Source of the DNA: Xiphias gladius
Taxonomy: Eukaryota > Chordata > Actinopteri > Istiophoriformes > Xiphiidae
NCBI RefSeq assembly: GCF_016859285.1
Contig: NC_053412.1
Location: 6,972,426-7,036,425, forward strand
Direction of reading: 5' to 3'
DNA length: 64,000 nucleotides
The notes below the pieces were generated by a model. That model searched no databases, had not been told where the DNA came from, and saw only the letters and a program-made list of their open reading frames with translations. This document shows positions 1 through 64,000 of the stretch, piece after piece. The translations under genes were made by a program, and so were the position numbers. Position 1 is the stretch's first letter; each line of letters begins with the position of its first letter.

Positions 1-3000
1 TTGGGCCACTGCAGTCAACCCCACCACATCGGGCCACCGGTCCATCACATGAGCGGGACCGACATGCGCAGCTGCTGATGGAGCCCTCGCCGTCGTCGTG
101 GTTACAGGGTTGCCACGGTGCCCAAGGACCAAAACCGCCATCCTGCGTTAGGTTCCTTACCTCCAGAAAGGATTTTAGAGAGCGAAAAAGCACATCAATA
201 AGACAGATTTGCCTACAACTACCAAAATTGGTTTTTATGCCATGAAAACTGTATAAATGTCCTGAGAAGTTTTTTTTTAATATGGAACAATACCCTCAGG
301 TCAATGAAAGACAAATGAATGGATGTAGGCTTGTTTTTAGACATCTTTCACAAAGTAGAAAGTTCATGAGAAGTTCCTAACAGCTAGACATTTTTAAATA
401 CATTTTACACAGTAAAGACCATTACACAGGAGTAACTTTGTGTCTTACTGGGCACTCTGTGATGTTTTGGGTCCACTGGTTCATGTTGGAGCTCTCCTCG
501 ATGGTGGTGCAGCGCTTCTGTTTGTGATCCCAGCCACAGTATGGGTCCCGAGCTTCCATGCAGTAACTGATATGAATTCGGACAGTTATTTCAGTGATTG
601 TCAAAGTTGCAGAATTATCAAGGCTCCCTGTGACACAGGCTTGTTTGCTATGAAATGCTAATTGAAAATGACGCCAAAAACTCTAGTAGTCTACACATTT
701 CTACAGTCTACAATCAGCAGGATTGTCTAAGAATCCTGAGTATAATGTTTTCTCTGTATCAGAGAATTTCTATTGTGTTTAAAGTTGGTGGGCTGCTAGA
801 GGGGCTAATACTAAGAAACTACTGTACATCATAGAATATTCTGTTAGGTTGTCAGCATATTCTAGTGGTACATTTACTGTCAACAAATTCATCAACGGCC
901 TACTTATGTAATGTCTGCTTTGAGGCTTGCCAAAATATGGACTGACAGTTCAAAAGCAGTTTCTTTACAGGGAAAATAAACTGGGCTCTTAATATAATCA
1001 TCTTTGTCAGCATTTACTGTGGGCCTTTCAGACTTGGACACCCATGCATTTTTGTCTCTTTAATGGCAGCGAGTTAATAAATCATTTTAAGTATTTTCAA
1101 GTTGAGCTAGGAAATTTGCACACTCACCATGAGCAGGAGATTTAAAGTAGAACTTTTATTAAATGATTGACAGCAGATTGTGGATTTGCATATGCTTTAT
1201 ACTTAACATATATATATTATATTCATATATGAATTTAAATATTTATACCGTTATATCTCCCTTGTTTTTGTTAACCCTAGGTCACTTGCAGGTTCTTTCT
1301 TTTCCAATAAATCATAAAACAACGCTAAAAGTCTGTAAATCCGATACAAGAGGCACTTATTTTTAACAAAGAAAAGTTAATCGTCTGGTTAAAGTCGACA
1401 TTGCAGGCTTGACGTTGATAAGGATTGTACCGTTCAGTTGGATAGGTGGAGCATCGCTCTAATGGGATTTTCATCAATCTGTCATCAAGTCCCACAAACA
1501 AGGACCTGTCACTTTGGAGGATTTGCAGGCTCTTGATTGGCTCGATTTGCCCTTCAGGGAGGATTCTGAGCTCCTCCAGGTAGCAGCCATGAAGGCTTTT
1601 ATTGGTTGTGGAGAGAGCCTTCAGGATGGTGCCATATTCTGACAAGATGGACAAGGAGAACAGTTCTGGTATAAAAATGATCTGGTGCATCGCATAATTT
1701 GATGGTAATAAAGGAGTTAGACCCTGTCGCTGCAGATAAAAAGGTGGCCAAATTAAATATTTAGAAATCATTAAATTATCTATTACTAATTTTATAACTT
1801 TTCATTTTAAATCAGCAGTGAAATTGACTATTTTATTTTTGGCCAAAGTCAGCCCCAGTTCTGCCCCCTCTTGCTCACCAGTGCCGATGTACATGACATG
1901 GTAGAGGGTGTCCCGGCCCTGCACGATGTCCACCACCAGCTTGGAGAAGCGCAGGTTGTCCTGGGTGAGCAGAGGGTTGATGGTCACCGGCTGGACAACG
2001 TCGTTCATCAGGAAGAGTCGCTGGGCGTCCTGGAGACTGCGCTCTGTGAGGTTCCCCCCAGGGCCTCCCTCCTCCAGTGTGCCACACTGAAGATCGAAGA
2101 GGGAAGGATAGAATTAAGGATGTAGATTGTTGGTTTTGGCTCCTGAGTCTCCAACAAAAAAGTCCAGCAGCTAATTTTACTGATTAGTTTGCCTTCAACC
2201 TAAGAAGATGAACTAGAAAAAGACCTTTTTTGATGGTGGTCATACACAGGTCTAACTAAGAACATTAAATCATACATTTCAATTGGACATGTCAGTACCA
2301 GGGCCTTGGTTTTGCAAGAGAGCCTGAATGAAAGTTATACGTCACGCCTGTGGCTTCTTTGCTTGTTTTTTGCTTAAAGTCAAACTTTCTACCATGAGAA
2401 GCATTAATTTGAGTTGCAGAAGGCCATTACTGTCAGTGTAAATTTATGATCAAATAAATGCAAATCCAAAATCAAAAATTGCAAAACTATTGCAAATGTA
2501 ATGCAGAGATTATACAGTATAATTTACAATGTCCCTGCAGCTCGATTTGGATAGCATTTTGTGTATGTGTTGGAAACTTGCCAAGCACTTATTGTTGGAA
2601 TTGTGAACTAGAAATTTCTTCGTGCTATTAAAAAAAAACAGCTATATGGATCCAGTTTGGGGCCTTTTTTTGTCTGTGTAAATATGAGTTACCTGAAAAT
2701 TGGGTATGGGGTTTGGGGTGGAGAGCCATGCAGTGCGGGGGTTCTCCTGGTAGCGGAAAGGTCCGTTGAATGCCTGGGTGATGGAGCTCAGATTGAAGGC
2801 ACAGACAGCTGAAGCTGATATGCTGTTCCTGAAGGGGGGGGGGTCATAGTCACATTGGCAATTCAGCGTGAAAGAAAATGAGAAGGAAAACGTGGAAGTC
2901 TGAGGAAACATGACCAGTTTTTTCTTTTTTTTGGGAGTACTCCCTGACAAGCAAACTGACTTTGACATATAAAATCAAATGACATTATAAATGAACATCA

Positions 3001-6000
3001 CTCACACGTTAGTGGTGAAGATGCCATAGATCAGGTCCTGCTCTGGTAAGTAAAAGGTGCTCTGCAGCTCATTGTAGTAAAAGGGGATTTCTCCTGAGCG
3101 GGAGCAGTTCAGTCGGGCCTTCATGAACGTGGTCCACGTGTCCTCCAAAAGGAAGCGACCACCCATATCGTTCTTACAGACGCGGGCAACACGAGAGAAC
3201 ACCATCTTCCCGCAGTCGTTTTCTACTGCAGTTTCTCTCAGGAAGAAGTAGGCAAACCGACCAATCTCATAAACAGACACAAAATGAGGCTCTGGAGGAC
3301 ATATGAGGGGAGAAAACATAAAATATGGAAGATATGATATTCCCAAACAGACACACAGGTCAATACAAGTCTGAAAAAAGGACATATCAGTGTGGTGCTT
3401 TGTTTACCGTTGAGCCATTTGGAGTTGTACTGGGCAGTGCGCAGTGGCGGCATGTTCCCCAGGCTCCTGTAGATGACTGGGTCACGTCCTGAGAAGTCGA
3501 TCACTGTAGCAGCGTACAACTCGCCTTTCTCTGTTACCATGGCGGTGGAGTTGTGGCGCGGGTCGTAGGGACATCGGGCAACACCATTCACTGTTTCCAG
3601 TACCTGACTGGTGTTACCAATCTGACAGAAAGACAGACAAAGGACATAGCTAAGTCATTATAGGGTAAAAAGAATCTAATGCCTCTGTATTAGCCGTTGG
3701 TTTGCACTGTGGGTTACAAATGAAATTTTTGGCAAATAACCTCTTTCTCTTCTGTTTTATGGCTGCTTTCAACTTCCAATTCACATTAATTCAAAACTTT
3801 TAATTACTTAGCTTTTAACATTTCCAAAATGCAGAAAATCTATTATTTGTATTACCACCACCAAAACAATTTATTCATAATGATAATAAATAAGTTATGA
3901 TAATCATAACTGCCTCCATCTCCGGTCTGAAATGGTAAACCAATTAATTGATTATTTGATTACCAGAAAATTCATCAACAACTGTCTTGTCAATTAATAC
4001 ATTTTTTTTTTTTAAGGACAAATGCTGCATATTTTTCTGGTTCCATCTTTTCAAACGCAAACATTCGCTGCTTTTCTCTGTTTTAAATTGAATACTTTTG
4101 GATTTTGGTTAGACAAAACAAGAAATTTGAAGGCATAACATTGGAATCTCTTCCAAAAAAACCAAACAGATTGATAGATTAACTGATAATGAAAATAATC
4201 GTCAGTTGCAGCACTACCCCTTTTATTATGAAATAAGGAATCCTTGTCAACTTCTTAAAGCCCTTTTAGCCCTTTTACTGTCAGTTATTTATATTTTACA
4301 CATTTACTGACCATTTTCACAGTATACAAAAGTGTGTGAACCTGTTTTCCGGGTTTTCTGATAAAACTTGCTTGAAATTCTGTGGTGATTGAGTTGTAAG
4401 TTGTAGATTTAAAATTCTGGACTAGTTTGCTTTATTATTATTTTTTTTTTTACTAATTTTGATGGTTGGATTATCCTGGTAACTTGACTCTTGACATCTC
4501 ATGATAAACTGCTGTACCAACCTGCCTGGTTATACAGACGGGGGTAAAAGCATTGGTCCCACACGTGAAGAGCGTCCTCCCACTGATCAACAAAACCCGG
4601 ATATAGTTTTGACATTCCTCCTGCAGAAAAATACACCACAACCCAGTTTTACCGTTTCATGAGAACAAACTAACCGTCTAGCATAAATAAAATGTGAACA
4701 GTTGCAGCTGGGTCATCCTACACCATACATTTGGATTACAGTTAACAGACACTGTATTTGATCCTTTTTCCATTTATACGACACAGCACCCTACCTGAGA
4801 TTTGCCCTTGCTCTGACATGAGCGCTTTGTATCTTCATCAGGTGCCCATTCTGTCGCCTGAAGAAAAAAATACAAACATATTTTGCTTTTGGGAATTAAG
4901 TTCAGATCTATCATGTACATTACAAAACACACAAGTAACAAGGGTGCAAAGTGTAAGGGAAATCCAAGGGAATAATGAAGACAAAACCAGAGAAAAATTT
5001 ATAAAAACTAATTGATTTTTAAATATTTTAATGATGTATGAACCTTTTTTATTTTTAATATTGTTTCTGAAAAAAATGATTTAATTTTCCAAATAGTTTA
5101 AGTGCTATAAAAGAAGCATTAAATGAACTCCAACTGTAAGTTTTATCTAAGTCTATCATAAGCACTTGGCTTGGCTAATGTTACCTGTATGAGGGAGGCG
5201 TTGATCAAACTCAGTCTGAAGATGAAGTTTCTGAAAAAGAAATATTTCATGGTGGAGGAAAGGGCACCAGGACACGAGACTGCAGAGGGTTTGATAGACT
5301 GATTATGATTCTGAATCGTGCTCTTGGTGTATTCAGGTTATTTTATTTTTTTGTAGTGTTGTCATAAATGTTGTCAATAATGTCTCAATTTTTCTGTATG
5401 CCCTCCCATTTTCTCTCCTGATACATGCCTATAGATTCCTTTTTTTAACATTGTACAATTGCAATATATGTTGACTTTAGAGCACAGTTATTTGCTACCT
5501 TGCTCCCACAATGAGCTGGTTTCTGCTCAGGTCCAGAGCGAGCTGGGAGAAATCCTTCACTCCTGGGTGGGAGAACTCTGACATCCACGGCCTTAACGCT
5601 GGATGGAGAATGAGGGGTGGCAGGGAGGAGAGGGTTGATGGTTGGAGGAAAGTTAAATAGAAGGAGGAGGGGTGAAAAGGCGGGACGAAAAGGCAAAACA
5701 CATCATGAAAGACGAACAATGAGGAAAACAAGGAAAGGCAAAAAAAGATTAATGAGAGGAGAGACAAAAGGCAGGAGAGTAAGAAGAAGAAAAAGAAATG
5801 GGAGGAGGAAGATGATGAGCGGGAACAGGAAGAAGACAAGGAGCATATAGGAGGGGGAGGAGAAGAGTTAGAGTTAGGTGCAAGGGCAAGAAAAATTGGG
5901 AAAAAAATAAGTTCTTTGCGTGGGAATCCCTTTTCACCAAATGGTACCTGGCTCACAGCTCCAGCTTCAGTTAAGCCCTCAGTGTTTTTACTAATGTGTT

Positions 6001-9000
6001 ACATTTCTCTCTGACACCAGAGTGGAGGCTGAGTCCCAAGCTTCAACACTTCTACACAGACTAAGAGTATTTTGGTTTCAAAAATTAGGGGCATGATTGA
6101 TTAGGGCCAGGAAGTCTGCCAGCGGGTGAATGAATGAATACATATATCCATCCATATTTGTTTTTCTTGTTCTGCTGTGTTCTTTAGAGCTTGAATTTTG
6201 ATTAACCACCATTCTGTCAGTTTCTGGAGCCAGAAAATTTGGGCAAAGGGGAAGAAGCCCAGGTATAACTAAATATGGGACACTGGCAGACCCTAGGTCT
6301 GATGGACTGGGTTGTGGTAGCTAGCAATATCATGGCTCAGAGGTGTGTGTTTTTGTTTATCATTTGGAAAAACAAATTGCAATATGTCATATTGCAATAT
6401 GTCATATTGCAGAAGCTAAAGAGGGTCTAGCTGCTAATTTATGGACTAATTTCTGTCTGTTTTCTTCTTTAATTCTGCTACTTCATTAAAATCTTCATCT
6501 CTGCAATTTATCCAATTTGAGTTGAGATGAAGAAAAGCTGTATCACATGACCAAGGTAAAACTGCAAAAGGCAGCAAAGCAAAATTGAAGCCTAACACTG
6601 GCTCGGTGGCTAACATGGCATGGTCTGAGAAGTTTAGCTAAAGTCTGTAGCATTTCTTTTTAAAAGGCCCTGAAAACTCAGTCAGCTTCTTATGATGGGG
6701 AATGAGGTTCTACATGAACATGCAATTTTCTGCTATTTCTGAAATCTGTGTTTTTGAGCTTTTCTCCCCAGTTTGCAGTGGGCAGAGCTTTGCTCGGAAA
6801 AGGAGATGTAACATACTGTACTTCCATGCACCACAGTTTGGCAATATTTAAATATGTGATGACAGTTGTGGGGCTGTTTGCTCGTGTTACCGGCACTGTC
6901 ACTCAAATCTGATCAAATCACATCCACACAGTCCTGATGACACAGATTAGCTGAGGTGTAAACTCCTAAAAATTCTGATTGTTGCTTATTTAACCATGAG
7001 TTTGGTGGCAAAAATTAATCAAGCCGAGACACCTGAAAACACTTGAAACTAAAAAAATACAACAGTTTATGGAAATAAAGAGACGGATAGTGATATTTGA
7101 TCAGTAACAATTCGTCCTGCTTAGGGAGCCCTTTGTAGTGAAAGAAAAATCCTCAGTCTGTAGCTTGAAATCATCACAATATTAACAGCACTATTTTTGC
7201 ATTTATGAAAAATAAAAACTGCAAGGGGAGCAAACACAAGTCCAATGTTTGTAGTTTCACTCACATATCTTTTCCCATTTTGATATATTTTGTTTGATTT
7301 CATTCTCTGTACTTTTATTTGACTTTATTTAATCATATTGTTTAAATATTTAAATCTTTTTTTCTACCTGACTTGACAAGGTGACTTTGTTTTAAAAACT
7401 TTTTTGTCATGACAGATTAAATTAAATTGTCTTGATTTAAAATCCTCTCCCCAGGCAATATGACAGCTGACAAAAACTGAACATTAAACAAGCCATTTTG
7501 GCATTTTTACATGAGCTTTGGACAATGTGAACAAACCAAATAAAGAAGCGCGACAAATTAATCCTTTCGTCACTGTTTCAGGGCAAACTACTGCTGCCTC
7601 ACCTAAATGGGTGCTGGCTCCTCTTTATTTGAGAGCTGGCTTGAGGGACAAATGTACCCAAAACAATAAGAGCACAGTTTGCCAGGCGAACGCTTTGAGC
7701 TAAATGGAAACTGACATCCAGTCAAATTAATATCATCAAAAGCACTTTCACAGTTGTTAAGACAGCTGAAAAAGAGGCCATACGCTGTAGACACAAAATT
7801 CAAAACATTCATTAAGTTTATCTAAACCTGTATGTCTGTTCAAATGTACAGATGCACAAGTAACTTTCAATATGAGCCTTGATGCACATGATAAACTCGA
7901 CTCTAGCAAGTCCTATTAATGCGTTCCAACTGAGAGCTTTTAACATTGCCAGATATTTATTATCTGTATATTAAAGCCAAGCCTCATTTGTTTCAATACT
8001 TATTCTTTATTAAGCTGTTATCAAATGTAAAGCAACATTTTGAAAGATTATGAGCAAACAGTGTGTGATTAGAAACAAAACACAACCATCACTCTTGTCT
8101 GGCCTCAGCTCCTCTTTGACAGACAGTACAGCATGAATACAAACCATCACTTGAGCAACAGTGATTTTCAGAGGGAGCTATTAAATCCAAATTGCTTTTG
8201 CACATTTGCCCCTGCACATAATGACCTGTGCCAGTGCAGACAAATACATACTGTCCACGCATACACTGATATTCACAAACACCCACAGCTCAGCAGGAGA
8301 AATTACTTGCCTTCAAGCAGCAGTCTTGTGCTAGCATTGTTCTTTGACCCCCTCAGTTAACTACATTTAGAATCTGAGACTCTCACATGGCAAACAAAGC
8401 CTGTCAAACATGAAAACAGGTGGAGGGAAACTAAGGACAGGGGTGAACTGTTAGCTTGGTCAAAGCCTCAAATATTCCACGAGGCCACTTGTGCTGCAGG
8501 AGATGTGCATATGACACTGGTGCACTGACGGTGCGAAAGTTGCCGTGATAGTTTGTCTGTAACTTCAGAGCTGCACCGGAAGTGGGAATGTGTTACATTA
8601 TGTAGGTTGACATCTGCTGCTTGTGACCTCCTCGCACCTGCAAGTAACAGTTGCGTTGACTTATCAGAACTGGTTGCGTGTTTTTTCCTAATTTGTGATT
8701 ATCTCCATTTATGTCAACAAAAAAGCTGATTTTATTTGACTGATAAGAGGTAATTGTCATCAAGAGTTAGCTGGAACTTAACATTAGCAATTTTGAATTC
8801 TTAAATTTACAAATTTGCCTCCCTCTCCATAGATGATGGCTGTTGGATGAATGGATGGTAAGAAAAAAATCCCTTTGAAACTTAAAGAAAAGCAGACTTG
8901 TGTTGATGCACTCACTTTGGTAGGAGACAACAGGATGTTCCTTTCTACTGCAGTCCAGTTTGACGTGAGGCTGCTGGGACAGACACAGAGACGAACAAAT

Positions 9001-9057
9001 GACCAGCACAAGGCCACAGGGGGAGAGGGCCCACACCCCCCACCCTGACGTAAGCAT
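1..9057 (-). CDS. sema5b: Semaphorin-5B, 5' part (signal peptide, sema, PSI, first TSP1 repeat)
   Basis: Transmembrane guidance semaphorin; only the first 593 codons are in the window, and the remaining TSP1 repeats, membrane span and tail lie left of base 1. Coding exons, 5' to 3' on the minus strand: 9057-8916, 5598-5499, 5230-5185, 4857-4795, 4620-4522, 3621-3408, 3291-3006, 2828-2693, 2086-1879, 1638-1431, 566-449, 160-1. All have AG/GT borders and the phases join without a stop. The ATG at 9057 opens a hydrophobic signal peptide (about residues 1-30). The sema domain runs roughly 50-485, with RYQENPRTAW and TWTTFMKARLNC motifs. The PSI domain carries ARDPYCGWD. TSP1 begins at GGFGPWAPWQPC. 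The motif SSNMNQWTQNITECP and the sema sequence resemble SEMA5B more than SEMA5A. A GTG codon 12 bases upstream is in frame but is not needed as a start. Confidence 0.95.
567..1430 (-). other. sema5b intron (between last sema-domain exon and PSI exon)
   Basis: AT-rich intron of 864 bases with donor GTACAA and acceptor TATCAG on the minus strand. I see no additional exon, no conserved-looking block and no recognisable repeat in it. The short open frames here lack coding character. Confidence 0.8.
3925..4217 (+). repeat. Interspersed repeat copy A (family ending in ...AATAATCGTyAGTTGCAGC)
   Basis: Inside a sema5b intron. It begins with AATTAATTGATTATTTGATTA-type sequence and ends at 4199-4216 with a TCGTCAGTTGCAGCACTA-like end. 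The middle shares the phrases CTGCTTTTCTCTGTTTTA, TTTTGGATTTTGGTTAGACAAA and AATTTGAAGG with copy B (57178-57532). It is a non-coding short element, probably a non-autonomous DNA transposon; the class is inferred. Confidence 0.6.
5599..8915 (-). other. sema5b intron with long polypyrimidine tract
   Basis: A 3.3-kb intron between the signal-peptide exon and the first sema exon. The part next to the acceptor (about 5600-5880) is strongly purine-rich on the plus strand, so the transcript carries a C/U-rich tract almost 300 bases long. At 6379-6408 there are two exact 15-base direct copies of GCAATATGTCATATT. The rest is AT-rich and shows no gene. Confidence 0.75.
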
Positions 9058-9101
9058 AGTTACAACCACATCCAGTCTTTTATCAGGTCTTCAGGAAACA
9101 C
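8916..9101 (-). other. sema5b: sema5b first coding exon with splice acceptor in the 5' UTR
   Basis: On the minus strand the sequence before the ATG reads through a pyrimidine-rich stretch to a CAG acceptor at 9104-9102, so this exon appears to start at 9101 with about 44 bases of 5' UTR. A three-codon upstream ORF (ATG TGG TTG TAA) lies just ahead of the main ATG. The donor at 8915-8910 is GTGAGT. Upstream non-coding exon(s) are therefore expected at higher coordinates. Confidence 0.6.
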
Positions 9102-10268
9102 CTGTTGAAACAGAAGAGATAATTGTCAGTTTAAGCAATTGACCGGCAAGAGTCAAACACCAATGATGGAAATTTCCACCAGAATCATCAAGAAAATACC
9201 AACATGTAAAATCCAGATTCCCTTCCCTGTTCTCTGTCTGCCTGTCCATCCATTTAAATTAGTTTAGCCAGTCCCGCGGCCCAGTGTTCCCCCTGCCGCC
9301 CTTGTCTGTGGCTCTGAGTGTCCAGCCCCTCAGAGTCAGCAGGACTCGGTCATGGCTTATTCGCCTCAAAAGGCCAGAGCCGCCAACCTTTTTAATGCCG
9401 ACTCTCAAACCGGGGGTGCCATCAACAGAGCTCTTCATGACTGAGGGGACCCATTCAAAGACCAGGCTGGGCCCAGAGCCAAACAGGGGGTGTGAACTTT
9501 GAACGGTGAGCCACACGAGGGGTCTTTGTGTCAACATCAAAATCCATTCATGTACGTCAGATCTGCTCAGAGATGATTATCTGATGATGATGACCATATG
9601 CACAGGGTCACAGCAAAGCCCCATTCAAAAAATTAGCTGGTGACTCGTCGCATCAGAAGTATGTATATTTACTGTGCCGTAACTTAAGACGATCTCCTTT
9701 CGTCTCCTTTCAGCCGTGCCTATTTATGGTAGGTAAATAAGCTGATGAACAAAGATCAATGCTGTGGTAAACCAACATCGGTTTCACTTTTTTTTTTTTT
9801 AATTCATGTAAACATAAATAATCAACCTAAACTACTTGCTATGACAGGCTGTTCTAACTGGATCCAATATCTGAGTGCGTTCGTTTATGTTTCTGTTTGT
9901 GGCGCTAAAGTCTTTCCGTATAGTGGAATTTCACCTTGGAGGTGTATTGTTTCCTCCAGTATTATGTTTTAAACAGCATGCACCTTTGCACAGCTGAAAA
10001 TCACACTAATTCTCCTGGCAAGAAGAAGAGGATCAGAATATTCTTGGAAACAGCTACATCAGTTTTGTCCTGCTCTCTCAGCCACTTCCATTTCATTCAA
10101 TTCTATCTGCTCATTTATTAGTTCATGATCTTGAAGAACCAGCAGTGTGAGAAAGCAAGTAAAATATAGCTTACACATGTAGCTCTTTTCTCACCACTGT
10201 GTGCCTGCTAACATGTGGACATCCAGGTCAAAAGGACTGTGCCAACTTTTAAATTTTACAGCTGCACT

Positions 10269-10313
10269 CCTGCTTTGTGTATCTCATTTTTAGCATGAGA
10301 TACACAAAGCAGG
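10269..10313. repeat. Perfect 19-bp inverted repeat with 7-base loop
   Basis: CCTGCTTTGTGTATCTCAT at 10269-10287 is followed by a 7-base spacer and its exact reverse complement at 10295-10313. Pairing stops at both edges. It could be the remnant of a small foldback element or a fold in the sema5b pre-mRNA. There is no run of T suggesting a terminator and no flanking gene. Confidence 0.85.
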
Positions 10314-10438
10314 GGATGACGCTTCTAATCCCAGCCTTGTCTTTTTTCTAAGGGAAGAAACTCATTGCAATAGCGCCCTTAACAAAGTTATAGATAAAAC
10401 AAAAATGGCTATTTTAAACGATTCACATTTTAAAACTC

Positions 10439-10650
10439 TAGAGAAAAAGATCTAACAGAACAATAAGTGGGACTAGTGCACACTTTTGATTTTAAAGCTG
10501 TTGGAGTTGAAACATAAACTTGAAACAGTTAAACTGTCAGCTGACGTCAGCAGAGAAAAGGTCTTAGAGAATATTAAGTGGGATTGGTGCATACTTTTGG
10601 TTTATAAATTTGTCAGAATTGAAGGATAAAGTAGTTTAAAATGGCATAAT
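10439..10650 (+). repeat. Diverged tandem duplication, unit about 111 bp
   Basis: Two adjacent units share AGAGAAAAagaTCT, AATAAGTGGGACTAGTGCA versus ATTAAGTGGGATTGGTGCA, ACTTTTGaTTTaTAAA-like sequence, and a GTTGGAGTTGAA/GTCAGAATTGAA end. The offset is about 111 bases. Divergence of roughly one in four positions suggests an old duplication. Confidence 0.6.
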
Positions 10651-11576
10651 CTTTAAGTTATCCTATACTACAGTTCAGCAGACGTTATTCTTTCGCAGCA
10701 GCTCCCACTTTCTTTTAGTTTGCTTGCATCTGCTACGTGCTCTGGAGAATGGAAGTGGTTAATGTCTGTCTACTGCTCACCAGGAGGACTGAATTTGTGT
10801 GGATGCAGAGGTTTTTCAACCTGCTGGGTCCAACATTGCTGCTTAATGAAGCGACAGGAACAGAGCCTCTACCGCTGGCCTCACTTTTGTTATTTGGCCA
10901 TGCTCCTCTCACCGTGCAAAGGCCGGCCAGTGAGAGGCCTAATGTTCTGGGACTTGTCTATGCGGTACAATGAGGGGGAGCAGCAGCAGACGTCAGTCAG
11001 ATTTTCAGGGGCAGCAGGAAACGCACGGATGCAGATTCTCACTCTGAGATCAGCTTTAGTTAAAGACGGAGACTAAATGCTTAATTCAACAAGTCCTCAT
11101 ACCTAAATGGCAACATAGGTTGTTCTGGTACCACTTTGGTTAAGGTTTGGTTAAGTTTTAGTCAATTCAAACCACTTGGTTAAGATTAAAGAAGGTTTGT
11201 GGTTATGGTTAAAAGAAAACAATAATGACTGTTGGTAGGAGGGGACATGCAAACAGCACTCTACTGTGTGAAAGTGACTTTAAGACACACTGTATGCCCA
11301 ACCATCCACCCTGGTGGATTTGCTCCCCCCCACAGAGGATTTGCTGTCCTTTTATTATTAATTAATCCCTTGATTATTTTCAGGGTGAGCTGAGGTTAGC
11401 CTTTCGCTCAAAGCACTGCTGTACCCAAGTGCAGCCTCGCCAGGGTTGCTAGCATGGTTGTAGACTCTTTCGATTCAAATTGTTCAACCTATAAATGTCG
11501 AAAAATTCATTAAAAAATATTAACAAATGGTTGTTTTGTCTGACCAATAGTTAAAAATTCAAAAGGATTTTGATAC

Positions 11577-11642
11577 AATGAATGGATGAACAAATTAATG
11601 AATAAATGAATGAATGAATGAATGAATTAATTAATTAATTAA
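11577..11642 (+). repeat. Low-complexity tetranucleotide tract (ATGA)n then (ATTA)n
   Basis: Imperfect repeats of ATGA/AATG pass directly into about five units of ATTA. A related (AAAT)n run lies at 12414-12434. Simple sequence with no coding role. Confidence 0.8.
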
Positions 11643-13271
11643 AAGCAGCGAAGCCTCACATTGGGGAATTTGGAACAAACTAAATATATCAGGTGTTACA
11701 AGTTTTCAATGCTTCTAAAAATGGCTTGAGTAATGAGATCATAGTGAGTCCTCAATAAGTGTTATGTACATCCAGAATCAGCCAAAACACATTCTGCCGC
11801 CAAATGTAAACAGGGCGTGAGAGGTAAGATATTTTAGATTTGAGAAGAAACCAGCCATGACTGAAAAGTAGGAAGTAAAAGCTGCAAACATTCAAGCCTA
11901 GCAGTGTTTTTCCTGAAGCTACGAGCGTGTCAGAACATTCATTCATGTAGCTGCCTGCGTTGGAAAAACACCGTAAAGCTTTAACAACCTGAGAAGAGAT
12001 TAGAAACACAGAGTCTCCAATTCATGTGACCTGTGTGTGTTTGGACGGAGGAAAAAACCACTGGAACACGGAGTGAACATGTGACTCCCACACATTAGGA
12101 ACGCTGCCAAGATTTTAACCTCTTAGTCACCGTGTGTAAAGTTTAAGCAATGGCTTCACTGTATCAATGCACCAAAATATGACAGGTGTATACATTAAAG
12201 CTCCGTCTGCGTTGGGTTTTTTCCTCTGGATTCATCTCCCCCTAGCCCACAGTACGTGTCTGCCCGTGATTCCTTTGTGAGAGTGAAAGCTCACTCAAAC
12301 ATCACCCTTCACCTCCCTCAGAGAAAACACAGACTGCACATAACTAAGATGCTAATGAGTCTGCTGAGAGCTTGTAGCACTGTCATAGATACACACTGCT
12401 GCGTTATCCACCCTAAATAAATAAATAAATAAATTGTTAATTTAAAACGTTTAAATAGCAGTTTAAAAAAACCTATTATTTTTAATGGTGTAAAAAATAA
12501 AAAATCCCCACAGCAGTTTTCTCTTTGCTTTTTATTTTTTCAAACTATTTGAAGCTTTAATGGCTCACAAATGCGATTCGAAAAAGAATGTTATCACCAT
12601 GCTTCTCTTCCTCTCGGAAAACTGGAGTGGGTGTGTGTATATCTAATTGGGATGTCTTCTGGCAAGCAATCACAAAACTATAACATTAGTGTAATTGCTT
12701 TGGAAATGTGTGCATAGATACCACATCATAGTGCAACATGATGAGACAAGGCTGAATTAAAAAGATACAGTAAATAGAAGCTAGATGAAAATCGGACAAT
12801 GAGGTGAACACTCCTGGACTAGGAACAAGGGATATGCTTGCCTGCCAGTTGGATTCGGGGAACAGACACAACCAGAGTAATAATTACAGACCTCCCTGGA
12901 TCCACAGACTACAAATCTTCTGAATGCCATCCAGACACTAGAACTTCAGGTGTGCTGACCAAAGCAATTATTATAACTGGCTTTAAAGTCATTCAATGTG
13001 TCCCTAAAAAAATTGTGACAAAGATAGGTACTGAGCATGACAGATTTAAGATTTGGAGAACATGAATGATTTAGGAATAATAATTCACACAAGGATTCAT
13101 GGGGCTAGGAATAAGGTGGGGACAACAATATAGACGCCGTATAGTTGCTATAAAATAAAATTTTCCTACCTGATTCATTGGTCTGGCTCTAATTCAGACT
13201 ACCCTGTAAAGTCATAAACTCATGAAGACAAATCTTTTAATAGACAGCAGGATGGCCTCAGCCCTTTAAAT

Positions 13272-13722
13272 CAGTGGCTCCCAACCCTTCTTGACTTATA
13301 ACGCCTTAAAAAACGTGTTTACTTGTCTACTGTCTCTACAGATGGCGGCCAGTTAAACCAAAGAGTGATTTCTCCGACTCAGATTTGTTTTATGTAAATA
13401 CTTTTGGGGCAGCTTAAGATGTAGAATTATCTAGTAATTCACAAGCAAGCACGATGATTAGATAAAGATCTGGGAAGCTGTCGACATCCCCACATATCTT
13501 AGCAGAAAGTCAAAAAGAATTAGCAGCAGCCTTCAGAGTTTCTCCTTTAGCACCATTGGAAATGTTGTGACACATTAACAAGTGTTTGGACAGCGTAGCA
13601 GTGTTCCTGCAGCACTTCATCACAGTTGTGCAAACTTTACACACAGCAGAGGTTTTTCTTTCAGAAGACAAAATTTGGCCAGTTATAGTACTTTGATGAA
13701 AATCTCCTGGTTTTTTCTGCAA
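13272..13722 (-). pseudogene. Remnant of a hAT-like transposon with BED-type zinc finger fragment
   Basis: On the minus strand, 13722-13510 encodes 70 residues with a C-x2-C...T-x2-L-x2-H-L-x3-H pattern (CKVC, then TATLSKHLLMCH). This is the signature of BED fingers found in hAT transposases and ZBED genes. A stop follows the finger, and no transposase core is seen. About 240 bases away, 13274-13288 reads CAGTGGCTCCCAACC, resembling the CAGTGGTTCTCAACC terminal repeat of hAT/Charlie elements. The fragment is inferred to be a dead element; the finger is seen directly and the family is inferred. Confidence 0.5.
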
Positions 13723-15329
13723 GCTTTTGAGTTACTGACCTGCATTTCTTGAAGATATTGCATCCTTTTCATAGACTGACAATATACCCTCCTAATCATC
13801 AACTGTGAGCCTCTCTTCTTTTTTTCAAAAACTTTCTATTCAAGCACTCTTGTCTTTGTCTTCAGACGAACTGAAGGAGTAGGACATTTCAGTCTTTTCA
13901 AAAACCAAAGAGATGTCCCTCCCATGGTGTGTGTCACTTGGATACCTTCAACCCGCGGCTTATATATGAATGAGTGGATTTGATGAAGGAGAGAGTAAAG
14001 CATGGATGAACTTCTTTAGGATGAACAGGGCAGCCACGCTGACACTTTGAAGGTGCTATTTCTTTTTTGGTCAAAACCTCTTGAGTCATACCTCACAAAA
14101 CAGCTATTACAGGGAGTTATATGATGTGATTTGACTAAAAAAAGTGCAAAAAGGCCTTTAAAAATACGTCATAGCACTTCCACCTGGATTACACAGGGCT
14201 ACACAGTGAGCACTGGGTGTACATGTTAAGTGAGCTTCATTAAAATCCAGACAAATCCTCTTTACTGAGGTGATATATGACAGGGAAATTAATTACAAGC
14301 AATTATTTCTTCATTCAGAAGCCCCGTAATTTGTTCCTCCATGGCATGAAAAATAAAAGAAGGGAGTCCAGCATCTGACCCTTGTATATCTGCCTCTTGT
14401 CTAAACTCTCTCCACCAGAGTATTTGGACTCCATCCAAATATCATTAAAAGAAACAGTGAATCCCCCCCACCTCCCTATACCCAAAAATCCCCGGTGTTC
14501 CAAACTCCAAATTTCTCCTTAAATAAAAAAGAAAAAAGTCTCACAAAACAACAGCTGCTATCAAAAGAAAATCCCTAAAAATCTCTCTCTGACTGTTACA
14601 GTAGCCGCTTTCCCTCGACGGTATCTGAGCCCTCACCTATAAAAAGTATTATTAATCACCAATGAAGTCAATTCATGGAGATTTGTTAGTTGGAGCAAAT
14701 GGACACTGAGAGGGCATCCAGAGTCTCTCCATCAAAATATTCAGAGAGGACCATTTCCGAGGCAGTATTCCCAGCTCCTTCCTAACAGGGTGAATGGCCT
14801 CTCTGTGCAACCTGCCAACTATCTGCCAATGGCTGCTCTCTTTTACAAGTGAATAGACTGAGTTTAGCCACAGTTAAAAAGACACACTAACGTGCCATGG
14901 CTGCGCCACAATGGCCGCTCGGGTAATTTGCCAAACCTAATGATGCCGGTTTGGCCCCGGCGAGAGGAGGTAGAGAGCAGGAATCCTAAAGAGGCACACA
15001 GCTGCACCAATCCCTCTATTCCTATCGCTCCTCACTCCTCTCTGTCTCCCTCTGTTCTTGTCATGAACTCCATTTTTTTTTTTCTTTCTGGAATAAATGA
15101 CACAACTAGGGTGTATAGCCAAATGCATACCTTCTGAATTCTCTTAAAATGCTCCCTGTCAGTAGCACTATCCCACATCCTCCCTGAAGGAAAGCTAGTA
15201 GTCAGTAGACATGAAGCACAACAACTGGTCGGCCAGCCCATTCTCCACCATGCTAATCAATATTTTCAAATGACTCATAGGTCAAATAACTGCCTTTTTT
15301 TGTAATGTGAAAGGTAAGTTAGTGACAAA

Positions 15330-15545
15330 GTCACAGAGACTCATCACCAACTCCGCAGTTCATCCTTGCTGTCTGTAGGTCTTCAGCATCTGTAGCGTCT
15401 TTTTGCGTCAACCTGCTCAACACCAAACAACAGACAGACAAAGGTTAGAAACTTGCTAGAGAAAATAGTGCAGCATTTAGCAGCTAAAGAGAAGGATATT
15501 TCCCTCAAGAGTTCGTAGACACCAAAACAAAACTAGAGGGAGAGT
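15330..15545 (+). repeat. Interspersed repeat, plus orientation (pairs with 21040-21330)
   Basis: Contains TTTAGCAGCTAAAGAG followed by GATATTTCCCTCAAGAG. The same segment occurs in reverse complement near 21190-21222 with a few differences. The neighbouring text (caccaaacaacagacagaca) also matches the opposite-strand copy, so this is one family in two orientations 5.7 kb apart. Confidence 0.6.
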
Positions 15546-17854
15546 GAATTATGGATTTATATCCGTTACGTGGCCAGAAATGCAACTCCGAATGAACGCT
15601 AAGGTTGCTGTGTGTCTGGGGGATGTATAAACAAACAATGGTTTGCTAACATGATAGCGATATCCACTTTATATGCCTGTAATAGTCAAATTAGTGCTAT
15701 TTTTTTTAGCTTGCTTCGTTTAGGTTGTTGAATTCTGCCCCCGAGGCGGCCAAATAATACAGATGAAGTAATGATTATCACGAGGTAGACGGATGCAAAA
15801 ACAAAGTTCCAACTGAAAGGCTATGTTTAAGCAGAATTTGAATAGACTGTTATATTTTAATCTTTGGCAAATGTGGTTATTAAGCGACTTGGTTAAACAG
15901 ATTAACCCAGGAAATGTACTGTTTTTTCAAAGTGAAGACATCAGCTAACTATATTGACTGTCCACTGCAAATGGACGAGATGTGATTATGCTTTTAAGAG
16001 GATTGAGAGCCGCATACAGGACACGGATTGGTTACACCAGAAACTGCAGCCTCGAAAATGATTATTCAGAGGATTCCGCAGCTCTCTAATCTCTATTAAT
16101 TAACTTTCTGCATTTCTTCACATCCACGGATACCTGTAGGCAAACAACAGCATTCGATCATCAACAGCCATAAAAAATTCCTAAGGCCATCTTTGAACAG
16201 AGACAGATGTTAGGATTTTCAAACCATATACAGTGCAGTACGGCCACCTGTTACCACATCATCATGTGTGATTATCTTATGAGCATCATGAGCAACAACT
16301 ATTATTCCTTAAAAAAAAAAAAAAAAAAAAAAAAAAGACCATAATACCAGTGTTTATCTGATTCTGTGAACCCCTTGTGGAGCTACTGCAAATGGATGAA
16401 AAATATTCACGCTATTATGCGCAAGTGTATGTAATTTTAATGGGTAGTTATAGAATAAAAATTACACATTTGAATTCGATTATCTCGTTATGATGAGTAA
16501 TTTTTTTCCACACGAGAGCTCAAGCTCTCCATACTTTTATTCTTAATTGTGTCTTTGAGCGTACGCTCTGTTGTGCATGGACATGCCATGCATGGCTGTG
16601 GAAAAAATGCAGATACATGATACTATCATGCAAATTAGGACTGTCTTTGACTTTGAATCCCTTGGGTGAATAAAAGTCTTAGTATTTAAATGACAATTCC
16701 ATTACATCTAATTGATGCAGTCATGGAGAAGGATCTCATAAAATCTAGTCCTTATTACAGACTAGAGTAGCATATTTGTGAAGATTATTGGGATGCGAGA
16801 GATGAGACTATTATTTTCCAGTAATGACTACCAGCTCATTCCATCAAAATGCCATTAAAAACGAATCAACTAAAGATCTGCAAGACAACCATGAGCCTAT
16901 CAGTCATGTAATCAAGTATGAGGGGTTCCAGCTCTGCTGCCAGCAATTTTTTTTGGGGGGGGGGGTAATTTCAGTTTTTACATACAAATTTTCAGGTACA
17001 AGCTGCCTCTCATCAAAAATGCTCATCAGTATCCCAGGAACACACTTCCTAGGAATGGTTAAAAGGGAATTTTAAACACTGCCTGAGGTTACAGTCTGTA
17101 CAACCTGTGTCTCTTGCCTGACAAAAGGCCAATTGCTCATCTATTTAATGATCATGCTAAAAAAAAAATAAATAAATAAAAACACATTCAGACATAATTT
17201 TAGAATCCAGACTGAGGTTATTGATCCAGGGAAGGGAGTCTTTCCCTCTGTCTCCCCTCTGCTTCCCTCCCCTACACCCCTCCCCTTACCAATTTCAGCA
17301 CTCATGCCTCAGACAGAACAATGGAAATATTCACCATGCATTACCTGAACCCCCCGAGTGTTAATACATGTCTCTCCACGCAACACGTAGTCTCCGAAGT
17401 CAGAGACAGAGTGATATGTGCTGAGGTTGGGAGTGAAATGAGGGGAAGGAGGGAGAGGTGAGGGGTCATATTATACATCATTAAAAAAAGAAATCAGCCC
17501 GCTGAGAGGAAACCAACAGACAACCAGGAAGAAAAACAGGCACGAAAAGTGGGCGAGTTAGGCACAAAGACATAAAGGACAACACAAAAGAATGAGTAAT
17601 TGCATTGAAACAGCCAACCTCCACATGGGATACATGCATGGAGACATACTCACTGCACACCGAAATATACAGGAAAATAAACTTACTTGTTCACCATCAC
17701 CATCAGCGGCTTCGAGAGACAAACGAGTGTCACGGATCCCGACGCTTCACGTGGTTGAGAGAGAAAGGCAGAGGTGTGAAAAATAAGAAAGAAAGAAATT
17801 GTTACACATCGACACACAGTGGCACACTGACCAGACTGTGTGCAGAGAGGTGCA

Positions 17855-17902
17855 GGGGGAGTAAAGGGGGGTGTGTGAGATGGGGGAGGTGGGGGGGGGG
17901 GC
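17855..17902 (+). other. G-quadruplex-forming motif
   Basis: Four or more G-runs of five to eleven bases occur within 48 bases of the plus strand (GGGGG, GGGGGG, GGGGG, then a long G run), separated by short spacers. It lies in the presumed first intron of sema5b, with the G-rich strand non-transcribed. Confidence 0.7.
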
Positions 17903-18589
17903 AAAGCATTCCTGTTTGTGCAGAGCAAACTGTTAACTCTCTGACTAGAGAGTGGATGTCTTCCCTGTGCGAGTGTGTGTTTATTTTTATGCTGGCGAGA
18001 TCCAGTTTTAGATTTTGGTTAAAAATAAATAAATAAAAAAAATTTGGTCAGACTAAGGTGGCAATCAGCTCAATCATTTAAATCAGTTGCATTTTGTCCT
18101 TATATTTGGTCTTACAGGCTCAGTATGGTGTTTTTCCTTATCCAGAAAAGTGCAAAACTGTCAGTCAGTGGCTGTTTGATGAGAACATTAACTGCATACT
18201 GCTACCTCCTGGTGAGTGCAGGTACGCACAAATCTTTGACAAAAAAACTTAACCAAGCCCAAACCGTTTAAAGATTCAACTGATAAAAGAATCTTTCGGC
18301 CAGGTAATGACACATTTTCACTCCACTTTATCGAAACCTACTTGCAAAATGATATTTGTGTACGCTGGATGACATAACTTGTACTCTTTAACCATATATA
18401 GTACATTAAAAGGTCCAACTGTGAAGGAAATTTACTGTATTTTGTTATTCCAAAAATAAGTACTTGTACCTATTCTACCAATGAATTTATGTGTATTTTC
18501 ATTGAGAAATAGATTTTACATGGGATGTACAGTAGTCACACAAGGATATGTTATCTCAGATAGAGGCCACATGATACTTTTTTTGTTTA

Positions 18590-18755
18590 ATTCAAGAATT
18601 GCTTCAAGTCATTTATCAAGCTATTTGGCATCTTCAACTTCTCAAATATGAAACTTTGCTGTGGATGCTACATTTCATAAATCCAATTTTTAAAAAAAAT
18701 AATATACAAATAAATCACTGATGAAAATAATTGTTAGTTTTAGTCGTAACCCAAA
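18590..18755 (+). repeat. Degenerate repeat copy E (same family as copy A)
   Basis: Ends with ATCACTGATGAAAATAATTGTTAGTTTTAGTCGTAAC, cited here only by position 18714-18750, matching the right end of copies A and B with several changes. The upstream part keeps CTCAAATATGAAACTTTGCTG, equivalent to the AAATGTGAGAATCTGCTG block of copy B. Confidence 0.4.
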
Positions 18756-19794
18756 GAGAACCCACCTGTGTAATGTCTCTTACATTGTGCAGGAGACCCT
18801 GCAGATGCAGATATTATCACAATTAGATTTAATCCGGATTTGTTAGTCAAAACATTTCCCTTTGAGAAACTTCATTGTAGTATGAGGTGGATTATGTAAA
18901 GCAAAACCTCAAAAGCTAACGCTCATTGTGTTTCTTACAATAATTAAAATGCAATGAGTTGCTGAGCTGCTGAAGACTGTGAGCTACCTTCTTCAAAGTA
19001 ACTATCAGCATCCAAATACGTATGTAAGGACAGACAAGAGGATAAGGGTTGTGAGGTAAATTTTAAATCATTTGGATACGAAATGAGCCTTGGTTATGGT
19101 CGAACACAGCTGCAGTATCATCAGCGTGCAAATGAATCAGGAGACAAAGTCAATAGCAAAATGCCATTAAGCTCAGACAAACATTTTGTTTGCCTAAACA
19201 AGGAAATCCAGTCTGGCCTCCGGAGTCACCACCAATGACAGAAAGCATTAATAAAATACTGAAAGTAGCTAGTACTTGGCAGAAGTTAAGGTAGCCTTAA
19301 GCGGTTATTCCACCTTTTCAACAACAAAATACCATGAACACACGTAATTCAATCCAGGGCAACAACATTAATGCAACTATGTGAATATTTTTATTTATGT
19401 AAATACAGCTTTCAAGTTAGAAAAATTAAATTTGATGTAATCAGCCCATGGGCACAACAAAGCTGTACATTTTCTGTGTCTACATAAAGTGGCATTAAAC
19501 TACAAACTTAAAAATGAACATTTAACAGACCACATTAGGAATGCCCACACAGCTGAATCAGCACCTCTCTGACAGTTTCCGAGCATTGTTCAAAAAGGTA
19601 AATATTCATTACAGGGCACTGAATTACATTATACTTTCCAGACGTACAGATTTTGAGTCTAACCCCTGTACTGTATGTTCATTATCTTCATCCCTAGAGG
19701 CTCATTCAAATACCACTGCATAATTTCACAAGCACATTCTTTTCCCCCTTCTTGAAAGGTTTTTGGTTTGGGATACATTTGTGATGTTTACTTT

Positions 19795-19822
19795 AGCATG
19801 CCAACACAACTGTTGGCATGCT
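19795..19822. repeat. Perfect 12-bp inverted repeat, 4-base loop
   Basis: AGCATGCCAACA, then CAAC, then TGTTGGCATGCT. A compact exact hairpin in otherwise unremarkable AT-rich sequence. Confidence 0.8.
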
Positions 19823-21039
19823 GACGTTGTGTATCATCCCCAAATGCAGCGTTCACCGTGAGTACTTTGGGACTGTAGGAAAGGCTTAAAGAAATACCAG
19901 AATAATACTGGGTGTATCTAAGTCGTTTTTCTTCTTTAAATAGATTATATGCATTCAGGATTAGTATAACATTCAAATGAACAACGAAGCAGAATAGCCT
20001 CAAGTATTTTAGATCTTAAAAAGAAAAGACTCAATTAACTTTATGTAATAAAATACCCTAAACTCAAGTAGTTTGTGAACTTTCAGTTTGGAATATTTTA
20101 TTGCAAATAAAGTATGTCTTACCACGGTCATGAATTAGCCTCCACACTCAAGTGGTTTTCTGTCCCTTTTAGCCTTCTGTCCAAACTATTTTTTCTCATC
20201 TGGATATGGAGCTTTTTAAAAATAGTCTCCACTGTCTGGATAAATCTGACGGCTTTTCAGTGTGGACAAGGAAAGTTAAGCTTCTGGCACACGATAAGGA
20301 AAGCCCTGATCAGTGGACTGTTTGACAGTAAAGTTAAAAAACCAAGATGATTACAAAAATGACCTGAAAGTGCTGGTATGGACACACATAATTCTTGCGT
20401 ATAAACTGTGTTTTCAAGTTTGTGTCAACAAGCAGGAAATACAACAGATCTATGTACTGTGGACAGAGACACCAGTCAGGCATGGCTGTAGAAGCGGCTG
20501 CCAGTCTGAGAGGCCGTAGGGGTGACCTCCCATTTGGAAATTAATGGCGTCAATAAATCATATCCACTGAAAAACGACAGGCTCGTTCTGTGCGCCCAGC
20601 AGAGCATAAGAGACAAATAACACTTCCCTGCCTCATCCCCAACTGTTACAGAGCAGGATATTCATCTCTCTCTCTCAGCCTCAGTCTCACCACAGCAAAG
20701 TACCAAACCCCCCTGAGAGGATGAATGACTCGTTACCTTGCAAACTTCAGGATGACCTCCTGCGGCTCTGTTTTTACAGACCTCCTGTCACTGCTGAGGC
20801 TGAGAGATTACAGGCACAGTGAGAGGCAGGGGAGAGCTGAAGGAAAGCCAAACTGGGACCAGTGAAAGATGGCAAGCTACAGAGGACAGTGGACTTCAGG
20901 GGGGCTTAAAGAAGGCCAACAAGCTGTCAACTAAAATGAGTGAATATGAGAGTAACTTCTATATCACCTTGTATGATTCAGAAAATGTATCAGTATTTGT
21001 TCAGAGCTCTTTCAGCCACCTGTGATTGCTTCTAAGTGC

Positions 21040-21330
21040 CGGTGTCTTTTGTAAAGCACAACTTATTTTTGGTGGGTCCACCTCTGAGCATATCAGGTTA
21101 AAATCAAGGCGCTGCTATTACCATATTTTAATGTTTTTGGCCACCTGATGAATTTAAGTCCAATATTCACTTAGCTCTGTTTTGCTCCTGAGGGAAATAT
21201 CTAGCTATTTAGCTGCTAAACGCTCCCTTATGTTCACCAGCTACCTACTAAATGTCTCTGTCTACTGTTTGGTACTGAGCAGGTGCTGGTTTGTCTTCAG
21301 ACCTTTTTTTTTTTTTTTTATTATTATTAT
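21040..21330 (-). repeat. Interspersed repeat, minus orientation (pairs with 15330-15545)
   Basis: Contains CTGAGGGAAATATC then TTTAGCTGCTAAA, the reverse complement of the segment at 15477-15512, with CTGTTTGGTACTGAGCAGGTGCTG matching the other side of that copy. It ends next to a poly-T and (TTA)n run at 21303-21338. Confidence 0.6.
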
Positions 21331-21429
21331 TATTATTGATGCATCCACAACAATGAGCTGAAAAATTCTGTATAGCTGTATAGCAGAGTTGGTGTTAATC
21401 TGATTGAGTTCATCATTCGTAAAACTTTT

Positions 21430-21656
21430 CTGAGGTATTAAAACTGAGTCTGCGACTGATGATTATTTTCACCACTGATCTGCAGTTTGTGTTAGTTTAA
21501 CACAACTGAAGATTTTTAAACAACATTTGAAAGGCTTGAAGTAAGGAATTTGGTTAAAAAGATGGTTAAAAAGATTATCAAAATAGTTGTCAGTTAGTTT
21601 TTTTTCTTGAATGACTAATTGGTTAACCCAGTAATTGTTTCAGCTCTAATGAGAAC
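21430..21656 (+). repeat. Degenerate repeat copy D (same family as copy A)
   Basis: Right end TTGAATGACTAATTGG then TAATTGTTTCAGCTCTAAT resembles the conserved ends of copies A and B. The interior is strongly decayed. Confidence 0.4.
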
Positions 21657-21923
21657 ATCATGTCGCATCCTGCATCATGGATCGAAAAAATATTGCCAAC
21701 GAATGTAATTTAGGCAGATATTGCGTTTCTTTCAAAGCAAGTTCGTAGTATAGAAGCATATTTTATAGGAGACAATGTTGAAAATGTACACTTGGTAGAG
21801 ACCTGGTCCTTGTCTATGTATTTGTTCCTGAATTAAAAAAGAATATCAGTTAATCTCCAAAAACTTCCATTAATCCACAACCAGCTGCAAAGGAGGTGTA
21901 CAGTGGTTACCCAACAACTCTTA

Positions 21924-21960
21924 ACCCCCAAAACCAGCACCCGACCCCCACCCCGCCCCC
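21924..21960 (-). other. G-quadruplex-forming motif on the minus strand
   Basis: The plus strand has C-runs of five, three, five, four and five bases in 37 bases, so the minus strand (the sema5b sense strand) has the G-rich pattern expected of a quadruplex. Confidence 0.6.
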
Positions 21961-22239
21961 ACGTCACAGCCCTCAATGGATGTCTTGTACAGCACATAGC
22001 GCCCCACTGTGAAACTGGTCTGTGTGTCACGAAGAAATATTGACTTTTAATACTTCAAACATTCAGCTCGCTCCGTTTTAAACAAGCCTGTCTGTGTTGA
22101 TTTTTTGAAAACCCTGCAGTCACTGAGGTTTACCTTTCTACTGGAGCAATAAAATTGTGCTTACACACACATACGCACGCACGCGCACACATAGAAATGG
22201 GGTGAAGATGCAGTTTAGAGGTTAGAGTAGGAGCCTGGT

Positions 22240-22570
22240 GAGGACACTTGCTGGGAATGATAAGCATCTGGGTTAAATGCTCTGACATTCTGGGAAATAT
22301 GTTAATATGAAAAGTTATGAGAACAATGCTCAATGTGATCTATCAGATTCACTTAGCTTAACGAAGGCCAAGGACTAGCCTAACTTAGCATAAAGACCTG
22401 GAGCAAGTGGAAGGTGTTTGCCTAGCGCGATCAAAGTAAAAAATAAATGTATACTCAGAGTCTGGCAGCTCCATCCAAACTTGTCTTATTTACACTCCAT
22501 AGCTTGTTTATTTACATGTGCAGAAATAGAAATGTAAAACGAGAGATTGTGGTTGTAGGAAATGTTAGCC
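22240..22570 (+). repeat. Interspersed teleost repeat (GGGAAATAT ... TTAGCATAAAGACCTGGA type)
   Basis: The text CATTCTGGGAAATATG, followed by CACTTAGCTTAACG and TTAGCATAAAGACCTGGAGC, matches by memory a very common percomorph interspersed repeat. It is diverged, non-coding and of uncertain class. Confidence 0.45.
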
Positions 22571-25502
22571 TTTCAGCTATTTCTTTACCAGCGACCAATA
22601 TGTGTCGGGGCCAAACTCCTAAACAAAACAGTCACGTGCACGTGAAAGGTTGCTAGTTTAAATCCCCGAACTGTAGCAGAGAAAATGTTGAGAGAGTTAG
22701 TAAGTGCTTTTGTTACTGCTTCTCCCCAGCAGAACTGTGCAAGACGCTAAACGGCAAACGCACATACGCCGACGTTGGAGGACTGTGGCTTTCTACTGAG
22801 TTTTCCGGGAAAAAACGTTAAGTTCTTACAACTTTCCCTGAATGAATAAAGGCTAAACACACTCACACACACACACACACTTTCAGAGTCCTCTGTGAAT
22901 TCTGGGCTGTGTGAGTGGAGAAAACCGTAACACCCGGCCGCCTGTCCATCAGCCCCTTCAGCACTAAACCTGCTCTCTCTCTCTCCTCATCCATCTTTTT
23001 CTCCCTTTCCACTTCAGTCTGACCTCACGTGACACTGTGGAAGGCTGTGGGTAACACATTCAGGTGTCCATTTTAATGATTTAATGCCACTTCCATTTAG
23101 GGCATATGTATTAGCAGCAGTAAGTCCTTGTATGTAGCACATGCAGCTCTGTTTCCAGTAGGTTTTAATCTGAAATTTAAAATGTGGCAGAGAATAAAAT
23201 AAAAAGTACTGAAGGAATATCTTTGGCCGTTCAATAATAATAAATACATCTGATATTTCCTACATTATCGGTCTTTGTCTGTGTGTGATGGCTTGCTACA
23301 TGCTTTTACATTTTTTTAAATGCGTTTTCCCTGCCTTCCAGGTAGCCATTGGTTTCTATTCATTTTACTTTGGTATGAATAATTACCTAACTATGACAAA
23401 AATGAAAGCTGTCGGGATGAATTATTGAAGTCAAGTAGATTTGAGTCTCGAACTGATGTTCATACAGGGGAAGAAAAAGAAACCAGTGGTAACAAGGACA
23501 GTATGAAACATACTTAAAAGTCTAAAGTAACCTGTTATGCATTTAAAAATGAAGTTATAACAGTACTGTATAATGGAGCGCAGCGGATATTGAATTTGTA
23601 AGGCCAATACCAATATTGATATTTGACAGTTTAATGCATCAGCTGATATTGCTATTTTAACCAAAATAGTGTATATACTAAGATTGACGATTTACAGTTG
23701 AAAAACAAACGATCTCTTGAACAGTCCTGTACGACAATTTTCCTGCTTATGGAGATGAGAAGGAAGAGCTATGTCAATGAGATACAGTGAGAATGACGCC
23801 TTGGCCCAGACAGACCAACATTGCTTGCTGCAAAGCAACAATCATATCTGAATTACACACTGCTTAAAAAGAGGGTTTCTCAACTTTTTGTGGGCAGTAA
23901 CCTGCATTTTAGATCCCAAAATTCCCATGATGAACCGAGCAATTAGAGAGTTGACAATTTTTGAGTTGGCAAATGTTTGAGTGTTGTATATATTTGTGTA
24001 TTTTCAAAACACTGACGGGGAGCCCGAAACAGACTACAAATAACTTCTTCCGCTTGCAGGCATGCATGTAAGATGTCTGGTGTAAGGGTGAGGTAGGAAA
24101 GGCTAAGGGGTCACCAGGTCAATGGGGTTCATCCTGGAGAACATGAATATCTAAAGCAAGTTTCAGAAATGGCACAAACACACCTGCTGCTAGACTGTGA
24201 TCCAAAAATTCAGAAAATCTGGATTAACACAAATTAGTAGTGATCAAAGTGGCAGGAATACACAATAGTGAGGCTTTAATACATTAGATTTAATACATTA
24301 CTGTTACCTAATAAAGTAAATCACTTCACATTGTGAATTGAAAATCAAGGGTTTGAATACTTCTTGCATAAACTTTTTGTCTATATAATTAAATTTGTAC
24401 TGAAACTGAGAAATGCCAGAGCAAGTGTGAGACAGGACGACCCAGGCTCAATCAGTTTTGTTGCCGAGCCTGTTTTATTTTCTTTATTTATTTTTGCCAT
24501 ATGACCAAAGAATTAAATATTACTCACAGGGAATGAGGATGGAGAGAATTTAGCTGCAGTCTGCATGTGCATATTAAAAAACTGAGGGCAGAAAACTGGA
24601 GTAAATCATAATCTTATGATGAACTTTATCAGGATCAGCTCTCATATTCTCACTTTTCTTATATAATTAACAGTAAATCTGAACTTGACATGGACAATTT
24701 ATTGCAAAGTGTTTAGTTATTATCCGCACTTGGGGAAACTGCGAAGTAGAAGAGGTACACCAATCTCCACTAAAATTTGAGTTTAAAAAAACTTTATTTT
24801 TTAAATGTACATGAATAATGATGAACTGCTATCTTGAACTCGGGATATTTTCAATATACAAAGCAGCTAAGGTTTTAATTTTGAGAATGACTTTTGGTGT
24901 AACTCCCACAACCTTCCACCAGCAAATCAGGTCAAAAAGTAGACATTTTAAGCGCTGTTTGGTTGATCCTCTGTGCTAAGCCGAATCTATATCGGAAGGA
25001 TTTTTAACTTGTGTTTATTTTTTCGCTCTACTACCAGAGGACGCAGCAAAAAAAAAAAAAAAAAAAAATCCAGTTATCATCCCTTGCAGATTACTTTCTA
25101 AAACTCGTGTAGATTCGGTAAGGGTTTTGTTGCTGACGCCAATTAGGGATCAGCCATACCACGATACTGGCTACACTTGACCCACGCTGACTATAGGAGA
25201 ATGGGCCATGTAAACATCAATAGCAATGTAGCCCAAGTCCAAAGTTTTGCTAAACGGGTTAAAACGCACTTGTCGGTGACCGGCAATTCCTTTACATTTT
25301 AGGAAAATCAGCTCTGTGAATTAAAAACAAAAAACAAAAACAATGATAACATCAACGACATAAGCTACATTTTACTTTGACAGTCTTCCAACTTTAATCA
25401 TTTGTTTCTGGCAATGTATTTTCGGCAAATGAATGTCACTCTCCCGTTGTAACTGCTGCGTCGCGTAGCGCCGAATTGGAAAAGTGGACCCGAACAAACA
25501 TT

Positions 25503-25672
25503 TTTTTTTTTTCTTAAATGTTTCAATTTCAAATGTGTTTTCCAGAAAGCTCGGCAACAATAAATACGTTCATTCTTGAACGGAGTTCTGTGTGAATTCT
25601 TTCAACGTCGGGGCTAAATGGAACCCCAAAAAAAGGAAAGGAAAGGAAAGGAAAGGAAAAGAAAAGAAAAGA
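25503..25672 (+). repeat. Poly-T run and (GGAAA)n simple repeat
   Basis: An 11-base poly-T run at about 25500 and an imperfect pentanucleotide run (AAAGG, decaying to AAAAG) at 25633-25672. It lies just downstream, on the transcribed strand, of the putative first sema5b exon. Confidence 0.75.
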
Positions 25673-25755
25673 AACCCGATAATGAGCGGGCTAATGTCTT
25701 TCAGTAGGTCACTTCTGAAATACAGTTAATGCAACCAAACGAAATTCGAGCTTAC

Positions 25756-25890
25756 CTTTCACTTTTGACTCATCATTGGGTCCCCGCTGCTTTAAACCAG
25801 GGACAGAGATGGCGCAGACTCACGGCAGCCCGCCGGCCACAGGTCTGAGCTGCTGCTGCTGCTGCTGCTGCGCCGTGAACTGGGGCAAGC
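25756..25890 (-). promoter_or_regulatory. sema5b: Candidate sema5b 5' UTR exon / promoter-proximal region with CAG repeat
   Basis: The minus strand ends here in a good donor, GTGAAAG|GTAAGC at 25756/25755, and the preceding 130 bases are GC-rich relative to their surroundings. They contain seven CAG units (25849-25871; GCT on the plus strand) and a short upstream ORF (ATGATG...TGA, five codons) close to the donor. This is the best candidate for a first non-coding exon spliced to the acceptor at 9102, which would imply a 16.7-kb first intron. The transcription start is not resolved, and assignment to sema5b is inferred only from orientation and spacing. Confidence 0.4.
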
Positions 25891-25963
25891 ACAGGTTTAA
25901 CTCAGACCAGTAGGGGTGCTGTCAAGAGACTTAATCGACTGAATAAACTCTGTATTAGTGAGT

Positions 25964-26075
25964 AAAAGAACAGGAGTGTGTGTCTGTATATCTGAAGAGT
26001 GAGCTGGCGTTATATTAATAACAGTCTAGGATTTCACGTGAAATCCAATACAGAAACACACACTCCCGTTCTTTT
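25964..26075. repeat. 112-bp foldback element with central 18-bp palindrome
   Basis: The left arm (25964-25988, starting AAAAGAACAGGAGTGTGTG) pairs with the right arm (26049-26075, ending CACACTCCCGTTCTTTT) with one mismatch and a two-base indel. Between them lies the perfect palindrome GGATTTCACGTGAAATCC at 26029-26046, containing a CACGTG E-box. It may be a small foldback transposon or a regulatory palindrome beside the presumed sema5b start. Confidence 0.75.
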
Positions 26076-27392
26076 GTGTTCGTGGATATTTTCTGATCAC
26101 AAAACCTGCTCCCCATTAAATGACATAGTCATATCTGGGGGTACCATTTACAGGGTTCCCATGTGAGAAAGACAAGGAAATATACTGCACTCACAGGGAT
26201 GTAGACCAAACCTACCTGTTGGGATATTTTTTTCCAGTTCTTATATGTCTGACACAAATCTATATCACTGTTGACATTAGAAGACAATGCCTAATGAGCC
26301 TATAACTTTTTCATTCTTGTTTGAACATACATACTGCCATTACATTCTTTCTTCAGTGTATGACTTAGTGACATAGACAAGAATGAAACTTTTCCGTGAA
26401 AAAAATTATTAAAAACCTTGAATTGTCCATTGAAACCAGGAGTCTGGGGTAAAATTAATGCTAGGGCAGAACAATAAAATGCAGAACAAATGGGCAATAA
26501 CACTGATACAAGCAAACATCTACTTATCTGCTTATCTTGCCAAGGGCTATGTGTCCACCAAATGTCTTCCCATTCTGTTGCAGCTTTTTGATAGCCTATC
26601 TGACCTACAAACATACAAATGATTTCACTGGCAGAGGTGTCCTGGATTCATTGAGAAAAATGCATTGCAGAAATCACTGAACAAAGCTTGGCTGCCATCT
26701 AGTGGGGAACTGTGCTCCACATGCCACTCTGGTTAAGCCCCACATACAGTAATTTGTATTCTAATCATATAAAACCTATAAAATATCTGAATTTATAAAG
26801 GGCCTTATATTGCATTTCTTAAATGATTCTAATGTTTACAAAGATGCCACATGTGTCAGGATTTTTGTCAGGAATTTTTCTTTCAAAGTAAGCTTTGTTT
26901 AATGTAGCTTCAATTAGGTTTTGAAACAAGGAGACAATATGATCACTAACACATTTTCTCCTATTAATTCAATAGTTACAAGAATAAGAAAACCTTCCCA
27001 GTATCTTTAGACTTACTACAGTATATTTACCCTTTAACGGTTATAATATTGCATCCTATACGTGAAATAACAAAGTATTTCACATCTTTGTGGGGGTAAA
27101 TTTAAATTCTGTCTGTATCCAAATTGCATTTGTGGCAGTGTGAAGGGGGTTTTGAAACATGCACCATCTGCTGTTAGTTTTGGTAAATAAAATGTACAAA
27201 AAATATAAATTAAAGGTTAACTCGATAATTTAAATATGAAGAATCCAAATAATTAACAAACTTTTAGTGGGAGCAGAGACTTTGTCTCATAAATTCAGTA
27301 TTTATAAAATACTGTCGACAGCCCTGCTAATCTACAGTTTCAAAGTAATGTTAGCTAACCACTACTTTCTCTAAGAAGTCATAAACAATATA
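26076..27392. other. Intergenic spacer between presumed sema5b start and ipo5
   Basis: AT-rich sequence with no open frame of coding character, no simple repeat of note and no recognised mobile element apart from those listed on either side. Confidence 0.6.
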
Positions 27393-27884
27393 CAGTGGTG
27401 GACGAAGTACTCAGATCCTTTACTTATGTAAAGTACCAATATCAGTGTGAAAATACTCCATCACAAGTAAAAGTCCACCCTACTTAAGTAAAAGTAGCCT
27501 AGAAAAGAATTAGAGTATTAAAGTTAAATTACTTGATCTGTAGCTTAGAAAAATGGCCCCTCTGAGGGATATATACATTATATATTTTATTAATAAATTA
27601 TTATGAGTGATGCAAATTCTACTGTTGTAGCTGGTTGAGGTGGAGCTGGGTAGTTTCATCTTTTAAAAAATCTTATTTTTTAAACACAGCATACGTTTTT
27701 TTTAATGTAAAATCTTAATCTGAAGAGTAACGAGTAATTATAGCTGCTAAATAAGTACAATATTTACCTCTGAAATGTAATTAACCGGACGTTGAAAGTA
27801 ACATAAAATGGAGAAGTAACTTAAAAGTACCTCAACATCTTACTTAGGTACTGAGTAATTGTATTTAGTTACTTTTCACCATTG
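27393..27884 (+). mobile_element. Non-autonomous DNA transposon-like repeat (CAGTGGTGG...CCATTG)
   Basis: The left end CAGTGGTGGACGAAGTACT and the reverse complement of the right end (CAATGGTGAAAAGTAACT) form imperfect terminal inverted repeats of about 18 bases. The interior (CTCAGATCCTTTACTTATG, ATACTCCATCACAAGTAAAAG, TACTTAAGTAAAAGTA) is, from memory, a very common teleost element. There is no coding capacity, and I could not define a clear target-site duplication. It lies about 100 bases upstream of the ipo5 CCAAT boxes. Confidence 0.65.
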
Positions 27885-27994
27885 GTACTGCACTGTTTAT
27901 TTTTTTCTATTTTCCAAGCACGGGCGCAGTAGCTTCCCGCGCTTTAGCAATTCACTATTAGCTAATAGGAACAACATTCACTTTGCTGTGTCGA

Positions 27995-28189
27995 TTCCAT
28001 CCAATAGACGCTGAGAATCTGTGTGAGACAATGGCGTGCGTTTGGTATAAGCCTCTTGACCAATGAATGGCGAGAAGACTTGATAAAGCAAACCAATCAG
28101 AGGAAGGCATCATTGTGTGACCGAAGCAGGGTCAGCCGGTCTCTTCTCGCCGCTTCTCCACCCGGCTGGTCTTTTTGGATCTCACTGCA
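27995..28189 (+). promoter_or_regulatory. ipo5: ipo5 promoter and 5' UTR
   Basis: Three CCAAT motifs precede the start codon at 28001-28005, 28060-28064 and 28093-28097, a spacing typical of NF-Y-driven housekeeping promoters. No TATA box is evident. CpG density rises across 28130-28400. A C/T-rich stretch (CTCTTCTCGCCGCTTCTCC) lies 50 bases before the ATG. The exact start of transcription is not visible. Confidence 0.55.
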
Positions 28190-31100
28190 ATGGCGGAGCA
28201 GCAGCAGTTCTACCTCTTGCTGGGTAACCTGATGAGCCCTGACAACAACGTCAGGAAACAAGCAGAGGTAAGAGGAGGAAAACTAGCTGTTTTCATGGCT
28301 GACAAGTTCGGCGATTGTCGAAAGATGTGCGGTCAGGTTAGCGAAAGCGAAAGCTAACCCCCTGTTAGCTACCCAGCCTGGCCGCGCGCGCAGTGAGCTT
28401 TCACGTCAAGCTCGGAGAGTCCACGTGCGATGTGAAGCCGACACCGAGTACTAGTCAGCTAACGCTAACTACCTCCACCATGTTGCGTAGTTATGTGGAC
28501 ATAACGTAGATCTCACTGATACGACCCCAGTCGTGACACTATGTATTTCTGTGTTTGTGTATGTTTGTGTATGAAGCTCATTCGGTTTGATTGAAAGTGA
28601 ATGATCCGTTTGTTAGGTACCAATCCTAATATCCCCAGCTGACAGAGTAGCTAGTCTTCTAGCTAGTAGAATACAGGAAGTAGCATGACGCTAAGTGTTG
28701 CTAGTTTTATTAGCTAGCAACGCTATCGCTGGACGTAGTGTGTTACCAAAAGACGGGAATTCAGGAATTAAATAGGGACATTCATGTCACGTTATCTGCA
28801 ATGATAGGCGACAAAACAGCAATGGGACACATTACAAATGGAGTTAGGGAGGCAGTTCATTCAGAGGGCGAGCTATGTTAGCAGTATCGTTACTAATGCA
28901 GACGAGTGGCCTTCGTGTCATTTTATGTGAAAGTCAGTTTAACACAACAGTTTAAAACATGCGGTTTCTTTTTTTTTTTGTTTGTTACTCATGAAGCAAT
29001 GTATCTGTTTCAGCCACGTCCCTACAAAGGCTCATCTCAGGTCATCCCCTCTCACTGGATTAGTTTCTCTGTCTAGCTGGCCTGTTCACACCCCACCACC
29101 ACCACCCACCGCCACGATTAGCCTCTTGTCGCGGCAAAGCTTTGTTACCACAGTTTCCCTCTTCAGCACCCTAGTTTTGGATGAGGTGGTTGAATCTTAT
29201 CACACATAACCCCCCCCCCTCCCCCCAATCACTGGCAGTCAGCGTTTTTCTTTATAAAACACAGACTGTCTGCCGCGATGCTAAGCTCATTGGAATTCAT
29301 CCTTTATAGAAACTCTCCCTTTCTGTCTTAGACACACATAATAGGAATTGATCCATCTGTAAAGAACTTTAAACCCATATTTTAACAGCTAATGACTACA
29401 GCTACCGAGCATTTGTAGGTGTCCAGACCCCTGGTTTACCCCATTCAAGACACGATGCCGGGGGTGACAAGCCATGAAGTACAAATTTGTAACAGTCTTA
29501 AAGGTGGGAAGTGACCAAAGTGAGTGTCTTGTGGTTAAAACCAGAGGCTGGTGGTTTGCTTCTATTTAGTATTGGGGATGATTTGCTCTAGCTAGTGGAC
29601 ATATATTTCAGCTCAGTGTAGAAGCTGAAGATGGCCTTTTGTTCATACATGCTGGAAAGTCATGCTGTTATGATGTGAAATACATAATAATCAGTAAAAG
29701 CACTTGAATGCTAGTTAATGCATGAGACAATGATACTTAGCCACTGGGATTCCTCAAAAGACAGATTATTGTCAGACATCGGGTTAAGGCGGAGCTGCCT
29801 ATACTATTTACATGCACTGTAATAGTGGCTTACCTAAACACTCAGTATATATGGGCAAGTAGTTTCTATTTCAATGTGTTTTGTCAGTAATGAGATCTGT
29901 CCCACACCCTACTGTCGCCACAGTGACAGTGTCCTGGTTCTTTGTCATGTGAATGTGTTCACTTAAAAACATCCTTGAAATCCATTTGGGGCTATTTTAA
30001 CACGTTTTCGCCTTTTTGTTTGTTTTTTTTTTTTGGTTTTTTTTTTGTTTACCATTAGCGCAGCTTGCACATGATAATCAGTGATATTTTCCACACCCGA
30101 GGTTCTGCTACATCCCTATAGAGCCTGGTGTGCGCGTTTGCATTTCTCATGTGGCTTTAATGAACCACCATAAGAACAGTGGAGATCAAAACAAAAAGGC
30201 AGCACACGATGTGCATCAGAAAAGCAGCCTTTTTTTAATGTAAATTTCCCTGTTACTGAGATACACATCCCCTGGTGTGGGAATCAGTGTGGTTGTGTTT
30301 CATAAAAGAATGATGTGGTAAAAATATGTTGGAGATTTGAGCTGTCCACACTGTTAAACACTTGGTTGCTGCTGCTTTTCTTCAGTTTTTGCTTTGCTAT
30401 ATTTATGTCCCAATGTAATGAAGTATTTATCAAATAAGGAGTTAGTAATTTTGATTCTAACTTGGGTGAGTGAGGCAGCTTCAGGGTGTTTGTATCAACA
30501 GTATATTAACACACTAATGGACATTACTTCAGCTTTGATAGTAAGGCGAGGCAGAATGGACCAGCAAAAACTGAAGTAACGAGCAGGATTTGTGTACATT
30601 TAAAGATCCGATTTGCTGTACAGGCTTTTGAGGCTTATTTCGCATACAAAGCAATAAACATCTAGTTAATAAAACAAGTTTTGAATAGCCACACCCGTCA
30701 TGATAAATGTTGATGAAATTATGAGAATTTCTGGACAGTCCTCCTGCACTTTGTCCAACCACCACATCTGTTTCTGCTTGAAATATGCCATAGTGTGGAA
30801 TTACAGGTATGTGCAAAATGCAGTTTCTTTGACTGCAATGGAGTGAACATGACACTGTCTCACTGGTATAGATTCATTTTCCAAGGAGGGTACAATTGTC
30901 CATCTGTGGTGCTTGCATCTGTAAGAATGCAGCAAAAGGCATGTCTCATTCTTACCACTGTCCCATTAATTTTCTTTGCAGGAGACCTATGACACTATCC
31001 CGGGCCAGAACAAGATCACATTCTTGCTGCAGGCTGTCAGAGATGCATCTGCTGCAGAGGAGGTTTGGACAGACACATTTTCGTGACATGATTTATCCTT

Positions 31101-34100
31101 TATGCCTGAATTGGATGAAGGCTACAAGACAACTATTGAAATCACTTTAGTGTTTTTGTTTTTTAAAGTTTGCCTGTTTTCTGGACTTAAAACTGTATTT
31201 GACAGACACCTGAAAGCCAGTTGTTAATGAGTATTATCCCTGCCCTTGGTATAAAGCTTTGTGGTACAAGGAATGAAAAACATTTTAGGTTAAAAGCATT
31301 CATAGTTTAAGTGTTGGAAAGTAAGCCAAAGTTCGTGTGATATTACATCACGTCCACAATGAGAATGCTGTGTGCATTATCCCGATATGTTTGCTTTGAA
31401 AAGGTGCGACATTGACTGCATTTTAAGAATGTAGTCTGTCATCGCAGCCTGATACGAAGGCACGTGAGTCACAGTTTTGGCATTTGGGCAGTTATGTTTA
31501 CTCGGATTCCACCACCAGCTGCTTGGTCCCTCATGCTTCCCCTCCTTTTCTTTACCTCGAGCCCGATATTTTTAGAGTCTTGAAATGGGAGCAGGCAGAG
31601 AGGTGCTTGGCCCAGGGAGAGTGACTCTGCCTTTCTGAGATGCTGCACGTTTTGTTATTGTGTTATGCAGATTGTAAACTGCCAAAATAAATCCACATGT
31701 TGTAATATAAACTATATATGACTATATGTATCAAATCTTAACTATAGAAAAGCCTTTCTGACAAAAAATTTTTTCAGATGTCTGACATGGTTTTAAGTCA
31801 TGGACACTGATGTGGGGGCCAGGGCTGGAAGTGTGACATAACATTGAAACCAATGTTTTATCTACTCAGGTCAAACAGATGGCAGCAGTGCTGCTGCGGC
31901 GGCTGCTGTCGTCATCCTTCGAGGAGATCTACCCGGGCCTGACCCTGGAAATGCAGACGGCTATTAAGACAGAACTGCTAACAAGCATTCAACAGGAGAC
32001 CTCGCCAAACATCCGCAAGAAGGTCTGCGACATTGCAGCTGAGCTCTCCCGCAACCTCATTGGTAATGTTCCTCAGATCTTTCACGACCTGTTGAAGTTT
32101 TTAAGCTGTGTGCTGACTGATCACTTTTGTTTCTGCCCCACGGTACTGCCTACATGCACCCAGCCCATGCTACATGCAGGACAGGGTGATGATTAAATAT
32201 TGAGCAACAATGATTTCAATATTCTTATCCTCATTTTCATCAATGTATCATAAATTTGTCATGAGGTATTGGCTCACTTGCCATAAGATTAGATACTGTT
32301 GGTCTATGACGGCGTGTCATTTAGATGGGGATCTGGTGATCAATAAATGTTAATTTGATGCTGTTCAGATGAACATTAATAATCTGATTTTGGTGTCTTT
32401 TAATCTTTCATCTAGATGATGACGGGAATAACCAGTGGCCAGAAGTGCTCAAATTTCTGTTTGACTCTGTCAACTCTGACAATGTCGGCCTGCGAGAGGC
32501 TGCCCTGCACATATTCTGGTGAGCCTTGGATAAAGCCAAACTATTAGTATGCTTGGGCAGAAGGTACCAGTGGGTGACTTGTGTGTTTTGACCTTATTTT
32601 AGGAACTTCCCAGGAATCTTTGGCAACCAGCAGCAGCATTATATGGAGGTTATCAAACGTATGCTTGTTCAGTGCATGCAGGACCAGGCAAACCCGCAGG
32701 TAAGATCTTAGGACAATTGAAGGGCAGTTTATTTTCGGGTTGATATGCCTGTACACCTAATTTCTAAAATAATTATCCACCAGATTCGTACCTTGGCGGC
32801 TCGGGCTGCAGCATCCTTCGTTCTGTCCAATGAAAGCAACACAGCTCTGCTGAAGCACTTTGCTGACCTTCTGCCGGGAATCCTGCAGGTGAGACACAGG
32901 ACACTTGTCTGGGCCTCATGTGAACTGGCTCTGAACATCAAATTATTGTGTACAATGTTCTCAACATTATTTATTGATGTTAGCTGAGGGTTCCTACAAG
33001 TTTTCAATAGGTTTTCCAGAGCAGTGTTGTGCTTGATGCCTGCACGTAATCCTTTGCCATAAATGGCTTTTAAGTCGTTGGTAAGAGTTATAGGTCCTTT
33101 TTTTAGAGACCTTTCATTGGTTTGGTATGTACTCATAGATAAAGCCAGCTTAGATCTTGCAAAAATGCTTAGTTATTTTGACTTAGAATGCTGTTTTGTG
33201 TGATTATCCCCATATTGTATTCATGAAATTCAGTATTTGGAAAGTAAATAAGTCATCTGCAAATAGAAGCTGGAACTTCAAAGTAAGAGCAGTAGTACCT
33301 GCTTGTGGTTTGTTTTTCTTTTGCTGAGAGACGTAGCGTGTCCTATGATTCCTTGTCGGGCAAGAATAAGGAAGTTGATTCAAACTAAACACACATTCAT
33401 GTGCTACGAGAACAGTTAACAGGACCAGTAGCTGCAACTGTTATTTCATAACCTACATTAACAGCATGTTTCTTACCACAAGACAATGAGGCATCAGTCT
33501 AGATTACTGAATATAGGATGTCCAATATATCAAGTCATTTCGCAAGCTATATATGTTTCAGAATCCTACCCAAGCTATATTGCAACAGTGTTGAGCAGTT
33601 TTGTCATTGACTCTGATAGTTGGAAGTTGTGGCAGTATGAATTTGGCATTAGCAGCTTGCTATAGCCAAATGAAAGTAGTTGCAACACTAATCTTTTTTT
33701 TGATCAGGCAGTGAACGAGTCCTGCTACCAGGGAGACGATTCTGTGCTAAAGTCTTTAGTGGAAATTGCAGACACAGCACCCAAATACCTGAGACCCAAC
33801 CTGGAGGCCACTCTGCAGCTCTGTCTGAAGGTGAGTCGGAGAGCACCCTAATCCAAAGTATCACTTTTCTGCTCTTGACATTAAGCACAAAATGATGCCT
33901 GAAGTCTTAATGTCTGCTCATTTCTGTCCCTCTCTCCTCAGTTGTGTGCTGATACCAACCTGACTAACATGCAGAGGCAGTTGGCATTGGAGGTCATCGT
34001 CACCCTATCTGAGACAGCAGCAGCCATGCTGAGGAAACACACTGCCATTGTGGCTCAGAGTGGTGAGAATTTGGTTTACCATCAAATAACTTCACTTGAA

Positions 34101-36720
34101 GTCCCCTTGCTACTTTTTGGCCACCCAAAAATGTTTGGTAGAATAGTTTAGACAATTGTTGTTCCTGTGTCGTGTCCTCAGTGCCCCAGATGCTGGCTAT
34201 GATGGTTGACCTCGAGGATGACGATGAGTGGGCCATGGCTGATGAGCTGGAGGATGATGACTTTGACAGGTAAGACCTGGTAAATCAGCAAGACTCAGAT
34301 CCACAGTAACTTCCTCACATTTGATTGTTGGTCACAGATCCCACTGTGTGTCTGTGTAATCACCTCATGGTTAGGATGAAAACTTTTGACTTTTTTTTTA
34401 TCTAAAGCTTAGCTCCAGGGGTTTCATTTTTTTGGCTGATTTCTCAAACCTGAAACATCAGCTGTCCTTAATTATAAGATGAAAAATTTAAGGCATCTAA
34501 ATTTAGGGAACCAGAGGATCAGATTGTGTTTTGTAGTATATGACTGCAGTGTTTTTACATCAGGGTATTTTCAAAGACGCTTGCCAGAAAAAGGCTGTTC
34601 AAATGTCTAAATATATTCATACTTTTTTTGTTCTAGTAATTTTGTTTCTTGTCACCCACCAGTAATGCTGTGGCTGGGGAGAGCGCTCTGGACAGAATCG
34701 CCTGTGGTCTGGGAGGAAAGATCATTTTGCCCATGATCAAACAGCACATCATGCAGATGCTACAGAACCGTAAGTAACCCTACTGATATACAAGTTTTTA
34801 AATTGGTCACTGTGATCATGAGATTAACCCGATGTTTTTGTTGCTAGCTGACTGGAAGTATCGCCACGCCGGGCTGATGGCGCTGTCGGCCATTGGTGAG
34901 GGCTGCCACCAGCAGATGGAGGCCATCCTCCAAGAGATTGTCAGCTTTGTCCTCCTCTTCTGCTCCGACCCTGTAAGAAACGCAACTTCAAACTTGACTT
35001 ACACACAGATGGTGCCTCGTAAACTCAGCTCAGACTGTTTGTGCATATGTAAACTACATTTGGGTAATTATGGGTAGTAGTTAACATTTATTCTTTTGTT
35101 TTTCCTCCCCCAAAGTCTTTACTACCTGCTTACTAATATTACAGGATTTTTTTTTGTGTACAGCAGGTGCCATCTTGTATGGTGATTTTTGAATATGGCT
35201 TTCTTTTCCCTCCTCAGCACCCGAGGGTGCGTTATGCTGCCTGCAACGCTATTGGACAGATGGCCACAGACTTTGCCCCAACCTTCCAAAAGAAATTCCA
35301 CGATAAGGTATGTGAAGTTACGTGTTCAGTTCTAAAATGGTTGTTTTCTGGTGGCTACATGTTAAGTAGCTTATGTATTCGATTATGGTTTTAGATAAGT
35401 TATCATTCCTGAAATGCGTCACTGTCCCCTTGATTTGAGGGAATTACATCAAATATGCACTGAATTACCAGTTTAATAGCCACACCTGTTCAGTTTAATG
35501 CAATAGAATAGAAATGTGATGGAGACATTTGCAAGGTGTAACCAAAGTCACTGTTTACTGCTGTGGACTACAAACACTGACTGGTTCCTTTTCACTTCCA
35601 GGTGATCTCAGCTCTGCTTCAGACCATGGAGGACCAAAGTAACCCACGGGTGCAGGCACACGCTGCTGCCGCCCTCATCAACTTTACAGAGGACTGTCCC
35701 AAATCACTGCTCATCCCATATCTGGACAGCTTGGTGCAGCACCTTCACGTCATTATGGTTGCCAAGCTGCAAGAGGTACAGATATTCAGTTCATGTTGAT
35801 AAATCAGTAAACTCATAGCCAAAGAAGAGACTGTGGCGTTTCTCGCAAACCCACCATTTAATCGCTGCCAACACACTTTACTGCCAGCCAGTTCAGCAGG
35901 TCTCCTACATGGCTCTCAGGAGTCTTAAGTGTTTCCTCTCCTCTCTTCCCAGTTGATCCAGAAGGGCACCAAACTGGTCCTGGAGCAGGTGGTGACGTCC
36001 ATCGCCTCGGTAGCCGACACAGCCGAGGAGAAGTTTGTGCCATATTACGACCTGTTCATGTCCTCGCTCAAACACATTGTAGAAAACGCAGTGCAGAAGG
36101 AGCTTCGGCTGCTTCGTGGCAAGACCATAGAGTGCATTAGCCTCATCGGCCTGGCTGTCGGCAAGGAGAAGGTCTGTGTAGAATGTCAAACTGAAATCTT
36201 TGAGAACTTCCTGTTAAACACATTTCACTGCACATTCATGATTCAACAGTCTTCACATCCGTCCTTTTCTTTCTGTTCTGTTACTAGTTCATGCCAGACG
36301 CCTCTGCCGTCATGCAGCTGCTCCTCAAAACCCAGACAGACTTCAATGACCTGGAGGATGACGATCCTCAGGTAGGAAGACTTTGACGACCTTGGAACTA
36401 TCCAGTTTTGTTTTATTTCTGTTTCTGCATAGTCACCCTGTCACGTTTTTGTGTGTGTGTGTGGTTTAGATCTCTTACATGATCTCAGCCTGGGCCAGGA
36501 TGTGTAAGATCCTGGGGAAGGAGTTTCAGCAGTATCTGCCTGTGGTGATGGGTCCCCTGATGAAGACAGCCTCCATCAAGCCTGAGGTGGCCCTCCTCGA
36601 CAGTAAGTAACACAACAGTGGCTTTCTGCTTTGTACTGTGGACACCCAACAGTCTTCAAATGCTTTTACTAGCAGTGGCCAATTGCATTTGCTCACATTA
36701 CTAAATAAAACCTGGCTGTC

Positions 36721-36773
<53 letters not shown>

Positions 36774-39700
36774 TGTGAGAGCGAAGACAAAAGTAGTTTC
36801 TTGGAGAAAATGGACAGCAATACGTTGTTGTGAGGAGACAGACTTCACTCTGTTCTTTTCATCTTCCCTGCTATTTCATACCTCTTTTTGTTGCTACAGC
36901 CATTTTTAAACACACTTTTTTAACAGTAGAGAAGAACAAGAGTTGAGGTATTCAAACAGCAGGTAGCAGAGGGCTGTCCCTCCATGGCCATGACATATTT
37001 TGGTGGTAATTTACTTTTGAGTTAAGAAATGAACCTGATATTACTCTTCACATTGTGGCTGCGTAAAGACCTGCTTCCCTACATCAAACATTTTGAATGT
37101 TTCTACACTTATTGGAACTTGAAGTGTTTGTTGTTGTTGTTGTTGTTGTTTTTTAAATAGTGACTGAATAGTGCAAAAGCAGTGGGCATTGGGTGCAAAA
37201 TAAAGGGAAAGATTCAATATTTGAAAATGTCTGTCCGTGTCTTGTAGCCCAGGACATGGAGAACATATCCGAGGATGATGGCTGGGAGTTCGTCAACCTG
37301 GGAGACCAGCAGAGTTTTGGCATCAAGACGGCCGGCCTGGAGGAGAAGGCCACTGCCTGCCAGATGCTGGTGAGTAGAGGACGACTGAGACACACACATG
37401 ATCCTGAGGCAGATCTGGAAGAGCCACCAGACGCCATTGTTTGTCTATATCTATATCTAGATATTCAGGTCGTTGACAGTGTTAACCCCTGTTAGTGAAA
37501 CGTTCTGTGTTGTATTCCAGGTATGTTATGCCAAAGAGCTGAAGGAGGGTTTTGTGGAGTACACGGAGCAGGTGGTGAAGCTGATGGTTCCTCTACTCAA
37601 GTTCTACTTCCATGATGATATCCTTTTTGTACCACAACACGATTGTTGGCCAAATCTGACAAGGCATTTCAGGCTAGCATCCAACATATTACTTTGGTAT
37701 TTGATAAATTAATAGTTCATCAAAACATCAGACTTGTTTTTGGCGTTTCCGTAACTCTCTCACGCGTGCGGGTGGCAGCAGCCGAGTCCATGCCCCTGCT
37801 GCTGGAGTGTGCTCGGGTTCGAGGACCAGAGTACCTCACCCAGATGTGGCACTTCATGTGCGACGCCCTCATCAAGGCCATCGGCACCGAGCCGGACTCA
37901 GATGTCCTGTCAGAAATCATGCACTCTTTTGCCAAGGTAACTTTAGGGGTAGCAAGCCTTCAGTGCCCTTTTTTTTTTAAATTGGATGTAGCGGTGATTT
38001 TGAGAAACCTTGACTGTGTTTCATAAGATTGAAGAACCATGTCCAGTTTCTGATGTGACTGATGGAAGTTTTTGTTTTTTCCTTTTTAGTGTATTGAGTT
38101 GATGGGTGACGGGTGTCTGAACAACGAGCATTTTGAGGAGCTGGGTGGCATCCTAAAAGGCAAATTGGAGGAGCATTTTAAGAACCAGGAGCTCAGACAG
38201 GGTGGGGCTTCATACCTTTTTTTTTTTAAATGTTCCCTGAAACTAATCTTTTGTCTGAAAATGTCTGCCGAAGCACAGTTTGCTGACGAATCCAGCTTTT
38301 GTACCATGTAACATCAAACCTGTAAAAAAATCTTTATGCCTATCTGTCAAAGCATAAACCTCACAATTTCCCATGTTTACAACATCCTCTTCACTTTGTC
38401 TTCCTGCACTTTTCATGGGTTGGTAATTAGACATACATAATCCTCACATGAACACTTTGTCCTTCACAGCCAAGAGACAGGATGAAGACTATGATGAGCA
38501 AGTGGAGGAAACATTACAAGACGAGGTAAATATTTTCATTTTAGTAAAGATGTTAGAGCTGTTATGAATACCTGTCAAATTGTTTTGTCCAGTAAATGCC
38601 ACAAGTCCCAATCTTGAGCTAATGAAAATGACTGTACCACCCATCTTCTGTTTCTGTTAGGATGAGAACGACGTTTACATCCTGACCAAAGTGTCAGACA
38701 TCCTGCACTCAGTGTTCAGTAGTTACAAAGAGAAGGTGCTGCCTTGGTTCGAACAGCTGCTGCAGCTCATCGTCCAGCTAATAGTAAGAACTTAATGATC
38801 CTGAATGAATCGGCAATATATCGGTACAAGCGGTGAACACTCGTCGTATTGTACATGTTTTTTTTTTTTTTTTTTTTTTTGTACACGGATCTCTTCAATG
38901 GATATAGTAATGCTCAGAAAATTTGGAATAACAGGGAATTTTAGTCGTGTCACCAAAGTCAGTGAATACATTAAAAGCTCAGCGTAGTGAAATCCACAAC
39001 TATAAAAACTACCTTTTGTGTGATGCTTGTAGGAGTATTTTATTCAATTAATCTGCCAGTTTTCTTGACATATCTTTTTTTTTTTTTTTTTTTTTTAAGC
39101 CCATTATAATTTCCTAGAACTCAAGGGAACATGTTTAGAAGGCTTGTTTTTATATTAGATTATCAAGAAGTTACCCGTTATTCTGTCAATCAACTAATCT
39201 TGAAGTATTTTCTAAAAACATCGTAATAACTCAGTTAAGTCCCATGAAAAATTTTCAATCTGCAGGTGGCAGGGTTGTTGGACTATTTCATGATGCACAT
39301 CACATACTGAGTGAGATCAGCAGTAACTAGATTTTTTTGCTCGTCCGCAGTGTCCCAACAGGCCGTGGGCAGACAGACAGTGGGGTCTGTGCATCTTTGA
39401 CGACGTGGTGGAGCACTGCAGCCCGTCCTCCTTCAAATACGCAGAGTATTTCTTGCGGCCGATGTTGCAGTCACTGTGTGACTCGAGCCCCGAGGTTCGG
39501 CAAGCAGCCGCCTACGGTGTCGGCGTCATGGCTCAGTATGGAGGAGAGAACTACCGCCCGTTCTGTACAGGTACGACCTGGTACTGGTCTTCCCTTTGTG
39601 GTGGTGGTGGTGGTGTTGCTTTTGGTTGATAACTAGATGATGTCTTTGTTTTCGTGGTCCAGAGGCCATTCCCCTGCTGGTCAGAGTCATCCAGGCAGCC

Positions 39701-40800
39701 GACTCACGCTCCAAGGAGAACGTCAACGCCACAGAGAACTGCATCTCTGCTGTTGGAAAGGTTATGAGGTTTCGGCCAGAGTGTGTCAACGTCAACGAGA
39801 TCCTTCCCCATTGGCTCAGCTGGCTACCGCTCAACGAGGACAAAGAGGAGGCCGTCCACACATTTGATTTTCTGTGTGACCTCATTGAAAGGTAGGACAA
39901 CCACCACCTAATTTCCCCCCCCCCCTTTAATTGCTGGGGGTGTAAATTTTTTTTTTTTTTTTTTTTCCCCCCTCTTGCTGACAATCATCTTCTCTCAACA
40001 GCAACAACCCCATTGTGCTCGGGCCCGACAACTCCAACCTTCCTAAAATTTTCCTCATCATCGCAGACGGAGTTGCAAATGAATCAGTCAAGAGTGAAGA
40101 CGCTTGCAGCAAACGGCTTGCAAATGTCATCCGTCAAGTACAGGTGAGTCATCACTTTGTCACCATGCCAGGAGACTTCATGTGGGTTTGGTTTGAAAGG
40201 GGGGGGGGTTGAAGAATCCATTTGACCACAACCAGTGTAGGATAACATTAAGTTAAGGTCGCAACGGATTTCACACCCAATTAAATTTTATGAGGAACAG
40301 GGACCATATTTGTTGCCAGTCAAACGCCCCAGGTCACTAGAATGACAAGCAAACGTTACAAGGCAGATGCACGTTACAAAACAAGTAAACTGATGGATTG
40401 TTCTTTTTAGGAATGCCCATCGGTTGAGTACAAGGTGACTGTAAACTGAAATTTTTGAATGCAAACAGGTGATGTTGACATCAAGTAGTTAAGTTTTCAC
40501 GGTAGTTTTGAATTTAGAATAACAAGTGACCAGTGATCTGTGCCCAGACGGCATTTAAGTGTCCGCAAAACTAAAGTAGATGAGGCAGAGTCAGGTTTCT
40601 GCGTTCTTGGGAGTTTGAATGTAGATGGTGTGGGATTTTCTGTAGACGAAAAATCAATATTTAAGTGTAGGAAGTTGTTCTTACGTTGACCATTTTTTTG
40701 TCGTTACCTACAGGTGTCGGGAGGATTATGGACGCAGTGTGTATCAACACTGAACGAGACACAGCAGAAAGCCATACAGGACCTACTGAACACTGCCTGA
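28190..40800 (+). CDS. ipo5: Importin-5 (RanBP5/karyopherin beta-3), complete
   Basis: Nuclear import receptor of the importin-beta family, built of HEAT repeats. Coding exons: 28190-28267, 30982-31062, 31870-32062, 32416-32518, 32603-32699, 32784-32888, 33708-33830, 33942-34062, 34182-34269, 34663-34769, 34848-34972, 35218-35307, 35602-35775, 35953-36171, 36288-36371, 36470-36602, 37248-37369, 37521-37617, 37764-37936, 38090-38201, 38470-38525, 38661-38783, 39351-39570, 39663-39891, 40002-40143, 40714-40800. They total 3282 bases, 1093 residues; human IPO5 has about 1097. The start [14 protein letters not shown] matches the family N-terminus; the end is LLNTA. The acidic loop with DELEDDDFD sits near residues 315-330. 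Near-identity to vertebrate IPO5 across all exons (for example [10 protein letters not shown] and KTQTDFND) makes the call secure. One intron is AT-AC. Confidence 0.97.
28268..30981 (+). other. ipo5 intron 1
   Basis: A 2.7-kb intron after the 26-codon first exon. The first 500 bases remain relatively CpG-rich. It contains C-rich and T-rich low-complexity runs (29208-29226, 30015-30050) and no further exon. Open frames near 28982 and 30529 are non-coding by appearance. Confidence 0.7.
36724..36774 (+). repeat. (TG)n microsatellite in ipo5 intron 16
   Basis: About 24 TG units, uninterrupted, in the intron between exons 36470-36602 and 37248-37369. A (GTT)n run lies at 37128-37150 in the same intron. 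Confidence 0.9.
37618..37763 (+). other. ipo5: U12-type AT-AC intron of ipo5
   Basis: The 146-base intron begins ATATCCTTTTT at 37618, matching the U12 AT-AC donor consensus, and ends CTCAC at 37763. TTTCCGTAAC at 37746-37755 is a near-match to the U12 branch-site consensus (TTCCTTAAC), eight bases before the intron end. Joining 37617 to 37764 restores [13 protein letters not shown] exactly as in other IPO5 proteins. The nearest GT...AG alternatives would insert or delete conserved residues. Confidence 0.9.
38857..39097 (+). repeat. Two poly-T runs in an ipo5 intron
   Basis: Uninterrupted T runs of about 22 bases end near 38880 and 39097, in the intron between 38783 and 39351. A further poly-T run at 39948-39966 lies shortly upstream of the acceptor at 40001. 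Confidence 0.75.
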
Positions 40801-42750
40801 GCCTGAACCCCCGGTCACCTCCCTGCTCTTTTAAAAAGCCCATGAAGAAAAGTGAGCTCCTGGATCTCCTCCATACACTCCCTCTTCTTCCTCCTGCTCT
40901 GATCTGTAGTGTGTATGGACGCCGGCTTCATCCCCACCACCACCCCCACCCTACTATTATATAACTCCACCTGCATTCAGCCAACTGGGGGAACAGGTTG
41001 GATATTTATGACAATGGAGGACATTGGCCATCCACCTCAATGACTTTCACCCTGAATCCAAGGAAGTGGGAACAAGTGTCTGTCAGTCATCCCCAGCTTA
41101 TTACAGTTACATGTCTTCTATCTGGACGTTTTGTTTCCAACCATTCCCTGATGTTTGACTTGTCTCGCAGTGCCCAGAGGGACTCATTCTCCACGTAGCC
41201 CAACGCAAACTCATTGGACAGTAAGGCTCAGAGGGGCCATAGTGGTGGTGGGGGGGGAATGGGGACAGGACACTCTAGTGGACTGAGCAATTGAATGAGG
41301 TGAAAATGCACACTGGGCAATCACTGCCTGTCTCCTGTGAAATCTTTTTTTTGTATTTTTATTTTTTCTTTTTTTTTCGTTCCGTGTTCCCAGTGTTACC
41401 TGGGGGGGAAACGGCCTCTGTCTGCCGCAGCTTCAGAGGGTATGTTTCAAAAGTAAAGGCATGTTTGTTTAAGTGGCTAACTCTAGAAATATAAATAGTT
41501 AGTAAATTTACATCATCGTTGTCTGGGAAGAGTTGACATTGATTTAAGCAGCTTTCCTCCATAGCCTTTTAGACAGCTGTTCACAGGAAATGAGTGAAAA
41601 TGAAATGTTTGAACGGTTCTCTGCCCCGTTAGGTAGCACTATAAGGCAAAGGGGCGCTCAGAAAAGTGCAGTAATCTGTAGTTGGCCACGACCACAAAGC
41701 GTGGGGCGAGTTGGAGGAACAAGAATTGTAGAGTATTCGTAAAATGCGTGCTACCATACTATTAAACTTTATGGTTTCGACCCTTCGCAGTCCTGCAGGT
41801 ATGTGATGGAATTCCAAAAAATACCAACAATAAAATTCCATTTGAGAATTCTGAGAAACACGTGTGAGGTTTTTATCCATTTTAATTATTTATCCAAAGT
41901 AAGTCGGGACCTTCTGCCGAATTTCATGAATGTATTTCCAAAAATGTCAAACTGCTCCTTAAAGGTTCAAAAGGCAAAATACAGTTGAGATTGCCTGCCA
42001 TTTCACTAGAGCTGAATGGGGTTCGTCATGTATTACTGACAATGCTGTGACTACTGCGTCCTGCTAAACGCTACCAATCAACCGAGACACCAGTTGTTTC
42101 AACAGAGCAGCCATGCTTTATTAGGACACCTAGACCAACAGCAAATGTTTTAAATTAAAGCTTTCAACCAAACTCCGACAGTAATAGATGTTGACCTGGC
42201 GCCTTCTGTAGACGGCTGAAACTGTTTATTCCTCCTTTTTACAAAATCTCAAAATATACATATGCATGTTGTACAGACTTCTGTAAATGCAGGAGTTTAT
42301 TAGGAAGCTAAAAACTTATGCAACAGTCCTGCAATAAATCCTACCTTCATGAAGACTGTAATGTTTAGTTTTGTGCCATTTATTGTGGTGGTATACAGAG
42401 GTGTTTGTAATCATTAGTTATAGCTAAATATACTTTAACTGAGTGTAGTGCCAGAACAAATTGACTCAGCATTGAATATGTATCTTCTCTACACATAAGG
42501 ACTGTTGTAGATTCACTTTAAATTCCATTGGGGCTATTCGCTGACATTGAAGGTGGCAGTTTAAATGCCCAGTCCAGCTGGGAACACCTGGCTAGGGCAG
42601 ACTACTGAGGCTCGTCACTTCTTTCCAGTTGCTGTTGGAACTTAATTGTGTAAAGCAGGAATTTTTTTTTTTTTTTAATTACAACACATGACTAAGTGCA
42701 ATTTTCTCTGCCAAGACCAGCTTTTCAAGATTTCACTTTTAAATAAACAG
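40801..42750 (+). other. ipo5: ipo5 3' UTR and downstream sequence
   Basis: No further coding frame follows the TGA at 40798-40800. AATAAA signals occur at 42333-42338 and 42742-42747; which is used cannot be told. atg13 ends convergently at 43314, leaving at most 2.5 kb for both 3' UTRs. Confidence 0.5.
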
Positions 42751-43313
42751 CCTTTTCTGAAGGCCGTTACACAAACAATAGGTTTGCTTTCTCGACTAAC
42801 ATCGCTCATATTTCACCTTTTAGCTTGACTATAATCAGAGGCCATGGTGGGAGAGGGGATCGATTTTTGTAGTGAACAAAAACTGTCTGTCCTTGAATTG
42901 CATGGCTGTCTAAAGTGACAGGAAACTCTATGATCATCTGATTTTCCTGCTTAAACACTGATGGGAAGAGTGGCTTTGTGCCACATAGAAAATAAAGATT
43001 TTCAGTTTGAATCACCACTACCAGACTGGGGGGTGCCAGTGTCAGAGAAAATAACAGTATTTACAGTGAAGGACTATCTGTACAAGCTGGAAAGTGAGTT
43101 GAGCGTGCTGAACAGGAAGGTAAGAGGAAAATGTCAGAAATGAGCTTCACATTAAAACATGATTTAGTCAGTGATTCTCTCGTGACAAACGACTACAGAG
43201 CCTCCAGTCTGCTTCTCCTTTTCATTTTTTTTTTTTCCCACCATCCATTTAGTCTTTTGTCACACGTAGTCATCTCGTTTTGGTCTTCCCCCTTCCCTTC
43301 ACTCCTCTCCCTC

Positions 43314-46300
43314 CTACTGGAGCATGTCCACAAAAGCGTCAAACTCGTCGATGTTCTTCTCGTAGACGGCCAGTTTCTCTGGCAGCGAGTCCTGCAGAGA
43401 GAGAATGCAAATCGTGGTTACCGCTTACATTTGTTCGCTGTTTTGCTGAATCACACCATGAAAACAGACTTAAACATTAACGGGGTAAAAGAACAAGTGC
43501 GTTACCAGGTCATCGGCCATCGACTGGGAGCTGATGTGTAGTGAGAGGCTGGCCAGTTGAGGAGGGTTCTGAAACTCTCTGTAGAAGGTGCCCAAATCCA
43601 TCGGCAACAGGTCGTCTTTAGAGAAGGCAGGTCGCTACAAAAACAGACGGACGGAAATTCACACAATTTTTTTTTTAATAAACATTGTCTCCCTCTTAAA
43701 CAAAAAATGAGTACTGTTAACTTGTTTTGATGATATAGAGTTCAATAATTATCAATAAATCTGCCAATTATTTTTTTCTATTGTCTATTCTAAAAATCTG
43801 TGACAAGGCAATAATCATTTTGGAGGTTGATCCTGCGATTCACTTTTCAGTTCCACCATTCCCATATACTGTGCAAATATACAGTTGCACCTCTAGAGGA
43901 AAGGCTGGACAGAAGAGACTCCAACAATAAGTACGTACAAAGTCGACCATGACGAAATCATCCTGCTGCCCTGATCCCTCTGAGCCCTGAGAATGAAGGC
44001 TGGCCTGTAGGGGGGAAGGGCAGGTCGGGGAGAGTGGAGGCCGCACCTGAACACACACAGAAAAAGAACCTAAGTGTAGAAAGCTTGTGTCAACCCAAAA
44101 TGACTGTGTGGGATTTAACTTTATCTCCCAAATGTTTTGAGTATTTTTTGAAGTATTAGCCAATGCCCATTTCAAGACGGAACTAAACATTCTGTCGTGC
44201 ACTGAAGCAACATCATCTTCAGCTCCATCAGCAGACAACACATTAAAAATTTGATCTACAGTTACCATGGGATCATTCTCCTCCGAGTCCAGGCCTCGAG
44301 GAGCAAATGCAGCAAATGGCAGGTCCAGACTGGCTGCTGTTATCTACGAAGATACGCACGCGGCTGAGTTCAGTGTACTCTTCAGCGATGCAAATATGAG
44401 TGGCTAAAAAATAAATGAAACAAACAAACAGGAAATAAACACAACTAACTGTATTTGATTTACCTGTGTGCTGGGTTTATTGACAAAGGCTCCGACTTTC
44501 CTCGTGAACGCATTGAGAGACTCCACCGGGTCAGAGGGAGAGACACTCCTCCTCCCCTCATCCCTCCTTCCCTCTACGCTCTGCGACAGACCATCATCAT
44601 CACCGCTGGGAAGAGGGATGAGACACTGTTACAGAAGGTTTCATCAAACTCAAATCTCAGTCGTTGCTCTAAAACTAAATAATGATCAACAAACCTATCA
44701 GCCTGCCACATGTAACTGTCATTTTACTTAATTACCATAACAACAAAAGTAAATTACCTTATTGAGCTTGCAGTATAAACAGGACAACAGGCACATATAA
44801 TGTGCAAGGACACTAAAAAGTTAAACATTTAGTTTGATGAGTTCAAGTGATGTCAGGAGAGACTTACCTGCTGCCAGGTGTGTTGGGGGCGTGCTCCACT
44901 GTCAGGTGCGCATCTGCTCCATGAGGAGGATGGGCAGGGACCAACACAACCCCGCCCTCCTTCCCAGCATGCAACACCTGAAGAGCAAAATCATGGCCAA
45001 AGTTATAGTGGATTGACTAGAAATGGCTGCATTAGTGTCCGCAAAAGAGAGAACATAAAAATTATGTCAGGGAAGCCATTAACGTTCTGGAGAACAAACA
45101 AACTGCTATCTGGTCTAATTACACTTCATCACAGAAATAAATCATCAAAATCATCAATGATATTTGCAGTATAACATTAATCAAGGCTGGATTCTTCTGT
45201 TCACGTTTAATCCTCTTACTGGCAAAACGAGGTGTATACACTGGCTCCGGGCCTAAGAGAACGTGTTATGTACTATGTGGGTTTTTATCTATATGGTTCT
45301 ATTTTGTAGACTATGGATTAGAGCCTGACCAATACTTGATTTTTTTTTAAGTTCATATTGATATTTGAGTTTGAGTTTTTAAAAAAAAAAACAACAAAAA
45401 AAAAAAACAGACCTTCTGGATAAGGATTCCTTAAATTCGGTTATATATGTTTGTTTATTTAGCGCAAGATATGGTACGTTCTGAGCAGGAGATTTGACAG
45501 AAAATGAAAAAACCATTTATTGCACTCTGGTGGGCAAACTGAATTTGTCACCCATCAGCGCTTTTGCCAAGCCATTTATACTGAGGTGTCCATCCCTTAT
45601 GTCTGGAAATTATTAGGACAGTGTGGGGAAAGTAGCATTTTCACTAAGCCGGAGTGTTTCGTGGCAATAATGGATTTTTATATGATTTTTGCTTCAATGC
45701 GATAAAGTATCCTGAATATGTTGGATTTGCCCAAAACTAACATTTCTTTGTCAATAAAATGTTTCTAAATTGGTTATCGCAACAAACTGAAATAAAAATA
45801 CATATACCATGACAGAGGATTTATCCTTATTGCCCACTCCTATGTAATGAAGGCACGCTGTCTAAATTGCCATAAACAGATCTTTGGAGTGTCTGTGCTC
45901 CAATTTCAGGCGACAAAACACAGATACATCTGTATAAGCGTGTATGATAAAAATCAGCCAATGATATTTGCTAGACTCTGCTATTTATCTGGAAGTGAGG
46001 TGAACTGATTGGTGACTGACTGGCGCATCACCTGGTTTGGGTTGGCAGCAGGGTGACAGAGTTCAGCAGCTCCTGCCAGAGCTGGAGGCTGGTAGGATAA
46101 CCTGGAAGTATACAGCTAGAGAGAGCGAGGCAGACAAACAAAAACAAGAAGAAATATTAATCACAAAACATTAAGGATTTCAGGTTTAATCGTATGCAGT
46201 ATAACACTGGAGAGACACACAGTGCTGCAAAACGTAGAGTTGTGCTCGAGATGGATCAAAGATTAATGTGGCTCTCTACTGTCGTACATGAGGTGGAGAT

Positions 46301-49300
46301 GATAAAAGATTATGACGAAACAGTTCTAGTGAACAGCAGCATTCACAGCAAAGTGAAGCTACAATGCATGAAGCTCTGTGCTGAAGTAAGCGATGGAACT
46401 TTAAACACAGTCAAAAGAGATGATGGTTTAAAAAAAAAAAAAAAAAAAAAAAAAATTCTGATGCAACTCTGATACACCAAAGAGCGACACACATCCCAAA
46501 ACAAATGAGAAATCTAATAGAACAACAGAGTTGTTCAGTGCAGTTTCAGGGTGAATCAACACAGTCACACTCTCACAGTGGCCAGTGCAGACTCACAGTG
46601 TGAGTGACAAGTCCAGGAGCCAATGGAAGCTGCAGACTGTCCAGGGGGAGGGGCTTAGACAGTTTAGAAGGAGACGGACTCAGTGTACACACACACTGAG
46701 ATAATGCAGACACGCACATGGAAAAAAAGTACAGTAAAAGGACAACAGGAAAGAAAACAGACAAAGAGAGAAAAGAGAAAGTGAAATGAAAAACAGTTAT
46801 GAAAATGGAGAGAAGTCACAAGGTAAAGGAAAGACACGGTTAAGAACAGCTAGTCAGTGTTTCCTACCTGGGAGGGAGGGGAAGTGGAGAAGGAGGTGGT
46901 GCAGACCTCCTGTGAATCCTGAACTCCTGCAAATGGTCCGTCCTCCTCATCAGGAGCTCTAGTCAGACACAGACACAGATACACACACAGACACACACAC
47001 ACACACACTCACTTTAATTTACCTGATACATTTTACATCCTACTGAGGCTGGAAACTCCAGCAGGAAGGCAGCAAAGTTACAAACCGATGGAGAAGCAAA
47101 ATTTATATTTTGTCTTTAAAACATACATACTCTGCTTTTTTTCTTCATATCATCGAGATGTGAACAGATCTGAAGAATTTCTCAGAAGCAGGTTCTGTGC
47201 ACTACATTGAGTTTAACGTTTAGACTTAGATTTACACTTTTTAACTATTTTCAGTCAACCTAAAATCCCAAACAGAAAATAATGTTCATTTAAAAATGAA
47301 ATCATAGTCTCACAGACATTAGTGAGGTAGAGCTAATGTATTAGTGTGACCTCCAGATGATGCATTGCATCACCTAAACGCTCTCTATTGTTTGTGGTGA
47401 GGCTGAGACTCAACTGAAGCACTCTCTCTCCGATTGCGGTTTAAACTTGTGGGCAGATAACGACAGAATTTTCATTTGAAAATGAACGGTTGCTTTCACT
47501 TCCAGAGCTCTCCGTATCTACCTGTAGTTGCAGGGCTGTCCCATATTTGCAGCACGCTGGCTGCTGCAGGGAGGATCCACAAAGTGATCCACAATGATCC
47601 CCATGATAGGAACTGACCGCTCAAACTGCCTGCAGAGGACGACATTTCAACAATTGACTAGTTAAGCTCATTTTGTAAAGTAATGAAGCCCCGAAGCCAA
47701 ATGTCTTCATACATCAGATTTTCTATTTGAAACTTGTTTTGTAAGAAAATGATCTTGGTTAAGATGTAGTGTGTTAGTTTACCTGTTAGACATGAATGCC
47801 AGGTTGGTGCGGTAGGCACATGAAAGTGTGACTGTGCCAACCGGGGTGCCAACGACACCAACGCGCACCGTCTGAAAACCTTAAAAACAAACAACAAGGA
47901 GCCTCAGTAAACAAGCATTTCAGCTCATTTCATGCAGTTTGCTTCAGACATTCTCAGTGTAACTTCTACTTCATTTATTCTAAATATGCTGTTATTTTCT
48001 AACATGTTGTAATAAATTGACTTTAATAGGGAAACCGCTTATAAGGTCATATGTCTGATGTTTTACTTCATGTGACTAACAATCAAAACTTTTAAAACAT
48101 GTAATTTATAATACGTTTGCTTCTTGTCTAATTAATTTTGAATGTTACAGGAACTAGAAGGGAAAAAATAAATAAATAAAAACTCTGTTGAACAATAAGC
48201 AATTGAAAAATATGTTCATTTTCAAGCCCTATTTGCACCATAGTATGTAAGATTTTACACAGAAGCACACCACAGTGTAACACCTCAGTTTTTAACGTCT
48301 ACTGTAAAACAGGTTTGTCAATTGTGGGTGCACGATTAAAAACCCCTTTAGAGGGTCTTAATGTCAGTGATTTAAGACATGTCAGTCAAGAAGCTGAGTT
48401 TACAGTTACCTTCCCCTAATCCACTCAGCTGGACTTCCCCAAAGTAGATCCTAGACAGAAGAGAGACAGAAACAAGACAAACCTGTAAGTTTGGGTGAAT
48501 GGACTGAAAGTTAATGAGCAAAAACAGTACGAATAAAAGCAGTGCAGCTGGCTGCAGACAAAATGAAGACATATCTAAGTTGGTGTAGCTTGGCGTAGCT
48601 TGGCACATTTAAAACAGCTGTTTGACCGGACAGAGACAGTCCACACACCTGTATAATATGACATAGTCGTGTCCCTGCTTTCTGGACAATTTATAGGCGG
48701 GTGTTACTCTGGTGATGGCCAGCAGAGACTTCAGAAGGACAGAAAGACGGTTGTATACAGTATATGACACCTTGATGTCCTTATCGCACCTGCAGCAGAA
48801 ACAGACAACAAAACAACTCATTACAATACAGCAACCTGGTGGTATTTGGAATAAGTTTCAAAATAATATTAAAAAATACCTCCACATTTTATTATTTTTT
48901 ATGGACTTGGTAGTTTATTGTTTTTTCTGCTTTTTTTGCCTCTTTTATTTTGAACTAAAATTTTCTTCCATGACATGAACCAAAAAAAAAAAAAAAAAAT
49001 CATAACATCTTAGCCAACAGTCTGCTCTTAATGGATTGCAAGACATACTTTTATATTTACATTTACATTTCTCTTAATCCTCTATTGATTCAAATCAGCT
49101 GTACACGCTAAACTTGTAATGTAGGCTTATTGAGGGAGAATCAACCTTGTGAAAATGAAGTCCATCACTCATATTTTTCCAAAGCTGTAAAACTTTTTAC
49201 AAGGAATGTCCTGTTCAAGTTTTTTGCCCCTGAGTCATTTAATATTGAGCATCTGCCAAAAACAAGTCTCTTCCAAGGTTCATATTTTTGTTTGAGAATA

Positions 49301-51083
49301 AAACCTTGCCGGGACAAAAAGTAGTCCTATATTACAACAGCACCCTGGACATGTGACATAACTACAAAATGTCACTGAAATAGAAACATAGTAACCCATT
49401 TATGACTCAAAGCAGCTGCTGAAACTGCTGGCTATAATGCGTTATTTGTATTTCTTCACAAAGATGTACATATAGCATAGGTGGTAGACTACTGTTTTTT
49501 AGCTGTTTCAGAAGCCTAGCAGGAAGAAGCAGTTATCACAAGTGCTGCACATGATGAAGTAACCATTCCAGGACCAATATTGGGGCAACTGATGTCCACA
49601 GATTAAGACTTGTGGTCTAATCCTGTACAACCTTATAAGAGGGACAAAAACATAGACAGCACTGACGGATCTCTTGATTCATTAAACATTCCTTGACTAT
49701 TTGGTTAAAAGAAGAATTAAAAAGCAAAACCCACTCACTTTTCATTCATCTCCAGGCACCAAGTCTCTAACTCCATTGAGTCACCCTGAGTTGCACAGAA
49801 ACAGACAGACAGATGAGCAGAGGAACATAAAACCGGGACTAAAAATAGAACTATCTTCATTTTCAGTTTTTTGAAATGTACAGGAGTAGATGAGTAGTCT
49901 GGGTACTGAAATACATAATATACTGGTGATATTTATGTGCAATGAGCATTTTTTCTGGCTTGTGTTTTTAGCATGCAGACCCACAGAGCAGTATAGCTAC
50001 TGTTCTTCTTGCTGTTAACATAGACCGCACCAACCACTCATGGTTTACAAGCCCGATACCCAACATCATTATTTGTGATATTCTAATAAAACCTATGTTA
50101 AAAGTCACTACAGAGCTTGAGCTCATCTTGGTGAAGAAGTTATTTTACAAAAAACGAAAATGGCAGCAGTAGATGATCCACGGTTGACCCGCATTAGGGA
50201 GGTTTTACCTCTGATGTCTTCAGGGAGATCTCAACACACATGGAGCGTCCAATGCCAGGAAGTTGGCCGGCCAGTGCCTTCTTGGCTTCATGAGTCACCT
50301 CTGGGATGTCTTTGATGGCCAAATTAAACTAGAAGAAATACCAATCAACTGACTAAATTTCACACTTATACGAGAAGACCAACAGTCAAAACAAGCTACA
50401 GATATGTAAAAATAGCAAAATAAGTGACATATTTTAAATCCGATCAATTATTACAATAGAAAAACAGGGGAAAGACAAAAATTTGTTTACCCAGTCAGAG
50501 CCTGTAGGTGATGAGGAAGAGCGAGTGCAGATTTTCTCTCCAAGACGGGCTTGGACTATCACCTGGACGGTCTACAAACACACAACAGGACATAAGAAAC
50601 CAAGCTGTGAACAGCTTCACAGAAGCAGTCCATATGAAAACTGTTTACAGGAGTAACAGGAACACTGTGTGTGGAAAGACAAGCTGCTGTGGAATATCTT
50701 AAATTTCATTTTTAATGCTGTGAGCACCACTAATAAAATTTACCTCCATTATATATTAAATATCAGAGACAAATATCTCAAATAAAACCAAAACTATCTG
50801 ATGGGATAGTGATAATTAGTAGTAAGTGGAAAAAAAAATTTGTTTGTTTTAATGAAGCAGTGTTTTCAGAATTGTAAGCAACTTAAGGCTACACATGATA
50901 GGCTTCAATATGTTCCTTTAGAAACCTGTAGTAAATGACTTGGATAGGTTCATATTTTTCTGCACACATGGAAAAACCTATGTTGGGACAAAGAGCATCA
51001 TACCAGCCTCTTACCTTCAACGCAAAGAACTTAATGAACTTGTCCAAGTCCTTTTTATCCTGGGGACTTAGGTCACTGTCCAT
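43314..51083 (-). CDS. atg13: Autophagy-related protein 13, complete
   Basis: Regulatory subunit of the ULK1-FIP200-ATG101 complex that starts autophagosome formation. Coding exons, 5' to 3': 51083-51015, 50571-50491, 50328-50209, 49785-49739, 48789-48649, 48450-48410, 47879-47783, 47629-47522, 46958-46868, 46695-46597, 46115-46032, 44977-44868, 44605-44464, 44343-44266, 44046-43939, 43634-43506, 43391-43314. They total 1623 bases, 540 residues, close to human ATG13 isoforms. The HORMA domain is about residues 1-198 (start [34 protein letters not shown]). The middle is Ser/Pro-rich and poorly conserved. The [10 protein letters not shown] motif is kept. The LC3-interacting motif is FVMV (about 467-470) after acidic residues, and the ULK1-binding C-terminus is FDAFVDMLQ. 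Exon 46695-46597 is the least certain. Confidence 0.96.
45315..45830. repeat. Diverged interspersed repeat in an atg13 intron
   Basis: The intron between exons 46032-46115 and 44868-44977 contains GAGCCTGACCAATACTTGAT with TTCATATTGATATTTGAG, resembling from memory a common teleost repeat with a GGCTGACCGATA start. A related phrase (CCAATACCAATATTGATATTTG) occurs at 23605-23625. The class is not certain. Confidence 0.35.
46426..46455 (+). repeat. Poly-A run in an atg13 intron
   Basis: Nearly 25 consecutive A residues (poly-T in the atg13 transcript), between exons 46115-46032 and 46695-46597. Similar A-runs of 16-17 bases occur at 16311-16336 and 48982-48998. Confidence 0.8.
46597..46695 (-). 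other. atg13: Probable variable exon of atg13 (33 residues)
   Basis: Phase-0/phase-0 exon with acceptor ATCTCAG and donor GTGAGT, encoding a Ser/Pro/Leu-rich stretch beginning [14 protein letters not shown]. Its length is a multiple of three, so it could be skipped without a frameshift. It falls where mammalian ATG13 transcripts differ by optional exons. I do not recognise the peptide itself. Confidence 0.55.
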
Positions 51084-51095
51084 GTTGACACAACC

Positions 51096-52825
51096 CTGCA
51101 ATCCAACATGACGGCCCATTATAGATGGACAGAAGACATACCTCAAAAAACAAGCTGTTCAACAGTTATTTGGAGTAAAACATGACTTAGAGTTGTATAA
51201 AATTATAAGAATAAGCTTTAATGCAGCTACATCCAAACTGTAGTTGCTAAATTTAAATCACCCAATAATTAATTGCTGAGAAAATGTGACTAAATGACAA
51301 CTATACTACATGTAAATATTCACACTATAAATTTTCTCCTTAGGTTTCCTCAGTAAAACAGCTCAGTGACCTCAAAGCCAAATTTTGACCCCAACAAACT
51401 GCCTTTAGCAGTAACATGACAATTACTGTTTAAAAAAAAGTCGTGCTTAACCCTCGATAGAAAAACGAGGCCTCCACGTTGACATCAAATTGTCCGATAG
51501 GATTTGGAGGTCATGTTAAACTACAGGACACTGACAACCACTTTACACTGTACACTAAACCACCTAGCAAGTTAAGCAGCTGCAATACCATAATTTCATT
51601 GGTAATTACTTTTCACAAAGCTGAAGCAGACGCACTGGGTAGGTTAGTGGCTGCACAAATAGCGTTAGCCAATGGCTAACGTCAGCTAGCGGAATACGAC
51701 GCACTTTAACTTCACCACAATGAACAGCAAAACTTACATTAGCTTTTCCCCTTACAATGTATCTTCAATTAAATAACATAAAAACACGTTAACAGGTGTG
51801 ACATGCAACGCTGCGTCCCACAAACATTTATACGCCCATTTCAGATGTACACAACGTCAACTGCGGCTGTGCTACTAGTATGTTTATCTTCTCCATGTCG
51901 ACGTGTTTGGATAGCAGCCCTTTCACAAAGGCACTTTCGTAGTTCCTTGTGTAAACATCTTTAAAATGTATGGTGTGGAAAACGCCTGAAACCACACTTT
52001 ATGCAATAAAAAAAGTAAAACAGGACAAATTAGATTTTTAAGAGCGTTTTTTTTTAACTGTAAAAAGCCAACACATTATATGTTTCGAATCTGCGAATGT
52101 ACGCCTCAAGTTAGGTGTACCTGTGGTTTGTTTTGGTTGACAATTGCTGCATGACTTGGGTAACGTACGCGCTTTTTCCTAAAAATATGCTAAAAAGGAA
52201 TGATACTTTCTTTTTTAATTTATAACCATTTGGCTACGTGAGTTTGTGGAGTTGTTTCCACAAGCAGGCAAGTCTGAAATTAGGACAGCTCAAATACAAA
52301 GTAGCTAGCTAGCTTACGTTAGCTCCATACTGATAATAATACATGAGAATAATTTTTCCTGTTTTCAAACCCCCCGTTATTTTATAGGTCACAGTCTATC
52401 AATAAAGGGGTGAATCTGCCTAAACTCAATAGACATTGAACTCAATAGGTTATCTTACTGCTGTGTCTACGCTTATACAACAAAATGTATGCTGGAAAGT
52501 CATACTCTCATCTCTTTAGCCAGCAAAGGTTATAATGGCACTGTAATAATATGAAACTAAATAAAACTGTATTAAACTCTGTGGGCAAGATACTGCACAA
52601 AAAAGGTATAATTTGAAAAGTAATTTAGAGAGAATTTGCAGTATCAGTAGGTTTAAAAAAAAAAAAACATAATAGCACAGCCTTGAAGCAAAGATTGTTA
52701 TTTGTGGAAATGATTGTACTAACAGGATGTAAATATACCAATATAAATGTTTAAAAAAAGAATATAACAAGAATCTTATAATGAATCCAAGCTATTTATT
52801 GATGTAAGTGTATTACTACCCACAG
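51096..52825. promoter_or_regulatory. Head-to-head interval between atg13 and harbi1
   Basis: On the minus strand a CAG acceptor at 51098-51096 lies 12 bases before the atg13 ATG, so atg13 has an upstream non-coding exon. The best candidate ends at 51738 with donor GCTAAT|GTAAGT. A CCAAT box sits at about 51667. On the plus strand, harbi1 is preceded by CTACCCACAG at 52816-52825, an acceptor one base before its ATG, so its first exon is also non-coding and lies within this interval. A GTGAGT at 52236 is a possible donor. Start sites are not resolved. Confidence 0.45.
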
Positions 52826-52826
52826 C

Positions 52827-54773
52827 ATGGCGATCCCTATTGCCATCTTGGACTGTGATCTACTCTTACATGGTATAGGTCATAAGACCCTGGACCGCTT
52901 TGACCTGGACTCTGTTTCAGACAGTTTCCTCCTCACACAATTTGGATTCCCCAGAGAGTTTATTCTGTATCTGGTGGAATTACTCAGAGAGGTTAGTATG
53001 TCCTCACCCTCAGTTTTGAATGCACACATAAAAGGTACTATGTTTAATGTGTCTTTCTCAAATCTGTATATACTACTATGTTGTGTTTCTCTTTTATTAT
53101 TTCTGTGTGTTAGGCTCTCTGCAGACGTACCCAGCGGTCCAGAGCCATCAGTCCTGAGGTCCAGGTGTTGGCTGCTTTGGGCTTTTACACATCTGGCTCA
53201 TTCCAGACATCTATGGGAGATACTATAGGGATCAGCCAGGCTTCAATGTCAAGATGTGTGTCCAATGTGACCAAAGCCCTGGTGGAGAAAGCTCCTCAGT
53301 TCATCATGTTCAACATGTAGGACAACATCTACTACTACTATACATATATATATAGAAATAAATTATGTCTGTTTAGACACTTTGAACTGTGACACTCAAT
53401 AAAAAATACCATGTCACACCTTTCCCTGTACTTGTTTCTTTGCCATGTATGAGTTTACATTGCTGTAGATAAGTAATTTACTGTGACATTAAGTGTTTAA
53501 GAAAGTGGTTAATATTATATTGGCAATAAACTATGCACTTACAAAGAAATTAATATTCATTTCTACAGAGAGACAGCTGTTAAGGTTGAAAAGCATAAAT
53601 TAAGCTTCAAAGAAAGGAGAAGAAAGCCGCATAATAACAGCAATAATGTTTTCCAAACAGGGATCCCTCCAGCAGAGAGCAGTCCTTCCAGGAGTTTCAG
53701 AGAGTTGCAGGATTTCCAGGAGTTCTGGGGGTGCTGGACTGTGTTCAGGTTTATTATATTTTACTGTATTAGTACTTTCAGTAACTTAATGTTTTTGCAC
53801 TCTCCTTGATTTGATTATCAGTTTCTATAGCAGGTAACTGATCCCTCTTTCTCAGTCTTCTTTGCTCTTCATCTCCAGGTCGCCATCAAAGCTCCAAACA
53901 GTGAAGACTCGTCGTATGTGAACAAGAAGGGGTTTCACTCTGTGGGCTGCCAGCTTGTTTGTGACGCTCGAGGATTGTTACTCAGCGCAGAAACCCACTG
54001 GCCAGGTGGCCTCAAAGACACTGATGTTCTAGAGAGATCTGCTCTCCACAAACAGCTGCAGGACACCGAGAAGGGCTGGCTGCTGGGTGAGACGTGAATT
54101 TTAGACTTCCACCATCGCTCTGTAAAGTCTGAAAAGCCCACTTGAGTTAGATAAGATGGGGTTAAAGGTTTCGTTTCCTAGGTGACCGTCGTTATCCTCT
54201 GAGGAAGTGGTTGATGACGCCGGTGGACAGACCAGATTCCCCTGCAGAGTTTCGATACAATCTGGCTCACACTGCTACACATGAGATAGTGGACAGAACC
54301 TTCAGAGCCATCCAGACCAGATTCAGATGTTTAGATGGCACCAAAGGATATCTACAGGTATTGAAGTCCATCCTACGCTGTTCTATTCCTTCCTCTGTCC
54401 CTTCCACATAATCAAAATATACTCTGGGTTTGACAATAAACTGAGCAAGAACAGGCTTCTTTTTGCATCTTAACTAAAAGAAAAACTGAAAATTACAGGG
54501 ATCAGCATCATACTGGGCATTGTCGTCCATTTATTAAGGCCTCTGTTGTCATGTCTCCTCTCCCGTGTGTAGTATTCTCCAGAGAGGAGTTCGTCCATCC
54601 TGCTGGCCTGCTGTGTCCTCCACAACGCCTCCCTGCAGTCTGGATTAGACGCCTGGACTCTGGAGAGGACAGACCCTCTGGAGCAGCCCGAGACCCTGGA
54701 ACAGAGACCTGAAGACCGTGACAGCCAGGCGGAGGACCTCAGAAAACAGCTCATACTCAAACACTTCAGCTGA
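52827..54773 (+). CDS. harbi1: HARBI1, domesticated Harbinger transposase-derived nuclease, complete
   Basis: Conserved vertebrate gene derived from a Harbinger (PIF) transposase; a putative nuclease known to pair with NAIF1. Exons: 52827-52991, 53114-53316, 53661-53748, 53879-54086, 54182-54357, 54573-54773, totalling 1041 bases, 346 residues (human 349). The start [14 protein letters not shown], the segment [20 protein letters not shown] with helix-turn-helix-like [11 protein letters not shown], and the end KQLILKHFS all match the family. Candidate acidic residues are D149 ([10 protein letters not shown]) and D199 (GGLKDTDVL), but D259 stands where family members have Glu (HEIVDRTF). It lies head-to-head with atg13, as in human. 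The phases join cleanly; the donor after 53748 (GTTTAT) is weak. Confidence 0.96.
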
Positions 54774-55425
54774 AGTGCTGGCTGGGCCCAAGGACTCAAG
54801 TCAGCCAGTGTCACAGATTTTAATAGTAGTCAGATCAAAAACAAACTCAAGTCAAGTTCCTGTTGAGGTTGAAGGGGATCAAGACTAAGTCAAGACTGGG
54901 ACCAGAGTAATTTTTTTTTTTTTTTTTTTAAAACACCGCACAAAAGGTCACATTTAAAGCAAGAAAGTCAACAGACACAGTGTTGCTGATGCAGTTTTTT
55001 AATATTTTGCTGGTTTCTATTCTACTGACTACACTATGATAAGATAGTTATATATGGAGGAACATGCAGGATGCTATACAACAAACCAAGACAACATTAT
55101 ATCCAAACACATTTCAAACAACCAAACTCCTCTGAAAGTGCTGGATTCTTCTCTGTGGACATTCTCCAAATATTCATGGAGAGGTTTAGAATAATCAAGC
55201 ACCTTCTGGTGTTTTGCAACTATTCAAACTGTGTGAAGCTACTGTGTTGTCCAGGTTTCTTTACAAGTGGAAAAAGTCACCCTCCCTGTTATTTATTTAT
55301 TTTTTAAATCCCTCCCCACTTTCTTCCCCAAAAATCCACAGATTTTTCTCCTATTTTTTTTTCCTTTCACACATAATTCCACAGGTTAAAATCTTGGACT
55401 ATGTCACAATACAAAAACAAGGCCC
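54774..55425. other. harbi1 3' UTR and spacer
   Basis: No gene seen. It contains an 18-base poly-T run at 54909-54929 and no clear AATAAA soon after the harbi1 stop; the first plus-strand AATAAA is near 55791. The harbi1 and creb3l1 3' UTRs may therefore meet or overlap. Confidence 0.45.
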
Positions 55426-56344
55426 TTTATTTACAACATCTGCACATTACGTTGTCGTTATTTATGTACACGGGTGCATTAAGACTGAAGGATGAGAATG
55501 ACAGGATGGTTGTGCAACGGGCTGCAGTCATGTGATGTTTTTGTGTATGGCATGAGGGGACACAAAATGAAATGACACGGAAGAAAAAAAACAAAATCTA
55601 AGTTAACTGTAATGTTGTGGAGAATGAAGTATTTCTGGATGTTTTATAGCAGGAATATGTAATTATTTCCTCAAGGATTTGGACTGGGACATTGAAACAT
55701 CTGTTTTCATAACTTCTAATTTGAAGGAACACCATGACATTTTTTGGGGAACATCAATGCTTTTCTCACATTGTCAGAACAGTGGTGAAGAAATAAAAAC
55801 TTTTTTAAACGTCCTGGTGTTCCTTCAAATTGTGGAGTGAAAAAAAGCTAGTGGTGTTTTACTTCCTTGAATGTTTTAGTCCCCTGATTGGCTTCATCAA
55901 TATATACACACTTTCTACAAACAGGAATAAATACAACATGCACTGCTGTCGCATGAGCACATTTAGTATTGATGTTTTAGATGTTTCCTTTGCTGTTTAA
56001 GTTATAGGAGGCACAAAATATTTCTATTAAACATTGCTGTCAATATTTTAATTTTTTACAAGTCTGCAGTTGTAATGAATTTCTATGGTTTTTTTTGGGT
56101 CAAGAACTTTATCTTGAGGTTAAAAATTAGATTTTTTTTTCAAGGTTTAATTGTAAAAGCTAATTGTATTTTTAAATCACGAAGGAACAAAAAAGACCTT
56201 CAGGAGGTTTTCATGCGACAGCAGTGAAACATAAACACTGTATTACAGTTAAAAGACACAAACAGATCATGTCAGTTTTACAATCCATGAACCATCATGT
56301 AAAACTTCACATCATCCTCAATGCCAAAACAACATACAATTCCC

Positions 56345-56546
56345 TTTTTTTTTTTTTGCATAAAATAAATATGCCCTTTTTTGATGCTCAGAATATATTA
56401 TAAGTTGTATTTTTGTGAATTTTTGTAAACATTATTTAGAAAAAAATGAAACAATAAGATAAACTAACCTTAAAAACAATTTCAGTATTTCTTTTTTTGT
56501 TGCATAAATTAAATATGCTCTTTTTTGATGCTGCAAATATATTATA
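56345..56546 (+). repeat. Diverged tandem duplication, offset about 144 bp
   Basis: Poly-T, GCATAAAATAAATATGCCC, TTTTTTGATGCTCAGAATATATTA at 56345-56400 recurs as poly-T, GCATAAATTAAATATGCTC, TTTTTTGATGCTGCAAATATATTA at 56490-56545. The two copies differ at about one position in ten. Confidence 0.75.
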
Positions 56547-57177
56547 TATACATTTTTTTAATTCCATAAAAATACTTTTATGTCAAGTTTCCCAACCTCT
56601 GTCAGAACCCCTTTAACAGTCCCTTGATAGGAAAATATGGTTTCCCACCTAAAACTAATGTAGACTTGTGGTCAGAATTGAAAGAAGTGAAAAACTAGTT
56701 TTGACTGCAGAGATAGATTTTAAAAATGGAAAAATAAAATGCATTATATGTTTAGTTGTAACTCTAACTGAAAACCCATTACTTAACACTCTTTTTAAGC
56801 TGTTCAAACCAAGGCTGGCTCATAGCAAAAGGAGACTTTGCCCCAAATACATGCATAGGCACGCGAAATAAAATGTTTAGTTCAATCCTGAACATTCATC
56901 CAGTCTATGATTAGTTAAAAAGAGAACAAGAACAAGAAGGGAAATTAGCAAAATCTCACCCAGGGCCTCAAACGGCTGAGGCCAGCTCCGATTTAAACAG
57001 TGTGTAATCTAGTTAGAGTTAAGTTTCCAGGTTTATAATTGCATGTGTGGGCATTAGGTGTAAGGCCTAGTTAGTCATATCTGACTGAAGTTAGTGAAAG
57101 GCACTTTTAAAATGGCACAGGATGTGTTTGTTTTCAACACACTAGCCTCATTCAAATGAACTATTATAAAAGAGCTG

Positions 57178-57532
57178 AAGAACTGAAATGATTATTAGAT
57201 TAACTTATGACAGGAAGTTAATCAGCAACGATTTTGATAATCAATTAATCAATTATATTTCAGTTACAAAGCACAAATGCCAAAAAAAATCTGTTTTCTA
57301 GCTTCTAAAATGTGAGAATCTGCTGCTTTTCTGTGTTTTATATCACTGTAAATAAAATATCCTTGGGTTTTGGACCATGGGTCAGACAAAAAAAAAAAAA
57401 AAGACATTTGGAGACGTCACCTTGGCCTCTTGGATATTGTGACAGGCCCTTTTCACTAAGTGAATAATTTATTAATCAAAAGAATAACTGACAGATGAAT
57501 CGATAATCACGATAATCGTTTGTTGCAGCCCT
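57178..57532 (+). repeat. Interspersed repeat copy B (best-preserved member of the A-E family)
   Basis: The sequence runs from GATTATTAGATTAACTTATG through CTGCTTTTCTGTGTTTTATA, CTTGGGTTTTGGACCATGG, GGAGACGTCACCTTGG and TGTGACAGGCCCTTTTCACT to GATAATCGTTTGTTGCAGCCC. From memory this is a very abundant percomorph element. Copies A, C, D and E in this window are more decayed. Confidence 0.65.
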
Positions 57533-58253
57533 TGATTAACATATGGTATGTGATTGGTTAAAAACTAAAGCACTGATCCAATGTAGTGCATCCAGAGTGC
57601 CATGGAAGTAAAATACAAGCACCACATGCTAACATAAACCAGATACCCACAGTGGAGGTCCGTCAAGTTTTCTGTGATTCTCTCAACATTAAGACCACAT
57701 TTCCCATAAAGCTCTTTGCTACATGGCGAGAGTGGTTGTGGTCACTAATAACTGTTTTAGGGCTGTTATTACATGATCGCAACTTAAGCGGTGATGAAGT
57801 AATTTTATTAAAATGCTTAAAATTGCCTGAGGGTTGCCAAGACCCTATGTTTTTGATTTAATGTATCTCCAAAATATTCTTCATGGTTGTTTAAACTGAA
57901 TATGAATGAATTATAAAATAACATAAAAATGAATTTAAAAATAACAAGGTCCCTTTAAAATCAAGTATATTCAGGTGTAGCAGACTCTGTTAAAGCAGAG
58001 AAGTGAGGCACTACGTACAAGAAGGACACCGGCTGTGGAGGGCGAGAGGGCTGCAGCGTCGGACGTCTTGAGGCAGAGCACGTCACTCACTGAAAGGGAT
58101 GATGGTGGACTTGCTGACAGGGTAATGTAGACGCAGGCAGGTTTTGGTCCAGTTGGATGTTGATATGAAGCCCGTTGAGTTCAGGAATCAGGAGGTTTTG
58201 GGCTTTTTAGGGGTCAGAGGTGAGAAGTCATGGGAGGAGGGGTCAGCTGTCTG

Positions 58254-61200
58254 TCAGAAAAGCTCTGAGACTCCGTCTGGTTTTGTTTCTCTGAGGACAG
58301 AAGACAGGAAATTTATCAATATCGTTTGATATGTAACATATAAAGACAGTATTAGTGGAGCGTGCGTCTTACCTCCGGTCTAACTTGGGCCCAGTTGTCT
58401 GGTTGCTGTGGGCGTCAGCCGTGTAACGGCTTGTCTGGATGTGGGAGTGGGCTTCTGACTGTAGCCTCTCCCCTTCTGATGTCACTAAACTCTCCTCCAG
58501 TGGAGCCCCTTCGTTGTAGAAGAGCAGGCTGCGGGAACGGACTGAAACAACACGAACACCCAGCAGTTTTTTTTTTTTTATTCTCATGTAATTTGAGCTG
58601 CAATGACTGGTCAAATTAGTTAATTTTGTGGACTGTAAATGCTTGGCTTTTAAAGTTTTCCATTTTAAACATGCCAAACACTAGTGGGACGTGAAAAATT
58701 TGAGTATTTGCGAGCACTCGTTTTGTCAAGCAAAATTTCCAAATATTTGCCGTTTCAAGCTTTTTCAATGTGCTCAGTTGTTGTTTTTTAAATTATTGAA
58801 AATTTAACACTTTTGAGTTTTTGACTGTTAGTCAGACAAAACAATACATTTAAATAAACCATTGATAGTTGCAGTCCTAGTTTGAAGAAAATTCCAAAAT
58901 AATGTTTTTGCAACTTTGGAAGCTGCATTTTTTTCCCATAAACTAAGGGAACATTAGACTATAATTTATGAAAGTATTGCTATCGGTCAAATTCTCCTTT
59001 ATTGCACATTTAAAAAAAGAAAATGGTTGTTCAATGGTTAGTTTGTCCACAACTTTGTTCCACAGCAAGATATCTCTATAGTTACTAGCCCCATTTCCAA
59101 ATTCAAAATTTAATTTGGATATTTCTAGTGCCAAAGTCAGGTCACATTTCCTCTTGAAAAGTAAAAACTGAATGTGAAATTTGTTAATATAAAAGAATAA
59201 TCCTACCACTGATTTTATACCAAAACTCCCACTTTCACAGATGAAATTTCACAGTCTAATGCACAGTTTGCCATGAAATTGTCCAACAACTGTATTCTAT
59301 CAGATGTATTTCAGGTTGTGATAACCTCTAGCCGCTACTAACTTTAGTCCTTGAAAGTTGCCTTAGTCTAGCAGACTTTTTCCCTCACCAGTCACAGGAT
59401 GGCTCTTTTTTTATATATATATGATTTGTTTGTGGACGTTTCGCAGGATGGTTCTTGGCAGAATAGAGTGGTACTTAAAATGATGGCAGCCCGACTTCTG
59501 GTTTCAAAAAGGGGTTTCCCAAGGGTAAGTGGTTAAAGAAAGGGAATTTATAGGGAAGTGGAATGTAGCGTAGATCAAAAGTTGATACCCATGTTCTCTG
59601 CCCAAGTTGTCTTTGATAGAAATAACTTTGGAGAAAAGCATTTTAAGTCTTGCACTATAGACTGTGGAAATCGTGCTGTGAACATCACAAACTGGTCATA
59701 TATTGTACCCTAGGATGGTTGTATGCTGAAAATACTTCCAGACCTACCCTGACTGGTGGTGTAGAGGTCCGCTGACGGAAGAGGAGGAGAGGAAGAGGAG
59801 TGAGAGGAGGAGGAGGAGGAGGTGGTGCTGTGAGTGAGGAAGGAGAGGGGAGAGAGGCAGGGGGAGAAGGAGCCCAACACCAGGACAAAACACACGGCCA
59901 TCATCTGCACAGAGGGAGGAACAAAACACTCCTGTTAATAAATCATCATAATGGGATGATGCCCGATTTTAGAGACAACATGAATAAACTCAACATGAAA
60001 CGGTTTGTTAATTCTACCGCTGTTTACACATCAGCTGCGAACATCACTTTATTTTGGGCAATGGTGTCTCCATGTGCGAGATCCATAGTTGACTAAATAA
60101 ATAACTAATCTTGAGATGAGTATTTACAGAAAGGCGCAGTGGGTTAAAAAAAAATTCTTATCGGAAAAATAAATATGTATATAAGGAAGTGCTGGACCCA
60201 TGATGTTTTTCCGCCCCTTTTTGAAGAGACAAGAGTAACATGAGACACGACTTGTGGTGTTCGTGGTTGTTATGCCCTCTTCAGGGGCACTGAATGTGGG
60301 GTAACAATCTGATTCAGGGGCCCGTGGCTGGACAAGGGCCCTGGGAAATTTCAGGGATTACATTCAAGGTTTAAAAACCCTAAATTAGGTGTTTTCAGCG
60401 TAGCCAGGATGTTTGAAATCGCCCCTGACCCCGAGAGTTTCACTCCATCTGAATCATTGCCCGTACTTTAAGTACTACTTTCACCACAATTGCCTTCTGC
60501 ATCTCAAGACTATTATCCATTTGACAAGCACACTAAGAAAATGAATGGAAAACAAATGACAGCATTAAGTTAAAGCGTAATTACTTTATCACAATGGTAT
60601 TTTCTCTTGATTGTAACATTTTTTCATATGCTCCCAGGGGAAAAAAAAATACTTACAATAACCAAGATATCAACATATATGTATATCATTTTTTATGTGT
60701 GTGTGTGGGTGTGTGAACAGCTTTTAGAGCAGCAATAGTATTTACCATGAGGCATGTCCCTGTTTGAGTTGAGGCCATTTTACAAGAACGGGGAACAACT
60801 TTCCCTGAAATCAGTGACTGAAGCTTCTGGAGCTGCTGTAGGAGAGACCTAGAGAGAAGAAGAGAGATAAACGATAGAAGAGCATTAAATAGCTGCTATC
60901 TGCTCTTTGATTAAATCTGGATGATAATGTCTGTCTTTCTGTGACTTGTACTGTTCCACGCTTGTCACATTGCTGCTGAGAACACATCCCCCGAAGGATA
61001 CAAAAAAAAACAAAAACAGCAGTTGGTCAAGGTTACAATTAGAGCCTTTGTTGCAGTTTGAGTCCGAGGATTTGTGCAGAGCCTGAGAGGAAGAGCAGCC
61101 TGAGAGGTTAAACCCGGGGCAGGACGCACTGTGGATTTGCCTCTCTTTAATAAGTATGTGTTTATGTCCATAGTGTGTGCATTCACACACATGGCTCGAC

Positions 61201-63389
61201 TCTTGATCCACCACTAAGTACAGTATACTTAGAACATGTACAGCCATTGGAAACCACAAGAGGAGTTATACACACACTGAGACATGCCATTTATTTCACC
61301 TAAAATCTACAGCGTCCCTCCAGAGAGTTCCTCTCCTCTTGAGTGCTTGTCAACACTGGGCCGACTGTACCTCAGGGTAAAACTTTAACCACCTGATCTG
61401 CTGCTGTTTTTTCCCCCGTTAGCCACAGTAAGTAAAGAGTGCAATAGAGCCGGGACAGAGTACATGAGTTGGAACACAACAATCAAGTGTATCAGTGGGA
61501 TCTGGAGAGCAGGGTTCTGATGGTATGAGCTGTCCGGGGCTGTGAGGACACACTCTGACCACTAAGTGGAGACAGAGAACCGGTTACTGCTGAACACAGT
61601 GGGACCCAGCCCCCAGCAAGTCATGGAGTCATTTAACAGGTTACAGACTAAACCAGACAGAAATCGGGTCAATCATTCTATCACACGTTCGGTGATTAAA
61701 CTGAACAATTCGTGGAGCAGCGGGTCAGTCTGTCGGTTCATCTAATGTTTTAAATTTCCACGCTGGCGCCTGTCACGTGCACCTGAGTGTAGCATTTTCT
61801 CCATCTGCAATAAACTTACGTGGGACGACACTAAGCAGCATCACTCGCGCAGGACCTTGATGCGAAACCACTGTAATTTACTGCTAAACTTATGGCTGCT
61901 TAAAATGTACAGTACTTCCAAAGGTCGACTGGGTGAATCAAAGTACGTGTAAATATTCAGCACAAAAATGGAAAATTCAAATTAATTCAGTAAATAAACA
62001 CGAAGAAGTGCTCAGAGTTGTTACGAGGCGTATTCTTTTACTGTTAGGGGAGCTAGGCTAGCACTTTCCCTTTGCTTCAAGCTTTTGTGCTAAGCTAGGC
62101 TAAACATTTCCTCAGCCACTATTTGACCTGGGCTAACAGAGCTGACGTTATTAGAAATCTTCTAATATGACTCTGACTAAGAAAGCAAATAAACATCTCT
62201 GGAAAAGTCCCTGTCTGAGCATCTGGTCAAACTAAATTGTGGCGGAGTGTGAGACAAAAAAATACATGTGCAAGCCAAATTTAATACTCCTTCAAGACAT
62301 ATTTAATGCTGCACAGAATTGGAGTTAAGACTATTCTTGTACAACTAATAAAACCAGTAGCACGAACCCAGTTCTGTATGAATCAGACAAGCAGCACAGA
62401 CAAAAACACTGCATGGAGAATAAAATGACCACTAATAACTGCATTTGGGGCATTTTGAGGAACAAGGAGCTTAAATTTAGTTCAGTCATTTAAGAACTTT
62501 TCTTTTTTTTTTTTAGACCCACACATATTCCAGACTTTTTGTGAGAGTGATCGTGCTGTGTGCTGACTCATGTTTCCCACTTTGTGCCAACTCATTGTTC
62601 CTCCGTGTGGTGGTTTAACATATTCATCTGTGTGTGCGCGCGCGCGTGTGTGTGTGTGTGTGGTGGAAAGTGAGGGGGTTGCCTACCATGATGAAAGCTA
62701 CTGTTAACTCGCAGCTTTAATGACAGACTCAGGCTGCCACAGACAGACAGACTTTGTAGAGACAGGACCCCCCTCCCACCACCACCACCACCACCACCCA
62801 TCTACCCGCTTTCCCTCAGCCTTCATCTGTGCATCCCACCACACCCACCCACTCCAGGATAATAGCACATTGGTTTCATACTGTTATAATAACAGAGAAG
62901 ACAAAAGGAGCTGGATGAGTCTACACCTCGCTTATGGAGCTGATATATTTCTGTTTAGACTCCTATAACTCTCCGTGTAATTTACTGTATATATAATGTA
63001 TGCTCAAAAGTTTTATACACACAGAGCATAAATACTAGTATGTATAACCTACAGTAAAGTGCTTTTGTTCTTTAAAGACCGCATGACTGCAGGTCAGTCA
63101 AAGCTTTCCCGCTTGCAGTTATAATAATTATTATTTCTCCACGAGAGATTAGAAGAAAGATTAAAAAAGAATGAAACCCAGTTTCTGCAGCCCTGTTGCA
63201 ACACAGATCCTTCCGCTCGCAGATTATCAGGCTGCATTCTTTGCAGACTTGTTACTGTTTTCAGCTATGATAATCCAAACATCACTACATGAATGTTGGA
63301 TCTGTGTTCTAAGTGTTCAGAGCCAGCACGCAACAGCTTCAGTCTGTTCGGAGGCACAACTGTGAAACAACACAAAAGTCAGCCTGTGT

Positions 63390-63433
<44 letters not shown>

Positions 63434-63511
63434 AAGCCTCACCTGTTGGCAGTCTCCAAGTTTTCTACTTTTCTCCACAGGTCGCTGTTTTCTGACGTGT
63501 AGCTCTCCACC
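58254..63511 (-). CDS. creb3l1: CREB3L1 (OASIS), 3' part: end of zipper, membrane span, luminal domain
   Basis: ER-anchored bZIP factor released by regulated intramembrane proteolysis; in other vertebrates it drives collagen and secretory genes. Exons in the window, 5' to 3': 63511-63443, 60848-60746, 59904-59748, 58541-58373, 58290-58254. Earlier exons (activation domain, basic region) lie beyond base 64000. The first exon encodes the zipper end ([19 protein letters not shown]). The next has [12 protein letters not shown] and [12 protein letters not shown] leading into the membrane span ([13 protein letters not shown]). A Ser-rich stretch ([14 protein letters not shown]) follows, then RSRSLLFY with the RSLL Site-1 protease motif, and one NQT sequon. 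Phases join in frame. The last exon ([12 protein letters not shown], then stop) is uncertain: it does not resemble the human tail, and another 3' exon is possible. Confidence 0.88.
58598..58880 (+). repeat. Degenerate repeat copy C (same family as copy B)
   Basis: Starts GAGCTGCAATGACTGG and ends TTGATAGTTGCAGTCCTAG, so the ends are roughly inverted. The interior keeps TTTTTGACTGTTAGTCAGACAAAACAA. It lies in the creb3l1 intron between exons 58373-58541 and 59748-59904. Confidence 0.5.
62629..62662. repeat. Z-DNA-prone alternating TG/CG tract in a creb3l1 intron
   Basis: Thirty-four bases of strict purine-pyrimidine alternation, (TG)n with a central block of consecutive CG dinucleotides (about 62636-62646) and TG on both sides. 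Confidence 0.85.
63385..63432 (+). repeat. (TG)n microsatellite beside a creb3l1 donor site
   Basis: Forty-eight bases of TG with one interruption. In the creb3l1 transcript this is a CA repeat starting about ten bases after the exon end at 63443, immediately behind the GTGAGG donor. Confidence 0.95.
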
Positions 63512-63583
63512 CTGATGCACACAAACAGAAAACAGATTTTTGTCAACATTTTAACTCCGTTATTTGGTAAAGAAATGTTATCT

Positions 63584-63585
<2 letters not shown>

Positions 63586-63647
<62 letters not shown>
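63586..63647 (+). repeat. (CA)n microsatellite upstream of the same creb3l1 exon
   Basis: Sixty-two uninterrupted bases of CA. In the creb3l1 transcript this is a UG repeat about 75 bases before the acceptor of the exon ending at 63511. It is complementary to the repeat at 63385-63432. Confidence 0.95.
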
Positions 63648-63648
<1 letters not shown>

Positions 63649-63699
63649 TATTTCCAGCTGTCAAGCTAATTTTACACCAAACGTTTGAAGCTCAAGAGG

Positions 63700-63960
63700 T
63701 ATTTGGGCGGTTTCACTGGATTTCAATTTTAGCCTCACTAGAGGCATGGCTTTCTGAATAGCAATGTTGGTCATTTGGTCGGTCCACCACTTTGGTCCAG
63801 ACTGAAATATCTCAACAACTACTGGATGGATTGCCGTAAAATGTCGTACATGTCTCCCAAACGATGAAACCTACTGAGTTTGGTGACCCCCTAACGTTTC
63901 CTGTAGCACCAGCAGCAGGTTGACATTTTAATTTGCACAATAATTTACTTTAAGACCTTC
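63700..63960 (+). repeat. Interspersed teleost repeat (CCACTTTGGTCCAGACTG... type)
   Basis: Contains TCCACCACTTTGGTCCAGAC, CTCAACAACTACTGGATGGA and CAGCAGGTTGACATTT, phrases I recognise from a very common percomorph repeat. Non-coding, in a creb3l1 intron, possibly continuing beyond the window. Confidence 0.5.
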
Positions 63961-64000
63961 AAAACCAAGACATTCCCATTATCATCAGCTGTACTCTGTG

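Follow-up and report, generated by a model that had tools for sequence, protein, structure and literature searches.

Coding intron 18 of ipo5 in the swordfish, Xiphias gladius, almost certainly belongs to the AT-AC (A-type minor) subclass of U12-type introns and very probably descends from an intron of the vertebrate ancestor. It lies in the 64-kb stretch of DNA that was analysed as a whole (the window), and its ends were fixed by the protein that the flanking exons encode. An intron of this type has already been described in human IPO5, and the one here is an unremarkable, conserved feature rather than a new kind of finding.

The ipo5 gene model

The coding exons of ipo5 were picked by eye from a three-frame listing, with the human protein as an aid, and were joined by a script into a model of 26 coding exons and 1093 amino acids (Table 1). 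The frame of this model is open from the ATG through the stop across all 26 exons. In a PDB search, residues 2–1093 of the protein aligned with residues 5–1096 of importin-5 chain 6xte_A, and the displayed portion of the alignment was free of gaps over query residues 2 to about 958. An unusual junction in such a gene could also come from a sequencing error or from a pseudogene copy. However, both the open frame over 26 exons and the alignment, gapless where displayed, speak against this reading, and an error would be unlikely to have created both of the splicing motifs described below, so that its chance of being right is negligible.

When ranges around the exon anchors were searched for introns, 24 of the 25 coding introns had an in-frame GT-AG solution, and intron 18 had none. 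The other 24 introns were sought as GT-AG only and could not have emerged as AT-AC introns, and they therefore serve as a control for the motif scores and not for the termini. Coding intron 16, two introns upstream of the AT-AC intron, contains a (TG)n repeat with 27 copies of the unit (36724–36777).

Table 1. Features of ipo5 around coding intron 18, in window coordinates
Feature	Position	Strand	Basis or remark
ipo5 CDS, 1093 aa in 26 coding exons	28190..40800	+	scripted model, ATG start, TGA end, 6xte_A alignment
Coding exon 18, last base = base 1 of codon 714	37521..37617	+	boundary enumeration, gene model
AT-AC intron (ipo5 coding intron 18), 146 bases, phase 1	37618..37763	+	sole peptide-giving pair of 54,730
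U12-type 5' splice site ATATCCTTT	37618..37626	+	9/9 to consensus RTATCCTTT
First in-frame stop if intron 18 is retained, TAA	37710..37712	+	
Branch site TTCCGTAAC, 8/9, with G in place of the usual T	37747..37755	+	candidate branch adenosines 37753, 37754
3' splice site AC	37762..37763	+	boundary enumeration, sequence readout
Coding exon 19	37764..37936	+	boundary enumeration, gene model

Boundaries of intron 18

Intron 18 opens with ATATCCTTTTT, contains TTCCGTAAC and closes with TTTCCGTAACTCTCTCAC, which has AC as its terminus. Around the site 54,730 donor and acceptor pairs were tried, and 214 of them retain 90 codons. Exactly one of these, the AT-AC pair, yields the conserved peptide. It joins 37617 to 37764 and gives a 90-residue stretch that is identical at 90/90 positions to importin-5 PDB chains, for which the PDB listing gives the name of the molecule and not the species. 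The termini of the U12-type AT-AC class, AT and AC, are thus found in the same pair that alone gives the conserved peptide. The closest rival pairs differ from it by one residue and end GA-CA, TA-CG or AT-GC. Since a one-base shift in either direction alters a residue, the boundaries are unambiguous, and alternative boundaries were rejected.

A GT-AG or GC-AG intron might be the one truly used at this site, with the AT-AC pair as an artefact of the protein comparison. Indeed, 68 of the 402 GT/GC-AG pairs leave the frame open, but none of the 402 gives the conserved peptide of 90 residues identical to importin-5. The best product among them has 94 residues and an altered junction, and it scores 431 versus 472 for the AT-AC product. 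GT-AG or GC-AG splicing of intron 18 was rejected on these grounds, and we give it next to no probability.

The initial annotation had placed an AT-AC intron at 37618–37763, and its coordinates, termini, motifs, length of 146 bases and phase all proved correct to the base in the sequence readout and the gene model. The position that it gave, after base 1 of codon 714, agrees with the gene model, and its statement that splicing there alone restores the peptide was borne out by the enumeration. U12-type introns are biased away from phase 0 (PMC10639083), and the phase of intron 18 agrees with this bias, which is a tendency of the class and does not define it.

Donor and branch-site motifs

The U12 donor consensus is /RTATCCTTT and the branch-site consensus is UCCUUAACU (PMC2846911). 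Intron 18 matches the donor consensus at all nine positions, while the other 24 ipo5 introns match it at 2 to 6. In the last 45 bases, the best match to TTCCTTRAC is 8/9 in intron 18 and 5 to 7 in the other 24 introns. There are 9 intron bases between A37754 and the exon, and 10 for A37753; either A of the motif can act as the branch point, and the optimal branch-to-exon distance is 11–13 nt (PMC3584512). The initial annotation had put this distance at about 8–10 bases and had described it as fitting the class. The short distance was confirmed by the measured 9–10 bases, but the fit was slightly overstated in view of the optimum. Its assignment of the intron to the U12-type AT-AC class is supported by the donor score, the branch-site score and a peptide that comes solely from the AT-AC ends.

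Compared with the U12-type AT-AC class, intron 18 has in common the RTATCCTTT donor, a branch site near TCCTTAAC, the AC end and a short distance from branch to exon (PMC3584512, PMC2846911). It is unlike the class in one mismatch at the branch site and in a distance that falls below the optimum (PMC3584512). Introns of the U12 class usually lack a polypyrimidine tract, a trait that is not visible in intron 18. The pyrimidine fraction ahead of its 3' end is 0.76, within the range of the other 24 introns (0.53 to 1.0).

Introns with AT-AC termini can also be excised by the major (U2) spliceosome. Intron 5 of human SYCP2 and intron 1 of TAF2 are examples (PMC8280824), as is SCN4A intron 21 (PMC2831892), and the fairly pyrimidine-rich tract before the 3' end of intron 18 would suit such a reading. 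The U12 consensus fit of this intron (donor 9/9, branch site 8/9) argues against it. A U2-type AT-AC intron was rejected on these motif scores, and we consider it very improbable here.

Chance expectation of the motifs

The interior of intron 18 was shuffled 100,000 times with the AT and AC ends fixed. A 9/9 donor arose in 58 shuffles and a branch site of at least 8/9 in 601, whereas both motifs together arose in none of the 100,000, with about 0.3 expected if they were independent. Over the whole window the motifs are less distinctive. The donor sequence ATATCCTTT occurs twice in 64 kb, where 0.86 copies would be expected, and at least two copies turn up in 19 of 100 shuffles. For TTCCTTRAC with at most one mismatch, 26 occurrences were found versus 39 expected. 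A donor and a branch site in joint pattern, with a span of up to about 3 kb, were present in 48 of 200 shuffled windows, and therefore motif matching alone is insufficient for the claim. Without the coding context the motifs are not rare in 64 kb, and it is the coding junction that carries the case.

The second exact copy of ATATCCTTT is at 54343–54351 on the minus strand; chance alone would give the window about 0.9 copies. The only exact TTCCTTRAC in the window is at 49689–49697 on the plus strand (TTCCTTGAC).

Predicted splicing pathway

We infer that the minor spliceosome removes intron 18 in this animal. By what is known of the pathway, the U11 snRNP would pair with ATATCCTTT at the donor, and the U12 snRNA would pair with TTCCGTAAC and bulge the branch adenosine. 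U4atac/U6atac.U5 would then join, catalysis would proceed with it, and the exons would be ligated at GATG/GCGTG. If intron 18 were retained, the protein would be predicted to end early, at the in-frame TAA at 37710. The G in the branch site and the short branch-to-exon distance could slow splicing, and retention could then set the level of importin-5, but we regard this as unlikely. An Rfam search found no RNA family at the gathering score in the window, and no U11, U12, U4atac or U6atac gene within it.

Flanks of the window

A 59-residue piece of the ORF at 3238–3654 (minus strand) matches semaphorin-6A PDB chains with an E value of 1.3e-15, and the window's left end probably holds a semaphorin-like gene. 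The same piece has no Sema match in Pfam. Its weak Pfam match to zf-U11-48K is below the curated cut-off and is probably due to chance. Six flanking ORFs have no Pfam family, and two shorter flanking pieces gave no Pfam match above the cut-off and only this one weak match below it.

Relationship to intron 21 of human IPO5

Intron 18 is very probably the same intron as intron 21 of human IPO5, which is already known. The gene, the class and the termini are all shared, as judged from the description of the human intron in PMC8280824. In the ipo5 model, eight coding exons lie downstream of intron 18. A human IPO5 gene of 29 exons would leave an equal count of eight after intron 21; a statement of 29 exons for IPO5 was not found in the literature.

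The figure legends of PMC8280824 describe intron 21 of human IPO5 as a minor intron of the U12-type AT-AC class. In that study its splicing, followed by RT-PCR (Fig. 4A of PMC8280824), was impaired on depletion of the minor-spliceosome protein CENATAC. Wild-type CENATAC fully rescued it, and the upstream and downstream major introns were unaffected (PMC8280824). Furthermore, U12 introns are mostly conserved among vertebrates, with 156 of 180 clusters kept in all eight lineages (PMC2831892). PMC8280824 was the only literature match for "U12-type intron" together with IPO5, and PMC7961459 contains the terms IPO5 and minor intron. No literature was found that pairs a minor intron with zebrafish ipo5 or with "importin 5", and resources such as U12DB may list the fish intron.

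The minor intron of IPO5 known from human is thus indicated in this fish gene too, and it opens no new question. Intron 18 of ipo5 is a spot where gene predictors limited to GT-AG introns would write the wrong protein.
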